This document shows, piece by piece, positions 1 through 64,000 of a stretch of DNA of 64,000 nucleotides. A program made the position numbers and the translations under genes. Origin of the DNA: Novosphingobium sp. RL4 (GTDB lineage Bacteria > Pseudomonadota > Alphaproteobacteria > Sphingomonadales > Sphingomonadaceae); the NCBI RefSeq assembly GCF_035658495.1, contig NZ_CP141945.1, positions 1,403,501 to 1,467,500 on the forward strand, read 5' to 3'. Every line of letters begins with the position of its first letter. The stretch's first letter is position 1. Under the pieces are notes generated by a model. That model was not told the DNA's origin and searched no databases. It saw nothing but the letters and a program-made list of their open reading frames with translations.

Positions 1-138
1 TACGGCAACGAAGTGGATATTATCGCGAGTGCGAAGGTCGCCAGGACGACGATCGCGCTGCGCTATGCGCATTACGACGCCCGCCAGATGGCGGTCGATA
101 CCGACAAGTACTGGATTCAGCTGGACTGGGCGATCTGA
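1..138 (+). CDS. C-terminal end of outer-membrane beta-barrel protein, alginate-export porin-like (partial)
   Basis: The frame is open from the first base and stops with TGA at 136-138, giving 45 residues of a larger protein. The fragment alternates polar and hydrophobic residues (ALRYAHYDARQ, DKYWIQLDWAI) as expected of the last barrel strands of an outer-membrane porin. The closing pattern (Y-x-A-Y-D-A, D-T-x-K-Y-W) resembles alginate-export family porins that often lie beside nitrate/nitrite assimilation genes in sphingomonads. It ends 222 bases before nirB. The family call is from memory of the pattern and the rest of the gene lies outside the window. Confidence 0.6.
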   Translation, partial: YGNEVDIIASAKVARTTIALRYAHYDARQMAVDTDKYWIQLDWAI

Positions 139-198
139 TCGCCACCGTTTACGGAATCGCTTGAGCGTTCGGGCGATTCCGTTTATTGTGCAGTGCAA

Positions 199-214
199 GG
201 GACGACGTTGTCCC
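199..214 (+). promoter_or_regulatory. Hexaloop hairpin in nirB leader, candidate antitermination target
   Basis: GGGAC and GTCCC (199-203 and 210-214) form a perfect 5-bp stem around the six-base loop GACGTT. It lies 57 bases before a strong terminator in the nirB leader. ANTAR-type nitrate regulators such as NasR and NasT bind paired hexaloop hairpins. Only one clear hexaloop is visible here, and its loop has G rather than A at the first position, though G at the fourth fits. The regulatory role is an inference. Confidence 0.4.
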
Positions 215-270
215 AACCAAACATAGCCGATGCGATCCACTGAAGGGCCGCAGAAGCGCAAACGATGGCA

Positions 271-333
271 AGGCCGCCATCCAGACTTTCGGTTTTCGAA
301 CCGAGGGTCCGGATGGCGGCCTTTTTCTTTTTC
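271..333 (+). terminator. Strong intrinsic terminator inside the nirB leader
   Basis: A 12-bp perfect stem (AGGCCGCCATCC at 271-282, GGATGGCGGCCT at 311-322) encloses an inner stem TCGGTT/AACCGA closed by a TTCG tetraloop. A T-rich tract follows at 322-333. It may end transcripts of the upstream porin gene. Because it sits only 27 bases before nirB, it may also act as an attenuator of the nir operon. Confidence 0.8.
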
Positions 334-359
334 TCCTTCGAATTTCTGGAGACGCGGGC

Positions 360-2864
360 ATGGAATTTCAGGACGGGATCGAAGCTTCTGCGGACTATGA
401 GAGCACGTTGATCGTGCCCTCCGACGATGTGCGCGAACATCTGGTGGTGGTGGGCAACGGCATGGCCGGATGCCGCGCGGTGGAGGAACTGCTGGCGCGC
501 GATGCCGGGCGCTACCGCGTCACCATCTTCGGCGCCGAACCGCATGTGAACTACAACCGCATCATGCTGTCGCCGGTGCTGGCGGGAGAGAAGACCTTCG
601 ACCAGATCGTCATCAATACCCGCGAATGGTATGACGGGAACGGCATCGAACTCGTCACGTCGGACCCGGTCACCGCGATCGACCGTGCGGGCAGGACCGT
701 CACCTCGCGGTCGGGCCGCAAGGTCCATTACGACCGGCTGCTGATCGCCACCGGTTCCGATCCCTTCATCATCCCGGTTCCCGGCAAGGACCTGCCCGGC
801 GTCATCTCCTTCCGCGACATGAACGACGTGGACCTGATGCTGGAAGCCGCGGGCAGGGGCGGCGATGCGGTGGTGATCGGCGGGGGGCTGCTCGGCCTCG
901 AGGCCGCGCACGGCCTGACCCTGCGCGGGATGAAGGTCACCGTGATCCACCTGATGCCCACCCTGATGGAGCGCCAGCTGGACGAGGCGGCGGGCTGGCT
1001 GCTCAAGAGCGCGCTCGAAGCACGGGGCCAGACCATCCTGACCGGCGCCGATACCGCCGAAATCCTGGGCGACGGCAAAGTCGAGGGCGTGCGCCTGAAG
1101 GACGGCCGCGAAATCCCGGCCAGCCTCGTGGTCATGGCGGTGGGCATTCGTCCCTCCACGGCACTGGCGCGCGGCGCCGGGCTGGATGTGGGGCGCGGCA
1201 TCAGGGTCGACGATCACATGGTGACGAGCGACCCCGCCGTGCTCGCGGTGGGCGAATGCGTCGAGCATGACGGGAACGTCTACGGCCTTGTCGCGCCGCT
1301 CTGGGACATGTGCCGCAGTCTCGCCGATGGCCTGACCGACCGCCACAGCGGCTATCGCGGTTCGGTCACGTCGACCAAGCTCAAGGTCGCCGGGCTCGAC
1401 GTGTTCTCGGCCGGTGACTTCTCGGGCGGGGAGGGCTGCGAGGACATCGTCCTGCGCGACGCCTCGCGCGGGATCTACAAGCGCGTCGTCGTGAAGGACG
1501 GCAAGGTCGTGGGCGCGGTGCTCTACGGCGATACGGCCGACGGCAACTGGTACTTCGACCTGTTGAAGAAGGGGGAGGACGTTTCGGAAATCCGCGACTT
1601 CCTGATCCTGGGGCAGGCCTTCGCCTCGGGCGGCACGGCGGACCCGCTGGCGGCGGTGGCGGCGCTTTCCGACGATGCCGAGGTCTGCGGCTGCAACGGC
1701 GTTTCCAAGGGGCAGGTCGTCGGCTCGATCGCCGGCGGCGCCTGCAGCCTCGACGCCGTGCGCGCCACCTGCAAGGCATCGGCAAGCTGCGGTTCCTGCA
1801 CCGGTCTGGTCGAGAGCCTGCTGGCGCTGACCCTGGGCGAGGAGGTCAAGTCCGGCCCGAAGACGATGTGCAAGTGCACCAGCTTCACGCACGACGACGT
1901 GCGGCGCGAGATCGTGGCGCAGCACATGAAATCGATCCCCGAAGTGATGCAGAAGCTTCACTGGTCCACGCCCGACGGCTGCTCGTCCTGCCGCCCGGCG
2001 CTCAACTACTACCTGCTCTGCGCGCTCCCCGGCGAATACGAGGATGACCAGCAGAGCCGCTTCGTCAACGAACGCATGCACGCCAATATCCAGAAGGACG
2101 GCACTTATTCGGTGGTTCCCCGCATGTGGGGCGGCCTGACCAACCCCCGCGAACTGCGCGCGATCGCCGATGTGGTGGAGAAGTACGACGCGCCGATGGT
2201 GAAGGTCACCGGCGGGCAGCGGCTCGACATCTTCGGGATCAAGAAGGAAGACCTGCCCGCCGTCTGGGCCGATCTCAATGCCGCCGGGATGGTCTCCGGC
2301 CATGCCTACGGCAAGTCGCTGCGCACGGTGAAGACGTGCGTGGGCAGCGAATGGTGCCGCTTCGGCACGCAGGATTCCACCGGCCTTGGGGTGAAGACCG
2401 AGCGGATGACCTGGGGCTCGTGGATGCCGCACAAGTTCAAGATCGCGGTCTCCGGCTGCCCGCGCAATTGCGCCGAGGCGACGATCAAGGACTTCGGGAT
2501 CGTCTGCGTGGATTCGGGCTATGAACTCCACGTCGGCGGCAACGGCGGCATTCACGTTCGCGCCACCGACTTCCTCTGCAAGGTCGCCACGGAGCAGGAG
2601 GCGCTCGATTACTGCGCCGCCTTCACCCAGCTATACCGCGAGGAGGCGCGCTATCTCGAACGCACCGCGCCGTGGATCGAACGCGTCGGCGTCGAATATG
2701 TGAAGCAGCGCATCGTCGAGGACGACACCGGACGCGAGGCCTTGCGCAGCCGCTTCCTCTATTCGCAGAGCTTCAGCCAGGAAGACCCCTGGGCCGAACG
2801 CGCGGCCGGTCACAAGGCCGAACTGCACCAGCACCTTGAACCCCTGGCCATTGCAGCGGAGTAA
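360..2864 (+). CDS. nirB: NAD(P)H-dependent assimilatory nitrite reductase, large subunit
   Basis: This cytoplasmic subunit reduces nitrite to ammonium using NAD(P)H, FAD, an iron-sulfur cluster and siroheme. The 834-residue product has an N-terminal FAD/NAD oxidoreductase region with the dinucleotide motif VVVGNGMAG near residue 30. A BFD-like [2Fe-2S] region begins with CGCNG near residue 442. The C-terminal siroheme/[4Fe-4S] domain carries CVGSEWC near 659 and SGCPRNC near 697, which supply the four cluster cysteines. The open frame runs upstream to 186 through the leader terminator, so I placed the start at ATG 360, behind GGAG. nirD follows with a one-base overlap. The length fits the family. 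Confidence 0.96.
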   Translation: MEFQDGIEASADYESTLIVPSDDVREHLVVVGNGMAGCRAVEELLARDAGRYRVTIFGAEPHVNYNRIMLSPVLAGEKTFDQIVINTREWYDGNGIELVTSDPVTAIDRAGRTVTSRSGRKVHYDRLLIATGSDPFIIPVPGKDLPGVISFRDMNDVDLMLEAAGRGGDAVVIGGGLLGLEAAHGLTLRGMKVTVIHLMPTLMERQLDEAAGWLLKSALEARGQTILTGADTAEILGDGKVEGVRLKDGREIPASLVVMAVGIRPSTALARGAGLDVGRGIRVDDHMVTSDPAVLAVGECVEHDGNVYGLVAPLWDMCRSLADGLTDRHSGYRGSVTSTKLKVAGLDVFSAGDFSGGEGCEDIVLRDASRGIYKRVVVKDGKVVGAVLYGDTADGNWYFDLLKKGEDVSEIRDFLILGQAFASGGTADPLAAVAALSDDAEVCGCNGVSKGQVVGSIAGGACSLDAVRATCKASASCGSCTGLVESLLALTLGEEVKSGPKTMCKCTSFTHDDVRREIVAQHMKSIPEVMQKLHWSTPDGCSSCRPALNYYLLCALPGEYEDDQQSRFVNERMHANIQKDGTYSVVPRMWGGLTNPRELRAIADVVEKYDAPMVKVTGGQRLDIFGIKKEDLPAVWADLNAAGMVSGHAYGKSLRTVKTCVGSEWCRFGTQDSTGLGVKTERMTWGSWMPHKFKIAVSGCPRNCAEATIKDFGIVCVDSGYELHVGGNGGIHVRATDFLCKVATEQEALDYCAAFTQLYREEARYLERTAPWIERVGVEYVKQRIVEDDTGREALRSRFLYSQSFSQEDPWAERAAGHKAELHQHLEPLAIAAE

Positions 2865-3205
2865 TGCACATGAACGACTGGATCGACATCGGCACCCTCT
2901 CCGACATTCCCCTGCGCGGCGCCCGGACCGTGCAGATCGAGGGCGAAAAGGAAATCGCTGTGTTCCGCGCCGGAGACGACCGGGTCTTCGCACTCGTCAA
3001 CGAATGCCCGCACAAGAAGGGCCCGCTCAGCCAGGGCATCGTCCACGGCCATTCGGTGGCCTGCCCGCTGCACAACTGGAACATCGCGCTCGCCAGCGGC
3101 GAGGCGCAGGGCGAGGACAAGGGCTGCACCCCGACGATCCCGGTGCGGATGGAGGGGGAGCGTATCCTGATCGCGCACCCGCAGAGCCTGAAGGTCGCGG
3201 CGTGA
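2864..3205 (+). CDS. nirD: Nitrite reductase small subunit, Rieske-type
   Basis: NirD is the small Rieske-fold partner of NirB. In the 113-residue product the Rieske cluster ligands are visible as C48-x-H50 and C67-x2-H70 (ECPHKKG and CPLHNW). Some NirD homologues lack these ligands, so this one probably binds a [2Fe-2S] cluster. The ATG overlaps the last base of the nirB stop. A second ATG at 2870 (MNDWI) is better spaced from the GGAG near 2858 and may be the true start. The stop overlaps the next start in TGATG, so the genes are probably translationally coupled. Confidence 0.93.
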   Translation: MHMNDWIDIGTLSDIPLRGARTVQIEGEKEIAVFRAGDDRVFALVNECPHKKGPLSQGIVHGHSVACPLHNWNIALASGEAQGEDKGCTPTIPVRMEGERILIAHPQSLKVAA

Positions 3206-3987
3206 TGGCGGCAGGGGACCTCATCGCGCCGGGGCAGGTCTGGCTGGTGGGTGCGGGGCCGGGCGATCCCGACTTGCTCACCCGCAAGGCCGAAAGGCTG
3301 ATCGCGGCGGCGGACGTGGTGTTCTACGACGCGCTGGTCGGGCCGGGGGTGCTGGACCTGATCCCTGCGCCGACGGAACGGGTCAGCGTCGGCAAGCGCT
3401 CCGGCCGCCACAGCAAGGAGCAGGGTTCGATCAACGACCTGCTGCTGGAAGCGGCACGCGCGGGCAAGCGGGTGGTGCGGCTGAAGGGCGGCGACCCCTC
3501 GGTATTCGGGCGTTCGGCGGAGGAGATGGATCACCTTGCGGCGGCGGGCGTTCCGGTGCGGATCTGCCCCGGCATCACCACCGCCAGCGCGGCGGCGGCG
3601 AGCGGGCTGGCCTCGCTCACCCTGCGCGGCGTGGCGCGCGGCCTGACGCTGGTGACCGCGCATCTCAAGGCGGGCGAGCCTTTGCGGCTGGACTGGGAAA
3701 CGCTGGCCCGGCCGGGCGGCACACTCGGCGTCTACATGGGGCGCGCGGCGGCGGGCGAGATCGGCCGTTCGCTGATCGCCGCCGGACGCGATCCCGATAC
3801 GCCGGTGATGATCGCGGTCAACGTGTCCCTTCCGAGCGAGCGCCTGATCCGGGGCAAGCTTTCGGCGCTGGCCTTCCTCGTCGCCACGATCAGCGATGAC
3901 GACCCGACGCTGCTGCTGATCGGCGAAGCCGTGGAGACCCGGCGCGTGGCAGTGGACGTGCTGCGGGAACTGGCCTGCCCGGCCTGA
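3205..3987 (+). CDS. cobA: Uroporphyrinogen-III C-methyltransferase (siroheme synthesis)
   Basis: The 260-residue protein is a tetrapyrrole SAM methyltransferase that makes precorrin-2, the precursor of the siroheme needed by NirB. It shows the N-terminal glycine-rich motif VGAGPGDPDLLT, then DALVGPGVLDL, the VGKRSGRHS segment, RLKGGDPSVFGR and the family segment PGITTASAAAA. The open frame extends upstream within nirD, but ATG 3205 overlaps the nirD stop and gives the normal SUMT length. There is no CysG-type dehydrogenase/ferrochelatase domain, so those steps must be encoded elsewhere. The stop overlaps the moeA start in ATGA. Confidence 0.94.
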   Translation: MAAGDLIAPGQVWLVGAGPGDPDLLTRKAERLIAAADVVFYDALVGPGVLDLIPAPTERVSVGKRSGRHSKEQGSINDLLLEAARAGKRVVRLKGGDPSVFGRSAEEMDHLAAAGVPVRICPGITTASAAAASGLASLTLRGVARGLTLVTAHLKAGEPLRLDWETLARPGGTLGVYMGRAAAGEIGRSLIAAGRDPDTPVMIAVNVSLPSERLIRGKLSALAFLVATISDDDPTLLLIGEAVETRRVAVDVLRELACPA

Positions 3988-5201
3988 TGACGGCGCCCGC
4001 ATCCTTTGCGATAGACGATGCCCATGCCGTAGTGACCGGAATGCTGGGCGGGCCGGGCAGGACCGAAACCGTGGCGCTGGGCGCGGGTCTTGGCCGGATC
4101 GCCGCGCGCGATGTCGCCGCGACCGGGGATCAGCCCCGCTTCGCGGCGGCGGCGATGGACGGCTGGGCGATATGCCGAGGGGATGATGGCGGGCAGGAAG
4201 GTGGCGGGACGTCGTTCCGGGTCATCGGCGAAAGCCGCGCCGGCCACGCGTTCCAGGGCGAATTGCAGGCGGGCGAGGCGGTTCATGTCTCCACCGGCGC
4301 GATGATGCCCGGCGGCGCCGATGCCCTCGTGCGGCGCGAGCAGGGACGTCAGCTCGGCACCGTGCTTTCCATCGGCGAATGCGTGAGCGGGCGCGATATC
4401 CGGCCGCGCGGCTGTGATTTCCGGCAGGGCGACCGTCTGCTGGCGGCGGGCAAGCGGATCGATCATTTCGATATCGCGCGGCTGGCCGCCTCGGGTACCG
4501 CGCAAGTGGAGGTTCGCGCCCGCCCGCGTGTGGCGCTGCTCGCCACCGGGGACGAACTCGTGGTTCCCGGTGCAATGGCACATGCCGCCGCGAACTATGA
4601 TGCGCTGTCGCCCGCGCTTTGCGCAAGGCTGGGACAGGTCGGCGCGGCGGTGCTGGACCTTGGCATTGCGGGGGATGACGATGCCGCGATCGCCGCGCGC
4701 CTTCGCCGCGCCGATGCGGAGATCCTCGTCGTCATCGGCGGTGCGTCCGGTGGGCGGCATGACCGGGTGCGCGCGGCCCTTGGCGGGCTGGGACTGTCGG
4801 TCCTGGTGCCGAGCGTGCGGATGCGGCCGGGAAAGCCGTTCTGGTTCGGCCGGCTTGGGGATGACCGTTTCGTCATGGGCCTGCCCGGCAACCCCGTGGC
4901 GGCGCTGGCGGCGGCGGAGCTGTTCCTGGTTCCGGCCCTGCTCGCGCTTCAGGGGCTGGGCGCGGCCATAAGCTGGACCGATTGCCCGGAGCTGGGCGAT
5001 CCGGCAGGGGAAGCGGGCTGCGAACGCCTGCGTTTCGCGCGCCTTGCCGATAACGCGGGCGCCGGGCGGCGCATCGAACTGCTGGGCGGCAGCGATAGCG
5101 CCGCATTGGCCCCGCTGCTGGGCGCGAATGCGCTGGTGCGGCTGGGAAGCGCCGCCAATGGCGGCCTTGCGCAATTCCTGCGGCTTGCGGGCTTCGCCTG
5201 A
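3987..5201 (+). CDS. moeA: Molybdopterin molybdotransferase
   Basis: MoeA inserts molybdate into adenylated molybdopterin to form the molybdenum cofactor, which nitrate reductase requires. The 404-residue product has the family segments AAAMDGWAI near residue 55, STGAMMPGGADALV near 100 and LLATGDELV near 185, with a C-terminal beta domain. It starts in an ATGA overlap with cobA. The glycine-rich run GGASGGRHD replaces the more usual GGVSVGxxD of the MoeA active region, so it is a somewhat divergent member. No nitrate reductase gene lies beside it in this window. Confidence 0.88.
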   Translation: MTAPASFAIDDAHAVVTGMLGGPGRTETVALGAGLGRIAARDVAATGDQPRFAAAAMDGWAICRGDDGGQEGGGTSFRVIGESRAGHAFQGELQAGEAVHVSTGAMMPGGADALVRREQGRQLGTVLSIGECVSGRDIRPRGCDFRQGDRLLAAGKRIDHFDIARLAASGTAQVEVRARPRVALLATGDELVVPGAMAHAAANYDALSPALCARLGQVGAAVLDLGIAGDDDAAIAARLRRADAEILVVIGGASGGRHDRVRAALGGLGLSVLVPSVRMRPGKPFWFGRLGDDRFVMGLPGNPVAALAAAELFLVPALLALQGLGAAISWTDCPELGDPAGEAGCERLRFARLADNAGAGRRIELLGGSDSAALAPLLGANALVRLGSAANGGLAQFLRLAGFA

Positions 5202-5257
5202 GCGGCAAATCTTCCGGCATGGTTGACGGGAGCGCGTTCCTCTCGATAAATCGCTTC

Positions 5258-5272
5258 TGCGAATCATTATCA
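5258..5272. promoter_or_regulatory. Fur-like box upstream of the DUF6607 gene
   Basis: TGCGAATCATTATCA matches 12 of the 14 fixed positions of the 7-1-7 Fur palindrome TGATAAT-N-ATTATCA. It lies 161 bases before the DUF6607 start and just after moeA. Iron control of the gene is an inference. Confidence 0.6.
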
Positions 5273-5433
5273 AATCACTATCAAATATCGATGCAGGGCG
5301 TTGATCCGGTTCGCCCGCTCCGGCGATCGTGCCGGAATTGCCGCGTTCCCAAGCGTCGATGCAGTGAGGGGCCGGATCTTCGCCTGGCGGCGGGGTCTGC
5401 TGCTCGCTCGCTTGCGAAGAGGGTACGAAGAAG

Positions 5434-6438
5434 ATGAAGAGAATGATGCTCAAGTCGGCGCTGCTCGCGGCGACCCTGGCCGGCGGTCTGGCCCTTGCCG
5501 GACCTGCCATGGCGGACGGGCCGGTCGCCGGGCGTTCGGCGGAGGCGGAGGCTGCGGCGTTCGATGCGGACCGTGCTGCGATCCTTGCCATGGCGGGCAA
5601 TTACAAGGTCACCTTCGACATGCGCGAGACCACGCCATGGCGCGCCGATTACACGCCGATTCCGGGCAAGGTCTCGGGCGGGCACGAAGCGGTTCGCGTG
5701 ATCGAGGACAGCGGGCGGCGCATCGTGCTGCAGCACCTGCTCGTGGTGGACGAGGGCGACGGCAAGCAGATGGTCATCAAGCACTGGCGGCAGGACTGGA
5801 CGTACGAGCCGGAAAGCGTGCTGGTCTACGCGGGGAAGGGGCGCTGGAACGTCGAGGCCGTGCCCGCCGCCTTCCGCAAGGGGCGCTGGTCGCAGACGGT
5901 GTGGCAGACGGACGATTCCCCGCGCTATGGCGGCTGGGGGCAGTGGACCGAGGAAGGCGGGGTGCGCCGCTGGCGCAGCAACTGGACCTGGCGTCCGCTT
6001 GCCCGCCGCGATGCCGTGCGCAAGCCGCCCTATGACCGCTATCTCGCGATCAACCGCCATTCGCCGAGCCCCGCCGGGTGGATTCACTGGCAGGACAATA
6101 TCAAGGAGGGGCCTGAACCGGGTTCCGCCGATGGCAGGATCGTGCCCTTCGTGCAGGAATCGGTGCTGAACAGCTATGTGCGCGACGACAGCGTCAGCCT
6201 GGCCGCGGCCGACAGCTACTGGGCGGCGACGAAGGATTACTGGGCCGCGATCCGCACCGACTGGGACGAGGCGATCGCCCGCGACAAGGGCGTTTCCGTG
6301 GCAGAAGTGGCCGAAACCGGCTCTGCCAGCGGCGAGCGGCTGATGGGGCTCGCCGACGATATCCAGTCCGGCAAGGTCAGGCTGCCGCAGGCGGTGCAGC
6401 GCGGCAAGGCGGTGATCGCCGAAGTAACGCGCCGCTAG
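5434..6438 (+). CDS. DUF6607 family secreted protein
   Basis: The 334-residue product begins with a clear signal peptide (KR, hydrophobic stretch, then GPAMA before DGPVAG). The mature part is rich in Trp and Tyr and contains the conserved-looking runs TPWRADYTP, GGHEAVRVI, HWRQDWTYE and GWIHWQDN, which I associate with DUF6607. No catalytic motif is evident. ATG 5434 is preceded by a purine-rich GAAGAAG. A strong Fur-like box at 5258-5272 suggests expression under iron limitation, so a role in iron or heme handling in the periplasm is possible, though the function is not known. Confidence 0.75.
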   Translation: MKRMMLKSALLAATLAGGLALAGPAMADGPVAGRSAEAEAAAFDADRAAILAMAGNYKVTFDMRETTPWRADYTPIPGKVSGGHEAVRVIEDSGRRIVLQHLLVVDEGDGKQMVIKHWRQDWTYEPESVLVYAGKGRWNVEAVPAAFRKGRWSQTVWQTDDSPRYGGWGQWTEEGGVRRWRSNWTWRPLARRDAVRKPPYDRYLAINRHSPSPAGWIHWQDNIKEGPEPGSADGRIVPFVQESVLNSYVRDDSVSLAAADSYWAATKDYWAAIRTDWDEAIARDKGVSVAEVAETGSASGERLMGLADDIQSGKVRLPQAVQRGKAVIAEVTRR

Positions 6439-6470
6439 GCCGGAGCGGAGCAACAGAAGGTCCCAACCAG

Positions 6471-6505
6471 AACCCCTGTTCCCTTCTCCAGTGGGGGCAG
6501 GGGTT
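6471..6505 (+). terminator. Hairpin after the DUF6607 gene, possible terminator
   Basis: AACCCCTG (6471-6478) and CAGGGGTT (6498-6505) form a perfect 8-bp stem with a 19-base loop, 33 bases after the stop codon. There is no T tract, so it may be a Rho-assisted terminator or a 3-prime stabiliser. Confidence 0.4.
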
Positions 6506-6573
6506 CCTGGCATCCGGTTTGATCGCAAGCTTCGGAGTGACAGGCGGCGGATCGGCGCGCTAGGTCCGCTGCG

Positions 6574-7272
6574 ATGAGGCAGACCGATAGCATTGACTGG
6601 CAGGCCATTGCCGCCGATCTGGATAATGAGGGCTGGGCCGTGCTGCCCGGCCTGCTGGACGAGGCGGAATGCGATGCCGTGGCCGGGCTCTATGGCCCTT
6701 CCGACCGGTTCCGCAGCCATGTCCACATGGCGCGTCACGGCTTCGGCTTGGGGGAATACCGCTACTTCGCCTATCCGCTCCCGCCGCTGGTGCAGGATTT
6801 GCGGGCCGCGCTCTACCCCGCCCTCGCGCCGGTGGCCAACCGCTGGCACGAGCGCATGGGGATCGACACCCGTTTTCCCGAAGATCATGCCGCATTCCTG
6901 GCGCGCTGCCATGCGGCGGGCCAGCGCCGACCCACGCCGCTGCTGCTGCAATACGGCCCGGGCGATTACAACTGCCTTCACCAGGACCTTTACGGCGAAC
7001 ATGTCTTCCCCTTGCAGGTGGCGGTGCTGCTGTCCTCTCCGGGGCGGGATTTCACCGGCGGGGAACTGGTCCTGACCGAGCAGCGCCCGCGAATGCAGTC
7101 GCGTCCGGTCGTGGTGCCGCTGGGCAAGGGGGACGGGGTGGTCTTCGCGGTGAACCAGCGCCCGCAGAAGGGATCGCGCGGGGATTACCGCGTGGTGATG
7201 CGGCATGGCGTCTCGAAACTGCGCACAGGGAGGCGCCATACGCTGGGGATCATTTTCCACGATGCAGCCTGA
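6574..7272 (+). CDS. 2-oxoglutarate/Fe(II) oxygenase of the alkylation-repair neighbourhood
   Basis: The 232-residue protein has the Fe(II) facial-triad signature H136-x-D138 (LHQDLYG) and a probable distal histidine H211 in RHGVSKLRTG. A basic RRHTLGIIFHDA end would hold 2-oxoglutarate. It overlaps alkB by 11 bases, and alkB overlaps tag by 4, so all three are probably one transcript. The context points to a repair or demethylation role on nucleic acid or an associated protein. The substrate of this COG3826-like family is not known to me. It is distinct in sequence from the AlkB that follows, so it is not a simple duplicate. Confidence 0.85.
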   Translation: MRQTDSIDWQAIAADLDNEGWAVLPGLLDEAECDAVAGLYGPSDRFRSHVHMARHGFGLGEYRYFAYPLPPLVQDLRAALYPALAPVANRWHERMGIDTRFPEDHAAFLARCHAAGQRRPTPLLLQYGPGDYNCLHQDLYGEHVFPLQVAVLLSSPGRDFTGGELVLTEQRPRMQSRPVVVPLGKGDGVVFAVNQRPQKGSRGDYRVVMRHGVSKLRTGRRHTLGIIFHDAA

Positions 7273-7903
7273 CCTCGTCGCCGACACGCGCAGCCGCATC
7301 GATCTCGGCCCGGGCGCGGTGCTGCTCGGCGGTTTCGCGCTGGCCGAAGCGGAAGCGCTGATCGGCGAAATTCCGGCCCTCGCCGCCGTTTCGGGATTTC
7401 GCCACATGGAGACCCGCAGCGGCGGAAGGCTCTCGGTCGCCATGTTCAACTGCGGGGAGACCGGCTGGGTGAGCGACCGGCGCGGCTATCGCTATCAGGC
7501 CATCGATCCGCGGACCGACCGGCCCTGGCCGGCGATCCCGCCCCGGTTCCTGGCGCTGGCCGCGGGCGCGGCGGCGCAGGCGGGTTATCCCGGCTTCGTG
7601 CCCGACGCCTGCCTCGTCAATCGCTACGACGCCGAGACGAAGCTCTCGCTCCACCAGGACATGGACGAGCGCGACCATTCGGCGCCGATCGTCTCGGTCT
7701 CGCTGGGACAGGCCGCCACGTTTCTGTGGGGCGGCCTGTCCCGCAGCGATCGCCCGCGCCGCCACCGGGTGCTGCATGGCGACGTGGTAGTCTGGGGCGG
7801 GCCTTCGCGCATGGTGTTCCACGGGGTGGACAGCGTGGAGCGGGGCACGCATCCTCTCACCGGCCCGTGCCGCTACAACCTCACATTCCGGAAAGCCCGA
7901 TGA
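7262..7903 (+). CDS. alkB: Alpha-ketoglutarate-dependent DNA repair dioxygenase AlkB
   Basis: AlkB directly reverses 1-methyladenine and 3-methylcytosine in DNA by oxidative demethylation. The 213-residue product has the iron ligands H131-x-D133 (LHQDMDE) and H187 (VFHGVDS). It ends with the diagnostic RxNxTxR signature (R204, N206, T208, R210). Product length matches the family. I chose ATG 7262, inside the end of the preceding oxygenase gene, over a longer open frame from 7205. The next gene starts in an ATGA overlap. Confidence 0.95.
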   Translation: MQPDLVADTRSRIDLGPGAVLLGGFALAEAEALIGEIPALAAVSGFRHMETRSGGRLSVAMFNCGETGWVSDRRGYRYQAIDPRTDRPWPAIPPRFLALAAGAAAQAGYPGFVPDACLVNRYDAETKLSLHQDMDERDHSAPIVSVSLGQAATFLWGGLSRSDRPRRHRVLHGDVVVWGGPSRMVFHGVDSVERGTHPLTGPCRYNLTFRKAR

Positions 7904-8451
7904 CCGATACGATCCACCGCTGCCGCTGGGCCCAGGGCGATGCCCGCATGCAGGCCTATCACGACGAGGAATGGGGCGTGCCGATCCGCGATTCCCGCGC
8001 GCTCTGGGAGAAGATGGTGCTCGACACCTTCCAGGCGGGCCTGTCCTGGCGCACGATCCTCAACAAGCGCGAGGCCTTCCGCGCCGCTTTCGAGGATTTC
8101 GAGCCGGAACGCATCGCCGCCTATGGCCCTGCCGAGATCGCGCGCCTGATGGGCGATGCCGGTATCGTGCGCGCCCGCGCCAAGATCGAGGCGACCATCC
8201 GCAACGCGCGTGCCTTCCTGGCCATGCAGGAGCAGGGCGAGGACTTCTCGCGGTTCGTCTGGTCGTTCGTGGGCGATGCGCCGCAGAAGGGCGACGGCAC
8301 CGGCAGCGCCGCCCGGTCCGCCGCCGGAGACGCGCTTTCGGCCGCGCTGAAGAAGCGCGGTTTCTCGTTCGTGGGGCCGGTGGTGGTCCATGCCTGGCTT
8401 CAGGCAACGGGGGTGATAAACGATCACGAGGCGACCTGCTTCCGCCGTTGA
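7900..8451 (+). CDS. tag: DNA-3-methyladenine glycosylase I
   Basis: Tag excises 3-methyladenine from alkylated DNA, the first step of base-excision repair. The 183-residue product shows the four zinc-snap ligands expected of the family: C8 and H21 at the N terminus (RCRW, YHDEEWG) and H176 and C180 at the C terminus (NDHEATC). The helix-hairpin-helix region around FQAGLSWRTILNKR is typical. It overlaps alkB by ATGA. With the two upstream oxygenases it forms an alkylation-damage repair operon. No Ada regulator is in the window. Confidence 0.95.
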   Translation: MTDTIHRCRWAQGDARMQAYHDEEWGVPIRDSRALWEKMVLDTFQAGLSWRTILNKREAFRAAFEDFEPERIAAYGPAEIARLMGDAGIVRARAKIEATIRNARAFLAMQEQGEDFSRFVWSFVGDAPQKGDGTGSAARSAAGDALSAALKKRGFSFVGPVVVHAWLQATGVINDHEATCFRR

Positions 8452-8518
8452 TATCGCGCCTTTCCAAGATCGCATCGGCCCGATAGCATCCGGCTTCCAG
8501 TTGCAGGGGGTATGGGCG

Positions 8519-10651
8519 ATGCGGTCGAAGTTCCTTTCGGGCCTGACGGTCATGAGCGCGGCTCTGGCGGCCATGCCCGCCTTTGCGCAAAGCGTGCCGA
8601 CAGCGCCGCCGGTTGCGGAGAAGAAGCCCTATCAGGTGCCTTCTCCCGGCGGCCCGCGCGAGGATGACTATTACTGGCTGCGCGACGATACCCGCAAGAA
8701 CGCCGAGATGCTCTCCTACCTCGCCGCCGAAAACGCCTGGACCGATGCGCAGATGGCGCGGCTCAAGCCGTTGGCGCAGAAGCTTTACGAAGAGACCGTC
8801 TCGCATATCAAGCAGGACGACAGCTCCGTTCCCTATGACGACAACGGCTGGTCCTATGCGCGCCGTTTCGCCGCGGGCGCGGACTATCCGGTGAACGAAC
8901 GCCGCAAGGCGGGGACCACCGGCGCCTGGCAGGTGCTGTTCGATCAGCCCGCCATGGCGAAGGGGCACAGCTTCTTCTCGCTCGGCGACTTCGCGGTGAG
9001 CGACGACAATACCAAAGTCGCCTGGGCGGAGGATACCGTCGGTCGGCGGCAGTATGTCCTGCGGGTCAAGGACATCGCGACCGGCAAGGTCATGAGCGAC
9101 ACCGTCGGCAATGTGGAGCCGAATCTCGTATGGAGCGGGGACGGGCGCACCGTGCTCTATATCGCCAAGGACCCGGTGACCCTGCGCGGCTATCAGGTGA
9201 AGGCCCATGTGCTCGGCACTGACCCGGCGAGCGACCGGCTGCTCTACGAGGAGAAGGACGACACCTTCCAGATGGGCATCCTGCGCACGCGGGACAGCAA
9301 ATACGTCTGCGTGGTGGTGCAGAGCACCGTCAGCGACGAGCAGCGCTGCGCGCCTGCGGCCTCGCCCGCCCCGGCCGCCTTCACCACCATCGCCCCGCGC
9401 GAGAAGGAGTTCCGCTACTATGCCGAACACCTCGGCGATCGCTGGGTGATCCGCACCAATCGCGGCGCGAAGAACTACAAGCTGGTGACCCTTGCAGATG
9501 CCGGGGCGGCGAAGGGCGAGGCTGCTTGGAAGGATATCGCTCCCGCCAGCGACACCGTCTTCATCGAGGATTTCGCGCCGTTCGAGGGCTTCGTCGCCAT
9601 CGACCAGCGCGAAGGCGGCAACCGCATGATCCGCCTGCTGACCGATGCCGGAAAATCGATCCCGGTCGAGGCCGGCGAGCCTGCCTACCGGATGGCGCTA
9701 GACGTCAACAGGGTGCCGTCCTCGCGCTGGGTCCGCTATACTTACGGTTCTCTCGTCACGCCGACGACGACGATCGAGATCAATGCCGGAACCGGCGAGA
9801 AACGCGTGCTCAAGGTCACGCCGGTGCCGGGCTACGATCCCTCGAAATACGTGACCGAGCGGGTCTGGGCTACCGCGCGGGACGGAACCCGGGTGCCGGT
9901 GTCGCTGGTCCATGCCAGGGGCGTGAAGCGAGACGGCACTGCCCCGCTGTTCCAGTATGCCTACGGCAGCTACGGCTATTCGACCGATCCGGCGGTCGAT
10001 CCTTCGCGGATCGGGATGCTGGACCGGGGCGTGGTCTATGCCATCGCCCATATTCGCGGCGGGCAGGAAATGGGGCGCGGCTGGTACGACGACGGGCACC
10101 TGCTGAACAAGAAGAACACCTTCACCGACTTCATCGACGTGACCCGCTATCTCGTGGCGCAGGGCTACGGGGCGAAGGGCCGGGTGGCCGCGATGGGCGG
10201 CAGCGCGGGCGGGCTGCTGATGGGCGCCGTCGCCAACATGGCGCCGCAGGACTACAAGGCGATCGTCGCGCAAGTGCCGTTCGTGGACGTGGTGACGACG
10301 ATGCTCGACGCTTCGATCCCGCTCACCACTTTCGAATACGACGAATGGGGCAATCCCGCGGTCCAGCCCTATTACGACTACATGCTGAGCTATTCGCCCT
10401 ACGACAACGTGACCGCGAAAGCCTATCCCTCGCTGTTCGTATCGACCGGGCTGTGGGACAGCCAGGTCCAGTACTACGAACCGGCCAAGTGGGTCGCGAA
10501 GCTGCGCGCCACCAAGACCGATGCCAACCCGCTGCTGTTCCGCATCAACATGGAGGCCGGGCACGGCGGCAAGTCGGGCCGGTTCGAACGCTACCGCGAT
10601 TCGGCGGAATGGACGGCTTTCGTGCTGGACCAGCTCGGCGTTCCCCAATGA
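8519..10651 (+). CDS. S9 family peptidase, oligopeptidase B-like, exported
   Basis: The 710-residue serine peptidase has a signal peptide (MRSKFLSG ... MPAFAQ), so it should act in the periplasm. An N-terminal beta-propeller region is followed by the alpha/beta hydrolase domain. The nucleophile lies in [10 protein letters not shown] near residue 560, the aspartate near GLWDSQV and the histidine in [10 protein letters not shown]. The sequence [15 protein letters not shown] near the N terminus is typical of the PtrB/S9A family. The frame is open from a TTG at 8501, but ATG 8519 has GGGGG eight bases upstream. Oligopeptidase B cleaves after basic residues, though specificity cannot be read here. 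Confidence 0.9.
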
Positions 10652-10667
10652 GCAGCGCGCGCTTTCC

Positions 10668-10696
10668 TTGACTCCTTGCGGGCGTTCGCTTAGGGG
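10668..10696 (+). promoter_or_regulatory. Possible rpoZ promoter
   Basis: TTGACT at 10668-10673 is a good -35 element. TAGGGG at 10691-10696, after a 17-base spacer, is only a weak -10. It sits 40 bases before rpoZ in the gap after the peptidase gene. Confidence 0.3.
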
Positions 10697-10736
10697 CCAT
10701 CGTTTACCGATCCACCAGATTTCATACGGAGTGCCC

Positions 10737-11081
10737 ATGGCGCGCGTTACCGTCGAAGATTGCGTCGACAAGATCCCCAACCGCTTCGATCTGGTCCTGC
10801 TGGCCGCACAGCGTGCGCGCGAGATTTCGGGCGGTGCCGAACTCACCATCGAACGCGACCGTGACAAGAACCCGGTCGTCGCCCTGCGCGAAATCGCGGA
10901 GCAGACCGTGACCCCGGCGGTCCTCAAGGAAACGCTGGTCACCTCGATGCAGCGCGTTCTGCCCGACGACGACGACGAGATGGACGAAATCGGTTCGCTC
11001 AGCCAGTCGGCCGAAGCCCTGCGCATCACCGCGTCGGCTCCGACCCGCAATACCTCGCTGGGCGGCGATTACGACGGTTGA
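10737..11081 (+). CDS. rpoZ: RNA polymerase omega subunit
   Basis: The 114-residue product begins [23 protein letters not shown], the conserved omega N terminus. It continues with the helix [11 protein letters not shown] and ends in an acidic, low-complexity tail (PDDDDEMDE). Omega helps assemble and stabilise RNA polymerase by chaperoning the beta-prime subunit. ATG 10737 gives the normal alphaproteobacterial length. The spoT/rel gene often found next to rpoZ elsewhere is absent here. A ParA-type ATPase gene follows instead. Confidence 0.97.
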
Positions 11082-11133
11082 TCTTGCGCGTTCCCGGTTG
11101 ACGGATCGCCGCTGACCGGCAACCATCGTTCAG

Positions 11134-11976
11134 GTGGTTGGCAAGAAACACAAGTTGCCCCGGATTGCCGGGGCTGCCGGCGGGCCGGCCCCGAAAGGGG
11201 CGCGGCCCGTTGTTGCGAGTTCGCGGCACGAACGCGCGCCCGGCGCCACGATCGCCATCTACAGCGTCAAGGGCGGGGTCGGGAAGACGACTTTCGCGGC
11301 CAATCTCTCCTGGTGTGCGGCGCAGACCGGGCGGCGCACGCTGCTGTGGGATCTCGATGCGGCGGGAGGCTCCGGCTTCCTCTACGGGCTGGAGCCGGGA
11401 CGCTCGGGTCTCGCCGAAGAGGTATTTTCGCGCGATCGCCCGGCATCGCGGCTGATCCAGCATACCGCGTGGGAGAACATAGACGTCCTCCCCGCCGATG
11501 AAAGCATTCGCGCGCTCGATGCCCAGCTCATGCGGATCGGCAAGCGCAAGCGGCTGGCGAAACTCGCCGGGGAGCTTTCGGAAAACTATGAGCGCATCGT
11601 GCTCGATTGTCCTCCGGTCATGAACGAACTTTCGGCCCAGGTCGTGCGCGCGGCCGACCTGGTGATCGTGCCGCTGCCGCCATCGCCGCTTTCGGCGCGG
11701 GCCTTCGAGCTGGTAGTGCGCGAGATCGCGGGCAATACCCGCCGCCATCCGCCGATCCTGCCAGTGCTCTCGATGCTCGACTTGCGCCGCGCGCTGCACA
11801 AGCAGGCGCGCGAGGCGAACCCGAACTGGCCCTCCATCCCCTATGCCAGCGCGGTCGAACAATGCGCCGTGCAGCGCCAGCCGGTGGGCGTCCATGCACC
11901 GCAAAGCCCCGCCGCGCAGCAGTTCTCCCGCCTGTGGGGCGCGATCGAGGCGAAGCTGGCCGAACGCGCGGGCTGA
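11134..11976 (+). CDS. ParA/MinD-family ATPase
   Basis: The 280-residue protein has a deviant Walker A motif KGGVGKTTFAANL near residue 47, a Walker A-prime-like LLWDLDAAGG near 70 and a Walker B-like IVLDCPPVM near 160. A positively charged N-terminal extension of about 38 residues precedes the fold. No parB or centromere-like repeats are adjacent, so it is probably an orphan ParA positioning protein rather than the chromosome partition ATPase. The GTG at 11134 lacks a good ribosome-binding site, so the start is uncertain. Partner and cargo cannot be inferred. Confidence 0.85.
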   Translation: MVGKKHKLPRIAGAAGGPAPKGARPVVASSRHERAPGATIAIYSVKGGVGKTTFAANLSWCAAQTGRRTLLWDLDAAGGSGFLYGLEPGRSGLAEEVFSRDRPASRLIQHTAWENIDVLPADESIRALDAQLMRIGKRKRLAKLAGELSENYERIVLDCPPVMNELSAQVVRAADLVIVPLPPSPLSARAFELVVREIAGNTRRHPPILPVLSMLDLRRALHKQAREANPNWPSIPYASAVEQCAVQRQPVGVHAPQSPAAQQFSRLWGAIEAKLAERAG

Positions 11977-12045
11977 GGGTTCTTGCGGAACCGCTGTTCA
12001 GCGGCGGCGCAAAAGGGTAGATTTCCCGCGCTTCAGGGGGAATGC

Positions 12046-13089
12046 ATGAACGAGATCAGCGAAAGTCTGGCCGAAATCGGGCAGGGCGGCCTCATCGCGA
12101 ACGCGGCCGAGCCGCACCGGGACGCGGGCGACACCGGCCATACGCATGAAACCGCGTGCCTCAATTGCGGCACGGCGCTGATCGGTTCGCACTGCCATGC
12201 CTGCGGACAGGCCGCCCACGTCCACCGCAGCCTCGGCGCGTTCTTCCACGACCTGCTGCACGGCGTGTTCCATTTCGAGGGGCGGATCTGGCGGACCCTG
12301 CCGATGCTGCTGCGCCGTCCGGGCCGGCTGACGCGCGAATATATCGACGGCCGCCGAGCAAGCTATGTCTCGCCGATCGCGCTGTTCCTGTTCAGCGTGT
12401 TCCTGATGTTCGCGGTGTTCCACGCGGTGGAGGATCACGAGACCATCGCCGCCGCACCTGTCGAGAGCGGAGACTTCGAGACGGCGGTGACGGCCGGCCA
12501 GCAGAAGCTGGACGGGCTGAAGGCACAGCGCCGGACGCTGCGCGCGCAAGGCAGCGATACCGCCGAGGTCGAGCGGCGGATCGACGAGCAGCACCAGGCG
12601 CTCGAAGTGCTGAAGGAGACGCGGGCGGCGGTAGCGGGGAATGGCGGCGAACAGCATTTCAGCGATATTCGCCCGCTCGACAAGGCTATCGGCAAGTTCC
12701 GCAAGAACCCCGAACTCGCGGCCTACAAGCTCCAGACTTACGCCTACAAGTACAGCTGGGCGCTGATCCCGATCTCGGTTCCGTTCCTGTGGCTGCTGTT
12801 CCCCTTCAGCCGCCGGTTCCATCTCTACGATCACACGGTCTTCGTGACTTATTCGCTCTGCTTCATGACCCTGCTGGTGATCCTGGGCATGGCGCTTCAG
12901 GCAGCCGGGGCGGGCTTCGTGGCAGGCTTGCTGTTCTTCGTGCCGCCGTTCCATATGTATGCACAACTGCGCGGCGCCTATGGGGTGGGCCGCTTCGGCG
13001 CGATTTGGCGCACGGTGCTGCTGGGCTGGTTCGCCTCCACCGCGCTACTGCTGTTCTTCATCATGATCATGGCGCAGATCAGCCTCTGA
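12046..13089 (+). CDS. DUF3667 family membrane protein
   Basis: The 347-residue product has an N-terminal zinc-ribbon (CLNCGTALIGSHCHACGQ, four cysteines near residues 44-60), the usual start of DUF3667 proteins. A conserved-looking stretch FFHDLLHGVFHFEGRIWRTL precedes a transmembrane segment near 115 (IALFLFSVFLMFAVF). A charged coiled-coil-like stretch spans about 150-200, and three to four C-terminal membrane helices follow. ATG 12046 is preceded by GGGGGAA. The function of the family is unknown. It stands alone between the ParA-like and exonuclease genes. Confidence 0.85.
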   Translation: MNEISESLAEIGQGGLIANAAEPHRDAGDTGHTHETACLNCGTALIGSHCHACGQAAHVHRSLGAFFHDLLHGVFHFEGRIWRTLPMLLRRPGRLTREYIDGRRASYVSPIALFLFSVFLMFAVFHAVEDHETIAAAPVESGDFETAVTAGQQKLDGLKAQRRTLRAQGSDTAEVERRIDEQHQALEVLKETRAAVAGNGGEQHFSDIRPLDKAIGKFRKNPELAAYKLQTYAYKYSWALIPISVPFLWLLFPFSRRFHLYDHTVFVTYSLCFMTLLVILGMALQAAGAGFVAGLLFFVPPFHMYAQLRGAYGVGRFGAIWRTVLLGWFASTALLLFFIMIMAQISL

Positions 13090-13135
13090 TACCCGCCTCG
13101 CCCTGCGGGCAGCGGCCTGCTAAGGCGCGGGGGTG

Positions 13136-13996
13136 ATGACCAGCCAGCCGAATCCCGCCGCCAGCCCCGAGACCGAGACCGAACCCGATTTCGTCGTCGT
13201 CGACGTGGAGACCGCCTGTTCGCGGGTCAGCAGTATCTGCCAGATCGGCATCGTGGGCTTTCGAAACGGGCGGGAGACTTTCGCCTACGAAACGCTGGTC
13301 GACCCGCGCGACGAATTCTCGCCGTTCAACGTGGGCATCCATGGCATCAGGCCCGAGCAGGTCGTGGGCCATCCCTGCTTCGGCGATATTCACGCCGCCG
13401 TCACCGGGCATCTGGCCGGGCGGATCACCGTTGCCCATTCCCACTTCGACAAGGGCGCGCTTGCCGCAGCCTGCCGGATCGGCGAACTGCCGGAGATCGA
13501 GACGCGCTGGCTCGACAGCGTGCGCGTGGCCAAGCGGGCCTGGCCCGAGCTTCCCAGCCACCGGCTCAATATCCTGACCTCTTTCCTCGGTATCGAGCAC
13601 CGCCATCACGACGCGCTGAGCGATGCGCGCGCGGCCGGCATGGTGATCGTCCGTGCCATCGAACATACCGGTCTCGGGCTCGACGGGTGGATGACCGCCC
13701 CGGCCAGGAAGAAGATCGAGGTGCCTCAGCCCGCCACAGACGGTCCGCTCTCGGGCGAACGTGTCGCCATTCTGGGAGAGCCGCGCGATGGCCCGCTGGC
13801 ACAGTTCGTGGCGCGGGCGGGCGGGCGCGTGGTGGCTTCGGTGGGGATGACCACGACGATGCTGGTCGTCAGCACGAAGAACCCCTACGGCCGCTGGGTC
13901 AGCGCCGCGCCCCAGCACCGCAAGGCGCAGGAACTGCGCGATGCAGGCCGGCCGATCGCCATCCTGACCGAGGGCGATTTGCGCAGCAGGTTCTGA
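13136..13996 (+). CDS. 3'-5' exonuclease with C-terminal BRCT domain
   Basis: The 286-residue protein has a DEDDh exonuclease domain resembling the DNA polymerase III epsilon subunit. The first motif is VVDVETA near residue 22. The second region contains HSHFDKGAL, and the last is HHDALSDARAA near 160. After a short linker (about 185-205) a BRCT-like domain runs to the end (SGERVAILGE, LVVSTKNPYGRW, KAQELRDAGRPIAILTE). GTG 13133 and ATG 13136 are adjacent, and I chose the ATG. The BRCT domain would target the nuclease to DNA ends or partners, so a repair role is likely but not proven. Confidence 0.88.
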   Translation: MTSQPNPAASPETETEPDFVVVDVETACSRVSSICQIGIVGFRNGRETFAYETLVDPRDEFSPFNVGIHGIRPEQVVGHPCFGDIHAAVTGHLAGRITVAHSHFDKGALAAACRIGELPEIETRWLDSVRVAKRAWPELPSHRLNILTSFLGIEHRHHDALSDARAAGMVIVRAIEHTGLGLDGWMTAPARKKIEVPQPATDGPLSGERVAILGEPRDGPLAQFVARAGGRVVASVGMTTTMLVVSTKNPYGRWVSAAPQHRKAQELRDAGRPIAILTEGDLRSRF

Positions 13997-14039
13997 TCGG
14001 GCGGCCCCGGCAAGGAGCGGGGCGGACGCCCTTTCCCGG

Positions 14040-14834
14040 TCAGGCGGCTTCGCGTTGCAGCCAGCCGCGCAGCAGGAAATTGGTCTGCTCGGGATGCTCC
14101 AGCGCGGCCATGTGCCCGCAAGAGCCGATCTCGTGATAGCTGGACGTGGCGATCCGCTCGTGGATTTCGCGGGCGTGATCGGGCGGGGTTATGCGGTCGC
14201 CGTCACCGACGACGATCATCGTCGGCACCTTGATCCGGCTCAGGCCCTCGAGCGAATCGGGACGGGTCATGATCGCGTGCTGCTGGCGGATGAACGCCTC
14301 GCCGCCGACGCGTGACGCCATGGCGCGCATCTCGTCCGCGACATGGCCTTCGGTGTGATCGGGATGGACCAGATCGCCGAGCAGTTTGCGGGTGACGCCA
14401 AGGAACTTGCCGCGCTGGAGCGAGGCGATGCCCGCCTTGCGTTGCAGGGTGCGTTCCGGCGTGTCGCTGCGGGCGCTGGAGTTGATGAGCGCGAGGCGGC
14501 TCACGCGTTCCGGCGCGCGGCGCATGATTTCCAGCGCGACATAGCCGCCCATCGACAGGCTCACCAGCGAGAAGCGGCGCGGCGCGGCGGCCAGCGTGCG
14601 TTCGGCCATGGCGCCGATCGTGTCGTCCAGCGTGAGGTCGGCGACCATCGGCGCGGCGACATCGGCAAGGCTGCGGATCTGGCGGCTCCAGAGGGACTGG
14701 TCGCACAGCAGGCCGGGCAGGAACACCACGGGTTCCAGCGCAGGCGCGGCGCGGGTTTCCACCTGCCGCTCGTCAGTCATGAACCAGTCGGCACGGGCCT
14801 GCGTGCCGGTTTCCTCAATTGCCAGAGTCGCCAT
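14040..14834 (-). CDS. Alpha/beta-fold hydrolase
   Basis: The 264-residue protein has an alpha/beta hydrolase core with the nucleophile elbow SLSMGGY near residue 95, the oxyanion region VVFLPGLLCDQSLW near 37, the acid in VVGDGDRITPP near 213 and a histidine in GSCGHMAALEHPE near 240. The ATG has GGAG upstream. It is divergent from a LysR regulator with a shared 87-base control region holding a perfect inverted repeat, so it is the likely target of that regulator. The substrate (ester, lactone or ring-cleavage product) cannot be told. Confidence 0.85.
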   Translation of the reverse strand: MATLAIEETGTQARADWFMTDERQVETRAAPALEPVVFLPGLLCDQSLWSRQIRSLADVAAPMVADLTLDDTIGAMAERTLAAAPRRFSLVSLSMGGYVALEIMRRAPERVSRLALINSSARSDTPERTLQRKAGIASLQRGKFLGVTRKLLGDLVHPDHTEGHVADEMRAMASRVGGEAFIRQQHAIMTRPDSLEGLSRIKVPTMIVVGDGDRITPPDHAREIHERIATSSYHEIGSCGHMAALEHPEQTNFLLRGWLQREAA

Positions 14835-14852
14835 ATCAAATCTCCTGGGCCC

Positions 14853-14885
14853 GAATTGGGCTTGTGATCGTCATCTGTCCAATTC
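14853..14885. promoter_or_regulatory. Inverted repeat between hydrolase and LysR genes
   Basis: GAATTGG (14853-14859) and CCAATTC (14879-14885) are perfect 7-bp arms separated by 19 bases in the divergent intergenic region. The position fits an operator of the adjacent LysR protein, although it is not the usual T-N11-A spacing. Confidence 0.4.
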
Positions 14886-14921
14886 ATGATGATGGCGATC
14901 TTGATATGTTTTAGGTATGAT

Positions 14922-15818
14922 GTGGAACTCCGGCATATTCGCTACTTCCTCGCCGTGGCCGAGGAGCGCCATTTTACCCGCGCCGCGCAGCGCCTGGGCA
15001 TCGGGCAGCCGCCGCTCAGCCACCAGATCAAGGATCTGGAGCGTGAAGTGGGCACTCCGCTGTTCCACCGCATTCCGCAAGGCGCCGAACTGACCGAGGC
15101 CGGGCGGGCCTTCGAGGAGCGGGTTCGCGCGATTCCCGGCATCGTTGCCGAAGCGGTGAGCGCCGCGCAGCGGGCCGCGGCAGGGGAAACGGGGCGGATT
15201 CGCGTGGGCTTCACCGGATCGGCGGCGTTCAACCCGCTCGTGCCGCAGGCGATCCGCATCTATCGGCGGCGCTTTCCCGAGGTGGAGCTGAGCCTGACCG
15301 AGCACAATTCCAACGGTCTGGTGGAAGGGCTCGGGGACGGTTCGCTGGACGTGGCGTTCCTGCGCCCCGATGCCGTGGACAAGACCGGCCTGCGCCTGTT
15401 CCATCTGGCCGACGAACCCCTGATCGCGGCGCTGGCCTCTTCGCGAATGCCGCATGGCGATCCGATCCGGCTGGAGCAGCTTGCGCTCGATCCGTTCATC
15501 CTCACGCCGCGCGCGCTTGGTCCCACGCTGTTCGATGCCACGCTGGAGGCCTGCCGAAGGGCCGGGTTCGATCCGGTGATCGGCCAGTCCGCGCCGCAGG
15601 TGGCGTCCGTGCTGGCACTGGTGGCGGCGGAACTCGGAGTGGCGCTGGTGCCGCATTCCATGCGCGACGCCTCGTTCAGGGGCGTGACCTATCACGACCT
15701 CGAAGGCGACATGCCGACCGCGACGCTGGCGCTGGCGATCCGCAGCGACGAGCGCGCCGCGACGGTCAGCGCCTTCGTGGCGGAAGCCCGCTTTCCCAGC
15801 GAGCCGGACGGAGGCTGA
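14922..15818 (+). CDS. LysR family transcriptional regulator
   Basis: The 298-residue product begins VELRHIRYFLAVAEERHFTRAAQRLGI, a typical LysR winged helix-turn-helix, followed by the effector-binding domain (RIRVGFTGSAAFNPLVPQAI onward) of the CatM/BenM-like class. The open frame extends to 14886, but GTG 14922 gives the normal LysR start and has AGG six bases upstream. It is divergent from the hydrolase gene and probably controls it and itself through the inverted repeat between them. The ligand is unknown, but the class often senses aromatic or ring-cleavage acids. Confidence 0.9.
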   Translation: MELRHIRYFLAVAEERHFTRAAQRLGIGQPPLSHQIKDLEREVGTPLFHRIPQGAELTEAGRAFEERVRAIPGIVAEAVSAAQRAAAGETGRIRVGFTGSAAFNPLVPQAIRIYRRRFPEVELSLTEHNSNGLVEGLGDGSLDVAFLRPDAVDKTGLRLFHLADEPLIAALASSRMPHGDPIRLEQLALDPFILTPRALGPTLFDATLEACRRAGFDPVIGQSAPQVASVLALVAAELGVALVPHSMRDASFRGVTYHDLEGDMPTATLALAIRSDERAATVSAFVAEARFPSEPDGG

Positions 15819-15821
15819 GGA

Positions 15822-16298
15822 TCAGCGCACGCGCACCTTGCGCGCCTGCATGAGCGTGAGCGCGATCATCAGCCGCGTGGAATGGATCGCGCCATCCAGC
15901 AGGGTGCCGCGCGGCTCCGCGCAGGCGAGCGTGACGGGGCGAAGTTCAGGCCCTTCGAGCAGGCTGACCATCAGCCGTTCGTCGGATGAGAGGCGGTGCG
16001 CAAGGCCCAGCCGCATCGGGCGGCCCAGCGCGGCTTCGAAGAGCAGGCAGAAACTGTCGATCACCGGCGCGAGCATGGCGCAGTCGAACAGATCGAGCCG
16101 GGCGGCGAGGCTGGGCTGGGCATGTTCGCCATCCTCGCGCGCACTGCGCCAGCACCGGGCGATGTCGACCAGCACGCTGGCGGGAAGGGTGCGGCGGGCA
16201 AAGGCGGGCTTGAAATCCTGCAGGGGCTCGGGATCGCCCGGAACGGAACTGCCGGAGCAGGACGCGCAAGGCACGGGAACGGGAAAATGAAAGGACAT
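15822..16298 (-). CDS. Hypothetical protein behind a Fur-like box
   Basis: The 158-residue product matches no family I recognise. It has an N-terminal CASC pair within a Pro/Ser-rich segment (PVPVPCASCSG) and a middle helical region (LDLFDCAMLAPVIDSFCLLF). The end is basic (ARKVRVR). There is no signal peptide or membrane segment. It lies alone between LysR and a TonB receptor on the minus strand, with a Fur-like palindrome 34 bases upstream of its ATG. The position suggests an iron-repressed cytoplasmic protein. The stop lies 3 bases from the convergent LysR stop. Confidence 0.65.
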   Translation of the reverse strand: MSFHFPVPVPCASCSGSSVPGDPEPLQDFKPAFARRTLPASVLVDIARCWRSAREDGEHAQPSLAARLDLFDCAMLAPVIDSFCLLFEAALGRPMRLGLAHRLSSDERLMVSLLEGPELRPVTLACAEPRGTLLDGAIHSTRLMIALTLMQARKVRVR

Positions 16299-16331
16299 AA
16301 CGGGGCACTCCAGGTCGCACCATTATGCTAA

Positions 16332-16346
16332 TGCAAATCATTCGCA
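16332..16346. promoter_or_regulatory. Fur-like box upstream of the 158-residue hypothetical gene
   Basis: TGCAAATCATTCGCA is a near-perfect palindrome matching 10 of 14 fixed positions of the 7-1-7 Fur consensus. It sits 34 bases upstream of the minus-strand gene at 16298 and could overlap its promoter. Confidence 0.55.
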
Positions 16347-16440
16347 AATAAAAGCCCCGAAGCCGTCGTCCCGGCGCTGGGCGCGCACGGGCCGGCTTGC
16401 CGGGCTGAGCCCGCGCCTGATCGGCCCGCACTGACCGGCC

Positions 16441-16474
16441 CGGGTAACGGCAGGCACATCCCCGCCGTTACCCG
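16441..16474 (-). terminator. Perfect inverted repeat after the Gly-rich TonB receptor gene
   Basis: CGGGTAACGGC (16441-16451) and GCCGTTACCCG (16464-16474) form an 11-bp perfect stem with a 12-base loop, 55 bases beyond the receptor stop. No T tract follows on the minus strand, so termination would need Rho, or the hairpin may protect the 3-prime end. Confidence 0.5.
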
Positions 16475-16528
16475 CGGCCCCGGTCCTGCTATCGGCCCAA
16501 CCCCGCGATCCTGCCGGGCCGGGCGCGC

Positions 16529-19288
16529 TCAGGGGCGGAAGCCGCCCGAAGGCCGTTGGCCGCCCGGAGGCGCGGTGAAGAACAGCTTGCGGAACGTGAG
16601 CTGGAACGCCCGGCCCACCGGGTCGAGGTAATAGGGCGAATAGGCGTAGGGCGTGTCGCCGTTGCCGTCGCGCACCTTCTGGCGGGAGTCGAGCAGGTTG
16701 GAGACCGAGAACGTCACGCGCGCGCCGCGCAGGAACGGGATCTTGTCCACCAGCTTGGGTTGCTGGCCGAGATCGGCGAAGAGCCGCAAGTCGAACTTGG
16801 CGAAATCGTCGAAGCGCAGCTTGGTCGCCGCATAGCCGTCCACGCCGTCCACCGTGGTGCCGCTTTGCCAGCTTCCGGTCAGGCGCATTCCGAGGCCGCT
16901 CTGCGAATAGCCGGTCTGGAGTTCCAGCTTGTGGCGGGGCGTGCCGCCGCTGCTGGCGCCGATGGTGCCGCCGTTGAGGAGATCGATCTCCGGCTGCCCA
17001 TCGCGCAGCACGACGCGGTCGGAGAAGACCCAGGTGTGGTAGAGCGAGAACGTCATGCGTCCGCCGCGCCCGCCGCCGGGCCCGCCGAAGCCGCGCGGAC
17101 CGCCGCCTCCGCCCGGACCGCCGAAGCCGCCGCCGGGGCGACCGCCGCCTTCACCGCCGCCGCCGCCCTCGCCGCTGCCGCCGCTGCCGCCCCCGGTGCT
17201 GCCAGGTCCGCGCGTGCCGGCATCAGTGCCGGTGGCGGCGCCGCCCTGCTGGGCCGCGGCGTTCTCGCCTTCGCCCTGCGGCGGCGGGCCGCCTTCGCCG
17301 CCTTCCCGGCCAGCCCCGTCCCTGCCCATTCCGTCCCTGCCGGGGAACCCGTTCGGGAAGCGGCGTTGGAAGCTCTCGCGCATGGCGTCGATCTGGGATT
17401 GCGGGGTCTTGAGCGTCTTGGTGAAAGTGATCCCCATGCGCAGCTGCGACTTGTCCTCGCTGGCGATGTTGATCGGGCGCAGGTCCATCGAGACGAGATT
17501 GCCATCGGCATCGCGGGTGAAGCGCTCGGGGAAGGCCGCGACCACGCCGGGCGTCGCGCCGGGCAGGGCGACGACCTGGTTACGCTGCCAGGTGCGGTTG
17601 TAATCGAGGTTGAGGGTGATGTTCGGGTCGTTCAGCCGGAACGTGCCGCCAAGCCGCAAGTTGCGCAGGCGCGAGCCTTCGAGGTCGGGGTTGCCGCCGG
17701 TCAGCGCGGTGACGCGGACCGACTGGCCGGTCGTATAGTCGAACAGGTCGAAGTTGGCGGTGGAGATCACCGCGTCGCCCAGCTGTGCGGCGCTGGGCGC
17801 GCTCTGGTCGTCGCGGTAGGCGGCGATCAGGCTGAAGCGGTTGGTCGGGCTCCAGTTGAAGCCGCCCCCCAGCGTGCGCAGGGTGCCGAAGTCGCCGATC
17901 TGGCGCACCGCCGCGTTGGCGTTGATCGACATGCGCCCGGCGCCGGGGAACAGCGGCACGCCCCGGCTGCTGAGCGGGATGTCGATATTGACCGACGCCT
18001 CGCCCTGATCGCGGTCGACGCCGGTGTCGCGGTCGATGCCGAGCCGGGTCACGGTGCTGTCGGACCGGTCGAAAGTGCCGCCGAGCTTGAAGGTCGTGGT
18101 GATCCCGCCGGCGGGCATCTGCAGCGGCGTGGTCGTTGCCACGAAGTTCAGGTCGACGCTGTCGGTACTGTTGCGGGTCTGGTTGGGAGCCTGGAAATCG
18201 AGGAATTCGCTCGCGATCGACAGGGAGGGATCGGCGAGCGGATCGCCGGCGGCCACGGCGGCGGCATAGTCGGCCAGGTTGAGCGGGCGCTGCTGGATCG
18301 AACGGGTGTCGGTGCGGTCGTAATTGCCGGTGACCGTCCACTGCCACTTCTGCGTGGTGCCGTTGAGCGTCAGCCCGAGGTGGCCGGTCTGCTTGCTGTT
18401 GGTGTTGGTCAGCGGCGAGAGGCCGTCCACGGTGGGCAGGAACGTCTCGTCCTCGGCCCCGCTGGCGTAAGGCGTGCCGCCCGGGATCGTCACCGAGGAC
18501 AGGGCGCTGCCGCGCAGGGCGCGGCTGTCGGTCGTGGTCAGCTCGCCGTTCACCGTGGCCAGCCAGACGTGGGAGAGCGGCTTGGCCCAGGTGCCGGTGA
18601 GCGTGAAGGCCTGCGTTTCCGGGCGCAGCGTGCGATTGCGGCCGTCGCCGCCGCTGGTGGCAAGGCCGCGCTGGGCCTCGGTGATGGAATTGGCCTGCGA
18701 GTAGTTCACGTCGAGGTTGAGCCGCTCGCCCCGGCGGATCGCGAGGAAGTCCGCCTTGGGATTGACGCTCAGCCCGTCCCCCTGGGTGCCGAGCTTGGCG
18801 CCGCCTTCGAGGGTATAGGCGCGGAACCGCTGGCGCAGCACGATGTTGACGACCTTTTGCGTGGCGGCATAGCCATACTTGAGGGCGACTTCCTCGGGCA
18901 GGATCTCGACCCGCTGGATCGCTTCGGTGGGGATCGTGCCGACTTCACGGAAGCTGGCGATGCGGCGTCCTTCGAGCAGGACGACGGGCGAACCGCCGCC
19001 CGCGCTTTCGGTTTGCGGGGCGAGTTCCTCAAGCAGTTCGGTGACGCTGGAAACGCCAAGGGCGCGCACGTCGCCGGCATCGAAGGTCACTTCGGGGGCG
19101 ATGTCGCCGATTACCGAGCCGCGCGGCTTCTGGCCCGAGACGACGATCTCGTTCTCCTCGCCGGGTTCCTCGGGCGTGGATTGCGTGGACGTGGTGGCCC
19201 CGGTGGAGCCTGACTGGGCATAAGCGGAAGCACCGGGCCACGCGAACAGGGCAGCCGACGCCATCAGGCCGAAACGAAATCGCACCAC
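16529..19288 (-). CDS. TonB-dependent receptor with glycine-rich insert
   Basis: The 919-residue outer-membrane receptor has a signal peptide (ending ASAYAQ), a plug domain (ALGVSSVTELLEELAPQ, VLLEGRRIASF, IQRVEILPEEVALKYGYAA) and a long beta-barrel ending in LTFRKLFF. A striking insert at about residues 650-743 is almost all Gly, Pro, Arg and Glu, including the runs GGSGGSGEGGGGGEGG and GGPGGGGGPRGFGG. The start is GTG 19288 behind GAGGG. The ligand is unknown. The neighbouring iron genes hint at a metal chelate, but such receptors also import sugars or peptides. No clear Fur box was seen upstream. Confidence 0.88.
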   Translation of the reverse strand: MVRFRFGLMASAALFAWPGASAYAQSGSTGATTSTQSTPEEPGEENEIVVSGQKPRGSVIGDIAPEVTFDAGDVRALGVSSVTELLEELAPQTESAGGGSPVVLLEGRRIASFREVGTIPTEAIQRVEILPEEVALKYGYAATQKVVNIVLRQRFRAYTLEGGAKLGTQGDGLSVNPKADFLAIRRGERLNLDVNYSQANSITEAQRGLATSGGDGRNRTLRPETQAFTLTGTWAKPLSHVWLATVNGELTTTDSRALRGSALSSVTIPGGTPYASGAEDETFLPTVDGLSPLTNTNSKQTGHLGLTLNGTTQKWQWTVTGNYDRTDTRSIQQRPLNLADYAAAVAAGDPLADPSLSIASEFLDFQAPNQTRNSTDSVDLNFVATTTPLQMPAGGITTTFKLGGTFDRSDSTVTRLGIDRDTGVDRDQGEASVNIDIPLSSRGVPLFPGAGRMSINANAAVRQIGDFGTLRTLGGGFNWSPTNRFSLIAAYRDDQSAPSAAQLGDAVISTANFDLFDYTTGQSVRVTALTGGNPDLEGSRLRNLRLGGTFRLNDPNITLNLDYNRTWQRNQVVALPGATPGVVAAFPERFTRDADGNLVSMDLRPINIASEDKSQLRMGITFTKTLKTPQSQIDAMRESFQRRFPNGFPGRDGMGRDGAGREGGEGGPPPQGEGENAAAQQGGAATGTDAGTRGPGSTGGGSGGSGEGGGGGEGGGRPGGGFGGPGGGGGPRGFGGPGGGRGGRMTFSLYHTWVFSDRVVLRDGQPEIDLLNGGTIGASSGGTPRHKLELQTGYSQSGLGMRLTGSWQSGTTVDGVDGYAATKLRFDDFAKFDLRLFADLGQQPKLVDKIPFLRGARVTFSVSNLLDSRQKVRDGNGDTPYAYSPYYLDPVGRAFQLTFRKLFFTAPPGGQRPSGGFRP

Positions 19289-19469
19289 TTCGAAATTCCC
19301 TCATCTTGTTTTGCCATCGCCATGACAAACTTCGCGCTTTTTGGGGCGTCGCAATTTGTATTAATTGGTGACAGCTTCGCACCATTGTCGCGCCGAAGAA
19401 CCGGGCGGCGCGCCGGCGATGCAATTCCAGAGATTTACAGAAGATGAGCAGTTGGCCCGCCTGCATGCC

Positions 19470-20591
19470 CTAGCGCGTGCCGGTCACCCGTTCGCGCGTC
19501 ACTTCGGCCACTGTGGCGCAGCCGAGCTGGGCCATCGCCGCTTCGAGTTCGGTGCGCAGCAGGTGAATCGCATGGGCGACGCCCGGCATCCCCGCCACGG
19601 CGAGGGCATGAAGCTGCGGGCGGCCGAGCAGCACCGCGCGTGCACCCAGCGCCAGCGCCTTGACCATGTCGGTGCCGGAGCGGAAGCCGCCGTCCGCCAG
19701 CAGGGGCACGCGGCCCCCGGTTGCCCCTGCCACATCCTCGATCACGTCGAGCACGCTGGGCAGCCCGTCAAGCACGCGGCCGCCATGGTTGGAGACGATG
19801 AGCCCGTCTGCGCCCATGTCCACCGCGCGGGCGGCGTCCTCTCCCAGCACCATGCCCTTGACCAGCACGGGAAGCGAGGTGGCCTCCCGCAGCCAGGCGA
19901 GGTCTTCCCAGCGCGGCGCGGTATCGGCGAGCGGGGTGCCGAACAGGATGCGCCCGCCCAGCGTTGCGGTCTGCCGTGGCAGCGGCATCCCTGCGAGGTT
20001 CGCCGCCGAGACGCCGGGCGGCAGGGTCATCCCCGAAAGCTTGATGGCGGCATCGATGGTGAGCACGATCGCCTCGTATCCCGCCGCCTCGGCGCGGCGG
20101 ACGAGGGCGAGGCTGTGTTCGCGGTCCGGCTGGAGATAGAGCTGGAACCAGAGCGGCGCGGCTTGCCGGCCCAGTTCGCGGGCAAAGGAGCGGGCGGCTT
20201 CGGCGATCTCCTCCAGCGGCACGCTGGACAGGGTGCTGACGATCGTGCCGGTATCTAGCGCGGTGGCGGCGCGCACCACCGCGAGTTCGCCGTCGGGATG
20301 GGCAAGGCGCTGGTAGGCCACCGGGGCCATCATCAGCGGCGCTGCGTGGTTGCGGCCGAACAGGTCGATGGCGGTGCCGCCGCCGCGCAGGTCGGCCATG
20401 GCGCGCGGAAGCAGGGCCCGGCGCGAGAAGGCCTCGCGGTTGGCGCGCAGGGTCTGTCCGGTGCCCGAACCTTCCTCGATATGATGCCACGCCTCGGCGG
20501 AAAGATGGGCGGGGGCGCGGCGTTCGTAATCGGCAAGGCTGCGCAGGTCGGGCGGGATCTGCGTCAGCGCGGGAAGCGGCGCGTCGCTCAC
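19470..20591 (-). CDS. FMN-dependent alpha-hydroxy-acid oxidase/dehydrogenase
   Basis: The 373-residue protein belongs to the lactate/glycolate oxidase family. It shows the FMN-binding stretch LMMAPVAYQRLAHPDGE, the catalytic histidine region VSNHGGRVLDGLPS near residue 270 and the phosphate-binding end ADGGFRSGTDMVKALALGARAVLLGRP. I set the start at GTG 20591, where it overlaps the PiuC stop in GTGA. The longer open frame merely reads through piuC in another frame. It is the last gene of a receptor-piuC-oxidase operon. A hydroxy-acid oxidase here could degrade a hydroxycarboxylate siderophore part, but that is speculation. Confidence 0.88.
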   Translation of the reverse strand: MSDAPLPALTQIPPDLRSLADYERRAPAHLSAEAWHHIEEGSGTGQTLRANREAFSRRALLPRAMADLRGGGTAIDLFGRNHAAPLMMAPVAYQRLAHPDGELAVVRAATALDTGTIVSTLSSVPLEEIAEAARSFARELGRQAAPLWFQLYLQPDREHSLALVRRAEAAGYEAIVLTIDAAIKLSGMTLPPGVSAANLAGMPLPRQTATLGGRILFGTPLADTAPRWEDLAWLREATSLPVLVKGMVLGEDAARAVDMGADGLIVSNHGGRVLDGLPSVLDVIEDVAGATGGRVPLLADGGFRSGTDMVKALALGARAVLLGRPQLHALAVAGMPGVAHAIHLLRTELEAAMAQLGCATVAEVTRERVTGTR

Positions 20592-21268
20592 GTCACCGAC
20601 CACTGGCGCAGCAGGTTGTGGTAGACCTGCGTGAGCGTGTCGATCGAGCCATGTTCGGGATGGTCGCCCGCGATGCCCTGTATCGCGCCGTCGAGTTCGA
20701 GCAGCAGGCGGCGGCGTTCGGGCGCGGCGACGAAGCTCTGGGTCCAGAAGAACGAGACGAAGCGCGTGCCGCGTGTCACCGGCTCCACGCGGTGGAGGCT
20801 GCTGCCGGGATAGACCACCAGATGCCCGGCGGGAAGCTTGACGGTGTGGCTGCCGAACATGTCCTCGATCACCAGTTCGCCGCCGTCGTATTCGTCGGGA
20901 TCGCTGAGGAACAGGGTGCTGGAGATGTCGCTGCGCAAGTGTTCGCCGGTGCCGGGGATCGGGAAGATCGCGTTGTCGACGTGGTTGCCGTAGTGGCCGC
21001 GCCCGTCGTAGCGGCTGAAGCGGGGCTGGAGCACGCGGCTCGGCAGGGCGGCGGCGATGAACAGCGGCGTCTGCATGAGGCGGGCCAGCACGCGGTCCGC
21101 AAGCTGCTGCGCCAGCGGATGGCCCAGCGGAAGCTGCTCGTTGTCCTTGACCTGCGCGGCGCGATGACCGGCGGTGGCGCGGCCGTCCGCCCAGTCGGCG
21201 CCTTCCAGCGCCTCTCGGAATGCGCGCACTTCGTCGGCGGAGAAAAGTTCGGGAATTTCGATGACCAT
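20588..21268 (-). CDS. piuC: PKHD-type Fe(II)/2-oxoglutarate hydroxylase, PiuC-like
   Basis: The 226-residue product equals the usual PiuC length when the ATG at 21268 is used (MVIEIPELFSADEVRAFR). The Fe(II) triad is H96-x-D98 (NHVDNAIF) and H159 (SSLHRVEPV), with R169 as the likely 2-oxoglutarate ligand. PiuC-type genes typically sit next to TonB siderophore receptors of the PiuA/Fiu group and are iron-regulated. The biochemical role remains unclear. Here the receptor lies upstream and the FMN oxidase overlaps downstream by 4 bases. A terminator and a tandem repeat separate it from the receptor. Confidence 0.92.
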   Translation of the reverse strand: MVIEIPELFSADEVRAFREALEGADWADGRATAGHRAAQVKDNEQLPLGHPLAQQLADRVLARLMQTPLFIAAALPSRVLQPRFSRYDGRGHYGNHVDNAIFPIPGTGEHLRSDISSTLFLSDPDEYDGGELVIEDMFGSHTVKLPAGHLVVYPGSSLHRVEPVTRGTRFVSFFWTQSFVAAPERRRLLLELDGAIQGIAGDHPEHGSIDTLTQVYHNLLRQWSVT

Positions 21269-21310
21269 GGGCGCTCTTCTTGCCGAGGACGGCGCTCCTG
21301 ACAATGACTC

Positions 21311-21380
21311 GCATCAAAAAGAGAAACCGGGACGCGCATCAAAAAGAGAAACCGGGACGCGCATCAAAAAGAGAAACCGG
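21311..21380. repeat. Perfect 25-bp tandem repeat, 2.8 copies
   Basis: Units at 21311-21335 and 21336-21360 and the first 20 bases of a third at 21361-21380 are identical (unit starts GCATCAAAAAGAGAAACCGG). The repeat lies between piuC and the siderophore receptor. Read on the minus strand each unit supplies a T-rich TTTCTCTTTTTG tract, the first of which follows a strong hairpin. It looks like a duplicated terminator tail or a copy-number-variable spacer. Confidence 0.9.
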
Positions 21381-21406
21381 CGGGCGCCCTGATGCGCGCC
21401 CGCCGG
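21377..21406 (-). terminator. Intrinsic terminator between the siderophore receptor and piuC
   Basis: CCGGCGGGCGC (21377-21387) and GCGCCCGCCGG (21396-21406) form an 11-bp perfect stem with an 8-base loop. On the minus strand it is followed by TTTCTCTTTTTG. It begins 23 bases after the receptor stop, so it may attenuate transcription into piuC and the oxidase gene. Confidence 0.75.
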
Positions 21407-21428
21407 CCGTTGGGAGAGGTTTTCCCGC

Positions 21429-23828
21429 TTACATCTTCGCGGTGAGGGTCAGGACCGCCGAGCGGGCATCGCCCGGTGTGGCCCAGCCGTTGTTGCGGAT
21501 GCGCTGGTAGTAGAGCTTGTTGCCGATGTTCTTGACGTTGAGCTGCGCCGAGAGGTTGGGGCTGAAGTCATAGGACAGGAAGCCCTGGTGGATCAGGTAG
21601 TCGTCCGAGGAGATCGCCTTGACGGCGGCTGCTGTCGCGGTGGCGGGAACGGCGGCGGAAAGCAGGAACTTGCCCTGATAGGTGAAGCCGTAGCCCAGCG
21701 TCAGGCCGAACGGCAGGCGGTAGGTCGTGAACAGGCTGGCCGAATGCTTCGGGGTCTGGGTCAGGTACTGGCCGGCACCCGGATTGGGGTTGGTGGGAGT
21801 GTTGGTGCAGGTGCGCGTGCCGGTGACGGCGCCGGGGTTGGCAAGGCAGTAGTCCGACACCGACTGGAGCAGCTTGCTCTTGAGGTAGGTGTAATTGGTC
21901 GTGATCGACCAGTCGGGCGTGATCTTGCCGCTGGCCCCCAGCGCGATGCCGTCCACCCGCGACTTGCCGTCGAGCTGCTGGTTGGGAACGGCGGGATCGC
22001 CCGAGATCACGGCGTACTTGTCGCGCTCGTTGCGGAATGCCGCCGCCGTCAGCAGCAGGCCGCCGTCGAACAGTTCGGCCTTGGCGCCGATCTCGTAGTT
22101 CTGGGCGCTTTCCGGGTTCACGTTGCAGGTCGAGGTGGTGGCGCCGTTCTCGCCCGCCGTGGTGCAGGAACCGTTGACCGAATTCTTGGAGGGCGTGCGC
22201 GAATTGCCATAGGCCGCATAGAGGCTGACCGCCTCGACCGGCTTGTAGTTCAGGCCGACGCGGTAGGAGAACAGCGTGTCGGCACTGCGCGTCTCGGTGC
22301 CCGGCGTGACCTGGCCCTGCGTCACGGTGGACGTGGTGGAGGCGGCGATGGTGTCGGCGCGGGTCGTGCCGACGTTGCGCTCGATACGGGCGCCGGCGCT
22401 GAGTTCCAGCTTGCCCAGCTTCATCGTGTCGAACAGGTAGGCGGCCACGTTGGTCTGCTCGCCCAGCGTGTGGCCGGTGCGGATGAAGTTGACCGGGCCG
22501 GTGTAGAGGTTGCTGCCGTACGTGAACCCGGTCGGACCGGTCACGACATCGTTCGGGTTGTCGATGTTGATGAGCGGAAGCGTGACCGAAGTGCCATCGG
22601 CATTGCGCAGCGAGTTGCCGTTGTTCAGGTCATACTTTTCCCAGGTGGCCGAGCCGCCCAGATCGATGGTGTGCTCGATCGCGCCGGTGTTGAACACGGC
22701 CTTGATGTCGAACTGGTCGAACAGCAGCTGGTTGCGGATGTCGCGCGTGGTGCCGCGGGGGCCTGAAGGCTGATAGTAACCGGCCGGCACAGTGCCGCAG
22801 CTGCCGCCGGTTGGCGTCACGCCGGTGGTCAGGCAGTAGGTCCCCTGCGGCGGATTGACCACGGTAAGCTGGCGCGAATCCTGCCAGCGGGCGAGATTGC
22901 GGATCGAGACCGTGTCGCTGAACGCATGATCGAAGATCGCGGTCATCTGGTCGATGTTGATGCGTTGCTTGTCGACGTTGCGATAGCCGAAGTAGTCGCT
23001 GCGGTGAACGCCGGGCACGGTGCCGCTGTAATAGGGCACGCCGTACTGCGGGACGTTGTCGTCCTCCTGGTGGAAGTACTGGAGCGTCAGGCTGGTCGGG
23101 CTGTCGATGCCGATGGTGACGGAGGGCGCCACGCCCCAGCGCTTGTAGTCTTCCACGTCGCGGCCGGGCACGTCGTTGCGGTGCCACATGCCGTTGAGGC
23201 GGAAGGCGACGAGGTCGTTCACGCGCTTGTTGAGATCAACGGTGGCGCGGTAATAATTGTCGGTGCCGACGCCGGCCGTGGCGACATAGGCATCATCGGC
23301 CTTGGGGCGCTTGCTGACGATGTTGATGTTGCCGCCGGTCGAACCGGCGCCGGAAACCACCGAGTTCGCGCCGTTGGTGACTTCGATCTGCTCAAGGTTG
23401 AACGGATCGGTGCGCGTCACTTGCGCGCTGTCGCGCACGCCGTCGATGGTGATGTCGTTCGCGGCGCTGTAGCCGCGGAAGGTGATGTTGTCGCCGGGGC
23501 CGGTGCCCGCTTCGCCCGCGCCGAAAGTGATGCCGGGGACGGTGGAGAGCACGTCGCGCAGGGTCAGCAGGTTCTGCTGCTCGATCACTTCGCTGGAAAG
23601 CACGGTGATGGTCTGCGGCGTATCGAGCACGGGGCGGGTGCGCTTGGGGGATTCGAGCTTGCGGCCGGGCTGCTCGTCAATCGCGGAATCGCTGACGGTG
23701 ACGCCGCCGAGCACGCGCTGGCCGTCGGACTGCTGGGCATGGGCGGGGGCAACGCTGAACACGGGCGCGATGCAGGAAAGCGCAAGGAACGTGCGGCGCG
23801 CAGCCGAGGACGAAGGCTTGGAAGACAT
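21429..23828 (-). CDS. TonB-dependent siderophore receptor, Fiu/PiuA-like
   Basis: The 799-residue outer-membrane receptor has a signal peptide (ending SVAPAHAQ), a TonB-box-like segment near GGVTVSD and a plug domain (DTPQTITVLSSEVIEQQN, LRDVLSTVPGITFGAGE, NITFRGYSAANDITIDGVRD). The barrel closes with the usual aromatic-rich end. These plug motifs are typical of catecholate-type siderophore receptors. The open frame runs to 23891, but ATG 23828 follows GAGGGG and starts the signal peptide. A Fur-like box lies at 23870-23884. The gene heads an operon with piuC and an FMN oxidase. Confidence 0.94.
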   Translation of the reverse strand: MSSKPSSSAARRTFLALSCIAPVFSVAPAHAQQSDGQRVLGGVTVSDSAIDEQPGRKLESPKRTRPVLDTPQTITVLSSEVIEQQNLLTLRDVLSTVPGITFGAGEAGTGPGDNITFRGYSAANDITIDGVRDSAQVTRTDPFNLEQIEVTNGANSVVSGAGSTGGNINIVSKRPKADDAYVATAGVGTDNYYRATVDLNKRVNDLVAFRLNGMWHRNDVPGRDVEDYKRWGVAPSVTIGIDSPTSLTLQYFHQEDDNVPQYGVPYYSGTVPGVHRSDYFGYRNVDKQRINIDQMTAIFDHAFSDTVSIRNLARWQDSRQLTVVNPPQGTYCLTTGVTPTGGSCGTVPAGYYQPSGPRGTTRDIRNQLLFDQFDIKAVFNTGAIEHTIDLGGSATWEKYDLNNGNSLRNADGTSVTLPLINIDNPNDVVTGPTGFTYGSNLYTGPVNFIRTGHTLGEQTNVAAYLFDTMKLGKLELSAGARIERNVGTTRADTIAASTTSTVTQGQVTPGTETRSADTLFSYRVGLNYKPVEAVSLYAAYGNSRTPSKNSVNGSCTTAGENGATTSTCNVNPESAQNYEIGAKAELFDGGLLLTAAAFRNERDKYAVISGDPAVPNQQLDGKSRVDGIALGASGKITPDWSITTNYTYLKSKLLQSVSDYCLANPGAVTGTRTCTNTPTNPNPGAGQYLTQTPKHSASLFTTYRLPFGLTLGYGFTYQGKFLLSAAVPATATAAAVKAISSDDYLIHQGFLSYDFSPNLSAQLNVKNIGNKLYYQRIRNNGWATPGDARSAVLTLTAKM

Positions 23829-23869
23829 AATTCCCCTCATGTTTGGAATTCCCTTGGCGGCTCCGATAA

Positions 23870-23884
23870 TGAGAGTCATTCGCA
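23870..23884. promoter_or_regulatory. Fur-like box upstream of the siderophore receptor
   Basis: TGAGAGTCATTCGCA matches 10 of 14 fixed positions of the 7-1-7 Fur palindrome and lies 42 bases upstream of the receptor ATG. A flanking GATAAT precedes it. The right half ATTCGCA equals that of the box at 16332-16346. Confidence 0.6.
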
Positions 23885-23968
23885 TTCGCAATATACTTTG
23901 TTACAAGTGTAACGCTTATGTTGCAAAATCGTCGGGGCGGGGGTTCTCGAAGGGGCGGGTAAGGCCGG

Positions 23969-24964
23969 TCAGGGCGCGACGAGGAGGGCCGCAAGGGCGG
24001 GGCTGATCCACTCCTCGATCCGGCCCTCGCCTTGGTCTCCCGCGCGGCACAGCGCCCGAACCGCCAGATTCTCGCGGGTGGCCCGTTCGCGCATGGCCTC
24101 GGGCGGCTCGACACAGAGCGCAGTGGCCCAGGCATCGGCCAGCATGGCGCTGCGATGGACCACGCTGACGGCCATGGCATGTTCCACGGGCAGGGCGCTG
24201 CGCGGGTCGATGGTGTGGCGGCCGCGCACATAGTCTCCCGAGGTCGCCACGGCGAGCTGGTGCAGGGCGATGCGTAAGGGCGGAATATCGCAGGTCGGCG
24301 TTTCGAGATCGACCCACCAGGGATCGCCGTCCGGCTTCATCCCCGAACCGACGAGCTCACCGCCGATCTCGACAAGGAAATGGTTGCAGCCCCTTTCGCG
24401 CAGCAGCGCGGCAAGGGCATCGACGGCATGGCCCTTGGCGATGCCGGAAAGGTCCAGCCGCAGGCCGCCGGGCTGGAGCAGGCGGTGGCTGTCGGCATCG
24501 AAGGTCAGCTTCCGCCAGCCGGAAACCGCACGGGCCCCGGCAAGCGCGTCCGCACTCGGCGGTGCCGCGACCGGGACGGGGCCGTAACCCCAAAGATCGA
24601 CGATGGCACCGATCGCGGGATCGAAGGCGGCATCGGTCACTTCGGCGATGGCAAACCCCGCGGTCATGACACCGGCAAAGGCGGGCGGCAGCGAGATCCA
24701 CGTTCCCGCCGCAGCGCGATTGAACCGGCCGAGCACCGAGTCCGCCCGCCAGTGACTCATCTGGGCAAGAATATCCTCGAGCCGGGCCTCGATCGCCTCG
24801 ACGATCGCGGTCCGGTCGAAGTTTTCGGGCGCCGCCAGGCGGAGGCGCCAGGTTGTTCCCATGGTCTCCCCGCCGAGGTCGATGACCGGGGCGTCCTGTC
24901 GCCAGTCGGCAAGGACGCCCGGATCGATGTCGAGCGGCACGGCCAGTCGCAAGGGGGAGGCCAA
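23969..24964 (-). CDS. apbE: FAD:protein FMN transferase
   Basis: ApbE-type enzymes attach FMN covalently to Ser/Thr of periplasmic proteins using FAD. The 331-residue product contains the family segments GETMGTTWRLRL near residue 32, MSHWRADSVLGRFNRA near 70, DAAFDPAIGAIVDLWGYGP near 110 and LDLSGIAKGHAVDALA near 170. The late segment DYVRGRHTIDPRSALP near 245 is also typical. No clear signal peptide or lipobox is seen, so localisation is uncertain. It is the last gene of the PepSY-DUF2271-DUF4198 cluster, and DUF2271 carries a matching acceptor motif. Confidence 0.93.
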   Translation of the reverse strand: MASPLRLAVPLDIDPGVLADWRQDAPVIDLGGETMGTTWRLRLAAPENFDRTAIVEAIEARLEDILAQMSHWRADSVLGRFNRAAAGTWISLPPAFAGVMTAGFAIAEVTDAAFDPAIGAIVDLWGYGPVPVAAPPSADALAGARAVSGWRKLTFDADSHRLLQPGGLRLDLSGIAKGHAVDALAALLRERGCNHFLVEIGGELVGSGMKPDGDPWWVDLETPTCDIPPLRIALHQLAVATSGDYVRGRHTIDPRSALPVEHAMAVSVVHRSAMLADAWATALCVEPPEAMRERATRENLAVRALCRAGDQGEGRIEEWISPALAALLVAP

Positions 24965-25002
24965 GGGAGGCTTGGTGTCGTTCAGGTCGCTTTAGGTGCC
25001 GT

Positions 25003-25938
25003 TCAGGGCGCGACCACTTCGACGGTGGCGGTGTAGCTCATGCGGCGCTCGGTGGCGCGCTTTTCGCTGGGCTTGTTGTCGCTGGCGCTGGCGTTGATCC
25101 AGTACATTCCGGCGACCGGCCACTTGACGTGGAGCACGCCGTCGGCGCCGGTCGTCAGTTCCTGGGCCTGTTCGGCCTCGCGGTACTTCTTGCTGCCGGG
25201 GACCACGGTAACCTTGACGCCGGCGGCGGGCTTGCCGTCGATCAGGAAGCGGAACTGCCCCTCTTCGTTGGACACCAGCTCGTCCGGGTGCGTGATCGGA
25301 TCGATTTCCAGGCCCTTGCCGGTGGGCGTGAAGACGGTCTTCGTCGGCGCATCGGCGGTCACGTAGATGTAGTTGCCGGAAATCGATTCGGTCAGCTTCA
25401 CGTCGGTGGCATTGGCCGGAATGTCCGCCACGGTTGCGACACTGCGCACCGGCGCGCCGCCGGCGCCGGGCGCCCCTCCGGGACCACCCGCACCGGGACC
25501 ACCCGCACCGGGACCACCCGCACCGGGGCCGCCTGCACCGGGACCGCCGGCGCCCATCGGGCGGCCGCGTCCGCCCAGGCGCCAGTCTTCGCCGTTCACC
25601 TTGAAGCTGCCCATGATCGCCGAGCGCTGGGTGCCGATCTTCCAGGTGCCGGGCTTGTCGATCTTGACGTCGAACGTCGCGCGGTAACGGCCGGTGGCCG
25701 GGTTCTCGATCTTGCCTTCGCTGCCGTCAGGAGCCCAGACGGTGACCTGTTCGGGGCTCATCGGGAAATGGTCGGGATAGAACAGATCGTTCGATACCGC
25801 CGCATCGACGGTCACGTATTCGCTGGTGCCGGCGAGTGTGGTGGTGGACGGCAGGAGCCACTGGCGGTGCGCCGAAGCGGGCGAGGCAAGAGCGGCGGCC
25901 ACGGCGGCCGAGGCGATCAGGATATGGCTGTAGCGCAT
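25003..25938 (-). CDS. DUF4198 periplasmic protein with Gly/Pro repeat
   Basis: The 311-residue product has a signal peptide (MRYSHILIASAAVAAALASPASA), and the predicted mature protein starts HRQWLLPS. The His near the mature N terminus and the beta-rich domains (VTVDAAVSNDLFYPDHFP, TKTVFTPTGKGLEIDP, FLIDGKPAAGVKVTVVPG) fit DUF4198. Members are proposed to bind metal or act beside TonB uptake systems. Residues about 129-154 are GAGGP-type repeats encoded by a 15-bp tandem repeat. The stop is 39 bases before apbE. Function is unknown, but the context is flavin-linked redox and iron. Confidence 0.85.
   Translation of the reverse strand: MRYSHILIASAAVAAALASPASAHRQWLLPSTTTLAGTSEYVTVDAAVSNDLFYPDHFPMSPEQVTVWAPDGSEGKIENPATGRYRATFDVKIDKPGTWKIGTQRSAIMGSFKVNGEDWRLGGRGRPMGAGGPGAGGPGAGGPGAGGPGAGGPGGAPGAGGAPVRSVATVADIPANATDVKLTESISGNYIYVTADAPTKTVFTPTGKGLEIDPITHPDELVSNEEGQFRFLIDGKPAAGVKVTVVPGSKKYREAEQAQELTTGADGVLHVKWPVAGMYWINASASDNKPSEKRATERRMSYTATVEVVAP
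25478..25552. repeat. 15-bp tandem repeat inside the DUF4198 gene
   Basis: Three exact copies of CCGGGACCACCCGCA (25478-25522) are followed by two degenerate copies to 25552. In frame this encodes repeated GAGGP pentapeptides, a flexible linker between the domains. Copy number could vary between strains without breaking the frame. Confidence 0.9.
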
Positions 25939-25979
25939 GTCATGTCCTTGAAAAATCGTGAATGTTCGAGAATTCGAGA

Positions 25980-26483
25980 TCAGCGGATGGTGATCGCACC
26001 CAGTTCGGAACTGCCCGATGCCGAGCCGGCCTTCTTGACGGGAACGGTGACCGGAACCGAGACGAGTTCGCGCCCGCCGGTTTCACGCGCGGCTTCCACT
26101 TTGAAGACATACTGTCCCGCCGGAAGATTGGCGGGCAGGGGGATCTGGTAGGTGCCGGGCGCGCGGGTGGCGCCGCTCAGGCCGTCTGCGGGCAGGTTGA
26201 GCGAACGGCCGCCCTTGCGCCACCATGTGCGCAGGTCCGCCAGCCACTTCGTGCCGGGCTCGCGGCCGGCCTTCTTGACGTCGTACCACACGAAAACGGT
26301 GCGGGCCGGGCCGCCGGCGGCTGGTTCGAGCCAGCCGACGACGTAGGGACGATGGTATTCCGCGACGTTGATGCGCGGGATCGTCACGCTCACGGTCGCC
26401 GCGGCAGCCGGGGTGGCGATGGTCCCGGCGACGAGCGCCGGGGCCAGAAGTGGAAGCGCTGGCAGTACCTTCGATGTCGTCAT
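25980..26483 (-). CDS. DUF2271 periplasmic protein, predicted covalent FMN carrier
   Basis: The 167-residue product has a signal peptide (ending TPAAAA) and a compact beta-rich mature part. Residues 100-106 read DGLSGAT, followed by RAPG. This matches the D-x-x-S/T-G-A-T acceptor motif to which ApbE attaches FMN in NqrC and RnfG, so T106 is the expected modified residue. apbE is two genes downstream. I infer that this protein carries bound FMN and shuttles electrons in the periplasm. It follows the PepSY membrane gene by 15 bases, so they are probably co-transcribed. Confidence 0.87.
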   Translation of the reverse strand: MTTSKVLPALPLLAPALVAGTIATPAAAATVSVTIPRINVAEYHRPYVVGWLEPAAGGPARTVFVWYDVKKAGREPGTKWLADLRTWWRKGGRSLNLPADGLSGATRAPGTYQIPLPANLPAGQYVFKVEAARETGGRELVSVPVTVPVKKAGSASGSSELGAITIR

Positions 26484-26498
26484 CGGTGCCTTCTTGTC

Positions 26499-27284
26499 TC
26501 AGTGGATGAATATCAGGGCGATCGCGAGCGGGATCAGCAGGCTCAGCCCGACCAGCGGCCAGGTCGAGGGCCGATGTCTGGCGTGAAGCTGGAGGAGGAA
26601 CAGGCCGGTCACCGTGAACACGACGCAGGCCGCCGCGAAGAGATCGATGAACCAGAACCACACCGAGCCGGTGTTGCGGCCCTTGTGCAGGTCGTTGAGG
26701 TAGGAAACCGTGCCGCGATTGGTCACTTCGGCGGAAATCGCGCCGTTGGAACGGTCGATGCTGACCCATGCGTCGCGGCCCGGGCCGGGCATGGCGACAT
26801 AGACCTCGTCCTCGGCGGACCAGTCCGCCGGGAAACCGGCGGGATCGAGGGGAACGGCGGCGGCCACTGCCCTGGCGACATTGGCGGGAAGCGGCGCGGT
26901 GCCGTCTCCGGCGGGGGGCAGGCTACGCAGGAGGCCGGGCGCGATCTTGCCTTCGCTCTGTACCACCTTGGGTTCCGCGCTGATCGATGCCGCATGGTTG
27001 AGCGTGATGCCGGTGATGGCGAACAGGAACATTCCCGCAAGCGAAACCGCGGCGCTCACCCAGTGCCAGGTGTGAAGCTGCTTGAGCCAGAAGGCGCGGG
27101 CCTTCTTGTTCTTCTTCTTCGCGGGAGCGCGGCGGGCGGCGGCAGGACGCACGGTTTGCCCGGGATCTGCAGGCGGTTCTGTCCGCGCAGCAGGCGGTGC
27201 ACGGTCCGCCCCATCAAGCACATCGAGACTTTCGCCGTTACCGCCCAACTTGCACGTTTCCCTTGGTCTACGGGAGTCGCGCAA
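26499..27284 (-). CDS. PepSY-associated membrane-helix protein
   Basis: The frame gives up to 261 residues. It contains a first membrane helix (FWLKQLHTWHWVSAAVSLAGMFLFAITGITLNHAAS), a periplasmic PepSY-like region (VYVAMPGPGRDAWVSIDRSNGAIS) and two C-terminal helices (FWFIDLFAAACVVFTVTGLFLL, WPLVGLSLLIPLAIALIF). Histidines in LHTWHW, LNH and the C-terminal LHARHRP could ligate heme, as in related PepSY-TM ferric reductases. TTG 27284 is the furthest start and lacks a ribosome-binding site; the first 70 residues are Pro/Arg-rich, so the real start may be internal. It heads the DUF2271-DUF4198-ApbE cluster and is the probable electron entry from the membrane. Confidence 0.8.
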   Translation of the reverse strand: MRDSRRPRETCKLGGNGESLDVLDGADRAPPAARTEPPADPGQTVRPAAARRAPAKKKNKKARAFWLKQLHTWHWVSAAVSLAGMFLFAITGITLNHAASISAEPKVVQSEGKIAPGLLRSLPPAGDGTAPLPANVARAVAAAVPLDPAGFPADWSAEDEVYVAMPGPGRDAWVSIDRSNGAISAEVTNRGTVSYLNDLHKGRNTGSVWFWFIDLFAAACVVFTVTGLFLLQLHARHRPSTWPLVGLSLLIPLAIALIFIH

Positions 27285-27336
27285 AAGCGATGCGGAATCG
27301 AGTCCCGGCCCCCTGTGCCGCTGCCATTATCGCAAG

Positions 27337-27351
27337 TGCGAATGCCTCGCA
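27337..27351. promoter_or_regulatory. Weak Fur-like palindrome upstream of the PepSY gene
   Basis: TGCGAATGCCTCGCA has perfect TGCGA/TCGCA arms but matches only 8 of 14 fixed positions of the Fur consensus. Its left half TGCGAAT equals that of the box at 5258-5272. It lies about 53 bases upstream of the furthest PepSY start. Confidence 0.35.
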
Positions 27352-27486
27352 ATAACAAAGCGCAAATCGAGGTGAAGGGATCGTGCAAGCGGCGAATGCC
27401 GCCGGATGCCGAACCGGCTTCCGGCGGCAGGTCTGCCGACAAGCGCCCAGGGTGGGACTTTGCGCGTGCCGGCAGGATGTCGGGGA

Positions 27487-29001
27487 TCAGCCCCCGACGG
27501 TGAGCATCACCGCACCGCGAGCGGGGACCGTGTAGCTTGCGGGCAGTTTCGCGGCCTTGACCCCGGTCCACAGGTCTTCGACCTGCGAGATTGCGGCCAG
27601 ACCGGCATCGGCAGGTGTCAGCGAGAGCGAGGCCGCGGTCTCGCCGCGGTTGAACAGGGCCAGGGCAACGCGGCCGTCTGCCAGCGGCTTGGCCCAGACT
27701 TCCATCGAGCCCGCCTTGCGCACGGCCTTGCCCTGGACGCCCCTGGCATCCTGATCTACGGCGATGACGCGCCTGTTGGTCAGCATCGCCAGCGTTTCGG
27801 CACTGGTTTCGCGCAAGTCATGGCCCATCATCAGCGGCGCGGCGGACATGGCCCAGAGCGTCATGTGCGTGCGGTATTCGTCCGCGCTCATCCCGCCGTT
27901 GCCGACTTCGAGCATGTCCGGATCGTTCCAGCCATGCGGCCCGGCCCAATCGGGTTTGCCGTTTTTGTCGAAGCCGATTTTGGCCATTGTCGGATAGTCG
28001 TCGGTGATGTCGCCGGTCGTGCGCCACAGCTGGCCGCCGACGTCGCGGCCCCAGCTTCCCACGTCGAAGCGGCCATATTCGCAGAGCGAGAAGATGAACT
28101 CGCGCCCCGTCGCCTGAAGGGCGGCGCCCATTTCGTAGTAGCTGCGCTTCACGGTATCGGCATCGGCATAGAACCACTCGCCCGAGCACAGGTCGTACTT
28201 CAGGTAGTCGAAGCCCCATTCGGCATAAGTCTTCGCATCCTGCGCGACGTGGCCGTAGCTGCCTTCGTAGCCGGCGCAAGTGCGCGGCCCCTGCGAGGAG
28301 TAGATGCCGATCTTCAGCCCCCTGGAATGGACATAGTCGGTCAGCGCCTTCATGTCCGGAAACTTCTCGTTGGGCTGTAGCACGCCATTGGCGTCGCGCT
28401 TGCCCTGCCAGCCATCGTCGATGTTGATGTAGAGGTAGCCGGCATCGCGAAGGCCGGTAGAGACCATGGCATCGGCCTGCGCGCGCACGGTCTTGTCATC
28501 GATGTGCTCGGCGAACTTGTTCCAGCTGCTCCAGCCCATCGGCGGGGTGGCGGCCAGCCTGTTGGGGATCGGCGTGCCGAGCGGGGGCAGTGCGGCGAAC
28601 TGGAAGGCGCGCGCCCTGGCGTCCTTCGCCTTGCCCTTGTAACCCTTGCTGTCGACCTCGGATTCCCAGATCCTGCCCTTGAGATGGGCCTGCCCGCCTT
28701 CAAGCGCGACGCTCCACGGGCGGGTAAGGTGCTCCTTGTCGTTGAGGTTGCGGGCCTCGAACTTCAGTTCGCCGTTCTCGACGCGCGGGTTCATCATCTC
28801 GACCGGGCCGTACCATTTGGTGGTTACGGTGCCGGCGATCTTGCCGCCCTTCGAGGTGACTTCCATCATCGTCACGCCCGGCGTGGGCGGGGTGTCGTCG
28901 AACAGCCAGACGCCGTCGTAGGCGGTCTTGGCAAGGGCAGGCGCAGCAGGCGAAAGGGCGGTGCCAAGCAGGGCGGCAGCCAGCACGAGGGCGCGTTTCA
29001 T
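27487..29001 (-). CDS. Alpha-galactosidase, glycoside hydrolase family 27
   Basis: The 504-residue product has a signal peptide (MKRALVLAAALLGTALSPAAPALA), a beta-rich N-terminal domain of about 120 residues, then the GH27 barrel starting at TPPMGWSSWNKF near residue 152. The nucleophile is D270 in YLKYDLCSG. The acid/base lies in WNDPDMLEVGN near 360. The segment GLRDAGYLYINIDDGWQ is typical. A C-terminal beta domain ends the protein. It should release terminal alpha-galactose in the periplasm. No oligosaccharide transporter lies beside it. The N-terminal domain is an extra module not present in simple GH27 enzymes. Confidence 0.93.
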   Translation of the reverse strand: MKRALVLAAALLGTALSPAAPALAKTAYDGVWLFDDTPPTPGVTMMEVTSKGGKIAGTVTTKWYGPVEMMNPRVENGELKFEARNLNDKEHLTRPWSVALEGGQAHLKGRIWESEVDSKGYKGKAKDARARAFQFAALPPLGTPIPNRLAATPPMGWSSWNKFAEHIDDKTVRAQADAMVSTGLRDAGYLYINIDDGWQGKRDANGVLQPNEKFPDMKALTDYVHSRGLKIGIYSSQGPRTCAGYEGSYGHVAQDAKTYAEWGFDYLKYDLCSGEWFYADADTVKRSYYEMGAALQATGREFIFSLCEYGRFDVGSWGRDVGGQLWRTTGDITDDYPTMAKIGFDKNGKPDWAGPHGWNDPDMLEVGNGGMSADEYRTHMTLWAMSAAPLMMGHDLRETSAETLAMLTNRRVIAVDQDARGVQGKAVRKAGSMEVWAKPLADGRVALALFNRGETAASLSLTPADAGLAAISQVEDLWTGVKAAKLPASYTVPARGAVMLTVGG

Positions 29002-29058
29002 CGCGATCTCCTTGGGATCGGTATCGTTACGGGTGAAGGGAGCGGCAGCGCGGCCGTG

Positions 29059-30480
29059 TCAGGCCACTGCCGCCGCTGCCTCGCGTCCGGCTTCGCTGCG
29101 GCTGCGGCCGTAGAGGAAGTAGACGAGGAGGCCGATCACGTTCCAGGCGCCGAAGCGGACCAGTGTGCTCTCGGGCAGGCTGAACAGCAGATAGGCGCAG
29201 CCCAGGATCGTCAGCGTACCGACAACGTAAGGCTGCGGGCAGCGGAACAGGCGCTTCAGGTCCGGCGCACGGCGGCGCAGGATCATCAGGCACGCGCCGA
29301 CCGAGATGAAGGCGATCAGGGTGCCGGCATTGGCGAGTTCCGCGATCTCGTCGAGACGGAAGATACCGGCGACGACCGCGATCGAGATGCCGGTCATCAG
29401 CGTGATGCGGGTGGGGGCGCCGGTGCGCGGGCTGATCTTGGCGAGGCTGCGCGGCAGCAGGCCGTCGCGGGCCATGACGAAGAACACGCGGCTCTGGCCG
29501 TACATCATCACGAGGATGACGGAAGGCAGGGCGAGCACGGCGGCAAAGGCGATCAGGTGCGCGGCAACCGGCTGGCCGAGCTGGCGCAGCACGAGGGCGA
29601 GCGGTTCGGGCGAGTTGGCAAGCTGCTGGAAGGGCAGGGCGCCGATCGCGGTAATCGCAACGGCCATGTAGATCGCGGTGCAGACGACCATCGAGCCGAT
29701 GATGCCGATGGTAAGGTCGCGGCCGGGGTTCTTGGCTTCCTCGGCCGAAGTGGCGACTGCGTCGAAGCCGTAGAAGGCGAAGAACACGATGGCGGCGGCG
29801 GCCATGACCCCGCGCTTCTGCCCTTCCACTTCGGTGCTGCCGAAGCCGTAGGGCATGAAGGGTTCAAGGTTGCCGCCCTGGAAGGCGGGCAGCGCCATGA
29901 CGACGAAGATCGTGAGCGCGACGAGCTTGATGATGACCAGCACGATGTTGAGCGTGGCGCTTTCGCGGGTGCCGGCGATCAGCATGCCCATGACGGCCAG
30001 CGCCACCAGCACGGCAGGCAGGTTGACGATGCCGCCGCCGTGCGGGCCGACCAGCAGCGCGTGGGGCAGATGGATGCCCGCCGACTGGATCCAGCCGACC
30101 AGATATCCGGACCAGCCGACCGCGACGGTGGAGCAGGCCAGCGAATATTCGAGAATCAGGCTCCAGCCGACGATCCAGGCGATGGTTTCGCCCATGGCGG
30201 CATAGGAGAAGGTGTAGGCGCTGCCGGCGGCCGGGATCATCGTCGCCATTTCCGCATAGGCAAGCGCGGCGCAGGCGCAGACCGCGCCGGCGATCGCGAA
30301 GGCGAGGATCACGGCCGGTCCCGCGCGCTCCGCGCCGACGCCGGTCAGGGTGTAGATGCCGGTGCCGACGATGGCGCCGACGCCAAGGGCGATCAGGTGA
30401 GGCCAGCTCAGGGTCTTGGCCAGGGAATGCCCGGAGTCGCGTTGTGAGAGTTTTTCTATCGATTTACGCGGTCCGAGCAT
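29059..30480 (-). CDS. APC-family amino acid permease
   Basis: The 473-residue inner-membrane protein has about 12 hydrophobic helices. The first contains HLIALGVGAIVGTGIYTLTGVGAERAGPAV, the helix-1 signature of APC transporters of the cationic amino acid type. The family loop AVATSAEEAKNPGRDLTIGI is also clear. It lies 20 bases downstream of the GntR gene stop on the same strand, so the two may be co-transcribed. Opposite, an amino-acid oxidase and a peptidase form the divergent half of the same locus. Substrate is probably an amino acid; which one is not visible. Confidence 0.9.
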   Translation of the reverse strand: MLGPRKSIEKLSQRDSGHSLAKTLSWPHLIALGVGAIVGTGIYTLTGVGAERAGPAVILAFAIAGAVCACAALAYAEMATMIPAAGSAYTFSYAAMGETIAWIVGWSLILEYSLACSTVAVGWSGYLVGWIQSAGIHLPHALLVGPHGGGIVNLPAVLVALAVMGMLIAGTRESATLNIVLVIIKLVALTIFVVMALPAFQGGNLEPFMPYGFGSTEVEGQKRGVMAAAAIVFFAFYGFDAVATSAEEAKNPGRDLTIGIIGSMVVCTAIYMAVAITAIGALPFQQLANSPEPLALVLRQLGQPVAAHLIAFAAVLALPSVILVMMYGQSRVFFVMARDGLLPRSLAKISPRTGAPTRITLMTGISIAVVAGIFRLDEIAELANAGTLIAFISVGACLMILRRRAPDLKRLFRCPQPYVVGTLTILGCAYLLFSLPESTLVRFGAWNVIGLLVYFLYGRSRSEAGREAAAAVA

Positions 30481-30500
30481 GGATCCCCCTGGTTATGGTC

Positions 30501-31160
30501 TCAGCCGGTTGTCTGGCTGGCGGTAAAATGAGCGCGCAAGTCGTCAAGCGTGCTGGCGATGTGCTGGGTGAGCAGGCCCTGCACCTTGTCCGCCTCTCCG
30601 GCGATCCAGGCATCGAGCAGGTCACGGTGTTCCATATGCGCGCGGTCGCCGCGGCCCGCCGGTTCGAGGTGGGCGATCACATAGCGTTCGGCGAGCACTT
30701 CGAGGCGCTCGACAAGCTGCGTGGTAAGCAGGCGCTTGCCCGGGCGGACCAGGGCGACGTGGTATTCGCGGTTGCGCACGGCAACGTCGCTGAGATTTTC
30801 CTTGGCCGCGGCGTCAAGCACTTCGAAGGCCTTGATCGCGGCCTGCCGGTCGGCATCATCGGCCTTGGTGCAGGCATAGGCTGCGGCGGCGGGTTCGGTC
30901 GCAAGGCGCAGGAGATAGATCTCTTCGGCCTGATCGCTCGACATCGGGCGGACGAACCAGCCGCGATTGGCCTGGCTGGTCAGCAGACCCTCATGTTCGA
31001 GCCGCGCCAGCGCTTCACGCAGCGGGATCTTGCTCACGCCCAGTTCTGCGGCCAGCGCATCCTGCCGGACCGGCTCCATCACGGGGAGCTTTCCTTCGAC
31101 GATCCTTTCGCGGATCACGTCGAAAATGCGTTCAGCAAGGGTGCGGACGACGATTGTCAC
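30501..31160 (-). CDS. GntR family regulator with FCD ligand domain
   Basis: The product of about 219 residues has an N-terminal winged helix (LAERIFDVIRERIVEGKLPVMEP, LGVSKIPLREALARLEHEGLL) and an all-helical FCD domain with likely metal ligands (RNREYHVALV, HMEHRDLLDAWIAGE). The longest frame starts at TTG 31178, but GTG 31160 sits eight bases behind GGAG and gives the usual length. Two GTATAC-centred palindromes lie in the divergent promoter region, consistent with the operators of this class. It probably controls the permease and the divergent oxidase-peptidase genes in response to an amino acid or related acid. Confidence 0.9.
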   Translation of the reverse strand: MTIVVRTLAERIFDVIRERIVEGKLPVMEPVRQDALAAELGVSKIPLREALARLEHEGLLTSQANRGWFVRPMSSDQAEEIYLLRLATEPAAAAYACTKADDADRQAAIKAFEVLDAAAKENLSDVAVRNREYHVALVRPGKRLLTTQLVERLEVLAERYVIAHLEPAGRGDRAHMEHRDLLDAWIAGEADKVQGLLTQHIASTLDDLRAHFTASQTTG

Positions 31161-31206
31161 CAATGAATCTCCATACAACTCTCGACGGCGCGATACGCCT
31201 CCGATC

Positions 31207-31220
31207 TAACGTATACGGTA
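31207..31220. promoter_or_regulatory. GTATAC operator 1, gntR-proximal
   Basis: TAaCGTATACGgTA has a perfect CGTATACG core with outer TA/TA arms, 47 bases upstream of gntR. The core matches those of many FCD-type GntR operators. Autoregulation is inferred. Confidence 0.5.
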
Positions 31221-31382
31221 GATGATCCCAAATGACGCTGCAATGCGACCTTTTCCGACCAGCGATTGCGTTTTGTTAATCGCGACCCTTCACCGCCCCG
31301 GCGAACCGGGACGTTGTGATTTCGGTGGATCGAGACGTTCATGGCGCGGTGCAAAGCCTTGTGCGGACGGGCGGTGATTGAT

Positions 31383-31398
31383 ATATGGTATACGATAT
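31383..31398. promoter_or_regulatory. GTATAC operator 2, oxidase-proximal
   Basis: ATAT-G-GTATAC-G-ATAT is palindromic except for one position in each arm. It lies 26 bases upstream of the FAD oxidase start, where a repressor would block RNA polymerase. Confidence 0.5.
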
Positions 31399-31424
31399 AG
31401 TCTGACTTATGCAACGGAGTTTTT

Positions 31425-32645
31425 GTGGGGTCCATTGGAATTGTCGGTGGCGGGGTGGTCGGGCTCTGCACGGGCATCGAATTGCTCGAAGCAGGGCACC
31501 AGGTTGCGCTTGTCGATGACGATACCGAGGGCAAGGCGGCATCCTGGGGCAACGCGGGGCACATCGCGGTCGAACAGGTGGAACCGCTTGCCTCCATGGA
31601 CATGGTGCGCAGCCTGCCGCAGCGCCTGTTCCTGCGCGGCGGACCGCTGGGCTTCCCGCCTGCCGCCATGGCGGAATGGGTGCCTTTCGGGCTGCGCCTG
31701 CTTGCCGCCGCCCGTCCGGCGCGGTTCCGCAAGGGCTGCGAGGCCCTGGCACCGCTTCTGGCCGGCTCGATGCCTGCGTGGATTTCGATGACCGAGCGCA
31801 TCGGGGCGCCGGAACTGCTTCGCCAGGATGGCCATTTCGTGCTCTGGCACGGGGAAAGCGCCGCTCGCGAAGGCCGTGCTTCATGGCAGGCGGCGGAAAC
31901 CGGTACCGCGCAAGTGCATGAGGCGACACCGGCCGAACTGGCGATGCTGTCCGGTCTCGGCAAGCAGCCGGTAGCCGGCGCGATCCGTTTCTCCGGTAGC
32001 GGCCAGATCGCGGACCTCGGCGATTTGCGGACTGCCTTGCGCAAGGCTTTCGCCGAGCGGGGTGGTACTTTCGTGGCCCGGCGCGGGGAATTGCGGATGG
32101 CGGGAGGCCGCGTCGAGATCGGCGGTGTCGATGCCGAGCAGGTGCTGGTCTGTGCGGGCGTGCGCTCGCGCGAATTGATGGAGCATCTCGGCCACAAGGT
32201 GCCGATGATCGCCGAACGCGGCTATCACGTCCGCGCCGATGCCGGCGTGTGGGCTGCCGACCTGCCGCCGGTGGTCTTCGAGGAACGCTCGATGATCGTC
32301 ACGCGCTATCGAAGCGCAGTGCAGGCGGCGAGTTTCGTCGAACTCGGGACGGTCGATGCGCCTGCCGATCCGCGCAAGTGGGAGCGGCTGGAGCGCCATG
32401 TCGCGGAGCTTGGCCTGCCCATCGGAGGGCCGTTCCGCCGCTGGATGGGCTGCCGCCCGACCCTGCCGGACTATCTTCCCGCCATCGGCCGCTCGACGAA
32501 GGCATCCAATCTCTTCTATGCCTTCGGTCATCAGCACCTAGGGCTTACACTTGCGCCGATCACGGCGCGGCTGGTCACATCGATGGTCGCGGGCAAGCAG
32601 CCGGAGCTGCCGCTCGCGCCGTTCGATATCCAGCGCTTCGCATAA
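31425..32645 (+). CDS. FAD-dependent D-amino acid dehydrogenase/oxidase-like (DAO family)
   Basis: The 406-residue product begins with the FAD-binding motif GSIGIVGGGVVGLCTGIELLEAGHQVALVDD and has the DAO-family end region GCRPTLPDYLPAIGRS...FYAFGHQHLGLTLAP. It resembles DadA-type flavoenzymes that oxidise D-amino acids or N-substituted amino acids. The start is GTG 31425, five bases after GGAG. It leads a two-gene operon with an M24 peptidase 12 bases downstream. An alternative substrate such as a cyclic imino acid is possible. Confidence 0.88.
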   Translation: MGSIGIVGGGVVGLCTGIELLEAGHQVALVDDDTEGKAASWGNAGHIAVEQVEPLASMDMVRSLPQRLFLRGGPLGFPPAAMAEWVPFGLRLLAAARPARFRKGCEALAPLLAGSMPAWISMTERIGAPELLRQDGHFVLWHGESAAREGRASWQAAETGTAQVHEATPAELAMLSGLGKQPVAGAIRFSGSGQIADLGDLRTALRKAFAERGGTFVARRGELRMAGGRVEIGGVDAEQVLVCAGVRSRELMEHLGHKVPMIAERGYHVRADAGVWAADLPPVVFEERSMIVTRYRSAVQAASFVELGTVDAPADPRKWERLERHVAELGLPIGGPFRRWMGCRPTLPDYLPAIGRSTKASNLFYAFGHQHLGLTLAPITARLVTSMVAGKQPELPLAPFDIQRFA

Positions 32646-32657
32646 AGGAATAACGAC

Positions 32658-33845
32658 ATGATTGGCGGATCGACCGCAGAGATCGAACTGGCCGGGCTCG
32701 AAGCCTGGGCCGACCGCGCCCCGGCCATCGCCGTGGCCGAGCGCGAGGCGCGGATGGCACGCGCGGCGGAACTGACGGACCGGCTCGGCGCCGATGCGCT
32801 GCTGGTCAATGCCGGAGCCTCGCTGCGCTACTTCTCGGGCCTGCCCTGGGGGCAGACCGAACGTCTTGTCGCCATGCTGCTCGTCCCCGGACGCAAGCCG
32901 ATCATGATCTGCCCGCATTTCGAGATCGGCACGCTGGAAGCCGATCTCGCGATTCCGGTGGACATCCGTTCGTGGCAGGAAGACGAAGATCCGGTCGCAC
33001 TGGTGGTTCGGGTGCTTGCGGAAATCGGCGCGAAGACGTTGGCGATTGACCCGGAACTGCCCTTCCACTTCGCCGAGCGCATCCGGCAGGGCGGTTCGGC
33101 CAGGCCGGTCGATGCGATGCCGGTCATCAAGCAGTGCCGCATGGTCAAGTCCGCCGCGGAACTTGCGCTGATGCAGCAGGCCAAGAACATGACCCTGCTG
33201 GTCCATCAGGCTGCCGCGCGCATCCTGCGCCCCGGTATCCGCCAGAGCGAGGTGGTCCACTTCATCGATGCCGCGCATCGCAAGCTCGGCGCCAGCGGGT
33301 CGAGCTTCTGCATCGTCCAGTTCGGTGAGGCGACCGCCTATCCGCACGGGCTTCCGGGCGACCGCGAGCTGAAGGAAGGCCAGCTCGTGCTCGTCGACAC
33401 GGGCTGCACCATCCAGGGCTACCATTCCGACATCACCCGCACTTACGCTTTCGGCGATGTCTCGCAGGATATCCGCCGCATCTGGGACATCGAGAAGGAA
33501 GCCCAGCAGGCCGCCTTCGACGCCGTGCGTCCCGGCGAGCCTTGCGAAGCGGTCGACTATGCCGCGCGTGTCGTGCTCGAAAAGGCCGGGCTGGGGCCTG
33601 ACTACAACCTGCCGGGCCTACCGCACCGTACCGGCCACGGCATCGGCCTTTCGATCCACGAACCAGCCTATCTCGTGCGCGGTGACAAGACGCCTCTGGA
33701 GCCGGGCATGTGCTTCTCCAACGAGCCGATGATCGTGGTTCCGCAGAAGTTCGGCGTGCGTCTGGAAGATCACATGTTCGTTACCGAGACCGGCGCGCAG
33801 TGGTTCACGCAGCCGCAGGTCGCCATCGACCGTCCGTTCGCGTAA
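32658..33845 (+). CDS. M24 family metallopeptidase, Xaa-Pro peptidase-like
   Basis: The 395-residue protein has a creatinase N-terminal domain (ALLVNAGASLRYFSGLPWGQTERLVAMLL) and the pita-bread catalytic domain. The dinuclear metal ligands are visible: D in LVDTGC, D in YHSDITRTY, H in TGHGIGLSIHE, E in CFSNEPM and E in RLEDHMFV. It probably cleaves proline-containing dipeptides or a related substrate. The tight spacing behind the FAD oxidase suggests a shared catabolic route, for example release and then oxidation of an amino acid. No signal peptide is seen. The convergent SLC13 gene ends 7 bases away. Confidence 0.92.
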   Translation: MIGGSTAEIELAGLEAWADRAPAIAVAEREARMARAAELTDRLGADALLVNAGASLRYFSGLPWGQTERLVAMLLVPGRKPIMICPHFEIGTLEADLAIPVDIRSWQEDEDPVALVVRVLAEIGAKTLAIDPELPFHFAERIRQGGSARPVDAMPVIKQCRMVKSAAELALMQQAKNMTLLVHQAAARILRPGIRQSEVVHFIDAAHRKLGASGSSFCIVQFGEATAYPHGLPGDRELKEGQLVLVDTGCTIQGYHSDITRTYAFGDVSQDIRRIWDIEKEAQQAAFDAVRPGEPCEAVDYAARVVLEKAGLGPDYNLPGLPHRTGHGIGLSIHEPAYLVRGDKTPLEPGMCFSNEPMIVVPQKFGVRLEDHMFVTETGAQWFTQPQVAIDRPFA

Positions 33846-33851
33846 TAGCCG

Positions 33852-35624
33852 CTACAGCGGCCAGCAGTAGATGATGAGCGGCGTCCCGATTCCCAGCACG
33901 AGCAGGGAAAGCGGGGCGCCCAGCCGGGCGTAGTCGCCGAACCGATAGCCGCCCGGCCCCATCACCAGCGTGTTGCACTGGTGCCCGATTGGGGTGAGGA
34001 AGTCGCACCCGGCACCGATCGCCGTGGCCATGAGGAAGGCGTCCGGCCGGTAGCCAAGGTCGGTCGCGAAGACGGCGGCGATGGGAGCCACCACCAGCAC
34101 CGTTGCCGCATTGTTGAGGAACGGCGTAACCGCCATCGAAGCGGCGAGTACCATCGCCACCGCACCCCATGGCGGCATGTCCCGTGCGAGCCTCGACAAC
34201 TCGCTCGCCAGAATGTCGGATGCGCCCGTTGTCTGGAGGGTTTCGCTGACCGGGATCAGGGCGCCCAGCATCACCAGGATCGGCCATTCGATGGCTTCGT
34301 AGGCATCGTTCACCGGCAGGGCACCGGTGATGATGACCGCGCCAGCCGCCGCGAAGAACGCGACAGCCACCGGAATGAGCCCGGTTGCCGTCGTTATCAT
34401 CGCCAGCGCGAGGATCGCCAGTGCCAGCCAGCCGCTGCGGCTCATGCCGAGCCGGATATGCCGCTGTGCCAGCGGAAGTACGCCAAGTTGCTGGAGGCGG
34501 CCGGGCATCTCCTCCAGGACGCCTTGAAGCACAACCACGTCGCCGGCCGCGAGCACGACATTGCCCGGCTTGTTGCGCAGGCTCTCGCCGCGGCGCGATA
34601 TTGCCACGAGGCGCAGGCCCATCCGCTCCTTCAGCATCAACCGGCCGGCCGTATTTCCGACAAAGGCCGATTCCGTCGTTACCACGCCCTCGATCACGCC
34701 GATCTCGTCACGGGCGCGCTGATGCTCGTCGTCCTCCTCATGATCGTCGAGGGTGAGCTGCGAGCGGACGATGGCCCGTTCCAGCGCGTCGGGATCGCCG
34801 GAGAGGATAAGCACGTCGCCCTGCGCGATATGCGTGTCGGGATGCACGTCTCCGCGCAGGCCGGCGCGCAGGAGGGCCGTCACTTCTACTTCGCCGTCGT
34901 GGTGGTCGACGAACTCCCCGATCGTCTCGCCGATGGCACTCGACAGTTCCGAGACGGTGGCCTCGGTCGTGTAGTCCGAAATGTTGAGCGCTTCTCCCAT
35001 GGTCGCGGCGGCGCGCCGGTCCGCGGGCACGAGCCGGTAGCCGAAGCGCAGGAACACGAGCCCGATCACCAGCATGCCGAGCCCCGTCGGCAGATAGTCG
35101 AACATGCGGAAGGGCTCGCCGGTCAGCTCCTCGCGCACGCGGCTGACGATGATATTGGGCGAAGTGCCGATCATGGTGGTCAACCCGCCGAGCAGCGAGG
35201 CGAACGCCATGGGCATGAGGAAGCGGGAGGGGTTGGAATGGCTGCGCCGGGCCATCTGCGAGGCGGCCGGCATCATCATCGCCAATGCGCCGATGTTCTT
35301 GATGAGACCGGAAACGACGCCGACGGACGCCGTCAGCACGAACAGTTGCGAACCGGGCCGTCGTACCCATTGGCTGACCCAGTTCACTGCCTGCTCGACG
35401 ACACCGGTCCGCTGCACGGCAGCGGAAAGCACCAGCGCGGAGGCAATGATGATGACGATATCGTCGGAGAACCCCGAAAATGCCTTCTCCGGCGGGACGA
35501 GGCCCAGCGCCAGCGCGGCAAGGAGGGCGATGATCGCCGTGACATCGTAGCGGAAACGGCCCCAGACGAAGAGAATCATCATGCCGCACAGGGTGGCGAT
35601 GGAAAGCCACTGGTTCAGGGTCAT
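33852..35624 (-). CDS. SLC13/DASS family permease with two TrkA-C domains
   Basis: The 590-residue inner-membrane protein has helices on both sides of a cytoplasmic insert of about residues 200-390. The insert contains two TrkA-C/RCK-C-like domains (VTALLRAGLRGDVHPDTHIAQGD and RLVAISRRGESLRNKPGNVVLAAGD). Each membrane half has a conserved anion-transporter segment (TTMIGTSPNIIVSRV near 160 and MAVTPFLNNAATVLVVAPIA near 510). Family members move carboxylates, sulfate or similar anions with sodium. The ligand is not visible. It stands alone between the convergent peptidase gene and a divergent diguanylate cyclase gene. Confidence 0.88.
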   Translation of the reverse strand: MTLNQWLSIATLCGMMILFVWGRFRYDVTAIIALLAALALGLVPPEKAFSGFSDDIVIIIASALVLSAAVQRTGVVEQAVNWVSQWVRRPGSQLFVLTASVGVVSGLIKNIGALAMMMPAASQMARRSHSNPSRFLMPMAFASLLGGLTTMIGTSPNIIVSRVREELTGEPFRMFDYLPTGLGMLVIGLVFLRFGYRLVPADRRAAATMGEALNISDYTTEATVSELSSAIGETIGEFVDHHDGEVEVTALLRAGLRGDVHPDTHIAQGDVLILSGDPDALERAIVRSQLTLDDHEEDDEHQRARDEIGVIEGVVTTESAFVGNTAGRLMLKERMGLRLVAISRRGESLRNKPGNVVLAAGDVVVLQGVLEEMPGRLQQLGVLPLAQRHIRLGMSRSGWLALAILALAMITTATGLIPVAVAFFAAAGAVIITGALPVNDAYEAIEWPILVMLGALIPVSETLQTTGASDILASELSRLARDMPPWGAVAMVLAASMAVTPFLNNAATVLVVAPIAAVFATDLGYRPDAFLMATAIGAGCDFLTPIGHQCNTLVMGPGGYRFGDYARLGAPLSLLVLGIGTPLIIYCWPL

Positions 35625-35864
35625 CGGAACTCGCTCTGGACTGCCGCGATATCGGCATATCCATGTAATGCTCGAGCGCCCTCAAGGTGCCGGGGGCGCC
35701 AACGTTCTCGCCCGAGTATGGCGTTGAACAGGAGCACTATTCCCGTGCGGCCATCAAGGAGCATCCCTCCCTGGCGCTGTTCCCTGCCGGTTAGTCCATG
35801 CAATTGATTTTGGTTAATCGAGTAACCTTGTTGAACTAGGGGATGTGCCATAGGTCGCTGCGCA

Positions 35865-37622
35865 ATGGTTTGCGAATCGCCATTCTTCCGTCGTGCCGTG
35901 CGGGCCCTGACTTTCCTCTGCGCATTTCTGTGCATGGGATCGGCGGGCGTCGCATCGGCGGAAGTCCTGCGATTGGGGCAGCCCCTGTGCCACGCCGTCA
36001 GCTCCGTGGTGCCCGCGGGCGACGCGATCCCGGAAAACTTCGCCTGCACCGGAAAGCCGCAAGGCTATCAGAAAGGCACGCTCTGGCTGCATGACATGCT
36101 GCCGATCGGGGCCGACGAGCAGGACGATCTCTCTCTTATCATCCACAGTTCCCGGTTCGACAGGCTCTTCGTCTACTTCACTTATGCCGACGGCGCGATG
36201 GAACGGCAGGACGTGCGCAGCGGCGATTTCGGCTCGCACTGGCGTGCGGGCGGGCAGCTCGCCTTTCGTGCGCCGCACCGCGATGTTCCGCTGGTGGGCG
36301 TGACGATGCGGTTCGACAAGGTGGCCAGCGCGAACCTGCTTCGCATGAGGCTGGTAGGCCGCGGCGAGGAGAGCACGCAAACGACCGGACTGGCGACGTC
36401 GATCGGCGCCGCGCTCGTGCTGCTGCTGGCGGGAGCCATCTACAATGCATCGCTGGCCGTGGCGGTGCGGCGGCAGTTTTCGGCCTGGCAGGCGGCCTGG
36501 GCCAGTTGCATGATCGTGTGGGGCGCCTGCTGGTCCCAGCTCCACCTGTTCTTCTTCCCGGGCATGGCGGGCGCTGTTTCCGCGCAGATCTGCACGGGCC
36601 TTTCATGCCTGGCGATCTCGCTGGCGACCCTGAGCGCGGTAACCGCATTGGACGAAGGATATGTCAGCCGCTGGGCACGGCGGACCGCACTGGTCCTGAC
36701 CGGCTGCGTGGCGCTGCTGGGCGTGCCTCTTTCCTTCATGCGCTCGGGGCCGATCGATGCGCTGGCCGGGGTTTTGGGCATCCTCGTGCTGGCCAACCTG
36801 TTGGCGGTTGCATTCTGCATCGCCCAGGCCTGGCGCCGGGGCAGCCACGAGGCGCGCAGCTTCGCGGGGGCATGGTCCGTGCCGATGGTCGTCCTCGGTT
36901 CGATCGAGTTCATCGACACCAACACGATGTTCTGGGGCGGCGGCTCGCAGATACTGATCCTTTTCGCGGCGGCGTGGCAGACCTTGTGGCTGTCGGTTGC
37001 CGCATCGCGTTCGCACGCCCGGCTGCGGATCGAGCGCGATATGGCGCGCCAGGCTGAGGCGCAGGCCCAGGAACTGGCCCGCCGCGATTCGCTGACCGGC
37101 TTGCCCAATCGGCGCGGCTTCATCGAAAGGGTGGGCACCGTCCTCGAACAGTCGCAGCAACAGGGGGCCACGGTCGCCCTGCTGCTGATCGATGTCGACT
37201 GGTTCAAGTCGATCAACGATGTCTACGGACACGAGGCAGGCGATGTCGTGCTGGCCACGATCGCCCGGCAGATCGGCCCTCACGAAAGCCGGACCTGCAC
37301 CGTCGCGCGGCTCGGCGGCGAGGAATTCGCGATGATGGTGGCCGGTCTCGAAGACTTCGCGCTCAAGCGCTTTGCCGAGGACGTTCGCCGGGAGATCGCC
37401 GCATGCGATCATGGCGAGGCGATCGGAAGGCGCAACGTCACCGTAAGCATCGGGCTGGCCAAAGCCGCGACCGGGGCGGATTTCCGTTCGCTCTATCGCC
37501 TTGCCGACGAAGCACTCTATGATGCCAAGCGTCAGGGACGGGATCAGGTCGTGGTCAGGACGCTGGACGTGCTCGATTCCTCCGCCGCGGAAGATATCGA
37601 GCGGGCCGCCCTGGGCAGTTAA
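35865..37622 (+). CDS. Membrane diguanylate cyclase, 7TM-DISM plus GGDEF
   Basis: The 585-residue protein has a signal-like start, a periplasmic beta domain of about residues 35-165 (7TMR-DISM extracellular type), about seven membrane helices from 180 to 385, a short coiled coil and a GGDEF domain from DSLTGLPNRRGF near 404. The active-site loop is GGEEF near 483, so it should make cyclic-di-GMP. The usual RxxD inhibitory site five residues before it is absent (the sequence is RTCTVARLGGEEF), so product inhibition by that site is unlikely. Its TAA overlaps the stop of the convergent phospholipase gene. Confidence 0.9.
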   Translation: MVCESPFFRRAVRALTFLCAFLCMGSAGVASAEVLRLGQPLCHAVSSVVPAGDAIPENFACTGKPQGYQKGTLWLHDMLPIGADEQDDLSLIIHSSRFDRLFVYFTYADGAMERQDVRSGDFGSHWRAGGQLAFRAPHRDVPLVGVTMRFDKVASANLLRMRLVGRGEESTQTTGLATSIGAALVLLLAGAIYNASLAVAVRRQFSAWQAAWASCMIVWGACWSQLHLFFFPGMAGAVSAQICTGLSCLAISLATLSAVTALDEGYVSRWARRTALVLTGCVALLGVPLSFMRSGPIDALAGVLGILVLANLLAVAFCIAQAWRRGSHEARSFAGAWSVPMVVLGSIEFIDTNTMFWGGGSQILILFAAAWQTLWLSVAASRSHARLRIERDMARQAEAQAQELARRDSLTGLPNRRGFIERVGTVLEQSQQQGATVALLLIDVDWFKSINDVYGHEAGDVVLATIARQIGPHESRTCTVARLGGEEFAMMVAGLEDFALKRFAEDVRREIAACDHGEAIGRRNVTVSIGLAKAATGADFRSLYRLADEALYDAKRQGRDQVVVRTLDVLDSSAAEDIERAALGS

Positions 37623-38869
37623 CGAACCAGGGCGAAGCCTATGCGCAGGCGTGTGGTGGAACGGTTGTAGTCGAGCAGGTTCTCGCCGTAGCCGGCAAAG
37701 CCCTGAACGAAGAGGTAGAGATCGGGCCCGCCGCCCAGCAGGCGGGGCAGCGGATAGGACAGGTCCGCGTTGACCGCGCCCTTGCCCGAGGACAGGTTCA
37801 GGCGCGTGGTGGCAGACAGCCGCCAGCCGTTTTCCTCGCCATACTGCACGAACAATCCGGTATTGCCGCGGTAGTGGAGGATGTCCGGGTTGCCGGACGT
37901 GCTTCCGACCGGGAACGTCAGGCGCGGCGCGATCATCAGGCGGCGGTCCTGGCCAAGCGGGATCGCGGCCATCGGGGCAATGTAGATACTGTTGATGCTG
38001 CGGGAATCGTCCCCGTCGCGGCCGTTCGATTCGTGCCGCAAGCCGCCCTGCAGAGCCAGGGAAATGCCGTTTTCCAGCACTTTGCTGGGCGTGACGTAGA
38101 TGATCTCGGGCTGATAGTCGATGTTGCGGAACGGCATCGAGCGGGCGCGCAGGTCCCAGAACATGCGCTGGGTATAGGCCAGATGAAGGCCGTCCCGCCA
38201 GGAACCGGGAAGGTCGGCAGCGTGGCGGGAGCCGAACAGCCGGTATTCGAAGCTGAGCTGGATACGGGCCTCGGTATTGGTGCCGGGCCCGTAGACTGCG
38301 TAGATCGGTTCGTAAGGTGCGAGATTGTCGACGAAGGCATTACCCGCGCTCCGGTCGGACGGGGGAGCGGCGACAGGATGGGTTACAGGCTCGTTCTGCG
38401 CGAGTTGTGCCGGGGGCGAGGCTTCCGATGATGGCAGGGGCGGCGGGGCAAGATGGAGGGCAATCTGTTGCCCGCTCCACCGCGGGATCGAAACGAGCGC
38501 TCCATCGGAGGCCTTGTCTGCCGGAAGCCGGTAGCGCGCCCGGCCGAAGCCGCCGGGCGCGACGGTGATCTGCGCGGGCGTACCGGGCGCACGTTCGAGC
38601 GATACCGAGGTTTGCCGGCCTTCGGCACCGATCAGGGCTTCCACCCGATCGGGCAACGTGGTTGTGGCGGGAGTGGCGGCGGTGTTGAGAAAACGCAGGT
38701 CGATCAGCACGGCGCCGTCCGAGTCCCGCTCGCCGGCCTTGCCGATCAAGGCTTCCATCGGCTCGTCGGCCATGGCCGGCATCGGCGCGATGGAGGCAAG
38801 GATGCAGAGCGGCGCGAGCCCCGCCATGACATAGTGGCGGCGGTGCCTTGCGACGGGGCGAAGGGTCAT
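37619..38869 (-). CDS. pldA: Outer-membrane phospholipase A with long N-terminal extension
   Basis: The 416-residue product matches OMPLA at its catalytic site: H279-x-S281-N-G, with N293 exactly 12 residues after the serine, equivalent to His142, Ser144 and Asn156 of the E. coli enzyme. A C-terminal barrel of about 230 residues is preceded by a signal peptide (ending PAMA) and about 150 residues that include a beta-rich domain and a Pro/Ala/Ser linker. The longest frame starts at TTG 38932, but ATG 38869 begins the signal peptide. It would hydrolyse phospholipids in a damaged outer membrane. The last 4 bases overlap the diguanylate cyclase gene. Confidence 0.9.
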   Translation of the reverse strand: MTLRPVARHRRHYVMAGLAPLCILASIAPMPAMADEPMEALIGKAGERDSDGAVLIDLRFLNTAATPATTTLPDRVEALIGAEGRQTSVSLERAPGTPAQITVAPGGFGRARYRLPADKASDGALVSIPRWSGQQIALHLAPPPLPSSEASPPAQLAQNEPVTHPVAAPPSDRSAGNAFVDNLAPYEPIYAVYGPGTNTEARIQLSFEYRLFGSRHAADLPGSWRDGLHLAYTQRMFWDLRARSMPFRNIDYQPEIIYVTPSKVLENGISLALQGGLRHESNGRDGDDSRSINSIYIAPMAAIPLGQDRRLMIAPRLTFPVGSTSGNPDILHYRGNTGLFVQYGEENGWRLSATTRLNLSSGKGAVNADLSYPLPRLLGGGPDLYLFVQGFAGYGENLLDYNRSTTRLRIGFALVR

Positions 38870-39128
38870 CAAAGCTGTCCTGTTATCAATCGGCGCACCG
38901 CGAAAAATGAAGCGCGCTGGACCTTTGCCCAAGCCGCCCGGATGACCTGGACGGTATCAGCGCTTCCGCATTAGTACAAACAGATTAGGGGCATAGGACC
39001 TTCGCGCGAGGGCCCGGCCCTTGCCTTTGGGCGAGCGTGGGTCTGAAGCAAAGATGTCTGGCTTCTCCGCAAAGACCGAAACCCGGTGCGAATGAGATTC
39101 TCAAAGCCTTTCCGTTAGATGCGGCGAC

Positions 39129-39653
39129 ATGAACTCACATCGCATCTCATTCCGCCCCGGGACGTGTTCCGCAGCCACCGCGATTGCCATGCTCGCTGCG
39201 TCCTTCATGACCACCGGCGCCCATGCGGCCACCGCGACCACGCCGATGGCCGTCACCGCCACCGTCCAGTCGGCCTGCATCGTGGTGGCCACCCCGCTGG
39301 CATTCGGGACCTACGATCCTACCTCGGGATCGGTGAAGGATGCCAACAGCACGATTACCGTCACCTGCACCAGCGGCACGTCCTTCACCGTGGGCCTCAA
39401 TCCGGGTTCGACGAGCGGCGCGACCGTCACCACCCGGCAGATGGCCAACGGCACCAACCGGCTTTCCTACGCTCTCTATAGCGACATCAACCACACGACC
39501 AACTGGGGCAACACGCCCGGCACCGATACGCCCACCGCGACCACGGCTACCGCTGTGCCTTCGCTCCTGACCGTCTACGGCCGTATCTCGGCGTCGCAGA
39601 ACGTCCCGGCCGGCGCCTATACCGACAGTGTGACCGTCACGGTCAATTACTGA
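39129..39653 (+). CDS. Spore coat U (SCPU) domain pilin-like subunit
   Basis: The 174-residue product has a signal peptide (ending TGAHAA) and one SCPU domain: VTATVQSACIVVATPLAFGTYDP near residue 42, a second cysteine in TITVTCTSG that would pair with the first, and the closing strand YTDSVTVTVNY. This is the major-subunit type of Csu-like chaperone-usher pili. Donor-strand assembly is expected. The chaperone gene follows after 2 bases. It is first in the pilus operon, consistent with the most abundant subunit. Confidence 0.93.
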   Translation: MNSHRISFRPGTCSAATAIAMLAASFMTTGAHAATATTPMAVTATVQSACIVVATPLAFGTYDPTSGSVKDANSTITVTCTSGTSFTVGLNPGSTSGATVTTRQMANGTNRLSYALYSDINHTTNWGNTPGTDTPTATTATAVPSLLTVYGRISASQNVPAGAYTDSVTVTVNY

Positions 39654-39655
39654 AC

Positions 39656-40399
39656 ATGGGGCCTTCCGGTCCCCGGCGGTTCGTCCTCGGCGCGCTGGCC
39701 GTCTTGGCGGCATTGTCCGCATTCGGCGCAAGCGCGGGCGCCAGCGCCTTGCGGGTGACGCCGATCCGGGTGGAGGTGCAGGCCGGCAAGCAGTTCTGCT
39801 CGCTCAGCATCGCCAATGACGGAGACCAGCCGGTGAGCGTGCAGGTTCGCGGCTATCGCTGGTCCAAGGACGAACGCGGCGCGGACGTGCTGGAAACGGC
39901 GGTGGGATTTCAGATCAATCCGACGATCGTGACGCTCAAGGCGCAGGAGTCGCGCCTCATCCGCTGCAGTCTGCCCCCGGCCGAAGGCGCCATCGAACAG
40001 ACCTGGCGGCTGGTGTTCGATGAACTGCTCACGCCGGTCAGCGTTACCGTGCCCGGGGAAATCCGCGCGCTCCTGCGCATCAGCGTGCCCGTGTTTCGGG
40101 CGCCGGACGGGGCCTCCCCCGATATCTCGTGGACCTTGGTGAGGACGCCTGAAGGAGGGCAATCGGTTGTTCTCACCAATAGCGGAAGCCGGCACATCCG
40201 GGCTATCTCACTGGAACTCAAACCGTCTTCCGGCGCGGGGCAGCGGGTCGAGCGCGGATTTTACCTCCTGGCGGGAGGGCGCTTCGAGATTCCTGTAGCG
40301 CTTTCACAGGCCAGCCCGATCGCCGAGGTCCTCATCCAGACCGACGAAGGATCGATCACCCCGTCACGAGCCGCCGTTTCGGCCGGCCCGGGCCAGTGA
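39656..40399 (+). CDS. Periplasmic pilus chaperone, PapD-like (CsuC type)
   Basis: The 247-residue protein has a signal peptide (ending ASA) and two immunoglobulin-like domains. The first strand LRVTPIRVEVQAGKQFCSLSIANDG and the loop LKAQESRLIRCSLPP fit the subunit-binding face of PapD-family chaperones of the Csu branch. It would fold SCPU subunits and pass them to the usher. Only 2 bases separate it from the first subunit gene and 12 from the usher gene. Confidence 0.9.
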   Translation: MGPSGPRRFVLGALAVLAALSAFGASAGASALRVTPIRVEVQAGKQFCSLSIANDGDQPVSVQVRGYRWSKDERGADVLETAVGFQINPTIVTLKAQESRLIRCSLPPAEGAIEQTWRLVFDELLTPVSVTVPGEIRALLRISVPVFRAPDGASPDISWTLVRTPEGGQSVVLTNSGSRHIRAISLELKPSSGAGQRVERGFYLLAGGRFEIPVALSQASPIAEVLIQTDEGSITPSRAAVSAGPGQ

Positions 40400-40411
40400 C
40401 AGGGAGGCGCC

Positions 40412-42715
40412 ATGGCGAGGCGTTCACGCTATCGTCCGGCATGGACGGCATTTGCCGTCGCAGCCTGTCTTTGCGGCACGGCGGCCGAGGCGCAGCAGGG
40501 CGAGACGCCTATGCCGGTGGGAATCGTGCTGAACGGCCGCGATCTCCAGCGGCTGGGTCTCGTCGTCGTGGATGGTGAACGAATTTTCGTTCGCGTGTCC
40601 GACCTGCGCGAGTGGGGCATAGTCACCGCGTTTCGTACCGAGGTGCAGATCGAGGGCGAAAGCTATCTGGAGATCGGCAGCGAACAGGACATTTCCGGCC
40701 GCCTCGATCCTGATGGCGCAAACTTGCTGCTCGACGTCGATCCGGCCCATCTGCCGGAAACGCGCATCGGCGCCAGCGAGCGCGCGGTGCCGGTTGCGGA
40801 GGCGGTCCCCGTGGCCTTCATCGATTACGACCTTCATTTCACGCGGCAAAAGCGGGATAACTTTGTCTCCGCCGTGGTCGATGCCGGAGTATCCGGCCCG
40901 TGGGGCGTGGCGGGCACGAGCGCACTGGCCGAAAGCACGCGATCATCCGTTACCCGCCTCGACAGCACCTTTGTCCGCGATTTTCCCGAACAAAACCAGC
41001 GCCTTTCGGTGGGGGACACATTTACGCGAGGATCCGCGTGGAGCCAGTCGGCCCGCTTCGGAGGTATTCGCTTCGGAACCGATTTCTCGCTCGATCCCGC
41101 CCGGATAACCTATCCGCTCCCCTCTGTCAGCGGCAGCGCACTGCTGCCTTCCACGGTCGAGCTTGCATCGCGAGCCGCCAGCCAGTCGCTCGCAGTCGAA
41201 CCCGGCCGGTTCGCGTTCGATTACCGGCCCCGTTTCACCGGAGCGGGGGAAGTGACGATGATCGTGCGCGATATTGCCGGCAACGAGCGGACCGTAAGCC
41301 GCAGCTTCTATTCAAGCACGGCACTGCTGCGCCCCGGCCTATCGGAATTTTCGCTGGAGGCCGGAGCGCTGCGGGAGGACTATGGCTACCGCAGTTTCGC
41401 CTATGGCGAAGCCTTTGCGGCTGCCTCCTATCGCCGGGGCCTCACCCCGGTCCTGACCCTGGAAGGCCGCGCCGAGGGCAGCGGGCGGACGCGGATGGCA
41501 GGGGGCGCGGCGACACTGGTGATCCAGCCCATCGGTGAAATGCGGCTGAGCGCGGCCGCCTCGCAGGGCGATGCCGGACACGGCCGCCTCTATCAGGTCC
41601 AGTTCCAGCGCCTGACGCCGGGCTACTCGATCACGGCGAGCTACCGGGCTGCGGATGCGGGCTTCAGGCAGGTGGGCGACAATGTGCGCGAGCGGGAAGC
41701 GCGGCGGGAACTCACCGTCTCGGGCAGTCTGGTGCTGGGCAGGCTGGGCGGGCTCAATGCAAGCTACCTGCGCATCGTGGAGGGCCGTCGCCACCAGTCG
41801 ATTTCGTCGGTGGGGTATTCGACCAACGTGGGCCGGGTTTTTCTGTCCCTCGGGGCGCAGCGTTTCGACAGCGACGACGGCACCGTGACATCGGGATTCG
41901 CGAGCCTGACCTTGCCGCTGGGCCAGGGGCGCCACGTGGGTTTTTATGCCGACCAGGAAAGCGCCGCGGCGACGTATGAGAAGGCGGCGCCATCGGGTCG
42001 GGGGCTGGGGTACCGCGCGGTGGGCGGATATGAAGACGATCGCGGTGTCTGGGTGGAGGGAGCGGCAACCCTGCGCGCGGCTGCGGGGCAACTCGATATT
42101 GCTGCGGCCCGGCGGGGCGGCGATATCATGGCGCGGCTTGAGGCGCGCGGCGCTCTCGTCGTGACGGGCGGAGGGCTGGTCGCCACGCCCAGCGTCGACA
42201 ATGCCCTGGCGGTGGTGGAGGTGCCGGGCTCCAGCGCGGTGGACGTCATGCTCGAAAATCAGCCCACCGCCAGAAGGGCGGGGGGAGGGCGGCTGGCCGT
42301 GGTGACCGGTCTTCAGCCCTATGTCGCCAACCGGATATCGATCGATCCGTCCGAATTGCCGATTTCGGGCGAACTCGGCGCTGCCGAACAGGTCGTCGCG
42401 CCGGGGTGGCGACAGGCCGCGCGGGTCTCGTTCGGCAGTCGCGAGGTGCATCCCGTCCGCTTGCGTCTGGTGGATGAGGGAGGTTCTCCCTTGCCACCCG
42501 GCCTTGTCGTGACCGGGGGGGAAGGAGACGCCATGTTCACGGGTTACGACGGGGAGGTCTTCCTTGCCGATTATCAGGCACGCGCGATCCTGACGGTGGA
42601 GAGGGCTGGCGGGAGCCGATGCCGTGTCCTGCTGCCGTCCAGCGCTCCCGCCGACGCGCTGGCGGCGCCGCTGGCCGTTACCTGCACGGCGGTCCCATCG
42701 AAGGCTGGAGAATGA
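40412..42715 (+). CDS. Fimbrial outer-membrane usher protein (CsuD type)
   Basis: The 767-residue product has a signal peptide (ending AEA), an N-terminal usher domain (VGIVLNGRDLQRLGLVVVDGERIFVRVSDL), a long beta-barrel, an inserted plug-like Ig segment (RFAFDYRPRFTGAGEVTMIVRDIAGNE) and C-terminal domains (TGYDGEVFLADY). It exports and assembles the pilus. Its stop overlaps the next ATG in ATGA. The length fits the Csu-type usher, shorter than FimD. Confidence 0.93.
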   Translation: MARRSRYRPAWTAFAVAACLCGTAAEAQQGETPMPVGIVLNGRDLQRLGLVVVDGERIFVRVSDLREWGIVTAFRTEVQIEGESYLEIGSEQDISGRLDPDGANLLLDVDPAHLPETRIGASERAVPVAEAVPVAFIDYDLHFTRQKRDNFVSAVVDAGVSGPWGVAGTSALAESTRSSVTRLDSTFVRDFPEQNQRLSVGDTFTRGSAWSQSARFGGIRFGTDFSLDPARITYPLPSVSGSALLPSTVELASRAASQSLAVEPGRFAFDYRPRFTGAGEVTMIVRDIAGNERTVSRSFYSSTALLRPGLSEFSLEAGALREDYGYRSFAYGEAFAAASYRRGLTPVLTLEGRAEGSGRTRMAGGAATLVIQPIGEMRLSAAASQGDAGHGRLYQVQFQRLTPGYSITASYRAADAGFRQVGDNVREREARRELTVSGSLVLGRLGGLNASYLRIVEGRRHQSISSVGYSTNVGRVFLSLGAQRFDSDDGTVTSGFASLTLPLGQGRHVGFYADQESAAATYEKAAPSGRGLGYRAVGGYEDDRGVWVEGAATLRAAAGQLDIAAARRGGDIMARLEARGALVVTGGGLVATPSVDNALAVVEVPGSSAVDVMLENQPTARRAGGGRLAVVTGLQPYVANRISIDPSELPISGELGAAEQVVAPGWRQAARVSFGSREVHPVRLRLVDEGGSPLPPGLVVTGGEGDAMFTGYDGEVFLADYQARAILTVERAGGSRCRVLLPSSAPADALAAPLAVTCTAVPSKAGE

Positions 42716-43191
42716 TGCGTAAAACCCTGCTGCTTCTGGCGATGGCCGCCGGATCGTCCCTCGCATCGCCGGCGCAGGCGCTTTGCGTCCTGTGCACCTG
42801 CTCCGCTTCGACGACCGGGCTTGCCTTCGGGCCATACGATCCCAGTTCGCCCGGCCCCCGCGATGCCAATGCCACGGTCACGATAAACTGTTCGGGCGTG
42901 GCCGCCTTGCTGGGCAATATCGACGTGGCCCTGAGCCCGGGCGGGGCGAGCAGCATCCCGCTTCGGCGCATGGTACAGGGCAGCGAACAACTGGTTTACA
43001 ACATCTATTCCGACGCGACCTACACCGCCCTGTGGGGCGATGGTTCGGGCGGCACGGCCGGGGTATCGCTGCCTTTCAATGGACTGCTCAGCTATACCGC
43101 CACCGTTACCGCCTACGGCCGGATTCCGACGCACCAGTACGTAAAACCGGGCCCCTACACGGACACGGTGACGGTGACGGTCACGTACTGA
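42712..43191 (+). CDS. Second SCPU-domain subunit, possible tip or minor pilin
   Basis: The 159-residue product has a signal peptide (ending PAQA) followed by a Cys-rich start (LCVLCTCSAST), then an SCPU domain (GLAFGPYDPSSPGPRDANATVTINCSG) and the closing strand YTDTVTVTVTY. Start is ATG 42712, overlapping the usher stop, with a second ATG immediately after; GGAG precedes. Its last position in the operon and the three extra N-terminal cysteines suggest a minor or tip subunit rather than a copy of the first pilin. Confidence 0.9.
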   Translation: MMRKTLLLLAMAAGSSLASPAQALCVLCTCSASTTGLAFGPYDPSSPGPRDANATVTINCSGVAALLGNIDVALSPGGASSIPLRRMVQGSEQLVYNIYSDATYTALWGDGSGGTAGVSLPFNGLLSYTATVTAYGRIPTHQYVKPGPYTDTVTVTVTY

Positions 43192-43247
43192 TCGCTCAGC
43201 GTTTGACTTCGCGGGGGATGCCGGTGATCTTCCCGGCAGGAGATGAG

Positions 43248-44207
43248 ATGAGTCGGAACGGCCCTCGCCATATCGACGTGGTACTCGACGCGGTGCGCTC
43301 GCCGAGCAGCGCCGGCACTTCTGCGGTTACTGCATCCTGGTGCCGCTCGCTCCTGCATCATGGGCTTGATCCCGGCACCGGAGCCAAGCGTTCGCGCGTC
43401 GAAGCCGCCCTGCTGGCGCATCGGCGCAGCGAACATGCCGCCTTGCTCACGGTGGCGCAGCCGGTGCTTGACCAGATGTTTCGTTCAGTGGGCCGATCCG
43501 GCTGCGGTGTCATCCTCAGCGACCCGACCGGCATCGTGCTCGATCGCCGCGTGTGCGACGGCGATGCCGATGAATTCAATGCCGTCGGGCTGGTCGAGGG
43601 CGGCCGCTGGGGAGAGGCGGAAGAAGGCACCAACGGCATCGGCACCTGCCTGTTCGAGGATCAGCCGGTCGTCATCCACCGGGACCAGCACTTCGCCAGC
43701 CGCAATGTCGGCATAAGCTGCATGGATGCCCCCCTTCACGATCACAGCGGCCGCCTGATCGGTGCGCTCGACGTGTCGAGCTATCGGCAGGATCATGGCC
43801 CGGCGATGGCGGAACTGGTGTCGGCGCTCGTGCGGGATGCCGCGCGGCGTATCGAGCGGGACTATTTCTGCCAGCATTTCGCCGGTGCGCGGATCGTGTT
43901 CCTGTCCGAGGACCCGACTCATGGCTCCGCGCTTCTCGCGACGGATCGTGACGATCTGGTGATCGGCGCCAGTCGCGGCGCAAGGATGAAACTGCGCCTG
44001 ACCGACGCGATGCTGGCACAGCCACGCCCGCTGGACCAGTTGCTCGGCACCGACACGCGCGGCCCATCGTTCGAGGACGGAGACCGCACGATCCTGCGCC
44101 GCGCGCTGGCGCAAGCTGGCGGAAACGCCAGTGCGGCGGCACGCATTCTCGGAGTCGGCAGGGCAACTCTCTATCGCCGCATGGCGAAGGCCGGGCTTTC
44201 GCGCTGA
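43248..44207 (+). CDS. GAF-Fis transcriptional regulator, AcoR-like without AAA+ domain
   Basis: The 319-residue protein has an AcoR-type N-terminal region, a GAF domain (GVILSDPTGIVLDRRV, EGTNGIGTCLFEDQPVVIH near residue 130) and a C-terminal Fis-type helix-turn-helix (ILRRALAQAGGNASAAARILGVGRATLYRRM). The sigma-54-interacting AAA+ domain found in AcoR is missing between them, so it cannot drive sigma-54 promoters in the usual way. The start is ATG 43248 behind AGGAG. It precedes alcohol/aldehyde dehydrogenase genes and probably controls them via the inverted repeat at 44231-44250. Confidence 0.87.
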   Translation: MSRNGPRHIDVVLDAVRSPSSAGTSAVTASWCRSLLHHGLDPGTGAKRSRVEAALLAHRRSEHAALLTVAQPVLDQMFRSVGRSGCGVILSDPTGIVLDRRVCDGDADEFNAVGLVEGGRWGEAEEGTNGIGTCLFEDQPVVIHRDQHFASRNVGISCMDAPLHDHSGRLIGALDVSSYRQDHGPAMAELVSALVRDAARRIERDYFCQHFAGARIVFLSEDPTHGSALLATDRDDLVIGASRGARMKLRLTDAMLAQPRPLDQLLGTDTRGPSFEDGDRTILRRALAQAGGNASAAARILGVGRATLYRRMAKAGLSR

Positions 44208-44230
44208 GGCAGATCATCCGTTCGGTGAAA

Positions 44231-44250
44231 CTGTCTCGCCGTTGAGACAG
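44231..44250. promoter_or_regulatory. Inverted repeat upstream of the aldehyde dehydrogenase gene
   Basis: CTGTCTC (44231-44237) and GAGACAG (44244-44250) are perfect 7-bp arms with a 6-base spacer. It lies 23 bases after the regulator stop and about 104 before the aldehyde dehydrogenase start, a plausible activator site for the GAF-Fis regulator. Confidence 0.5.
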
Positions 44251-44353
44251 CAGGGCGGCTAGCAACACGGCCCCCCGCTTCCGCAATCGTTTCAACTGCG
44301 CAACACTCCTTGACGACGAGACGCCATCAGGCGCCGCAAGAGAGGATATATCC

Positions 44354-45874
44354 GTGGACGCACTTGTTCAGGAACGGGCCGCATTCAAGGCTCCTTTCTC
44401 CGCCCGCTATGACAACTTCATCGGTGGTCGCTGGGTCGCTCCGAACGCCGGGCGCTATTTCGACAATACTTCCCCCATCAATGGCAAGGTCGTGGGCCAG
44501 ATCGCCCGTTCCGACGCTTCCGACATCGAGGCCGCGCTGGACGCTGCCCATGCCGCCAAGGATGCCTGGGGCAAGACCTCGGTGGCAGAACGCGCCCGCA
44601 TCCTCAATCTCGTGGCCGACCGGATGGAGGAGAACCTGGAATGCCTCGCCACGGCCGAGACCTGGGACAACGGCAAGCCGATCCGCGAGACAATGGCCGC
44701 CGACGTGCCGCTGGCGATCGACCATTTCCGCTATTACGCGGGGGTGATCCGCGGCCAGGAAGGCACGCTCAGCGAGATCGACAACGATACCGTCGCCTAT
44801 CACTTCCACGAACCGCTGGGCGTGGTCGGGCAGATCATTCCCTGGAACTTCCCGCTGCTGATGGCGGCATGGAAGTTGGCGCCTGCGCTGGCGGCGGGCA
44901 ACTGCGTGGTGCTCAAGCCGGCCGAGCAGACCCCCGCCTCGATCATGGTCTGGGCTGAAATCGTTGGCGACCTGCTGCCTCCCGGCACGCTCAACATCGT
45001 GAACGGCTTCGGCCTGGAGGCCGGAAAGCCGCTGGCCTCGTCCAGCCGCATCGCCAAGATCGCCTTCACCGGCGAGACGACGACCGGCCGTCTCATCATG
45101 CAATACGCCAGCGAGAACCTGATCCCGGTCACGCTGGAACTCGGCGGCAAATCGCCCAACATCTTCTTCGAGGACGTGGCCGCGGCTGACGACGACTTCT
45201 TCGACAAGGCGATCGAAGGTTTCGTGATGTTCGCGCTCAACCAGGGCGAAGTCTGCACCTGTCCGAGCCGCGCGCTGATCCACGAGAAGATCTACGACCG
45301 TTTCATGGAACGTGCGCTCCAGCGCGTGGCCGCGATCTTGCAGGGCAATCCGCTTGACCCGGCGACGATGATCGGCGCGCAGGCATCTTCCGAGCAGCGC
45401 GAGAAGATCCTCTCCTACTTCGATATCGGCCGCCAAGAAGGCGCCGAAATCCTCATCGGGGGCGAGGCCGCGCAACTCGAAGGCGAGCTTGCGGGCGGCT
45501 ACTACGTAAAGCCGACGGTGTTCAAGGGACACAACAAGATGCGGATATTCCAGGAGGAGATCTTCGGTCCTGTCGTTTCCGTTACCACCTTCAGGGACGC
45601 CGACGAGGCGCTCGCCATTGCCAACGACACGCTTTACGGCCTCGGTGCCGGCGTGTGGAGCCGCGATGCCAATACCTGCTACCGTTTCGGCCGCGAGATC
45701 AAGGCCGGCCGGGTCTGGACCAACTGCTATCATGCCTATCCCGCCCATGCGGCGTTCGGCGGCTACAAGCAGTCCGGTATCGGGCGCGAAACGCACAAGA
45801 TGATGCTCGACCACTACCAACAGACGAAGAACATGCTGGTCAGCTACAGCCCCCGGAAGCTCGGATTTTTCTGA
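44354..45874 (+). CDS. NAD-dependent aldehyde dehydrogenase, ExaC/acetaldehyde type
   Basis: The 506-residue protein has the ALDH landmarks: catalytic general base in [13 protein letters not shown] near residue 260, nucleophile cysteine in [11 protein letters not shown] near 300, NAD-fold segments [13 protein letters not shown] and [10 protein letters not shown], and the end [14 protein letters not shown]. It resembles ExaC-type enzymes that oxidise acetaldehyde and longer aliphatic aldehydes. GTG 44354 lies behind AGAGGA. It precedes a zinc alcohol dehydrogenase and a DUF779 protein, a common set for alcohol oxidation. Confidence 0.93.
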
Positions 45875-45886
45875 GCTTCGCCCCCC

Positions 45887-45927
45887 GGCGCGCCTCGCTC
45901 CGCTCTCTCCCGATGGCGGGGCGCGCC
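45887..45927 (+). other. GC-rich hairpin between aldehyde and alcohol dehydrogenase genes
   Basis: Two GGCGCGCC-type palindromes (45887-45894 and 45918-45927) can pair across a 23-base loop in the 97-base gap. There is no T tract. It may tune expression of the second gene or stabilise mRNA. Confidence 0.3.
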
Positions 45928-45971
45928 CCCCAATCCCGAAAACCGGACCTAGTCCCGAGAGGAATTACCCA

Positions 45972-47003
45972 ATGGCCAAGACCATGAAGGCTGCCGTCGT
46001 GCGTGAATTCGGAAAGCCGCTGACGATCGACGAAGTGCCGGTGCCCGAAGTCGGCCCCGGCCAGATACAGGTCGCGATCCAGGCGTCGGGCGTTTGCCAT
46101 ACCGACCTTCATGCCGCGGAGGGGGACTGGCCGGTCAAGCCCAACCCGCCGTTCATACCGGGCCACGAAGGCGTCGGCTTTGTCAGCCAGGTCGGCGCGG
46201 GCGTAAAGCATGTGAAGGAAGGCGACCGGGTCGGGGTGCCGTGGCTCTACAGCGCCTGCGGGCACTGCGTTCATTGCCTTGGCGGCTGGGAAACGCTTTG
46301 CGAGACGCAGGAGAACACCGGCTATTCGGTAAATGGCGGTTTCGCCGACTATGTGATCGCCGATCCCAATTACGTCGGCCACTTGCCCGGCAACATCAGC
46401 TTCACCGAGATCGCACCGGTGCTCTGCGCCGGTGTCACGGTCTACAAGGGCCTGAAGATGACCGATACCAAACCCGGCGATTACGTGGCGATCAGCGGGA
46501 TCGGTGGGCTGGGCCACATGGCCGTGCAGTACGCAGTGGCAATGGGCCTCAATGTCGCGGCCATCGACATCGACGATGCCAAGCTCGACCTTGCCCGCAG
46601 GCTTGGCGCGACGATCACCGTCAATGCGCGAAACGAAGACCCGGCAACGATCATCAAGCGCGAAACCGGCGGCGGAGTGAACGGTGCTCTGGTTACGGCG
46701 GTGAGCGAGAAGGCTTTCGCGCAGGCGGTCGGCGTGGTCGCGCGGGGCGGCACCGTGGCTCTCAACGGATTGCCGCCGGGCGATTTCCCGCTCAACATCT
46801 TCGGCATGGTGCTTAACGGCATTACCGTGCGGGGTTCGATCGTCGGCACCCGGCTCGATCTTCAGGAATCGATCGACTTTGCCGCGCAGGGCAAGGTCAA
46901 GGCGACGATCGAGACCGCGCGGATCGAAGACATCAACACCATATTCGACCGTATGCACAAGGGTCAGATCGAAGGACGCGTGGTTCTCGATATGGCCGGT
47001 TGA
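45972..47003 (+). CDS. adhP: Zinc-dependent alcohol dehydrogenase, AdhP type
   Basis: The 343-residue protein is a medium-chain dehydrogenase. Catalytic zinc ligands are visible in [10 protein letters not shown] (Cys near 38) and PGHEGVGFV (His near 61). The second, structural cluster of this branch appears as [15 protein letters not shown] near residues 97-110. The NAD motif is [13 protein letters not shown] near 175. It should oxidise ethanol or similar alcohols, feeding the aldehyde dehydrogenase just upstream. The ATG is preceded by GAGAGGAA. Confidence 0.93.
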
Positions 47004-47076
47004 ATTCAGCGACGCTGCGCCGGTCCGTTGTCTCCGGACGGGGCCGACGCAGCGGATTTGGAGGGAGTTCGCCGGG

Positions 47077-47445
47077 GTGACGAATGAGGTAGAACGGGTC
47101 GCCGCAACCCCGGCGGCACTTGCGTTGATCGCCGAACTGACGGCCGAATACGGTCCTGTGCTGTTCCATCAGTCGGGCGGGTGCTGCGATGGATCTTCGC
47201 CGATGTGCTATCCGCAAGGGGAGTTCCGCATCGGCGAAAGCGATCGGCTTCTCGGCGAAGTGGGCGGAGCGCCGATCTATATCGGCCGCGCGCAGGGCGA
47301 AGCCTGGGCCCACACGCAACTCATCCTCGACGTCGTTCCCGGTCGCGGAGGGATGTTCAGCCTCGACAACGGCCGCGAGCAACGCTTCCTGACGCGGGGG
47401 CGGGTGTTCAGCGCAGAGGAACTGGCCCTGCTCGCCGAAAGTTGA
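47077..47445 (+). CDS. DUF779 family protein
   Basis: The 122-residue protein contains HQSGGCCDGSSPMCYP near residue 31, with three cysteines and a histidine that could bind a metal, and QLILDVVPGRGGMFSL near 84. These are the landmarks of DUF779. Members commonly follow aldehyde or alcohol dehydrogenase genes, as here. The role is unproven, perhaps metal or cofactor handling. GTG 47077 follows GGAGGGAG by nine bases; the longer open frame overlaps adhP. Confidence 0.88.
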   Translation: MTNEVERVAATPAALALIAELTAEYGPVLFHQSGGCCDGSSPMCYPQGEFRIGESDRLLGEVGGAPIYIGRAQGEAWAHTQLILDVVPGRGGMFSLDNGREQRFLTRGRVFSAEELALLAES

Positions 47446-47469
47446 TTGAGCCTGCGAGAAGGGCCTGCC

Positions 47470-47486
47470 GGCCGCCTCCGGCGGCC
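47470..47486. terminator. Hairpin after the DUF779 gene
   Basis: GGCCGCC-TCC-GGCGGCC is a perfect 7-bp stem with a 3-base loop, 24 bases after the DUF779 stop. It also abuts the stop of the small minus-strand frame at 47486. No T tract follows on either strand. Confidence 0.35.
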
Positions 47487-47608
47487 TACTTGGAAACCCT
47501 GACCGCGCGCCGCACCCGGGCCTGCTGCCAGCGGGACGAGACCGCCCGCGAACCGAAGATGAGAACGAGGATAGTCGTTCCGACTATCAGGGCTTCGAGG
47601 GTGACCAT
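47486..47608 (-). CDS. Possible 40-residue single-pass membrane protein
   Basis: The frame from ATG 47608 encodes a hydrophobic stretch ALIVGTTILVLIFGSRAV near residues 5-22 followed by a basic tail (RWQQARVRRAVRV). This would be a type-I-like mini membrane protein. The ribosome-binding site is weak and the frame continues upstream to 47785 without a good start. It lies in a gap between unrelated genes, so it may be chance. Confidence 0.3.
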   Translation of the reverse strand: MVTLEALIVGTTILVLIFGSRAVSSRWQQARVRRAVRVSK

Positions 47609-47741
47609 GTCCGCTTGCAATGCCCTGTTCCTTGGTACTGGAGTTCGAAAGACCTCTTGATCCGCCTGCCGGGAATCGCACCCGACGAGAGAGCCTAACA
47701 TCGCCTTGGCGGAGTCCCCAGCGAACTCGCCGGGTTCTCGC

Positions 47742-48350
47742 TTATCGGGCCGCCGCCGCCAGGACCCGGTCGCCCAGCGTGGCATAGAACCGGCAGATCA
47801 CGAGCACGGAATCGCGGGTCAGGATCGGGGAATCGGGCGCTGCGCGCGGCGGGCAGGGGGTGTCGCGGCCCAGTGCCAGTTGCAGGTCCGCGCGCAGGGC
47901 GGGTGTATCGGCGGGGCTGGGGCAATGGCGCAATAGCGCGGAAATCCGCCCGATGGCCAGAAGCCGCGCGCGGGCGTGGTGTTCCATCCCGAGCATGCCT
48001 TCGACGACCAGCAGCTTGCCGGAGGTGTTGTGCCGGCTGGCGAAATGGCGGTCATCGTGATCGTGGCCGCCATGTCCCGCGGCCACGGCATCCAGCAGGA
48101 CGGAAAGGAAGCGGTCGAGTTCGTGCAACCGGTTGCCGCTCATCCGCGTAAAGGCGGACAGCGCCAGAGACGAAGGGATTGCCGGCACGGGCCGCCCCGG
48201 AAAGCGCGGTGCTGCGGAACAAGGCGCGGGGGCGAGCCGGGCATGGCGCACCCAGAAGTCGCAGGCGTGCATCAGCGTCCGGTGGGCCCGGCCCACTGCT
48301 TCGGGGACGACGGCGCGGTCAGGCGACGTCGCCGGCAACGGCGTTTCCAC
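47742..48350 (-). CDS. Hypothetical protein
   Basis: The frame is open to 48476, but the part above 48400 overlaps a well-supported small gene. GTG 48350 gives 202 residues, without a clear ribosome-binding site. The product has a helical region (HRTLMHACDFWVRHARLAP), a His/Asp-rich patch (GHGGHDHDDRHFASRH near residue 105) and a helical C terminus (LLAIGRISALLRHC, VLVICRFYATLGDRVLAAA). No family is recognised. No membrane segment or signal peptide is evident. Coding status is moderately supported by the long frame and minus-strand context. Confidence 0.45.
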   Translation of the reverse strand: METPLPATSPDRAVVPEAVGRAHRTLMHACDFWVRHARLAPAPCSAAPRFPGRPVPAIPSSLALSAFTRMSGNRLHELDRFLSVLLDAVAAGHGGHDHDDRHFASRHNTSGKLLVVEGMLGMEHHARARLLAIGRISALLRHCPSPADTPALRADLQLALGRDTPCPPRAAPDSPILTRDSVLVICRFYATLGDRVLAAAAR

Positions 48351-48399
48351 GAGATCTAGGATCGGCTCGCGCCCCCGGACGAAGCGGTTTCCAGCCTCA

Positions 48400-48570
48400 T
48401 CAACGCGACCAGTCCGGGTAGGGCGTAGTGCCCGTTTCCCGCCGCAGGCGGGCGATGCGCCGCTCGTAGTGAGCAACGATATCGAACCGCGAACCCCGCG
48501 AGGGAGCTTCGCCGGGATGGCCGCGCATCACGGCGATCTGATGGTGAAAGAGAAGTTGATTGAGGTCCAT
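48400..48570 (-). CDS. Small conserved-looking 56-residue protein
   Basis: ATG 48570 follows AGGAG with good spacing and encodes MDLNQLLFHHQIAVMRGHPG, then a charged helix (DIVAHYERRIARLRRETG) ending TPYPDWSR. The sequence looks like a genuine small soluble protein, with an amphipathic N-terminal helix and a basic C-terminal helix. It is too short for ordinary gene-length cut-offs. The stop TGA overlaps a following ATG, but that downstream frame ends after 14 codons. No function is known. Confidence 0.65.
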   Translation of the reverse strand: MDLNQLLFHHQIAVMRGHPGEAPSRGSRFDIVAHYERRIARLRRETGTTPYPDWSR

Positions 48571-48749
48571 ATCCGGCTCTCCTGTTTGCGGGGAGCGCAG
48601 TGTGTCTCTCAGTCACCGACGCGCGTTTCTGGACGGTGATCTGGGGACTATACGCAAAAGCTTGCGTCATGGCTAGTTCGTAATCGTGTTGAACGACACC
48701 TAAACGTACCAGAGCCCGGTTGGGCAGTAGCTGGTTTCGCGCTTGCGAT

Positions 48750-49688
48750 CTATCGGTTCGTGGCGCGGGGAGACGGGCAATCAGGAGTGTCCGGCAGCGG
48801 CGGGAAGAACGGCTGGGCGGCATAGTGGTCGATGAAGGCGCGCTGCGCTGCCGACATGCCGCGCCGCGCCGCGAAGACCATGCGGACGATGCCTTCGCGC
48901 GTATGCCATTGCGGCAGGACCCGCAGCAGTCGCCCCTGTAGCAGGTCCGCGCGGCAGCCCTGTTCGTGGAGCAGCGCCACCCCCAGTCCGTCGAGCGCGG
49001 CTTCGCGCACGATCGTGGAATCGTTGCTGCACAGCCGGGGCCGGTGGAAGATGCGGGCGCGTTCGCCGGTTTCGCTCGTCATGTCCCAGCGGTGATGCTC
49101 GGCGTGTTCGCCGATCGTGAGCGTCGGGAGGCTCTGGAGCATGTCGATCCCGATCGGCGGCAGGCCCGCGAGGAATTCCGGGCTGGCGACGAGGATGCGC
49201 TGGCTGCGGCCGAGCTGGCGCATGGTCAGCGAAAGATCGGTTTCCTCCTCCACGTCGACGCGCAGGGCGATGTCGAAACCTTCGCGGATGATGTCCACCC
49301 GGCGGCTGGTGAGGTGCATGTCCAGCCGCACTTGCGGATAGCGGGCGAGGAATGAGGCCAGCCCCTCCGCGCCGAGATAGCGGGCGAGGCCCGGCGGGCA
49401 GCTGATCCGCAGCAGTCCGGAAACGTCTTCGCGCGCCCGCTCGGCGATGGCGCGGGTGGCGGCGAGGCCATCGGCGATGACTTCGCACTGCCGGTAGACT
49501 TCCTGGCCGACATCCGTGACGCGCACGTTGCGGGTGGAGCGTTCCAGCAGCCGCGTGCCGAGTTCGCGCTCGAGCTTGGCGACCCGCTTGGACAGCTTTC
49601 CGCGCGCCTCGCCGGTGGCGCGTTCGGCGGCCGAGAAACCGCCATGCCGCACGACCATGGCGAAGCTGCGCAAGTCTTCGAGTTCCAT
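48750..49688 (-). CDS. LysR family transcriptional regulator
   Basis: The 312-residue product begins MELEDLRSFAMVVRHGGFSAAERATGEARGKLSKRVAKLE, a LysR winged helix, and has the substrate-binding fold (GLLRISCPPGLARYL, FLARYPQVRLDMHLTSRRVDIIREGFDIALRV). This branch is the one often annotated as DsdC/YafC-like. The longer frame to 49775 is rejected in favour of ATG 49688 behind GGGGAG. It lies 97 bases downstream of the FUSC exporter on the same strand and is the probable regulator of that exporter. Confidence 0.9.
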   Translation of the reverse strand: MELEDLRSFAMVVRHGGFSAAERATGEARGKLSKRVAKLERELGTRLLERSTRNVRVTDVGQEVYRQCEVIADGLAATRAIAERAREDVSGLLRISCPPGLARYLGAEGLASFLARYPQVRLDMHLTSRRVDIIREGFDIALRVDVEEETDLSLTMRQLGRSQRILVASPEFLAGLPPIGIDMLQSLPTLTIGEHAEHHRWDMTSETGERARIFHRPRLCSNDSTIVREAALDGLGVALLHEQGCRADLLQGRLLRVLPQWHTREGIVRMVFAARRGMSAAQRAFIDHYAAQPFFPPLPDTPDCPSPRATNR

Positions 49689-49785
49689 GCCGCGCTCCCC
49701 TTTGCCGCGTTCCGATCCTTCAGGCTGCCATTCCCGGACCGGCGCCGGATTACAAGCATTTCGCGAAGCGGCCATGGCGAGGGGG

Positions 49786-51858
49786 TCAGGCCGCGCGCTC
49801 GAGAATGCCGTCCGGGGCGGGCGGCCTGCCCGGCGGATGGCCGTGCGGAAAGAACACGCGGCGCAGCGTCAGCAGCGCCAGCACGCCTTCGCGCGCATGG
49901 GCGGGTTCGCACGCGGCGAGGGTGCGGATGCCGTGATCGATCGTGCTTTCCAGCATCTTTGGCGGGGTGATGGCCATGCGGGCGGCGGCCTGCGCGCGGT
50001 AGTGCGCGGCGACGGCCTGCCTTGCCGCGGCCAGTGCCGACGCCGCATCCCCGCGTAACGAGCGTTCGAGCTTGCCCAGCCGCAGCAGGGCGGCTCCGGC
50101 GCGCAGATCGTTCAGTCCGTCCAGCAGGGCCGCGCCGGGATCGCGTCCGGTGGCGACAAGGCGCGGCGCGAGCAGGCCGATCCGGTCGAGCGCCACGCCG
50201 ATCCAGGCACCCGGCGCGGGCGCGCCCGGAGCGTCGAACCGGCCGATGTCGCGCCAGCTCGCCTGCACGATGCGCTCCGCGCTTCGCCCTGCGCCCACCG
50301 TGGAGAAGATGCGCAGCATCACCGCCGACAGCACCGCGCCGGCGAGCTGGGCGATGGCGGCATTGATGAAGGTCGGGAAATGCTCGGCATATTCCTCGTT
50401 GAGGCCGACCGTGTTGAGCAGGCCCAGCAGCAGCCCGGTTGCCATGAGCGCCCGTGGCGGCCTGGCCAGCAGCGATCCGCCCACCAGCAGGTAAGGGGCG
50501 AGAACGGCGATCAGCACGCCGAACTCCGTCACGCGCGGGAGGATCGCGAAAGCATAGGCGATGGCGGCGAACGTGGCGATCACCCAGCCGGCGAGGAATT
50601 TGTTGAGCAGCACGGCGGGCTGGTCGAACCCGGCGAAGAGGGAGCAGCAGATCGCCGCGATCATCACCGCGCCGTCCCCGCTCGGCCATGCGGTGAGCCG
50701 CCAGAAAGCCACCGCGATGCAGACCGTGGCCACCGCGTTGAGGCCGGAGCGCAGCGCCATGCCCCGGTCTTCGTGAAGGGCGCGCGGCACCGCGCTGCCG
50801 AGCAGGGCGGGCACGTCCGTGCTGACGGCGGCGCGCGAGGGGGCGTGGAGCTGGCGGCGCAAGTCCCGGCAGTGGCAATGCGCCTCGATCAGTTCGCCGA
50901 GGCGAACGAGCAGGCCCAGCTTCAGCAGGTCCGGCGCTGCCATGTCCGGGCCGACCTCGGGCTCCAGCGCCTGTGCCCGCCTGCGCAAGGTTGCGGCTTC
51001 CTCGCGGTAGCCGCCGTCATCGCGGTCCAGCCAGTCGCGGGCCTGCGCGGCGAGCCGGTCCAGCCGGGCATCGGCATGGCCTTCGCCGCGAAGCTCGTGA
51101 AGCCGGTCCTCCACGGCGGCGGCAAGCGGTGCGAGTATCGCCAGTTGCTGCTGGAGCGCCCGCACCGCGCCGACGCGCAGCCGCCTGCGGCCGGTGTCGA
51201 ACGGCAGGTGGATGGAAAGCTGGTGCAGTTCGGCAATGTCGAGCGCCAGCTGGCGCCGGTCCCGCGCGAGGCGGACGGTGCCCGCTTCGTCCAGCGTGTC
51301 GATCGACCAGCGCTCGGCATCGCGCACGATCGCGTCGACGCGGGCCAGCAGGCGGTCGGAAACGCTGCGCGGGAAAACCAGCGAATGGACCAGCCCGGCG
51401 CAGAAGAAGCCCAGCGCGATCTCCTGTACGCGTGAGACGGCGGTTGTGAACACGGCTTCGGGGCGGTCGATGATCGGCATGGAAACGAGGATCGCGGTGA
51501 ACCCGGCCAGGAGGTACATATAGGCCCGCGCGGTGCGGTCGATCACGGCGAGGTAGATGCACAGGCCCAGCCAGCCGGCCAGCGCCAGCGTGAGGAATTC
51601 GGGCGATCCGCGCAGGTTCGGCAGCAGGATCACCGCCACCGCCGCGCCGATCGCGGTGCCGGAAAGGCGGAACAACGCCTTGGAATGGACCGCGCCGGTC
51701 ATCGGACTGGCGACGATATAGGCGGTCATCACCGACCAGAACGGCTTGGGAAACTGGAAGGTGAGCGCAAGGTAATAGGCGAGCGCCGCCGCTGCCAGGC
51801 ACTTGAGCGAGAACAGCGCATCGGTAACGCCGAAACGGTCGGCGATGGACGGCGTCAT
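49786..51858 (-). CDS. FUSC family inner-membrane exporter component
   Basis: The 690-residue protein has two sets of membrane helices (about residues 15-165 and 355-510), each followed by a helical cytoplasmic part, the layout of AaeB/FUSC transporters that export aromatic acids. The start FSLKCLAAAALAYYLALTFQFPKPFWSVMTAYIVASPMTG is characteristic. The usual partners of AaeB (AaeA-like adaptor and small membrane AaeX) are absent, so it may act with components elsewhere. Two overlapping inverted repeats lie upstream at 51965-52005. Confidence 0.87.
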   Translation of the reverse strand: MTPSIADRFGVTDALFSLKCLAAAALAYYLALTFQFPKPFWSVMTAYIVASPMTGAVHSKALFRLSGTAIGAAVAVILLPNLRGSPEFLTLALAGWLGLCIYLAVIDRTARAYMYLLAGFTAILVSMPIIDRPEAVFTTAVSRVQEIALGFFCAGLVHSLVFPRSVSDRLLARVDAIVRDAERWSIDTLDEAGTVRLARDRRQLALDIAELHQLSIHLPFDTGRRRLRVGAVRALQQQLAILAPLAAAVEDRLHELRGEGHADARLDRLAAQARDWLDRDDGGYREEAATLRRRAQALEPEVGPDMAAPDLLKLGLLVRLGELIEAHCHCRDLRRQLHAPSRAAVSTDVPALLGSAVPRALHEDRGMALRSGLNAVATVCIAVAFWRLTAWPSGDGAVMIAAICCSLFAGFDQPAVLLNKFLAGWVIATFAAIAYAFAILPRVTEFGVLIAVLAPYLLVGGSLLARPPRALMATGLLLGLLNTVGLNEEYAEHFPTFINAAIAQLAGAVLSAVMLRIFSTVGAGRSAERIVQASWRDIGRFDAPGAPAPGAWIGVALDRIGLLAPRLVATGRDPGAALLDGLNDLRAGAALLRLGKLERSLRGDAASALAAARQAVAAHYRAQAAARMAITPPKMLESTIDHGIRTLAACEPAHAREGVLALLTLRRVFFPHGHPPGRPPAPDGILERAA

Positions 51859-51964
51859 CGTGCTTCGCCCGCCTTGGCGGGCTTGGGGCGGGACGGGCAG
51901 GTCCGGCGTGATGCGGTCTGGGTCTGCATGGCTCCGGCGCTATGGGCTGCGGAGCCATGCCACT

Positions 51965-52005
51965 AGTCTGCGGTCAGGCTACAGACTGTCTCCTCATGGG
52001 AGACA
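51965..52005. promoter_or_regulatory. Two overlapping inverted repeats upstream of the FUSC gene
   Basis: AGTCTG (51965-51970) pairs with CAGACT (51982-51987). TGTCTCC (51987-51993) pairs with GGAGACA (51999-52005). They lie between the DUF1993 stop and the FUSC start, 107 bases or more upstream of the latter. They could be operator sites or a 3-prime hairpin of the DUF1993 mRNA. Confidence 0.4.
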
Positions 52006-52031
52006 ATCGGCGGCGCCGGCCTGAGGGGGTG

Positions 52032-52604
52032 TCAGGCCTGCGGCGCGGTATCCGGGCGCAAGTAGGCGAACATGTGCGAGACATAGTCGGCCTTGCCCAG
52101 TTCGGTGCCATGGCTGCGCAGGATCGCGTATGCCGCGTTGAGGTGGAAATAGAACTGCGGCAGCGACCAGTCGCGCGCGAATTCGCTGCCGGTCATGTCG
52201 AATTTCATGCCGTTGGGCAGTTCGATCGTCATCGGCAGATCGGCGCCGCCCTCAAGCGTGTCGGCCCCTTGTGCGCTCAGCAGGTCGAGCGCCTCGGCCA
52301 CGCGGGCCTTTGCCTGCGCGATGGTGCCGGGCTGCTCTGCGGCGTTCCAGCCTTCGCGGCGCACTTCGAGAAGGGCCTCGGGCACGGGTTCGCCCTTCAG
52401 GCGATGAACGGCTTCCTGCGCCTGGAAACAGGCAAATCGCACTTGCGCGGCGAGCGGGAACATATCGGGCGCCAGCCGCGCGGACAGCAGCGCCTCGGCA
52501 TCGCCGCCGTCGGCCGTTTCCTGTGTGGAAGCCTTGTCCAGCCATGCGGCCAGCCCGCGCAGCATCTGCGTGTAGGTGGGAACGAGCAATTGGGTAAGCA
52601 ACAT
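52032..52604 (-). CDS. DUF1993 family protein
   Basis: The 190-residue protein has the DUF1993 landmarks: an N-terminal helix LVPTYTQMLRGLAAWLDKA, PDMFPLAAQVRFACFQAQEAV near residue 47, and the C-terminal FYFHLNAAYAILRSHGTELGKADY. Members resemble the DinB-like four-helix fold, though their function is unknown. ATG 52604 follows AGGAG. It lies 24 bases downstream of the MFS transporter and is probably co-transcribed with it. Confidence 0.9.
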   Translation of the reverse strand: MLLTQLLVPTYTQMLRGLAAWLDKASTQETADGGDAEALLSARLAPDMFPLAAQVRFACFQAQEAVHRLKGEPVPEALLEVRREGWNAAEQPGTIAQAKARVAEALDLLSAQGADTLEGGADLPMTIELPNGMKFDMTGSEFARDWSLPQFYFHLNAAYAILRSHGTELGKADYVSHMFAYLRPDTAPQA

Positions 52605-52628
52605 CGGAGGCGCTCCTGATCCTGTCCG

Positions 52629-53936
52629 TCAGTCTTCCAGGATACGGCTGTGCTGGCGGGTGTCCCGCATGCGGATGTAGATCGCCAGAGAGATGGCGAT
52701 CATCACGGTGACGTAGATGTAGAAGGCGTGTTCGACCCCGGCCTGCTTGAACCACAGCGCGACGAATTCGGCGGTGCCGCCGAACAGCGTGTTGGCCAGC
52801 GCATAAGGCAGGGCCACGCCCAGCGCGCGGATATGGGCGGGGAACAGTTCGGCCTTCACCACCGCGTTGATCGAGGTATATCCGGTCACGATTACCAGTC
52901 CGGCCATGACCAGCAATCCGGCGGTGACCGGGTTCCTGGTGGTCGCCAGCGTCGCGAAGATGGGATAGGTGAACAGCACGCCCAGCACGCCGAAACCGAT
53001 CATCAGCGGCTTGCGCCCGATCCGGTCGGACAGGGCGCCCGCCAGCGGCTGCAGCAGCATGAACACGAACAGCGTGATGCCGTTGATCGCGGAGGCCGTT
53101 TCCCGGCTGAGCCCGCTCGTGTTGACGAGGAACTTCTGCATGTAGATCGAATAGGCGTAGAAGGCGATCGTCCCGCCCGCGGTCAGCAGCATCACGGTCA
53201 GCGTTTCGCGCGGGTGGCTGCGGATCAGTTCGAGGAAGCCGGATTGCGGCGCCCCTTCGGCGCGGGCCTTCTCGAAGCTTTCGGTTTCCGCCATGCCGCG
53301 CCGCACGCGGAACACGATCACCGCCAGCGCTCCGCCGATCACGAAGGGAATGCGCCAGCCCCATGCGTCAAGCTGCGCTTCGCTCAGCACCGCCTGGAGC
53401 GTCAGCAACACGCAGATCGCCACGAGTTGCCCCGCGATCAGGGTGACGTACTGGAAGCTGGAGAAGAAGCCCCGGTTGTTGCGGCCCGCCATTTCGGAGA
53501 GATAAGTGGCGCTGGCGCCATATTCGCCGCCGATCGACAGGCCCTGCATCAGCCGGGCAAGGACCAGCAGCAGCGGCGCGCCGATGCCGATCGTCTGGTA
53601 GGACGGGGTCACCGCGATCAGCATCGATCCCGCGCACATCAGCGCGACCGACAGGGTGAGCCCGCTCTTGCGTCCGTGCCGGTCGGCATAGACGCCCATC
53701 AGCCATGCCCCGATCGGCCGCATCAGGAACCCCACCGCGAAGATTGCCGCCGCGCTCAGCAACTGGGCGGTGCGGTCCTCGCTCGGAAAGAAGTGCGGTG
53801 CGAAATAGAGCGTGAAGGCCGAATAGGCGTACCAGTCGTACCATTCGACGAGATTGCCGGTGGAACCGCCGAGGATCGCCTTCAGGCGCTTGTTCCGGTG
53901 ATCCCGGAGGTCGGGTTCTGCAAGGTGAGCCGTCAT
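52629..53936 (-). CDS. MFS transporter, metabolite:H+ symporter family
   Basis: The 435-residue protein has 12 predicted helices and the MFS signatures GVYADRHGRKSGLT near residue 80 and ALSDRIGRKPLMIGF near 300. The N-terminal segment GNLVEWYDWYAYSAFTLYFAPHFFP is the mark of the ProP/KgtP/ShiA group, which imports small acids, betaines or shikimate. The substrate is not predictable. It is divergent from the chemotaxis operon across a 255-base region. Confidence 0.92.
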   Translation of the reverse strand: MTAHLAEPDLRDHRNKRLKAILGGSTGNLVEWYDWYAYSAFTLYFAPHFFPSEDRTAQLLSAAAIFAVGFLMRPIGAWLMGVYADRHGRKSGLTLSVALMCAGSMLIAVTPSYQTIGIGAPLLLVLARLMQGLSIGGEYGASATYLSEMAGRNNRGFFSSFQYVTLIAGQLVAICVLLTLQAVLSEAQLDAWGWRIPFVIGGALAVIVFRVRRGMAETESFEKARAEGAPQSGFLELIRSHPRETLTVMLLTAGGTIAFYAYSIYMQKFLVNTSGLSRETASAINGITLFVFMLLQPLAGALSDRIGRKPLMIGFGVLGVLFTYPIFATLATTRNPVTAGLLVMAGLVIVTGYTSINAVVKAELFPAHIRALGVALPYALANTLFGGTAEFVALWFKQAGVEHAFYIYVTVMIAISLAIYIRMRDTRQHSRILED

Positions 53937-54052
53937 CAGGGCAGAGGCCTATTGGAAATGCCGCCGCCGGTCCAGCGCCTTGGGCGTCCGCGAACCCGGT
54001 CCGCCCCGCAACCGCGCCGCCGCGCGGAATTTCGCTGCGGGCACGCCATTTT

Positions 54053-54081
54053 CCGCAAACGACAAGATCTGCCGCAAACGA
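54053..54081 (+). repeat. Direct repeat upstream of the chemotaxis operon
   Basis: CCGCAAACGA occurs at 54053-54062 and 54072-54081, with a 19-base period, close to two helical turns. It lies 110-140 bases before the STAS gene and may be a regulator site or chance. Confidence 0.4.
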
Positions 54082-54191
54082 TTAAAAAATCCGATCCGGA
54101 AAGTCCGGCGCGGCGGGATTTCGTCTAGAAATAACAAGGCCGCCCGCTGCGCCGAAACGATCGCGCTCATGGGCAATACCAAGAGGAAGCG

Positions 54192-54503
54192 ATGCGCCAG
54201 GTCGTAGCAGTTCCAGGTTCCGTAACGGTGCGTTCCGCGCATCAGTTCAGGCAGGATATTCTTGCCGGGTTCGATGCGGGGCAGGATCTTGATCTTGACC
54301 TGTCGTCACTTGTCGAAGTCGATCTTGCATTTCTTGAGATCGTCTACTCTGCGCGGGATCACTGGATGCGCGCGGGCCGTGAACTGCGTCTGGCGCATCC
54401 TGCCGGCGGTCCGGTTGCCGCGCTGCTCGAACGCGCGGGCTTCCTGACGGACCCCACCCCCCAGGACCTCGAATTCTGGTTCCACGGAGAACTGCCGCAA
54501 TGA
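54192..54503 (+). CDS. STAS-domain protein of the chemotaxis operon
   Basis: The 103-residue protein is a single STAS domain, as in anti-sigma-factor antagonists and chemotaxis-associated STAS proteins. The segment LDLDLSSLVEVDLAFLEIVYSA aligns with the phosphoacceptor loop, but the Ser/Thr usually present after the aspartate (D-S/T-x-G) is Leu, and Gly is Phe. It therefore probably cannot be regulated by standard phosphorylation. ATG 54192 follows AGGAAG. It overlaps cheY by ATGA and leads the operon. Confidence 0.85.
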   Translation: MRQVVAVPGSVTVRSAHQFRQDILAGFDAGQDLDLDLSSLVEVDLAFLEIVYSARDHWMRAGRELRLAHPAGGPVAALLERAGFLTDPTPQDLEFWFHGELPQ

Positions 54504-54868
54504 CTGCCTCGATCCTTACCGTCGACGATTCCCCCAGCCTGCGCATGGCGATCCGCATCGCGCTGACCGGCGCGGGCTACGACGTCACCGAAGCGGGAGA
54601 CGGCGTCGAGGGGCTGAACGCGGCCGGCGCCAAGCGGTTCGACCTTATCATCACCGATCTCAACATGCCCAACATGGACGGGCTGACGATGATCCGCGAA
54701 CTGCGCAAGGCGCCGGAGCAGGCCGGGATTCCGATCATCTTCCTCACCACCGAAAGCGATGACGCGATGAAGCAGCAGGCCAAGGCGGCCGGCGCCACCG
54801 GCTGGCTGGTGAAGCCCTTCGTGCCGGAGCAGCTCATCAAGGTCTCCCGCAAGGTGCTGGGCCGTTGA
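54500..54868 (+). CDS. cheY: Chemotaxis response regulator
   Basis: The 122-residue single-domain receiver has the acidic pair D9/D10, phosphoacceptor D53 in IITDLNMPNMDG, the Thr in FLTTESDD near 83 and Lys in LVKPFVPEQ near 104. It would be phosphorylated by the CheA encoded next and act on the motor or another output. The start overlaps the STAS stop by 4 bases, and its stop overlaps the cheA TTG start. Confidence 0.94.
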   Translation: MTASILTVDDSPSLRMAIRIALTGAGYDVTEAGDGVEGLNAAGAKRFDLIITDLNMPNMDGLTMIRELRKAPEQAGIPIIFLTTESDDAMKQQAKAAGATGWLVKPFVPEQLIKVSRKVLGR

Positions 54869-56910
54869 ATACGCAGGATCCGGTCGCGGCGTTCCGCGTC
54901 GAGGCGGGCGACCTGCTCGACCAGATCGAGCAGGGCCTGCTGGACCTCGGCCACCGGCTGGAGGACCGCGCGCTCATCGACGAAGTGTTCCGGGGGCTGC
55001 ACACGCTGAAGGGCTCGGGCGCGATGTTCGGCTTCGATGCGCTGGCCGATTTCACTCACCATTGCGAGACCGCGTTCGACCGCGTGCGCAAGGGGCTGGC
55101 CCCGGCGACGCAGGAACTGGTCGCGGTGATCCTCTCGGCGCGGGACCACATGCGCGCGCTGATCGAAGGCGACGGCGCCGGGCTGGAGGCCGCAGGCACG
55201 GCGATCCTCGCCCAGCTCCAGGCCGCGATCGACGGCGCGGACACGGTGCCCGCCACTGCCACTGCCAATGCCACTGCCGCTGCGGTTCCTGCGGCCGCCT
55301 CCCCCGCCCGGAACGGCTGGCGGCTGTTCTTCCGGCTTCCCGCCGATGCCATGGCCAACGGCACCAACCCGCTGATGTTGCTGGACGAACTGCGCGATCT
55401 TGGCGATTGCCGGATCGCCGCGCGCACCGATGCCGTGCCGCCGCTGGCCGATCTGGTGCCGACCGAGTGCCACATCGGCTGGGATGTCGAACTTCGCGGC
55501 GACATCTCGCGCGATGACATCGATGACGTGTTCATCTTCGTGATGGACGACATGGAACTCACCATCGAGCCGCTGGACGATGTTCCTGCCGAGGCGGCTG
55601 CCCAATTACCGGCAGATCAGGCGCCCGCCGCGCTCCCCGCCGCCGTGGAGGCTGCACCTGCGCCTCAGGCCGCACCGGCGCAGGACGGCGCGAATCCCGC
55701 CGGCCGTCCGGCGGCCAAGGCGGGCGAAAGCGTGCGCGTTCCCGCCGAGCGTCTGGACGAGCTGATGGACCGGGTGGGCGAACTCGTGATCGTCCAGAGC
55801 CGCCTTTCGCAGCTCGCCGCCGGCAGCGGTTCGGCGGTCGGCAACGAACTGGCGCTGCGCTCGATCTCCGAAGAGATCGAGCGGCTCGCGGGTGAACTGC
55901 GCGATACCATGATGGTGCTGCGCATGGTTCCCGTGGCCAGCCTGTTCAGCCGCTTCCGCCGCCTCGTCCACGATCTTGCGCGCGAGACCGGCAAGACCAT
56001 CGAGCTTTCGACCGAGGGCGAGACCACCGAAGTCGACAAGACCATGATCGAGCGTCTGGCCGATCCCATGGTCCACCTGATCCGCAATGCCTGCGATCAC
56101 GGCCTGGAAACGCCGGAAGACCGGATCGCCGCCGGAAAGGCTGCCGCTGGGCAGGTTCGCCTCTCCGCCCATCAGGCGGGCGGCGAAGTGCTCATCACCA
56201 TCCGCGACGACGGGCGCGGGATCGACCGCGTGCGCGTTCGCGCCAAGGCCGAGGCGCAGGGGCTGATCCAGCCCGGCCAGCAGATTTCCGATCACGAACT
56301 GCTCCAGATGATCTTCCATCCCGGCTTCTCCACGGCGGCGCAGGTCACCAGCCTGTCCGGGCGCGGCGTGGGCATGGACGTGGTGAAGCGCACCATCGAG
56401 AGCCTGCGCGGCGCGATCGACATCACGTCCGCGCCGGGCGAGGGCTCCACCGTGGTGCTGCGCATCCCGCTGACGCTGGCGATCATCGACGGGCTGCTCG
56501 TGCGGGTGGGCAACGGCCGCTACGTGATCCCGCTCGGCGCGGTCGAGGAATGCCTCGAACTCAGCCTTGAGGAAGACCTGCGTTCGCGCGGCCGCAGCTT
56601 CATCACCCTGCGCGACCGGCTGGTGCCGTTCCTGCGCCTGCGGGAGATCTTCGACACCGGCACCCGGCCCGATCCGCATCAGAAGATCGTCGTCATCGCC
56701 ACTGGCGCCGAGCGCGTCGGGCTGGTGGTGGACCAGATCATCGGCAGCCACCAGACCGTCATCAAGTCGATGTCGCCGCTGCACCGGGACGTCGCCACTT
56801 TCGCGGGGGCCACCATCCTCGGCGACGGCGGTGTCGCCCTGATCCTCGATGTCGTCCAGCTCGTCATGCTGGGCCAGAACCAGGAGGAGCGGCTTCGCGC
56901 CGCCGGATAA
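54865..56910 (+). CDS. cheA: Chemotaxis sensor histidine kinase
   Basis: The 681-residue protein has an HPt domain with phosphorylated H46 (GLHTLKGSGAMFG). A middle domain (about 145-235) that probably binds CheY is followed by an Ala/Pro linker. The dimerisation domain is VRVPAERLDELMDRVGELVIVQSRL near 290. The ATPase domain has the N box LIRNACDHGLETPEDR, G1 DDGRGIDRVR and G2 GRGVGMDVV. A CheW-like P5 domain completes it. The start is TTG 54865, overlapping the cheY stop in TTGA; no other plausible start precedes the HPt domain. Confidence 0.95.
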   Translation: MNTQDPVAAFRVEAGDLLDQIEQGLLDLGHRLEDRALIDEVFRGLHTLKGSGAMFGFDALADFTHHCETAFDRVRKGLAPATQELVAVILSARDHMRALIEGDGAGLEAAGTAILAQLQAAIDGADTVPATATANATAAAVPAAASPARNGWRLFFRLPADAMANGTNPLMLLDELRDLGDCRIAARTDAVPPLADLVPTECHIGWDVELRGDISRDDIDDVFIFVMDDMELTIEPLDDVPAEAAAQLPADQAPAALPAAVEAAPAPQAAPAQDGANPAGRPAAKAGESVRVPAERLDELMDRVGELVIVQSRLSQLAAGSGSAVGNELALRSISEEIERLAGELRDTMMVLRMVPVASLFSRFRRLVHDLARETGKTIELSTEGETTEVDKTMIERLADPMVHLIRNACDHGLETPEDRIAAGKAAAGQVRLSAHQAGGEVLITIRDDGRGIDRVRVRAKAEAQGLIQPGQQISDHELLQMIFHPGFSTAAQVTSLSGRGVGMDVVKRTIESLRGAIDITSAPGEGSTVVLRIPLTLAIIDGLLVRVGNGRYVIPLGAVEECLELSLEEDLRSRGRSFITLRDRLVPFLRLREIFDTGTRPDPHQKIVVIATGAERVGLVVDQIIGSHQTVIKSMSPLHRDVATFAGATILGDGGVALILDVVQLVMLGQNQEERLRAAG

Positions 56911-56913
56911 GCC

Positions 56914-57441
56914 ATGAGCGAACCGTTCCAAGACCAGGCAGCCACCCGGTGGGATGCCGCCGGCCAGCTCGAAGTGCTGACCTTCAACCTCGGCGAGGAG
57001 ACTTTCGCGCTGGAGGCCACGCTGGTTCGCGAGATCCTTGATCTCCTGCCCGAAACCCGCGTTCCCGGCGCGGCGCCGCTGCTGGGCAGCGTGGTGAACT
57101 TTCGCGGCAAGATCATCCCGATCGCCGACTTGCGGCTGGCCTTCGCCATGCCCGCGGCCGAAGCCACGGTGGACAGCCGCATCGTCGTGATCGAGACCGA
57201 GGCCGAAGGCGAGACGTTCCAGATCGGCATCCGCACGGACAAGGTCCACGAGGTGACGACGCTCCGGCAGAGCGCGAGCGAGAGCCCGCCCGCCGTGGGC
57301 CTGCGCTGGCGGCGCGACTTCGTGCGCGAACTGGTTCGCCGGCAGGACGGCGTGGTCGTCCTGCCCGATCTTGCCGCCATCTTTCGTTCACTGGTCGGCG
57401 GAACCGATTCCGCCGCGATCCAGCCATCCACACTTCATTGA
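56914..57441 (+). CDS. cheW: Chemotaxis coupling protein CheW, first copy
   Basis: The 175-residue protein is a single CheW domain: [21 protein letters not shown] near residue 22, [28 protein letters not shown] near 52 and the late strand [14 protein letters not shown]. It links receptors to CheA. It follows cheA by 3 bases. A second cheW (60994-61473) lies after the two receptors and differs in sequence, so receptor-specific coupling is possible. Confidence 0.93.
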
Positions 57442-57455
57442 GCCGGGGGGCCATC

Positions 57456-59141
57456 ATGCGTGCAACCATCAAGCTGAAGCTCGGAGGTACTTTCGTCCTC
57501 CTCCTCATCATCATGGCAGCGATCATCGGGATCGGCATTTCCCGACTGTCGACGCTGAACGATTCGGTCGGCGATCTCGTGGCCGGGCCGGCAAAGCAGC
57601 TTGACCGCGCCCGCGCCATCGACGGCGGGGTGAGTATGATGGTCCGTTCCGAGAAGAACCTCGTCCTGACGGACGATCCGGTGCAGATCCGCGAACTCGA
57701 AACCCGCATCGTCACCTGGCGCGACCGGGTGGAGGAACAGGTCGAACAGGCCAATGCCAACGCTTCGGAAGAGACGCGGGCATCGTGGGCGCAATTGCGC
57801 GACCAGTGGAACGCGTTCAAGCCGGTGAACCAGCACGTCAGCGAGCTCAGCCGCAGCGACAAGGCCGCCGCCACCGCGCTCACCATGGGCGAATCGCGCG
57901 ACCGGGCCCAGGCCGTGACCAAGACGGTCGAAAACCTCGTCCAGCTCCAGCAGGAGAAGATGGCCAAGGCCGACGCGGACACCGAGATCACTTACGGGTC
58001 GGCGCGCTCGCTCATGATCGGCATGGGTGTTGCCGGGTTCATCATCACCGTGGCCGCCGCGGCCTATCTCGCGCTGCTGATCTCGCGGGGCCTGAAGTCG
58101 GCGGGGGATGCCATGAGCCAGGTGGCCGAGGGCGACCTTACCCGCACGGCCCAGATCCGTTCGAACGACGAGATCAGCGACCTGCTGGGCCATGTGAACA
58201 CGATGATCGAGCGTCTGCGCGGCGTGGTCGGCGATGCCACGGTCGCGGCGGAGAACGTTTCGGCGGGCAGCCAGGAGCTTTCGGCCAATTCCGAGCAGGT
58301 CTCGCAAGGCGCCACCGAACAGGCGGCCGCTGCCGAGCAGGCCTCGGCCTCGATGGAAGAGATGGCCGCCAACATCAAGCAGAACGCCGACAATGCGGCG
58401 CAGACCGAAAAGATCGCCCGCCAGTCCTCCAGGGATGCCGAAGCCAGCGGCGTGGCGGTAAACCGTGCGGTCGGCGCGATGCGCACGATTGCCGAGAAGA
58501 TCGGCATCGTCCAGGAAATCGCCCGCCAGACCGACCTGCTCGCCCTCAACGCGGCGGTGGAGGCCGCGCGAGCGGGCGAGCACGGGCGCGGTTTTGCCGT
58601 CGTCGCATCCGAAGTGCGCAAGCTTGCCGAGCGCAGCCAGCAGGCTTCAGCCGAAATCAGCGCCGTCTCGACCGAGACCGTGCAGGCTGCTGCCGAAGCC
58701 GGCGACATGCTCTCGAAGCTGGTGCCCGACATCCGCCGTACCGCCGAACTGGTCTCGGAGATCAGCGTGGCCTGCCGCGAACAGGATATCGGCGCGGGGC
58801 AGATCAACGAGGCGATCCAGCAGCTCGACCAGGTGACGCAGCAGAACGCCGGCGCCTCGGAGCAGATCTCCACGACGTCGGAAGAACTCGCCGCGCAGGC
58901 GGAGGAGCTTCAGGCTTCGATCGCCTACTTCCGCACCGACGGGAACGGCACGCGCCGCAAGGCCGCGCCGGTGACATTCCGCCAGCCGGTGGCCGCCGCC
59001 CGCAAGGCAGCCGCTCCCACCCGCACGCTCCGTTCGCTCTCGGTCGCCGACCAGCAGGCCCGCGCCCGCGGCTTTGCGCTCGATCTCTCGACCGGCGGGC
59101 CTGACAGCGAGGACGAGGCGTTCAGCACTCACGCGGCCTGA
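57456..59141 (+). CDS. Methyl-accepting chemotaxis protein, first copy
   Basis: The 561-residue receptor has a membrane helix at about 9-30, a periplasmic four-helix-bundle ligand domain of about 150 residues, a second helix ([25 protein letters not shown]) and one HAMP domain. The signalling coiled coil has the tip [19 protein letters not shown] near 365. The C terminus is an unstructured basic/Ala-rich tail without the NWETF tether. I chose ATG 57456 behind GGGGGG instead of TTG 57438. The cytoplasmic half is almost identical to that of the next receptor. Confidence 0.93.
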
Positions 59142-59200
59142 CGCGCCGACGCCGATTACCGTTTCTTTCCCCCCATCCGGGTCCCAAGGTTCCATTTCCC

Positions 59201-60997
59201 ATGCGCGCTACGATTAAAATGAAGCTGGGCGTGACATTCGCCATAATCCTGATCCTGCTGGCCGTCGTGGTCGGCGTCAGCCTGACGCGTCTGAGCACGC
59301 TCAACACCGCGATCAGCGATCTCATCAGCGGCCCCGCCGCCCGGCTCGACCGGGCCCAGCAGGTGCAGGTCGTGTTCGGCACCCTTGCGCGCAACGAGCG
59401 CAACATGACGATGACGAACGACCCGGAACTGGTGAAGGAATTCGACGACAAGGCCACGCGCTCGATGTCCGAGTTCGAGCGCCTGCTGGATGAGGGCGAT
59501 GCGAATGCCTTGCCCGAAACCAAGCAGACCTGGCGCGAAATGCGGTCCTCGTTCGAGAACTTCAAGCCGCTGGACACGCGCATCCGCACCCTTGCGCGGG
59601 CCAACCAGAACGAGGAAGCGGCCGCACTGGCGCTGGGCAGCGCCCGCGACGTGCTGGACCGCGTGACCAAGCAGACCGACGATCTGGTCGCCCGTGCGCG
59701 GGAAGACATGCAGCAGGTCGACCGGCAGACCGATGCGCTCTATTCCTCGGCGCGCGCCACGCTGCTGACGGTTGCCATCGTCGCCATCCTTGGCGCGCTG
59801 GTGGGCGCGGTGTGGATCTCGCTGATCGTCTCGCGCGGGCTTGCCCGGGTCGGCACCGCGATCAACGCGGTGGCAATCGGCGATCTCGACAATGACGTGG
59901 AAGTGACCTCGAACGACGAGATCAGGGATCTTGTCGATACCGTCAACAAGATGACCGCGAACCTGCGCGTCAGCGCGGGTCTGGCCGACAAGATCGCCGA
60001 CGGCGACCTGACTGTCAGCCACAAGCCGCTGTCCGAGCAGGACAAGCTGGGCCATGCCCTTGTCCGCATGATCGAGCGCCTGCGCGGTGTCGTCGGCGAT
60101 TCCACGGTTGCGGCGAACAATGTCGCCAGCGGCAGCCAGGAGCTTTCCTCGACGTCCGAGCAGGTCTCGCAGGGGGCCACCGAACAGGCCGCCGCCGCCG
60201 AACAGGCTTCGGCATCGATGGAAGAGATGTCCGCCAACATCAAGCAGAACGCCGAGAACGCGGCCCAGACCGAGAAGATCGCCCGCCAGTCCGCCCAGGA
60301 CGCCGAAGCCAGCGGTATCGCGGTGGACCGTGCGGTGGGCGCGATGCGCACGATCGCCGAGAAGATCGGCATCGTCCAGGAAATCGCCCGCCAGACCGAC
60401 CTGCTGGCCCTTAACGCGGCCGTCGAGGCGGCGCGTGCCGGCGAACATGGACGCGGCTTTGCGGTGGTTGCCTCGGAAGTGCGCAAGCTGGCCGAACGCA
60501 GCCAGGGCGCGGCCGCCGAGATCAGCGCGGTTTCGGCCAACACCGTGGACGCGGCGACCGAAGCGGGCGAGATGCTCTCCAGGCTGGTGCCCGATATTCG
60601 CCGTACCGCCGAACTCATCTCGGAGATCAGCGCCGCCTGCCGCGAGCAGGACATCGGCGCGGGCCAGATCAACCAGGCGATCCAGCAGCTGGACCAGGTG
60701 ACGCAGCAGAACGCCGGCGCTTCGGAGCAGATCTCCTCCACTTCGGAAGAACTGGCGGCGCAGGCCGAGGAACTCCAGGCCAGCATCGCTTACTTCCGCG
60801 TCGACAACGTCGGCAAGGCGCCGGGCCGGACCGCTGCGCCGGTGCGCAAGGCGGCGCCGATCAAGGCCCCGCTCAAGATCGGCGCGAAGCGTCCTTCCAG
60901 CGGCAACGGGCAGGCGCGTCCCAACGGCTTCGCGCTGGACCTCGCCATGGGCGGCCCGGACGACCACGACGATGCTTTCGGGATGCACGCGGCATGA
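59201..60997 (+). CDS. Methyl-accepting chemotaxis protein, second copy with two HAMP-like units
   Basis: The 598-residue receptor has the same layout as the preceding one, but about 37 residues longer between membrane helix 2 and the signalling coil. The sequence reads [24 protein letters not shown] and then [24 protein letters not shown], which looks like two HAMP units in tandem. The periplasmic domain (residues about 35-185) differs from the first copy, so the two probably sense different cues. The signalling half is nearly identical. ATG overlap with cheW follows. Confidence 0.93.
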
Positions 60998-61473
60998 CGG
61001 ATGGGCAGGAAATCCAGGCCGTGACCTTCGGTCTGGGGGCGGAGATCTTCGCGGTGCCGGTGACACTGGTCCGCGAGATCCTCGACTACCGCGAAACCTT
61101 CCGTATTCCGGGCGGCCCGGATTACCTGCTCGGCCTTACAGACATGCGCGGCGAGGGCATTACCACGATCGATTTCCGCCTGCGGCTCGGCCTGCCGCCG
61201 GTGGAACCGACCCCGGCGACGCGCATCCTGGTGATCGACATCCCGCTGGAGGACCGCGTGCTGGTGCTCGGGCTGGTGGTGGACCGCGTGATCGAGGTCA
61301 CCAGCTTCCGCGCGGACCAGATCGGCGGCGCCCCGGACGTGGGCGTGCGCTGGCCTTCCGAATATATCGGCGGCGTGGTGAAGCGCGACGAGGGCTTCAC
61401 CGTGCTGGTGGACATGGCGCGCATCTTCACGGCCGAGGAAGCCACGCGCCTGTCCTCGCAGGCCGCCGCCTGA
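60994..61473 (+). CDS. cheW: Chemotaxis coupling protein CheW, second copy
   Basis: The 159-residue product is a CheW domain: [57 protein letters not shown] spans most of the binding face, and [15 protein letters not shown] is the late strand. It starts in an ATGA overlap with the second receptor. It differs clearly from the first CheW copy. Confidence 0.94.
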
Positions 61474-61531
61474 GCCCGGCGTCCCTTCGGGGACGCCGCC
61501 TTTCCCCTCCTCACGACCCGGAACCGCGCAG

Positions 61532-62407
61532 ATGTCAGCAGCCGCCCCCGCAATCCGCAGTTCGTCCCCCGCACAGCCCCATGCCGGCGATCCGATGAGC
61601 AAGCGCAATTTCGCGCGGCTGGCGGCCTATATCTTCGACTATTCCGGCATCAAGATGCCCGATAGCAAGAAGACCATGCTCGAAGGGCGCCTGCGCCGCC
61701 GCCAGCGGGCAACGGGCGCGCGCACGCTCGACGAATATTGCGACTACATCTTCGCGGACGAGAACCTGGCGCGGGAAGGGCTGTCGCTCATCAACGCGGT
61801 TACCACCAACAAGACCGATTTCTTCCGCGAGCCGGGCCATTTCGAATACCTGAGCAAGGTGGTCCTTCCCGAACTGGGCGCACGCGGCGTCCGCACCATC
61901 CGGGCGTGGAGCGCGGCCTGCTCGACCGGGCCGGAACCCTATACGCTGGCCATGGTGCTCGACGATCACGCCGAGACCCATGACGGCCCGGCTTACGGCA
62001 TCCTCGCCACCGATCTCGATACCGACGTGCTCGAAACGGCGCGCAGCGGCATCTATCCGCGCGAACTGGTCGATCCGGTTCCCGATGCCCTCCAGCGCAA
62101 ATACGTGATGTCCTCGCGCGATCCGGCCCGGCGCGACGTGCGCATGGTGCCCGCCCTGCGCAGCGCGATCGGCTTCGCGCGGCTCAACCTCATGGACGAC
62201 CGCTACCCCGTGGGCGAGCCGATGCACCTGATATTCTGCCGCAACGTACTGATATATTTCGACAAACCGACCCAGCGTAAGGTCGTTTCGCAGCTCGTCG
62301 ATTGCCTGAAGCCGCGGGGGCACCTGTTCCTCGGGCATTCGGAATCGATCACCGGCCATGACCTGCCGCTCACGCAAGTCGCCAACACCGTGTTCCGGAA
62401 GGCCTGA
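61532..62407 (+). CDS. cheR: Chemotaxis protein methyltransferase
   Basis: CheR methylates receptor glutamates using S-adenosylmethionine. The 291-residue frame shows the N-terminal helical domain (RLAAYIFDYSGIKMPDSKKTMLEGRLRRR), the SAM-binding motif WSAACSTGPEPYTLAMVL near 130, the segment ILATDLDTDVLETARSGIYPRE and the family end FCRNVLIYFDKPTQ near 240. ATG 61532 lacks a clear ribosome-binding site. ATG 61595 (MSKRNF) is an equally plausible start that gives 270 residues. Confidence 0.94.
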   Translation: MSAAAPAIRSSSPAQPHAGDPMSKRNFARLAAYIFDYSGIKMPDSKKTMLEGRLRRRQRATGARTLDEYCDYIFADENLAREGLSLINAVTTNKTDFFREPGHFEYLSKVVLPELGARGVRTIRAWSAACSTGPEPYTLAMVLDDHAETHDGPAYGILATDLDTDVLETARSGIYPRELVDPVPDALQRKYVMSSRDPARRDVRMVPALRSAIGFARLNLMDDRYPVGEPMHLIFCRNVLIYFDKPTQRKVVSQLVDCLKPRGHLFLGHSESITGHDLPLTQVANTVFRKA

Positions 62408-62410
62408 CCC

Positions 62411-63499
62411 ATGCTTGCGGCCAAGAAGATCCGCGTCCTCGTCATCGACGATTCCGCCAGCGTCCGCCAGACGATGACCGCGATCCTCCAGGAAGACCCG
62501 GAGATCGAGGTGATCGGCGCCGCGCCCGATCCGTTCAGCGCCGCGCGCCGGATTCAGGAGGAAGTGCCCGACGTCATCACCCTTGATGTCGAGATGCCGC
62601 GCATGGACGGCATCACCTTCCTGCGCAAGCTGATGGTGCAGTGCCCCATCCCGGTGGTCATGTGTTCGTCGCTGACCGAGGAAGGCTCGGAAACGCTGCT
62701 CCAGGCGATGGAGGCCGGCGCGGTGGACGTAATCCTCAAGCCCCGCATCGGCGTGGCGGACCATCTGGCCGAGCATCATCTGCAGATCCGCGATGTCGTG
62801 AAGGGCGCGTCACGCGCCCGCGTTCGCGGCCGCCCGGCCCTGCGCGAGGCGAAGCCGGAAGGCCCGGCCAAGAAGCTCACCGCCGATGCCGTGCTGCCGC
62901 CGCCCAGCGGCCGCGCTATGAGCCGTACCACCGAAATGGTCGTCTGCCTCGGCGCCTCCACCGGCGGAACCGAGGCCTTGCGCGAAGTGCTGGAAGCGCT
63001 TCCCGCCAATGCGCCGGGCGTGGTGGTGGTGCAGCACATGCCGGAAAACTTCACCCGTGCCTTCGCGCGGCGGCTCGACGGTCTCTGCGAGGTCGACGTG
63101 AAGGAAGCTGCCGACGGCGACCCGGTGCTGCGCGGCCATGTGCTGATCGCGCCGGGGGGCAAGCACCTCATGCTCGAACGGCAGGGCGCGCGCTATCATG
63201 TCTCGGTGAAGGACGGACCGCTGGTCTCGCGCCATCGCCCCTCGGTGGACGTGTTGTTCCGCTCCGCCGCGCGTGCGGCCGGATCGAACGCGGTCGGCGT
63301 CATCATGACCGGCATGGGCGATGACGGTGCGCGCGGCCTGCTGGAAATGAAGCAGGCCGGGGCCCGCACTTTCGCGCAGGACGAGGCGACCTCGATCGTC
63401 TTCGGCATGCCCAGGGAAGCCATTGCGCGCGGTGCGGCAGACCGCGTGATCCCGCTTGGCGCCATTGCCCGCGAAGTGCTCGCGGCCACCAATCGATAG
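62411..63499 (+). CDS. cheB: Chemotaxis protein-glutamate methylesterase
   Basis: CheB removes methyl groups from receptors after phosphorylation by CheA. The 362-residue protein has a receiver domain with D59 ([10 protein letters not shown]), a linker of about 60 residues, and a methylesterase domain with catalytic S183 ([11 protein letters not shown]), H209 (QHMPENF) and the aspartate of [11 protein letters not shown] near 302. It follows cheR by 3 bases. With cheR it gives the operon a full adaptation module. Confidence 0.95.
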
Positions 63500-63512
63500 A
63501 AACGACCGCCCG

Positions 63513-64000
63513 ATGACGACAACCGCCCATTTCCCCGAACCCGTGCTCGGCGCGCCTGAAGGCGCCCTTCTGGAGGGTGCCCCTCTGGCAGACGGATTGC
63601 CGCTCGCCGCGCTCCCTGCCGATCCCGCGCCCGATTTCGCGGCTCCGTCGCTGGCGGAACTGCGCGATGCGCTGGCCGGGATCGCCAGCGGTCTTGACGC
63701 GCGCTTCGTATCGGCGGGCACGGCGCTCGGCCGCGCCTATGAGATCGTCGAAGGGCTGATCGGAGCGCTGGAAAGCGTGACCAACGCCTTCGAGCGGGAC
63801 GCTGCCGATGTCGCGGTGGGCAACATGCGCCGCACCGCCGACCGTCTCACGTGCCTGCCCGCGATCCAGGCGGCGCGGCGCGATGCCCTGAAGATGATCG
63901 AACAGGCCAGCGCGGCGCTGGCGGTGCAGATCGAACAGGTCAACCGCACGCTTAGCTTCCTGCGCATCTGCGGCCTCAACATCAAGGTGGCCGCAGCCGG
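63513..64000 (+). CDS. Coiled-coil protein following cheB (partial, cut at window end)
   Basis: An ATG at 63513, 13 bases after cheB, opens a frame that continues without a stop to the window edge, giving 162 residues. It has an Ala/Pro-rich start (EPVLGAPEGALLEG), then helical segments with heptad-like spacing (LAELRDALAGIASGLDARF, AYEIVEGLIGALESVTNAFERD) and a cluster IEQVNRTLSFLRICGLNIKVAAA that resembles a cytoplasmic signalling helix. There is no signal peptide or membrane helix so far. It may be a soluble chemotaxis-associated protein. The rest lies outside the window, so no family call is made. Confidence 0.7.
   Translation, partial: MTTTAHFPEPVLGAPEGALLEGAPLADGLPLAALPADPAPDFAAPSLAELRDALAGIASGLDARFVSAGTALGRAYEIVEGLIGALESVTNAFERDAADVAVGNMRRTADRLTCLPAIQAARRDALKMIEQASAALAVQIEQVNRTLSFLRICGLNIKVAAA

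Follow-up and report, generated by a model that had tools for sequence, protein, structure and literature searches.

Described relatives of the cluster

The gene families at this locus have been described together before. Meheust 2021 (PMC8238504) reports 3220 PepSY-like clusters, of which 2833 have DUF2271 and 1500 have DUF4198, and proposes iron and siderophore reduction for these systems. The same paper shows flavinylation of an Amantichitinum ursilacus DUF2271 protein by its cognate ApbE, with a T-to-A control, using signal-truncated DUF2271 and ApbE co-expressed in E. coli. In Caulobacter, the operon CCNA_03155-03159 (CC_3059-3063) is controlled by Fur and responds strongly to Fur and iron (PMC3751524), and transposon insertions in its genes lower fitness with EDTA (PMC12004947). 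As this work and that of Meheust 2021 came earlier, the preliminary description of our locus was mistaken in holding that such a function had been poorly described for these genes. For ApbE in general, a 7-residue target motif is sufficient and is modified best on terminal tags (PMC12052999).

Organization and conservation of the locus

The window, a 64,000-nucleotide stretch of the Novosphingobium sp. RL4 genome, carries four adjacent minus-strand genes for PepSY, DUF2271, DUF4198, and ApbE proteins, each matched to its family far above cut-off, with apbE two genes downstream of the DUF2271 gene, as first described (Table 1). These are the families of the Meheust 2021 PepSY-like system (PF16357/PF03929, PF10029 with [ST]GA[ST], PF10670, and ApbE), with the same link to iron and TonB receptors. 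The PepSY protein also matches PF03929 (2e-11), so that a PF03929/PF16357 PepSY lies in a flavinylation-associated cluster, here with PF10029 and PF02424. The Caulobacter operon has the same order (transporter/PepSY, DUF2271, DUF4198, ApbE) and is Fur-regulated, as the Fur-like box in the window would suggest for our locus, but it adds a fifth gene, a flavoprotein reductase, which is absent from the window. The order PepSY-DUF2271-DUF4198-ApbE recurs in 105 of 150 DUF2271 loci, and two annotated plasmids carry TonB receptor, dioxygenase, PepSY, DUF2271, DUF4198, and ApbE as a single run. The cluster is a further instance of a widespread iron-reduction module that had been proposed before, and alone changes little; what is added here is the Fur-like box and the metal-binding fold for DUF4198. 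Conservation is given below for the 112 loci that each have all four genes, and the 80 named loci are the top-ranking 80 among the 136 relatives found.

Table 1. Coordinates of features in the window, with the supporting match or score.
Feature	Position	Strand	Support
PKHD-type Fe(II)/2OG dioxygenase (PiuC/YbiX/CciO-like)	20588..21304	-	NF003975 324 bits, cut-off 180
TonB-dependent siderophore-type receptor (Fiu/CciT-like)	21429..23891	-	TIGR01783 226.9 bits, cut-off 223.5; PF00593, PF07715
Fur-like box between apbE and TonB receptor gene	23867..23887	.	24.1 bits, outside learning set
ApbE (FAD:protein FMN transferase), signal-less	23969..24964	-	PF02424 2.2e-66
DUF4198 periplasmic protein, predicted metal binder; His24 is the predicted mature N-terminus	25003..25938	-	PF10670 6.5e-48
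DUF2271 protein with Sec-type signal peptide, predicted to carry covalent FMN	25980..26483	-	PF10029 7.6e-39; signal score 2.16
Flavinylation motif DGLSGAT, FMN expected on T106	26166..26186	-	sequence; T106 in 112/112 loci
PepSY_TM_like_2 membrane protein, listed at 261 aa; predicted to conduct electrons across the membrane through two hemes	26499..27284	-	PF16357 1.4e-71
Fur-like palindromic box upstream of PepSY gene	27334..27354	.	25.9 bits, own region in learning set

The motif DGLSGAT, read directly from the sequence at DUF2271 residues 100-106 as previously noted, fits the [ST]GA[ST] pattern of Meheust 2021. It is not a chance match, since T106 and G101 are conserved in 100% and D100 in 91% of the loci. 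The export signal of this protein was scored with our own scorer, not SignalP. The genome has one DUF2271 match, and a sequence search found no solved structural relative. Export of folded, flavinylated DUF2271 by the Tat route was considered and rejected, as RRx[FLVIMWY], a simple pattern and not TatP, occurs in only 3 of 149 proteins.

The PepSY histidines are real and conserved (H74 1.00, H97 0.96, H200 1.00, H234 0.98, C-terminal H261 1.00), and together with the literature they suggest that the protein binds two b-type hemes. Its true start may lie further inside than the listed 261-aa frame. It is the only PF16357 match in the genome, and a sequence search with it did not recover FoxB.

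In DUF4198, A23 (1.00), H24 (0.99), and H57 (0.97) are conserved. H24 directly follows the signal cleavage site, which was predicted by eye, and H57 is a candidate for the second ligand histidine. The model of this protein matches the Zn-, Cu-, and Co-bound structures of Zcp (PDB 9MHI-9MHN) and the Ni-bound Ideonella sakaiensis DUF4198 structure (PDB 9GCB, PMC12537917), with which it shares a common fold at 13-16% identity. The Ideonella protein likewise has a histidine right after its predicted signal peptide.

Iron-related neighborhood

The siderophore receptor said to adjoin the cluster is indeed there: the TonB gene passes the TonB-siderophor cut-off, and its best NCBIfam score is against Fiu, under the Fiu family cut-off. 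A Fiu-like receptor beside a PKHD dioxygenase is also the arrangement of Fiu-YbiX, PiuA-PiuC, and CciT-CciO of Caulobacter (PMC12004947); unlike CciT-CciO, the pair in the window lies directly downstream of the flavin module, and its function is predicted.

The Fur-like box is a conserved 21-bp palindrome whose motif was learned from the loci, not from a published Fur box. Of 58 upstream regions from the host's order, 57 have it; the count was made on the same 58 sequences that served to learn the motif, among which are many close relatives, with no held-out test. The exception is locus L207, and the box of L099 (16.6 bits) falls below the best shuffled window (17.0 bits). Three more Fur-like sites in the window lie outside the learning set. 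Next to the strongest Fur-like box lies the gene for a 158-aa protein that matches no Pfam or NCBIfam family.

An ApbE without a signal peptide

The ApbE of the window has neither the signal peptide nor the lipobox of a periplasmic lipoprotein ApbE. The 31 residues from the first possible start to the domain lack any uncharged hydrophobic stretch, and nine codons above that start the frame is closed by a stop. Comparison with relatives suggests that the start is more likely the TTG at 24952, giving MRLAVPLDIDPG... The model has a mean pLDDT of 96, N-terminal tail included, and matches solved ApbEs (best solved relative by sequence, E 2.5e-44); FMN transferase activity is predicted. The genome gave no other ApbE match, which at the sensitivity of the search excludes a second, periplasmic enzyme that could do the work from another locus. 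Export by readthrough or fusion with DUF4198 was rejected because, counted from the DUF4198 stop, ApbE is found in each of the three reading frames across loci (72, 26, and 19 of 117). An ApbE without an export signal beside a supposed target with one is a point absent from the preliminary description. The ApbE tested by Meheust 2021 is called "signal peptide-truncated" (PMC8238504), a phrase which implies that the A. ursilacus enzyme has a signal. In our survey of relatives, the Chitinimonas ApbE (L071) scores signal-less. A. ursilacus belongs to the Chitinibacteraceae, the family of Chitinimonas.

Survey of signals across relatives

With our home-made signal-peptide scorer at its main cut-off of 1.7, 124 of 151 DUF2271 and 139 of 140 DUF4198 proteins are positive, as are 16 of 138 ApbEs and 1 of 72 PiuC proteins, the cytosolic control; at a score of at least 1.5 the counts are 140/151, 139/140, 19/138, and 1/72. 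Stand-alone ApbEs beside DUF2271 are signal-less, that is, below 1.7, in 114 of 122 cases. Among genomes with a single ApbE, the enzyme lacks a signal wherever it is clustered and stand-alone (36/36) and has one wherever it is remote from DUF2271 (13/13), and all testable DUF2271 proteins have a Sec-type signal (35/35 in the clustered set, 12/12 in the remote set). The 36/36 count omits ApbE-DUF2271 fusions, one of which, in the single-ApbE genome G360, has a signal; such fused proteins keep classical signals in all seven cases (7/7). The ApbEs of L135 and L151, the two above the cut-off in the sample, are from genomes with two ApbEs and are therefore outside the 36/36 set. Annotated ApbE starts agree with the signal-less reading in two records.

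Some ApbEs lie close to the boundary. Seven stand-alone ApbEs (five Massilia, L135, and L099) reach 1.72-2.27 owing to the hydrophobic character of their conserved tail, and those of L143, L070, and L084 fall just under the cut-off. The Massilia DUF2271 signals of L070 and L090 score only 1.51, so a weak ApbE signal is possible in the Massilia group. The L182 ApbE shows a hydrophobic stretch that lacks a basic start, and that of L151 bears a lipobox despite its cluster position. The tree supports few independent events. Cysteine content was considered as a sign of a cytosolic ApbE, but the difference (2.9 versus 0.5 cysteines per ApbE domain) shrank with 23 more signal-bearing ApbEs (mean 1.7), leaving it weak.

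Proposed mechanism and alternatives

We give somewhat better than an even chance to an electron-transfer module, induced by iron starvation, with a cytosolic ApbE, flavinylation of DUF2271 before export, and reduction of ferric chelates in the periplasm. ApbE would draw FAD from the cytosolic pool and flavinylate the still unfolded precursor of DUF2271 at Thr106; this precursor would then be exported via Sec with its FMN and fold in the periplasm. Sec requires unfolded substrates. PepSY would pass electrons from an inner donor through the two putative b-type hemes to the DUF2271 flavin, and the flavin would reduce ferric chelates imported by the neighboring TonB receptor. DUF4198 may bind the metal set free, close to the histidine at its mature N-terminus, and Fe(II) would enter via FeoB, whose gene is present elsewhere in the genome. 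The sequence anatomy, conservation, gene order, Fur-like boxes, and missing ApbE signal peptide are direct results on this locus; DUF2271 flavinylation by a cognate ApbE, Fur control, and DUF4198 metal binding come from relatives in the literature and apply here by analogy. Flavinylation before export, heme binding, the direction and donor of the electrons, the metal concerned, and the siderophore substrate are inferred, and reduction of ferric siderophores by this locus is a prediction. Conservation, gene order, the Fur-like box, and literature on relatives thus back the FMN-acceptor motif, PepSY electron route, and iron link put forward in the preliminary description. On the order of modification and export, a review describes flavinylation of exported proteins as periplasmic, and in an apbE knock-out a cytosolic, truncated ApbE failed to replace the native one for other targets (PMC12052999). 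The SecYEG channel reportedly opens to some 22 Å (PMC5963308). The accessible parts of the literature on flavinylation before export and on Sec pore size hold no report of pre-export flavinylation; our literature search likewise found nothing on FMN-bearing chains through Sec and no discussion of signal-less ApbE in DUF2271 operons.

A rather unlikely alternative is that ApbE enters the periplasm with no classical signal, its conserved R-[VIL]-x-[VI]-P tail serving for non-classical export, and flavinylates DUF2271 there, in keeping with the usual assumption. Sec does recognize the signal-less SodA of Rhizobium leguminosarum (PMC5963308), Meheust 2021 names a signal-truncated ApbE for its DUF2271 pair (PMC8238504), the Massilia tails look signal-like, and the tail motif is matched in 93 of 113 PepSY-cluster ApbEs. 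However, the other 20 tails are off-pattern (about six by spacing only), many rows contain acidic residues, and in the model the tail is ordered and belongs to the fold of the enzyme (block pLDDT 85-98, with a strand at 6-8 and a helix at 15-18). The fused ApbE-DUF2271 proteins and the sole remote ApbEs, moreover, retain classical signals. It is very unlikely that the signal-less ApbE acts on some other, cytosolic target and modifies DUF2271 weakly or not at all. This would resemble Klebsiella pneumoniae, in which a cytosolic ApbE, signal-less like ours, modifies a cytosolic fumarate reductase (as cited in PMC12052999), but the supposed target in the window has a Sec-type signal. Against such a target, the ApbE is the sole one in the genome, where no FMN_bind protein was found, an ApbE is present in every one of 74 additional DUF2271 genomes searched (74/74), Thr106 is invariant, and the ApbE of a relative modifies its cognate DUF2271 (PMC8238504).

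The module might also serve Ni, Zn, Co, or Cu in place of iron, with DUF4198 setting the metal. The closest solved DUF4198 folds hold these metals, which counts against the iron reading, and two Caulobacter homologues also change in a zur mutant (PMC4176598). We nonetheless hold this to be distinctly unlikely, given the Fur-like box upstream, the siderophore-type receptor and PiuC neighbor, and the fact that the Caulobacter operon responds strongly to Fur and iron (PMC3751524).

Beyond this locus, we put at slightly under an even chance the proposal that most DUF2271 operons with their own stand-alone ApbE flavinylate the precursor inside the cell, so that an FMN-bearing chain crosses Sec, and that genomes with a single remote ApbE use a signal-bearing, mostly lipoprotein form. 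If true, there would be two compartment modes for flavinylating exported redox proteins, one of them without FAD export. One would then have to rethink whether FAD must be exported at all, whether modification or export comes first, and how far Sec can handle chains that bear a cofactor. It is the compartment of flavinylation that would matter here, and it is directly testable with one gene pair.

Electron supply

The cluster has no gene for an inner electron donor. In this it differs from those members of the Meheust 2021 family that encode an NAD-binding cytosolic donor; only part of the family does so, and the donor is not required. A flavodoxin-reductase gene lies directly 3' of ApbE in 51 of 117 loci and is absent from the window. 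Elsewhere, the same genome encodes a PepSY-flavodoxin-NAD fusion.

Organization and conservation of the flavin module

The PepSY_TM_like_2, DUF2271, DUF4198, and ApbE genes (Table) are followed, in the same direction, by genes for a TonB-dependent siderophore-type receptor and then a PKHD-type (PiuC-type) dioxygenase. The region is on a 1.82 Mb contig, the smaller of two in a 5.45 Mb genome; the closest locus among the best 80 of 136 relatives is from Novosphingobium sp. ST904, and the window is Novosphingobium-like. A genome search recovered one ApbE, one DUF2271, and one PF16357 protein, and found no FMN_bind protein.

Table. Features of the module and its surroundings in the window.
Feature	Position	Strand	Remark
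PepSY_TM_like_2	26499-27284	-	first in transcription order
PepSY residue 261	26499-26504	-	final residue, histidine
DUF2271	25980-26483	-	second in transcription order
DUF4198	25003-25938	-	third in transcription order
ApbE	23969-24964	-	fourth in transcription order
PF01070 protein	19470-20564	-	immediately 3' of PiuC-type gene
919-aa frame	16529-19288	-	long glycine-rich insert
158-aa frame	15822-16298	-
DUF6607 protein	5434-6438	+
Fur-like box	27334		25.9 bits, upstream of PepSY, in learning set
Fur-like box	23867		24.1 bits, outside learning set
Fur-like box	16329-16349		30.3 bits, window's strongest, outside learning set
Fur-like box	5255-5275		20.5 bits, outside learning set

We compared 159 loci: the window, a relatives set of 80 (the best 80 of 136 relatives), and a sampled set of 78 places above the DUF2271 cut-off, window not counted, from evenly drawn genomes (147 from the order and 398 from the phylum). 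Our own profiles recovered DUF2271 in 150/159 loci, 105 of which have the order PepSY-DUF2271-DUF4198-ApbE. The preliminary description had placed DGLSGAT at DUF2271 residues 100-106, which the sequence bears out, and Thr106 is invariant across the 112 loci with all four genes. In these loci, four PepSY histidines and a C-terminal one are kept at 96-100%, as is DUF4198 Ala23-His24 at 99-100%, suggesting that His24 would be the first mature residue. The PepSY chain ends in His261 (112/112 loci), which may serve on the periplasmic side as a fifth ligand for heme or metal.

Excerpts of Meheust 2021 (PMC8238504) already describe this combination of genes, along with flavinylation of DUF2271 and the proposal concerning iron. 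Excerpts of other papers cover the Fur-controlled operon of Caulobacter (PMC3751524), Caulobacter fitness under EDTA (PMC12004947), the iron response of Alteromonas DUF2271/DUF4198 genes (PMC7190382), and structural context (PMC11334425).

Signal peptides of ApbE and DUF2271

No signal-like stretch was found before the domain of the window ApbE, which has an in-frame stop nine codons upstream of its first start and a confident structure model, N-terminal tail included. By our signal-peptide scorer (cut-off 1.7), 114/122 stand-alone ApbEs adjoining DUF2271 fall below the cut-off, with 41/43 signal-less in the phylum sample alone, and the annotated starts of the Sphingomonas parapaucimobilis and Methylobacterium currus plasmid ApbEs are consistent with no signal. 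One of the eight above the cut-off is a clear lipoprotein (locus L151); in the other seven (L078, L086, L090, L093, L096, L099, L135), the hydrophobic stretch is the conserved tail, and five Massilia ApbE tails outscore those Massilia DUF2271 signals that were inspected. All seven ApbE-DUF2271 fusions have a signal. Among single-ApbE genomes, the ApbE is signal-less wherever it is stand-alone and clustered (36/36) and has a signal wherever it is located elsewhere (13/13); in one additional genome it is a fusion, with a signal. DUF2271 carries a Sec-type signal in both sets (35/35 testable with clustered ApbE, 12/12 with remote ApbE; our profile missed one member per set).

In a tree of 104 ApbEs, for which the relatives set was subsampled, cluster ApbEs, including that of L151, fall on one side with support of 92/99, just below the tool's mark for firm support, while the fusions are separate (100/100). 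Given this grouping, independent events are few, and the Fisher value of 4e-13 overstates the evidence. Among the ApbEs that are both clustered and stand-alone, only that of L151 has a clear lipobox. It branches basally in the PepSY-cluster group, and its genome also holds a fusion (L183); the lipobox could mark a signal gain or an older state. Twelve DUF2271 places without PepSY_TM_like_2 nearby (L188-L194, L197-L199, L201, L212) have ApbEs scored signal-less, which form their own tree group.

Signal-less ApbE-like proteins occur in other contexts too, as 11 of 51 ApbEs away from DUF2271 in the searched genomes lack a signal and 40 have one. Cytosolic ApbEs with cytosolic targets are known, according to excerpts of a review (PMC12052999). 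The same excerpts describe a knock-out that was not rescued by a cytosolic truncated ApbE in place of the native one, and the Meheust 2021 excerpts term the ApbE of the tested DUF2271 pair signal peptide-truncated; both limit a cytosolic-ApbE reading. In literature listings and excerpts, we found no discussion of absent signals in DUF2271-cluster ApbEs, which Meheust's gene-by-gene signal-peptide table may already show, and no discussion of flavinylation before export.

Iron-related context and candidate electron donors

On the S. parapaucimobilis and M. currus plasmids, receptor, dioxygenase, PepSY, DUF2271, DUF4198, and ApbE are annotated as a single gene run, which ties the receptor-dioxygenase pair to the flavin module. 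A PiuC homologue is present in 53/79 relatives-set loci with PepSY and DUF2271 (window included) and 19/56 such sampled-set loci.

For 58 loci of the order, a search for palindromic motifs in the region 5' of PepSY yielded TATTGCGAATcATTCGCAATA, which resembles a Fur box. The sequences from which the motif was learned also served for counting: 57/58 loci (all but L207) have a best site of 16.6 to 30.3 bits. The best score among 20 mononucleotide-shuffled windows was 17.0 bits. The 158-aa frame, without a match in Pfam or NCBIfam, sits just downstream of the strongest box, and the DUF6607 gene has a box upstream.

A flavodoxin/NAD-binding reductase gene immediately follows ApbE in 51/117 loci with PepSY, DUF2271, and ApbE; it is absent from the window, and L182 is the only one of the compared loci of the order that has it. 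Elsewhere, the genome encodes a PepSY_TM-flavodoxin-NAD-binding fusion (892-aa frame), further PepSY_TM proteins, and FeoB.

The 919-aa frame reads as outer-membrane-receptor-like, with no match in Pfam or NCBIfam. The PF01070 gene (3.7e-109) encodes an FMN-dependent hydroxy-acid dehydrogenase/oxidase that may be linked to siderophore or lactate chemistry; in Novosphingobium resinovorum (L050), a similar gene (9164-10288) lies immediately past the PiuC match.
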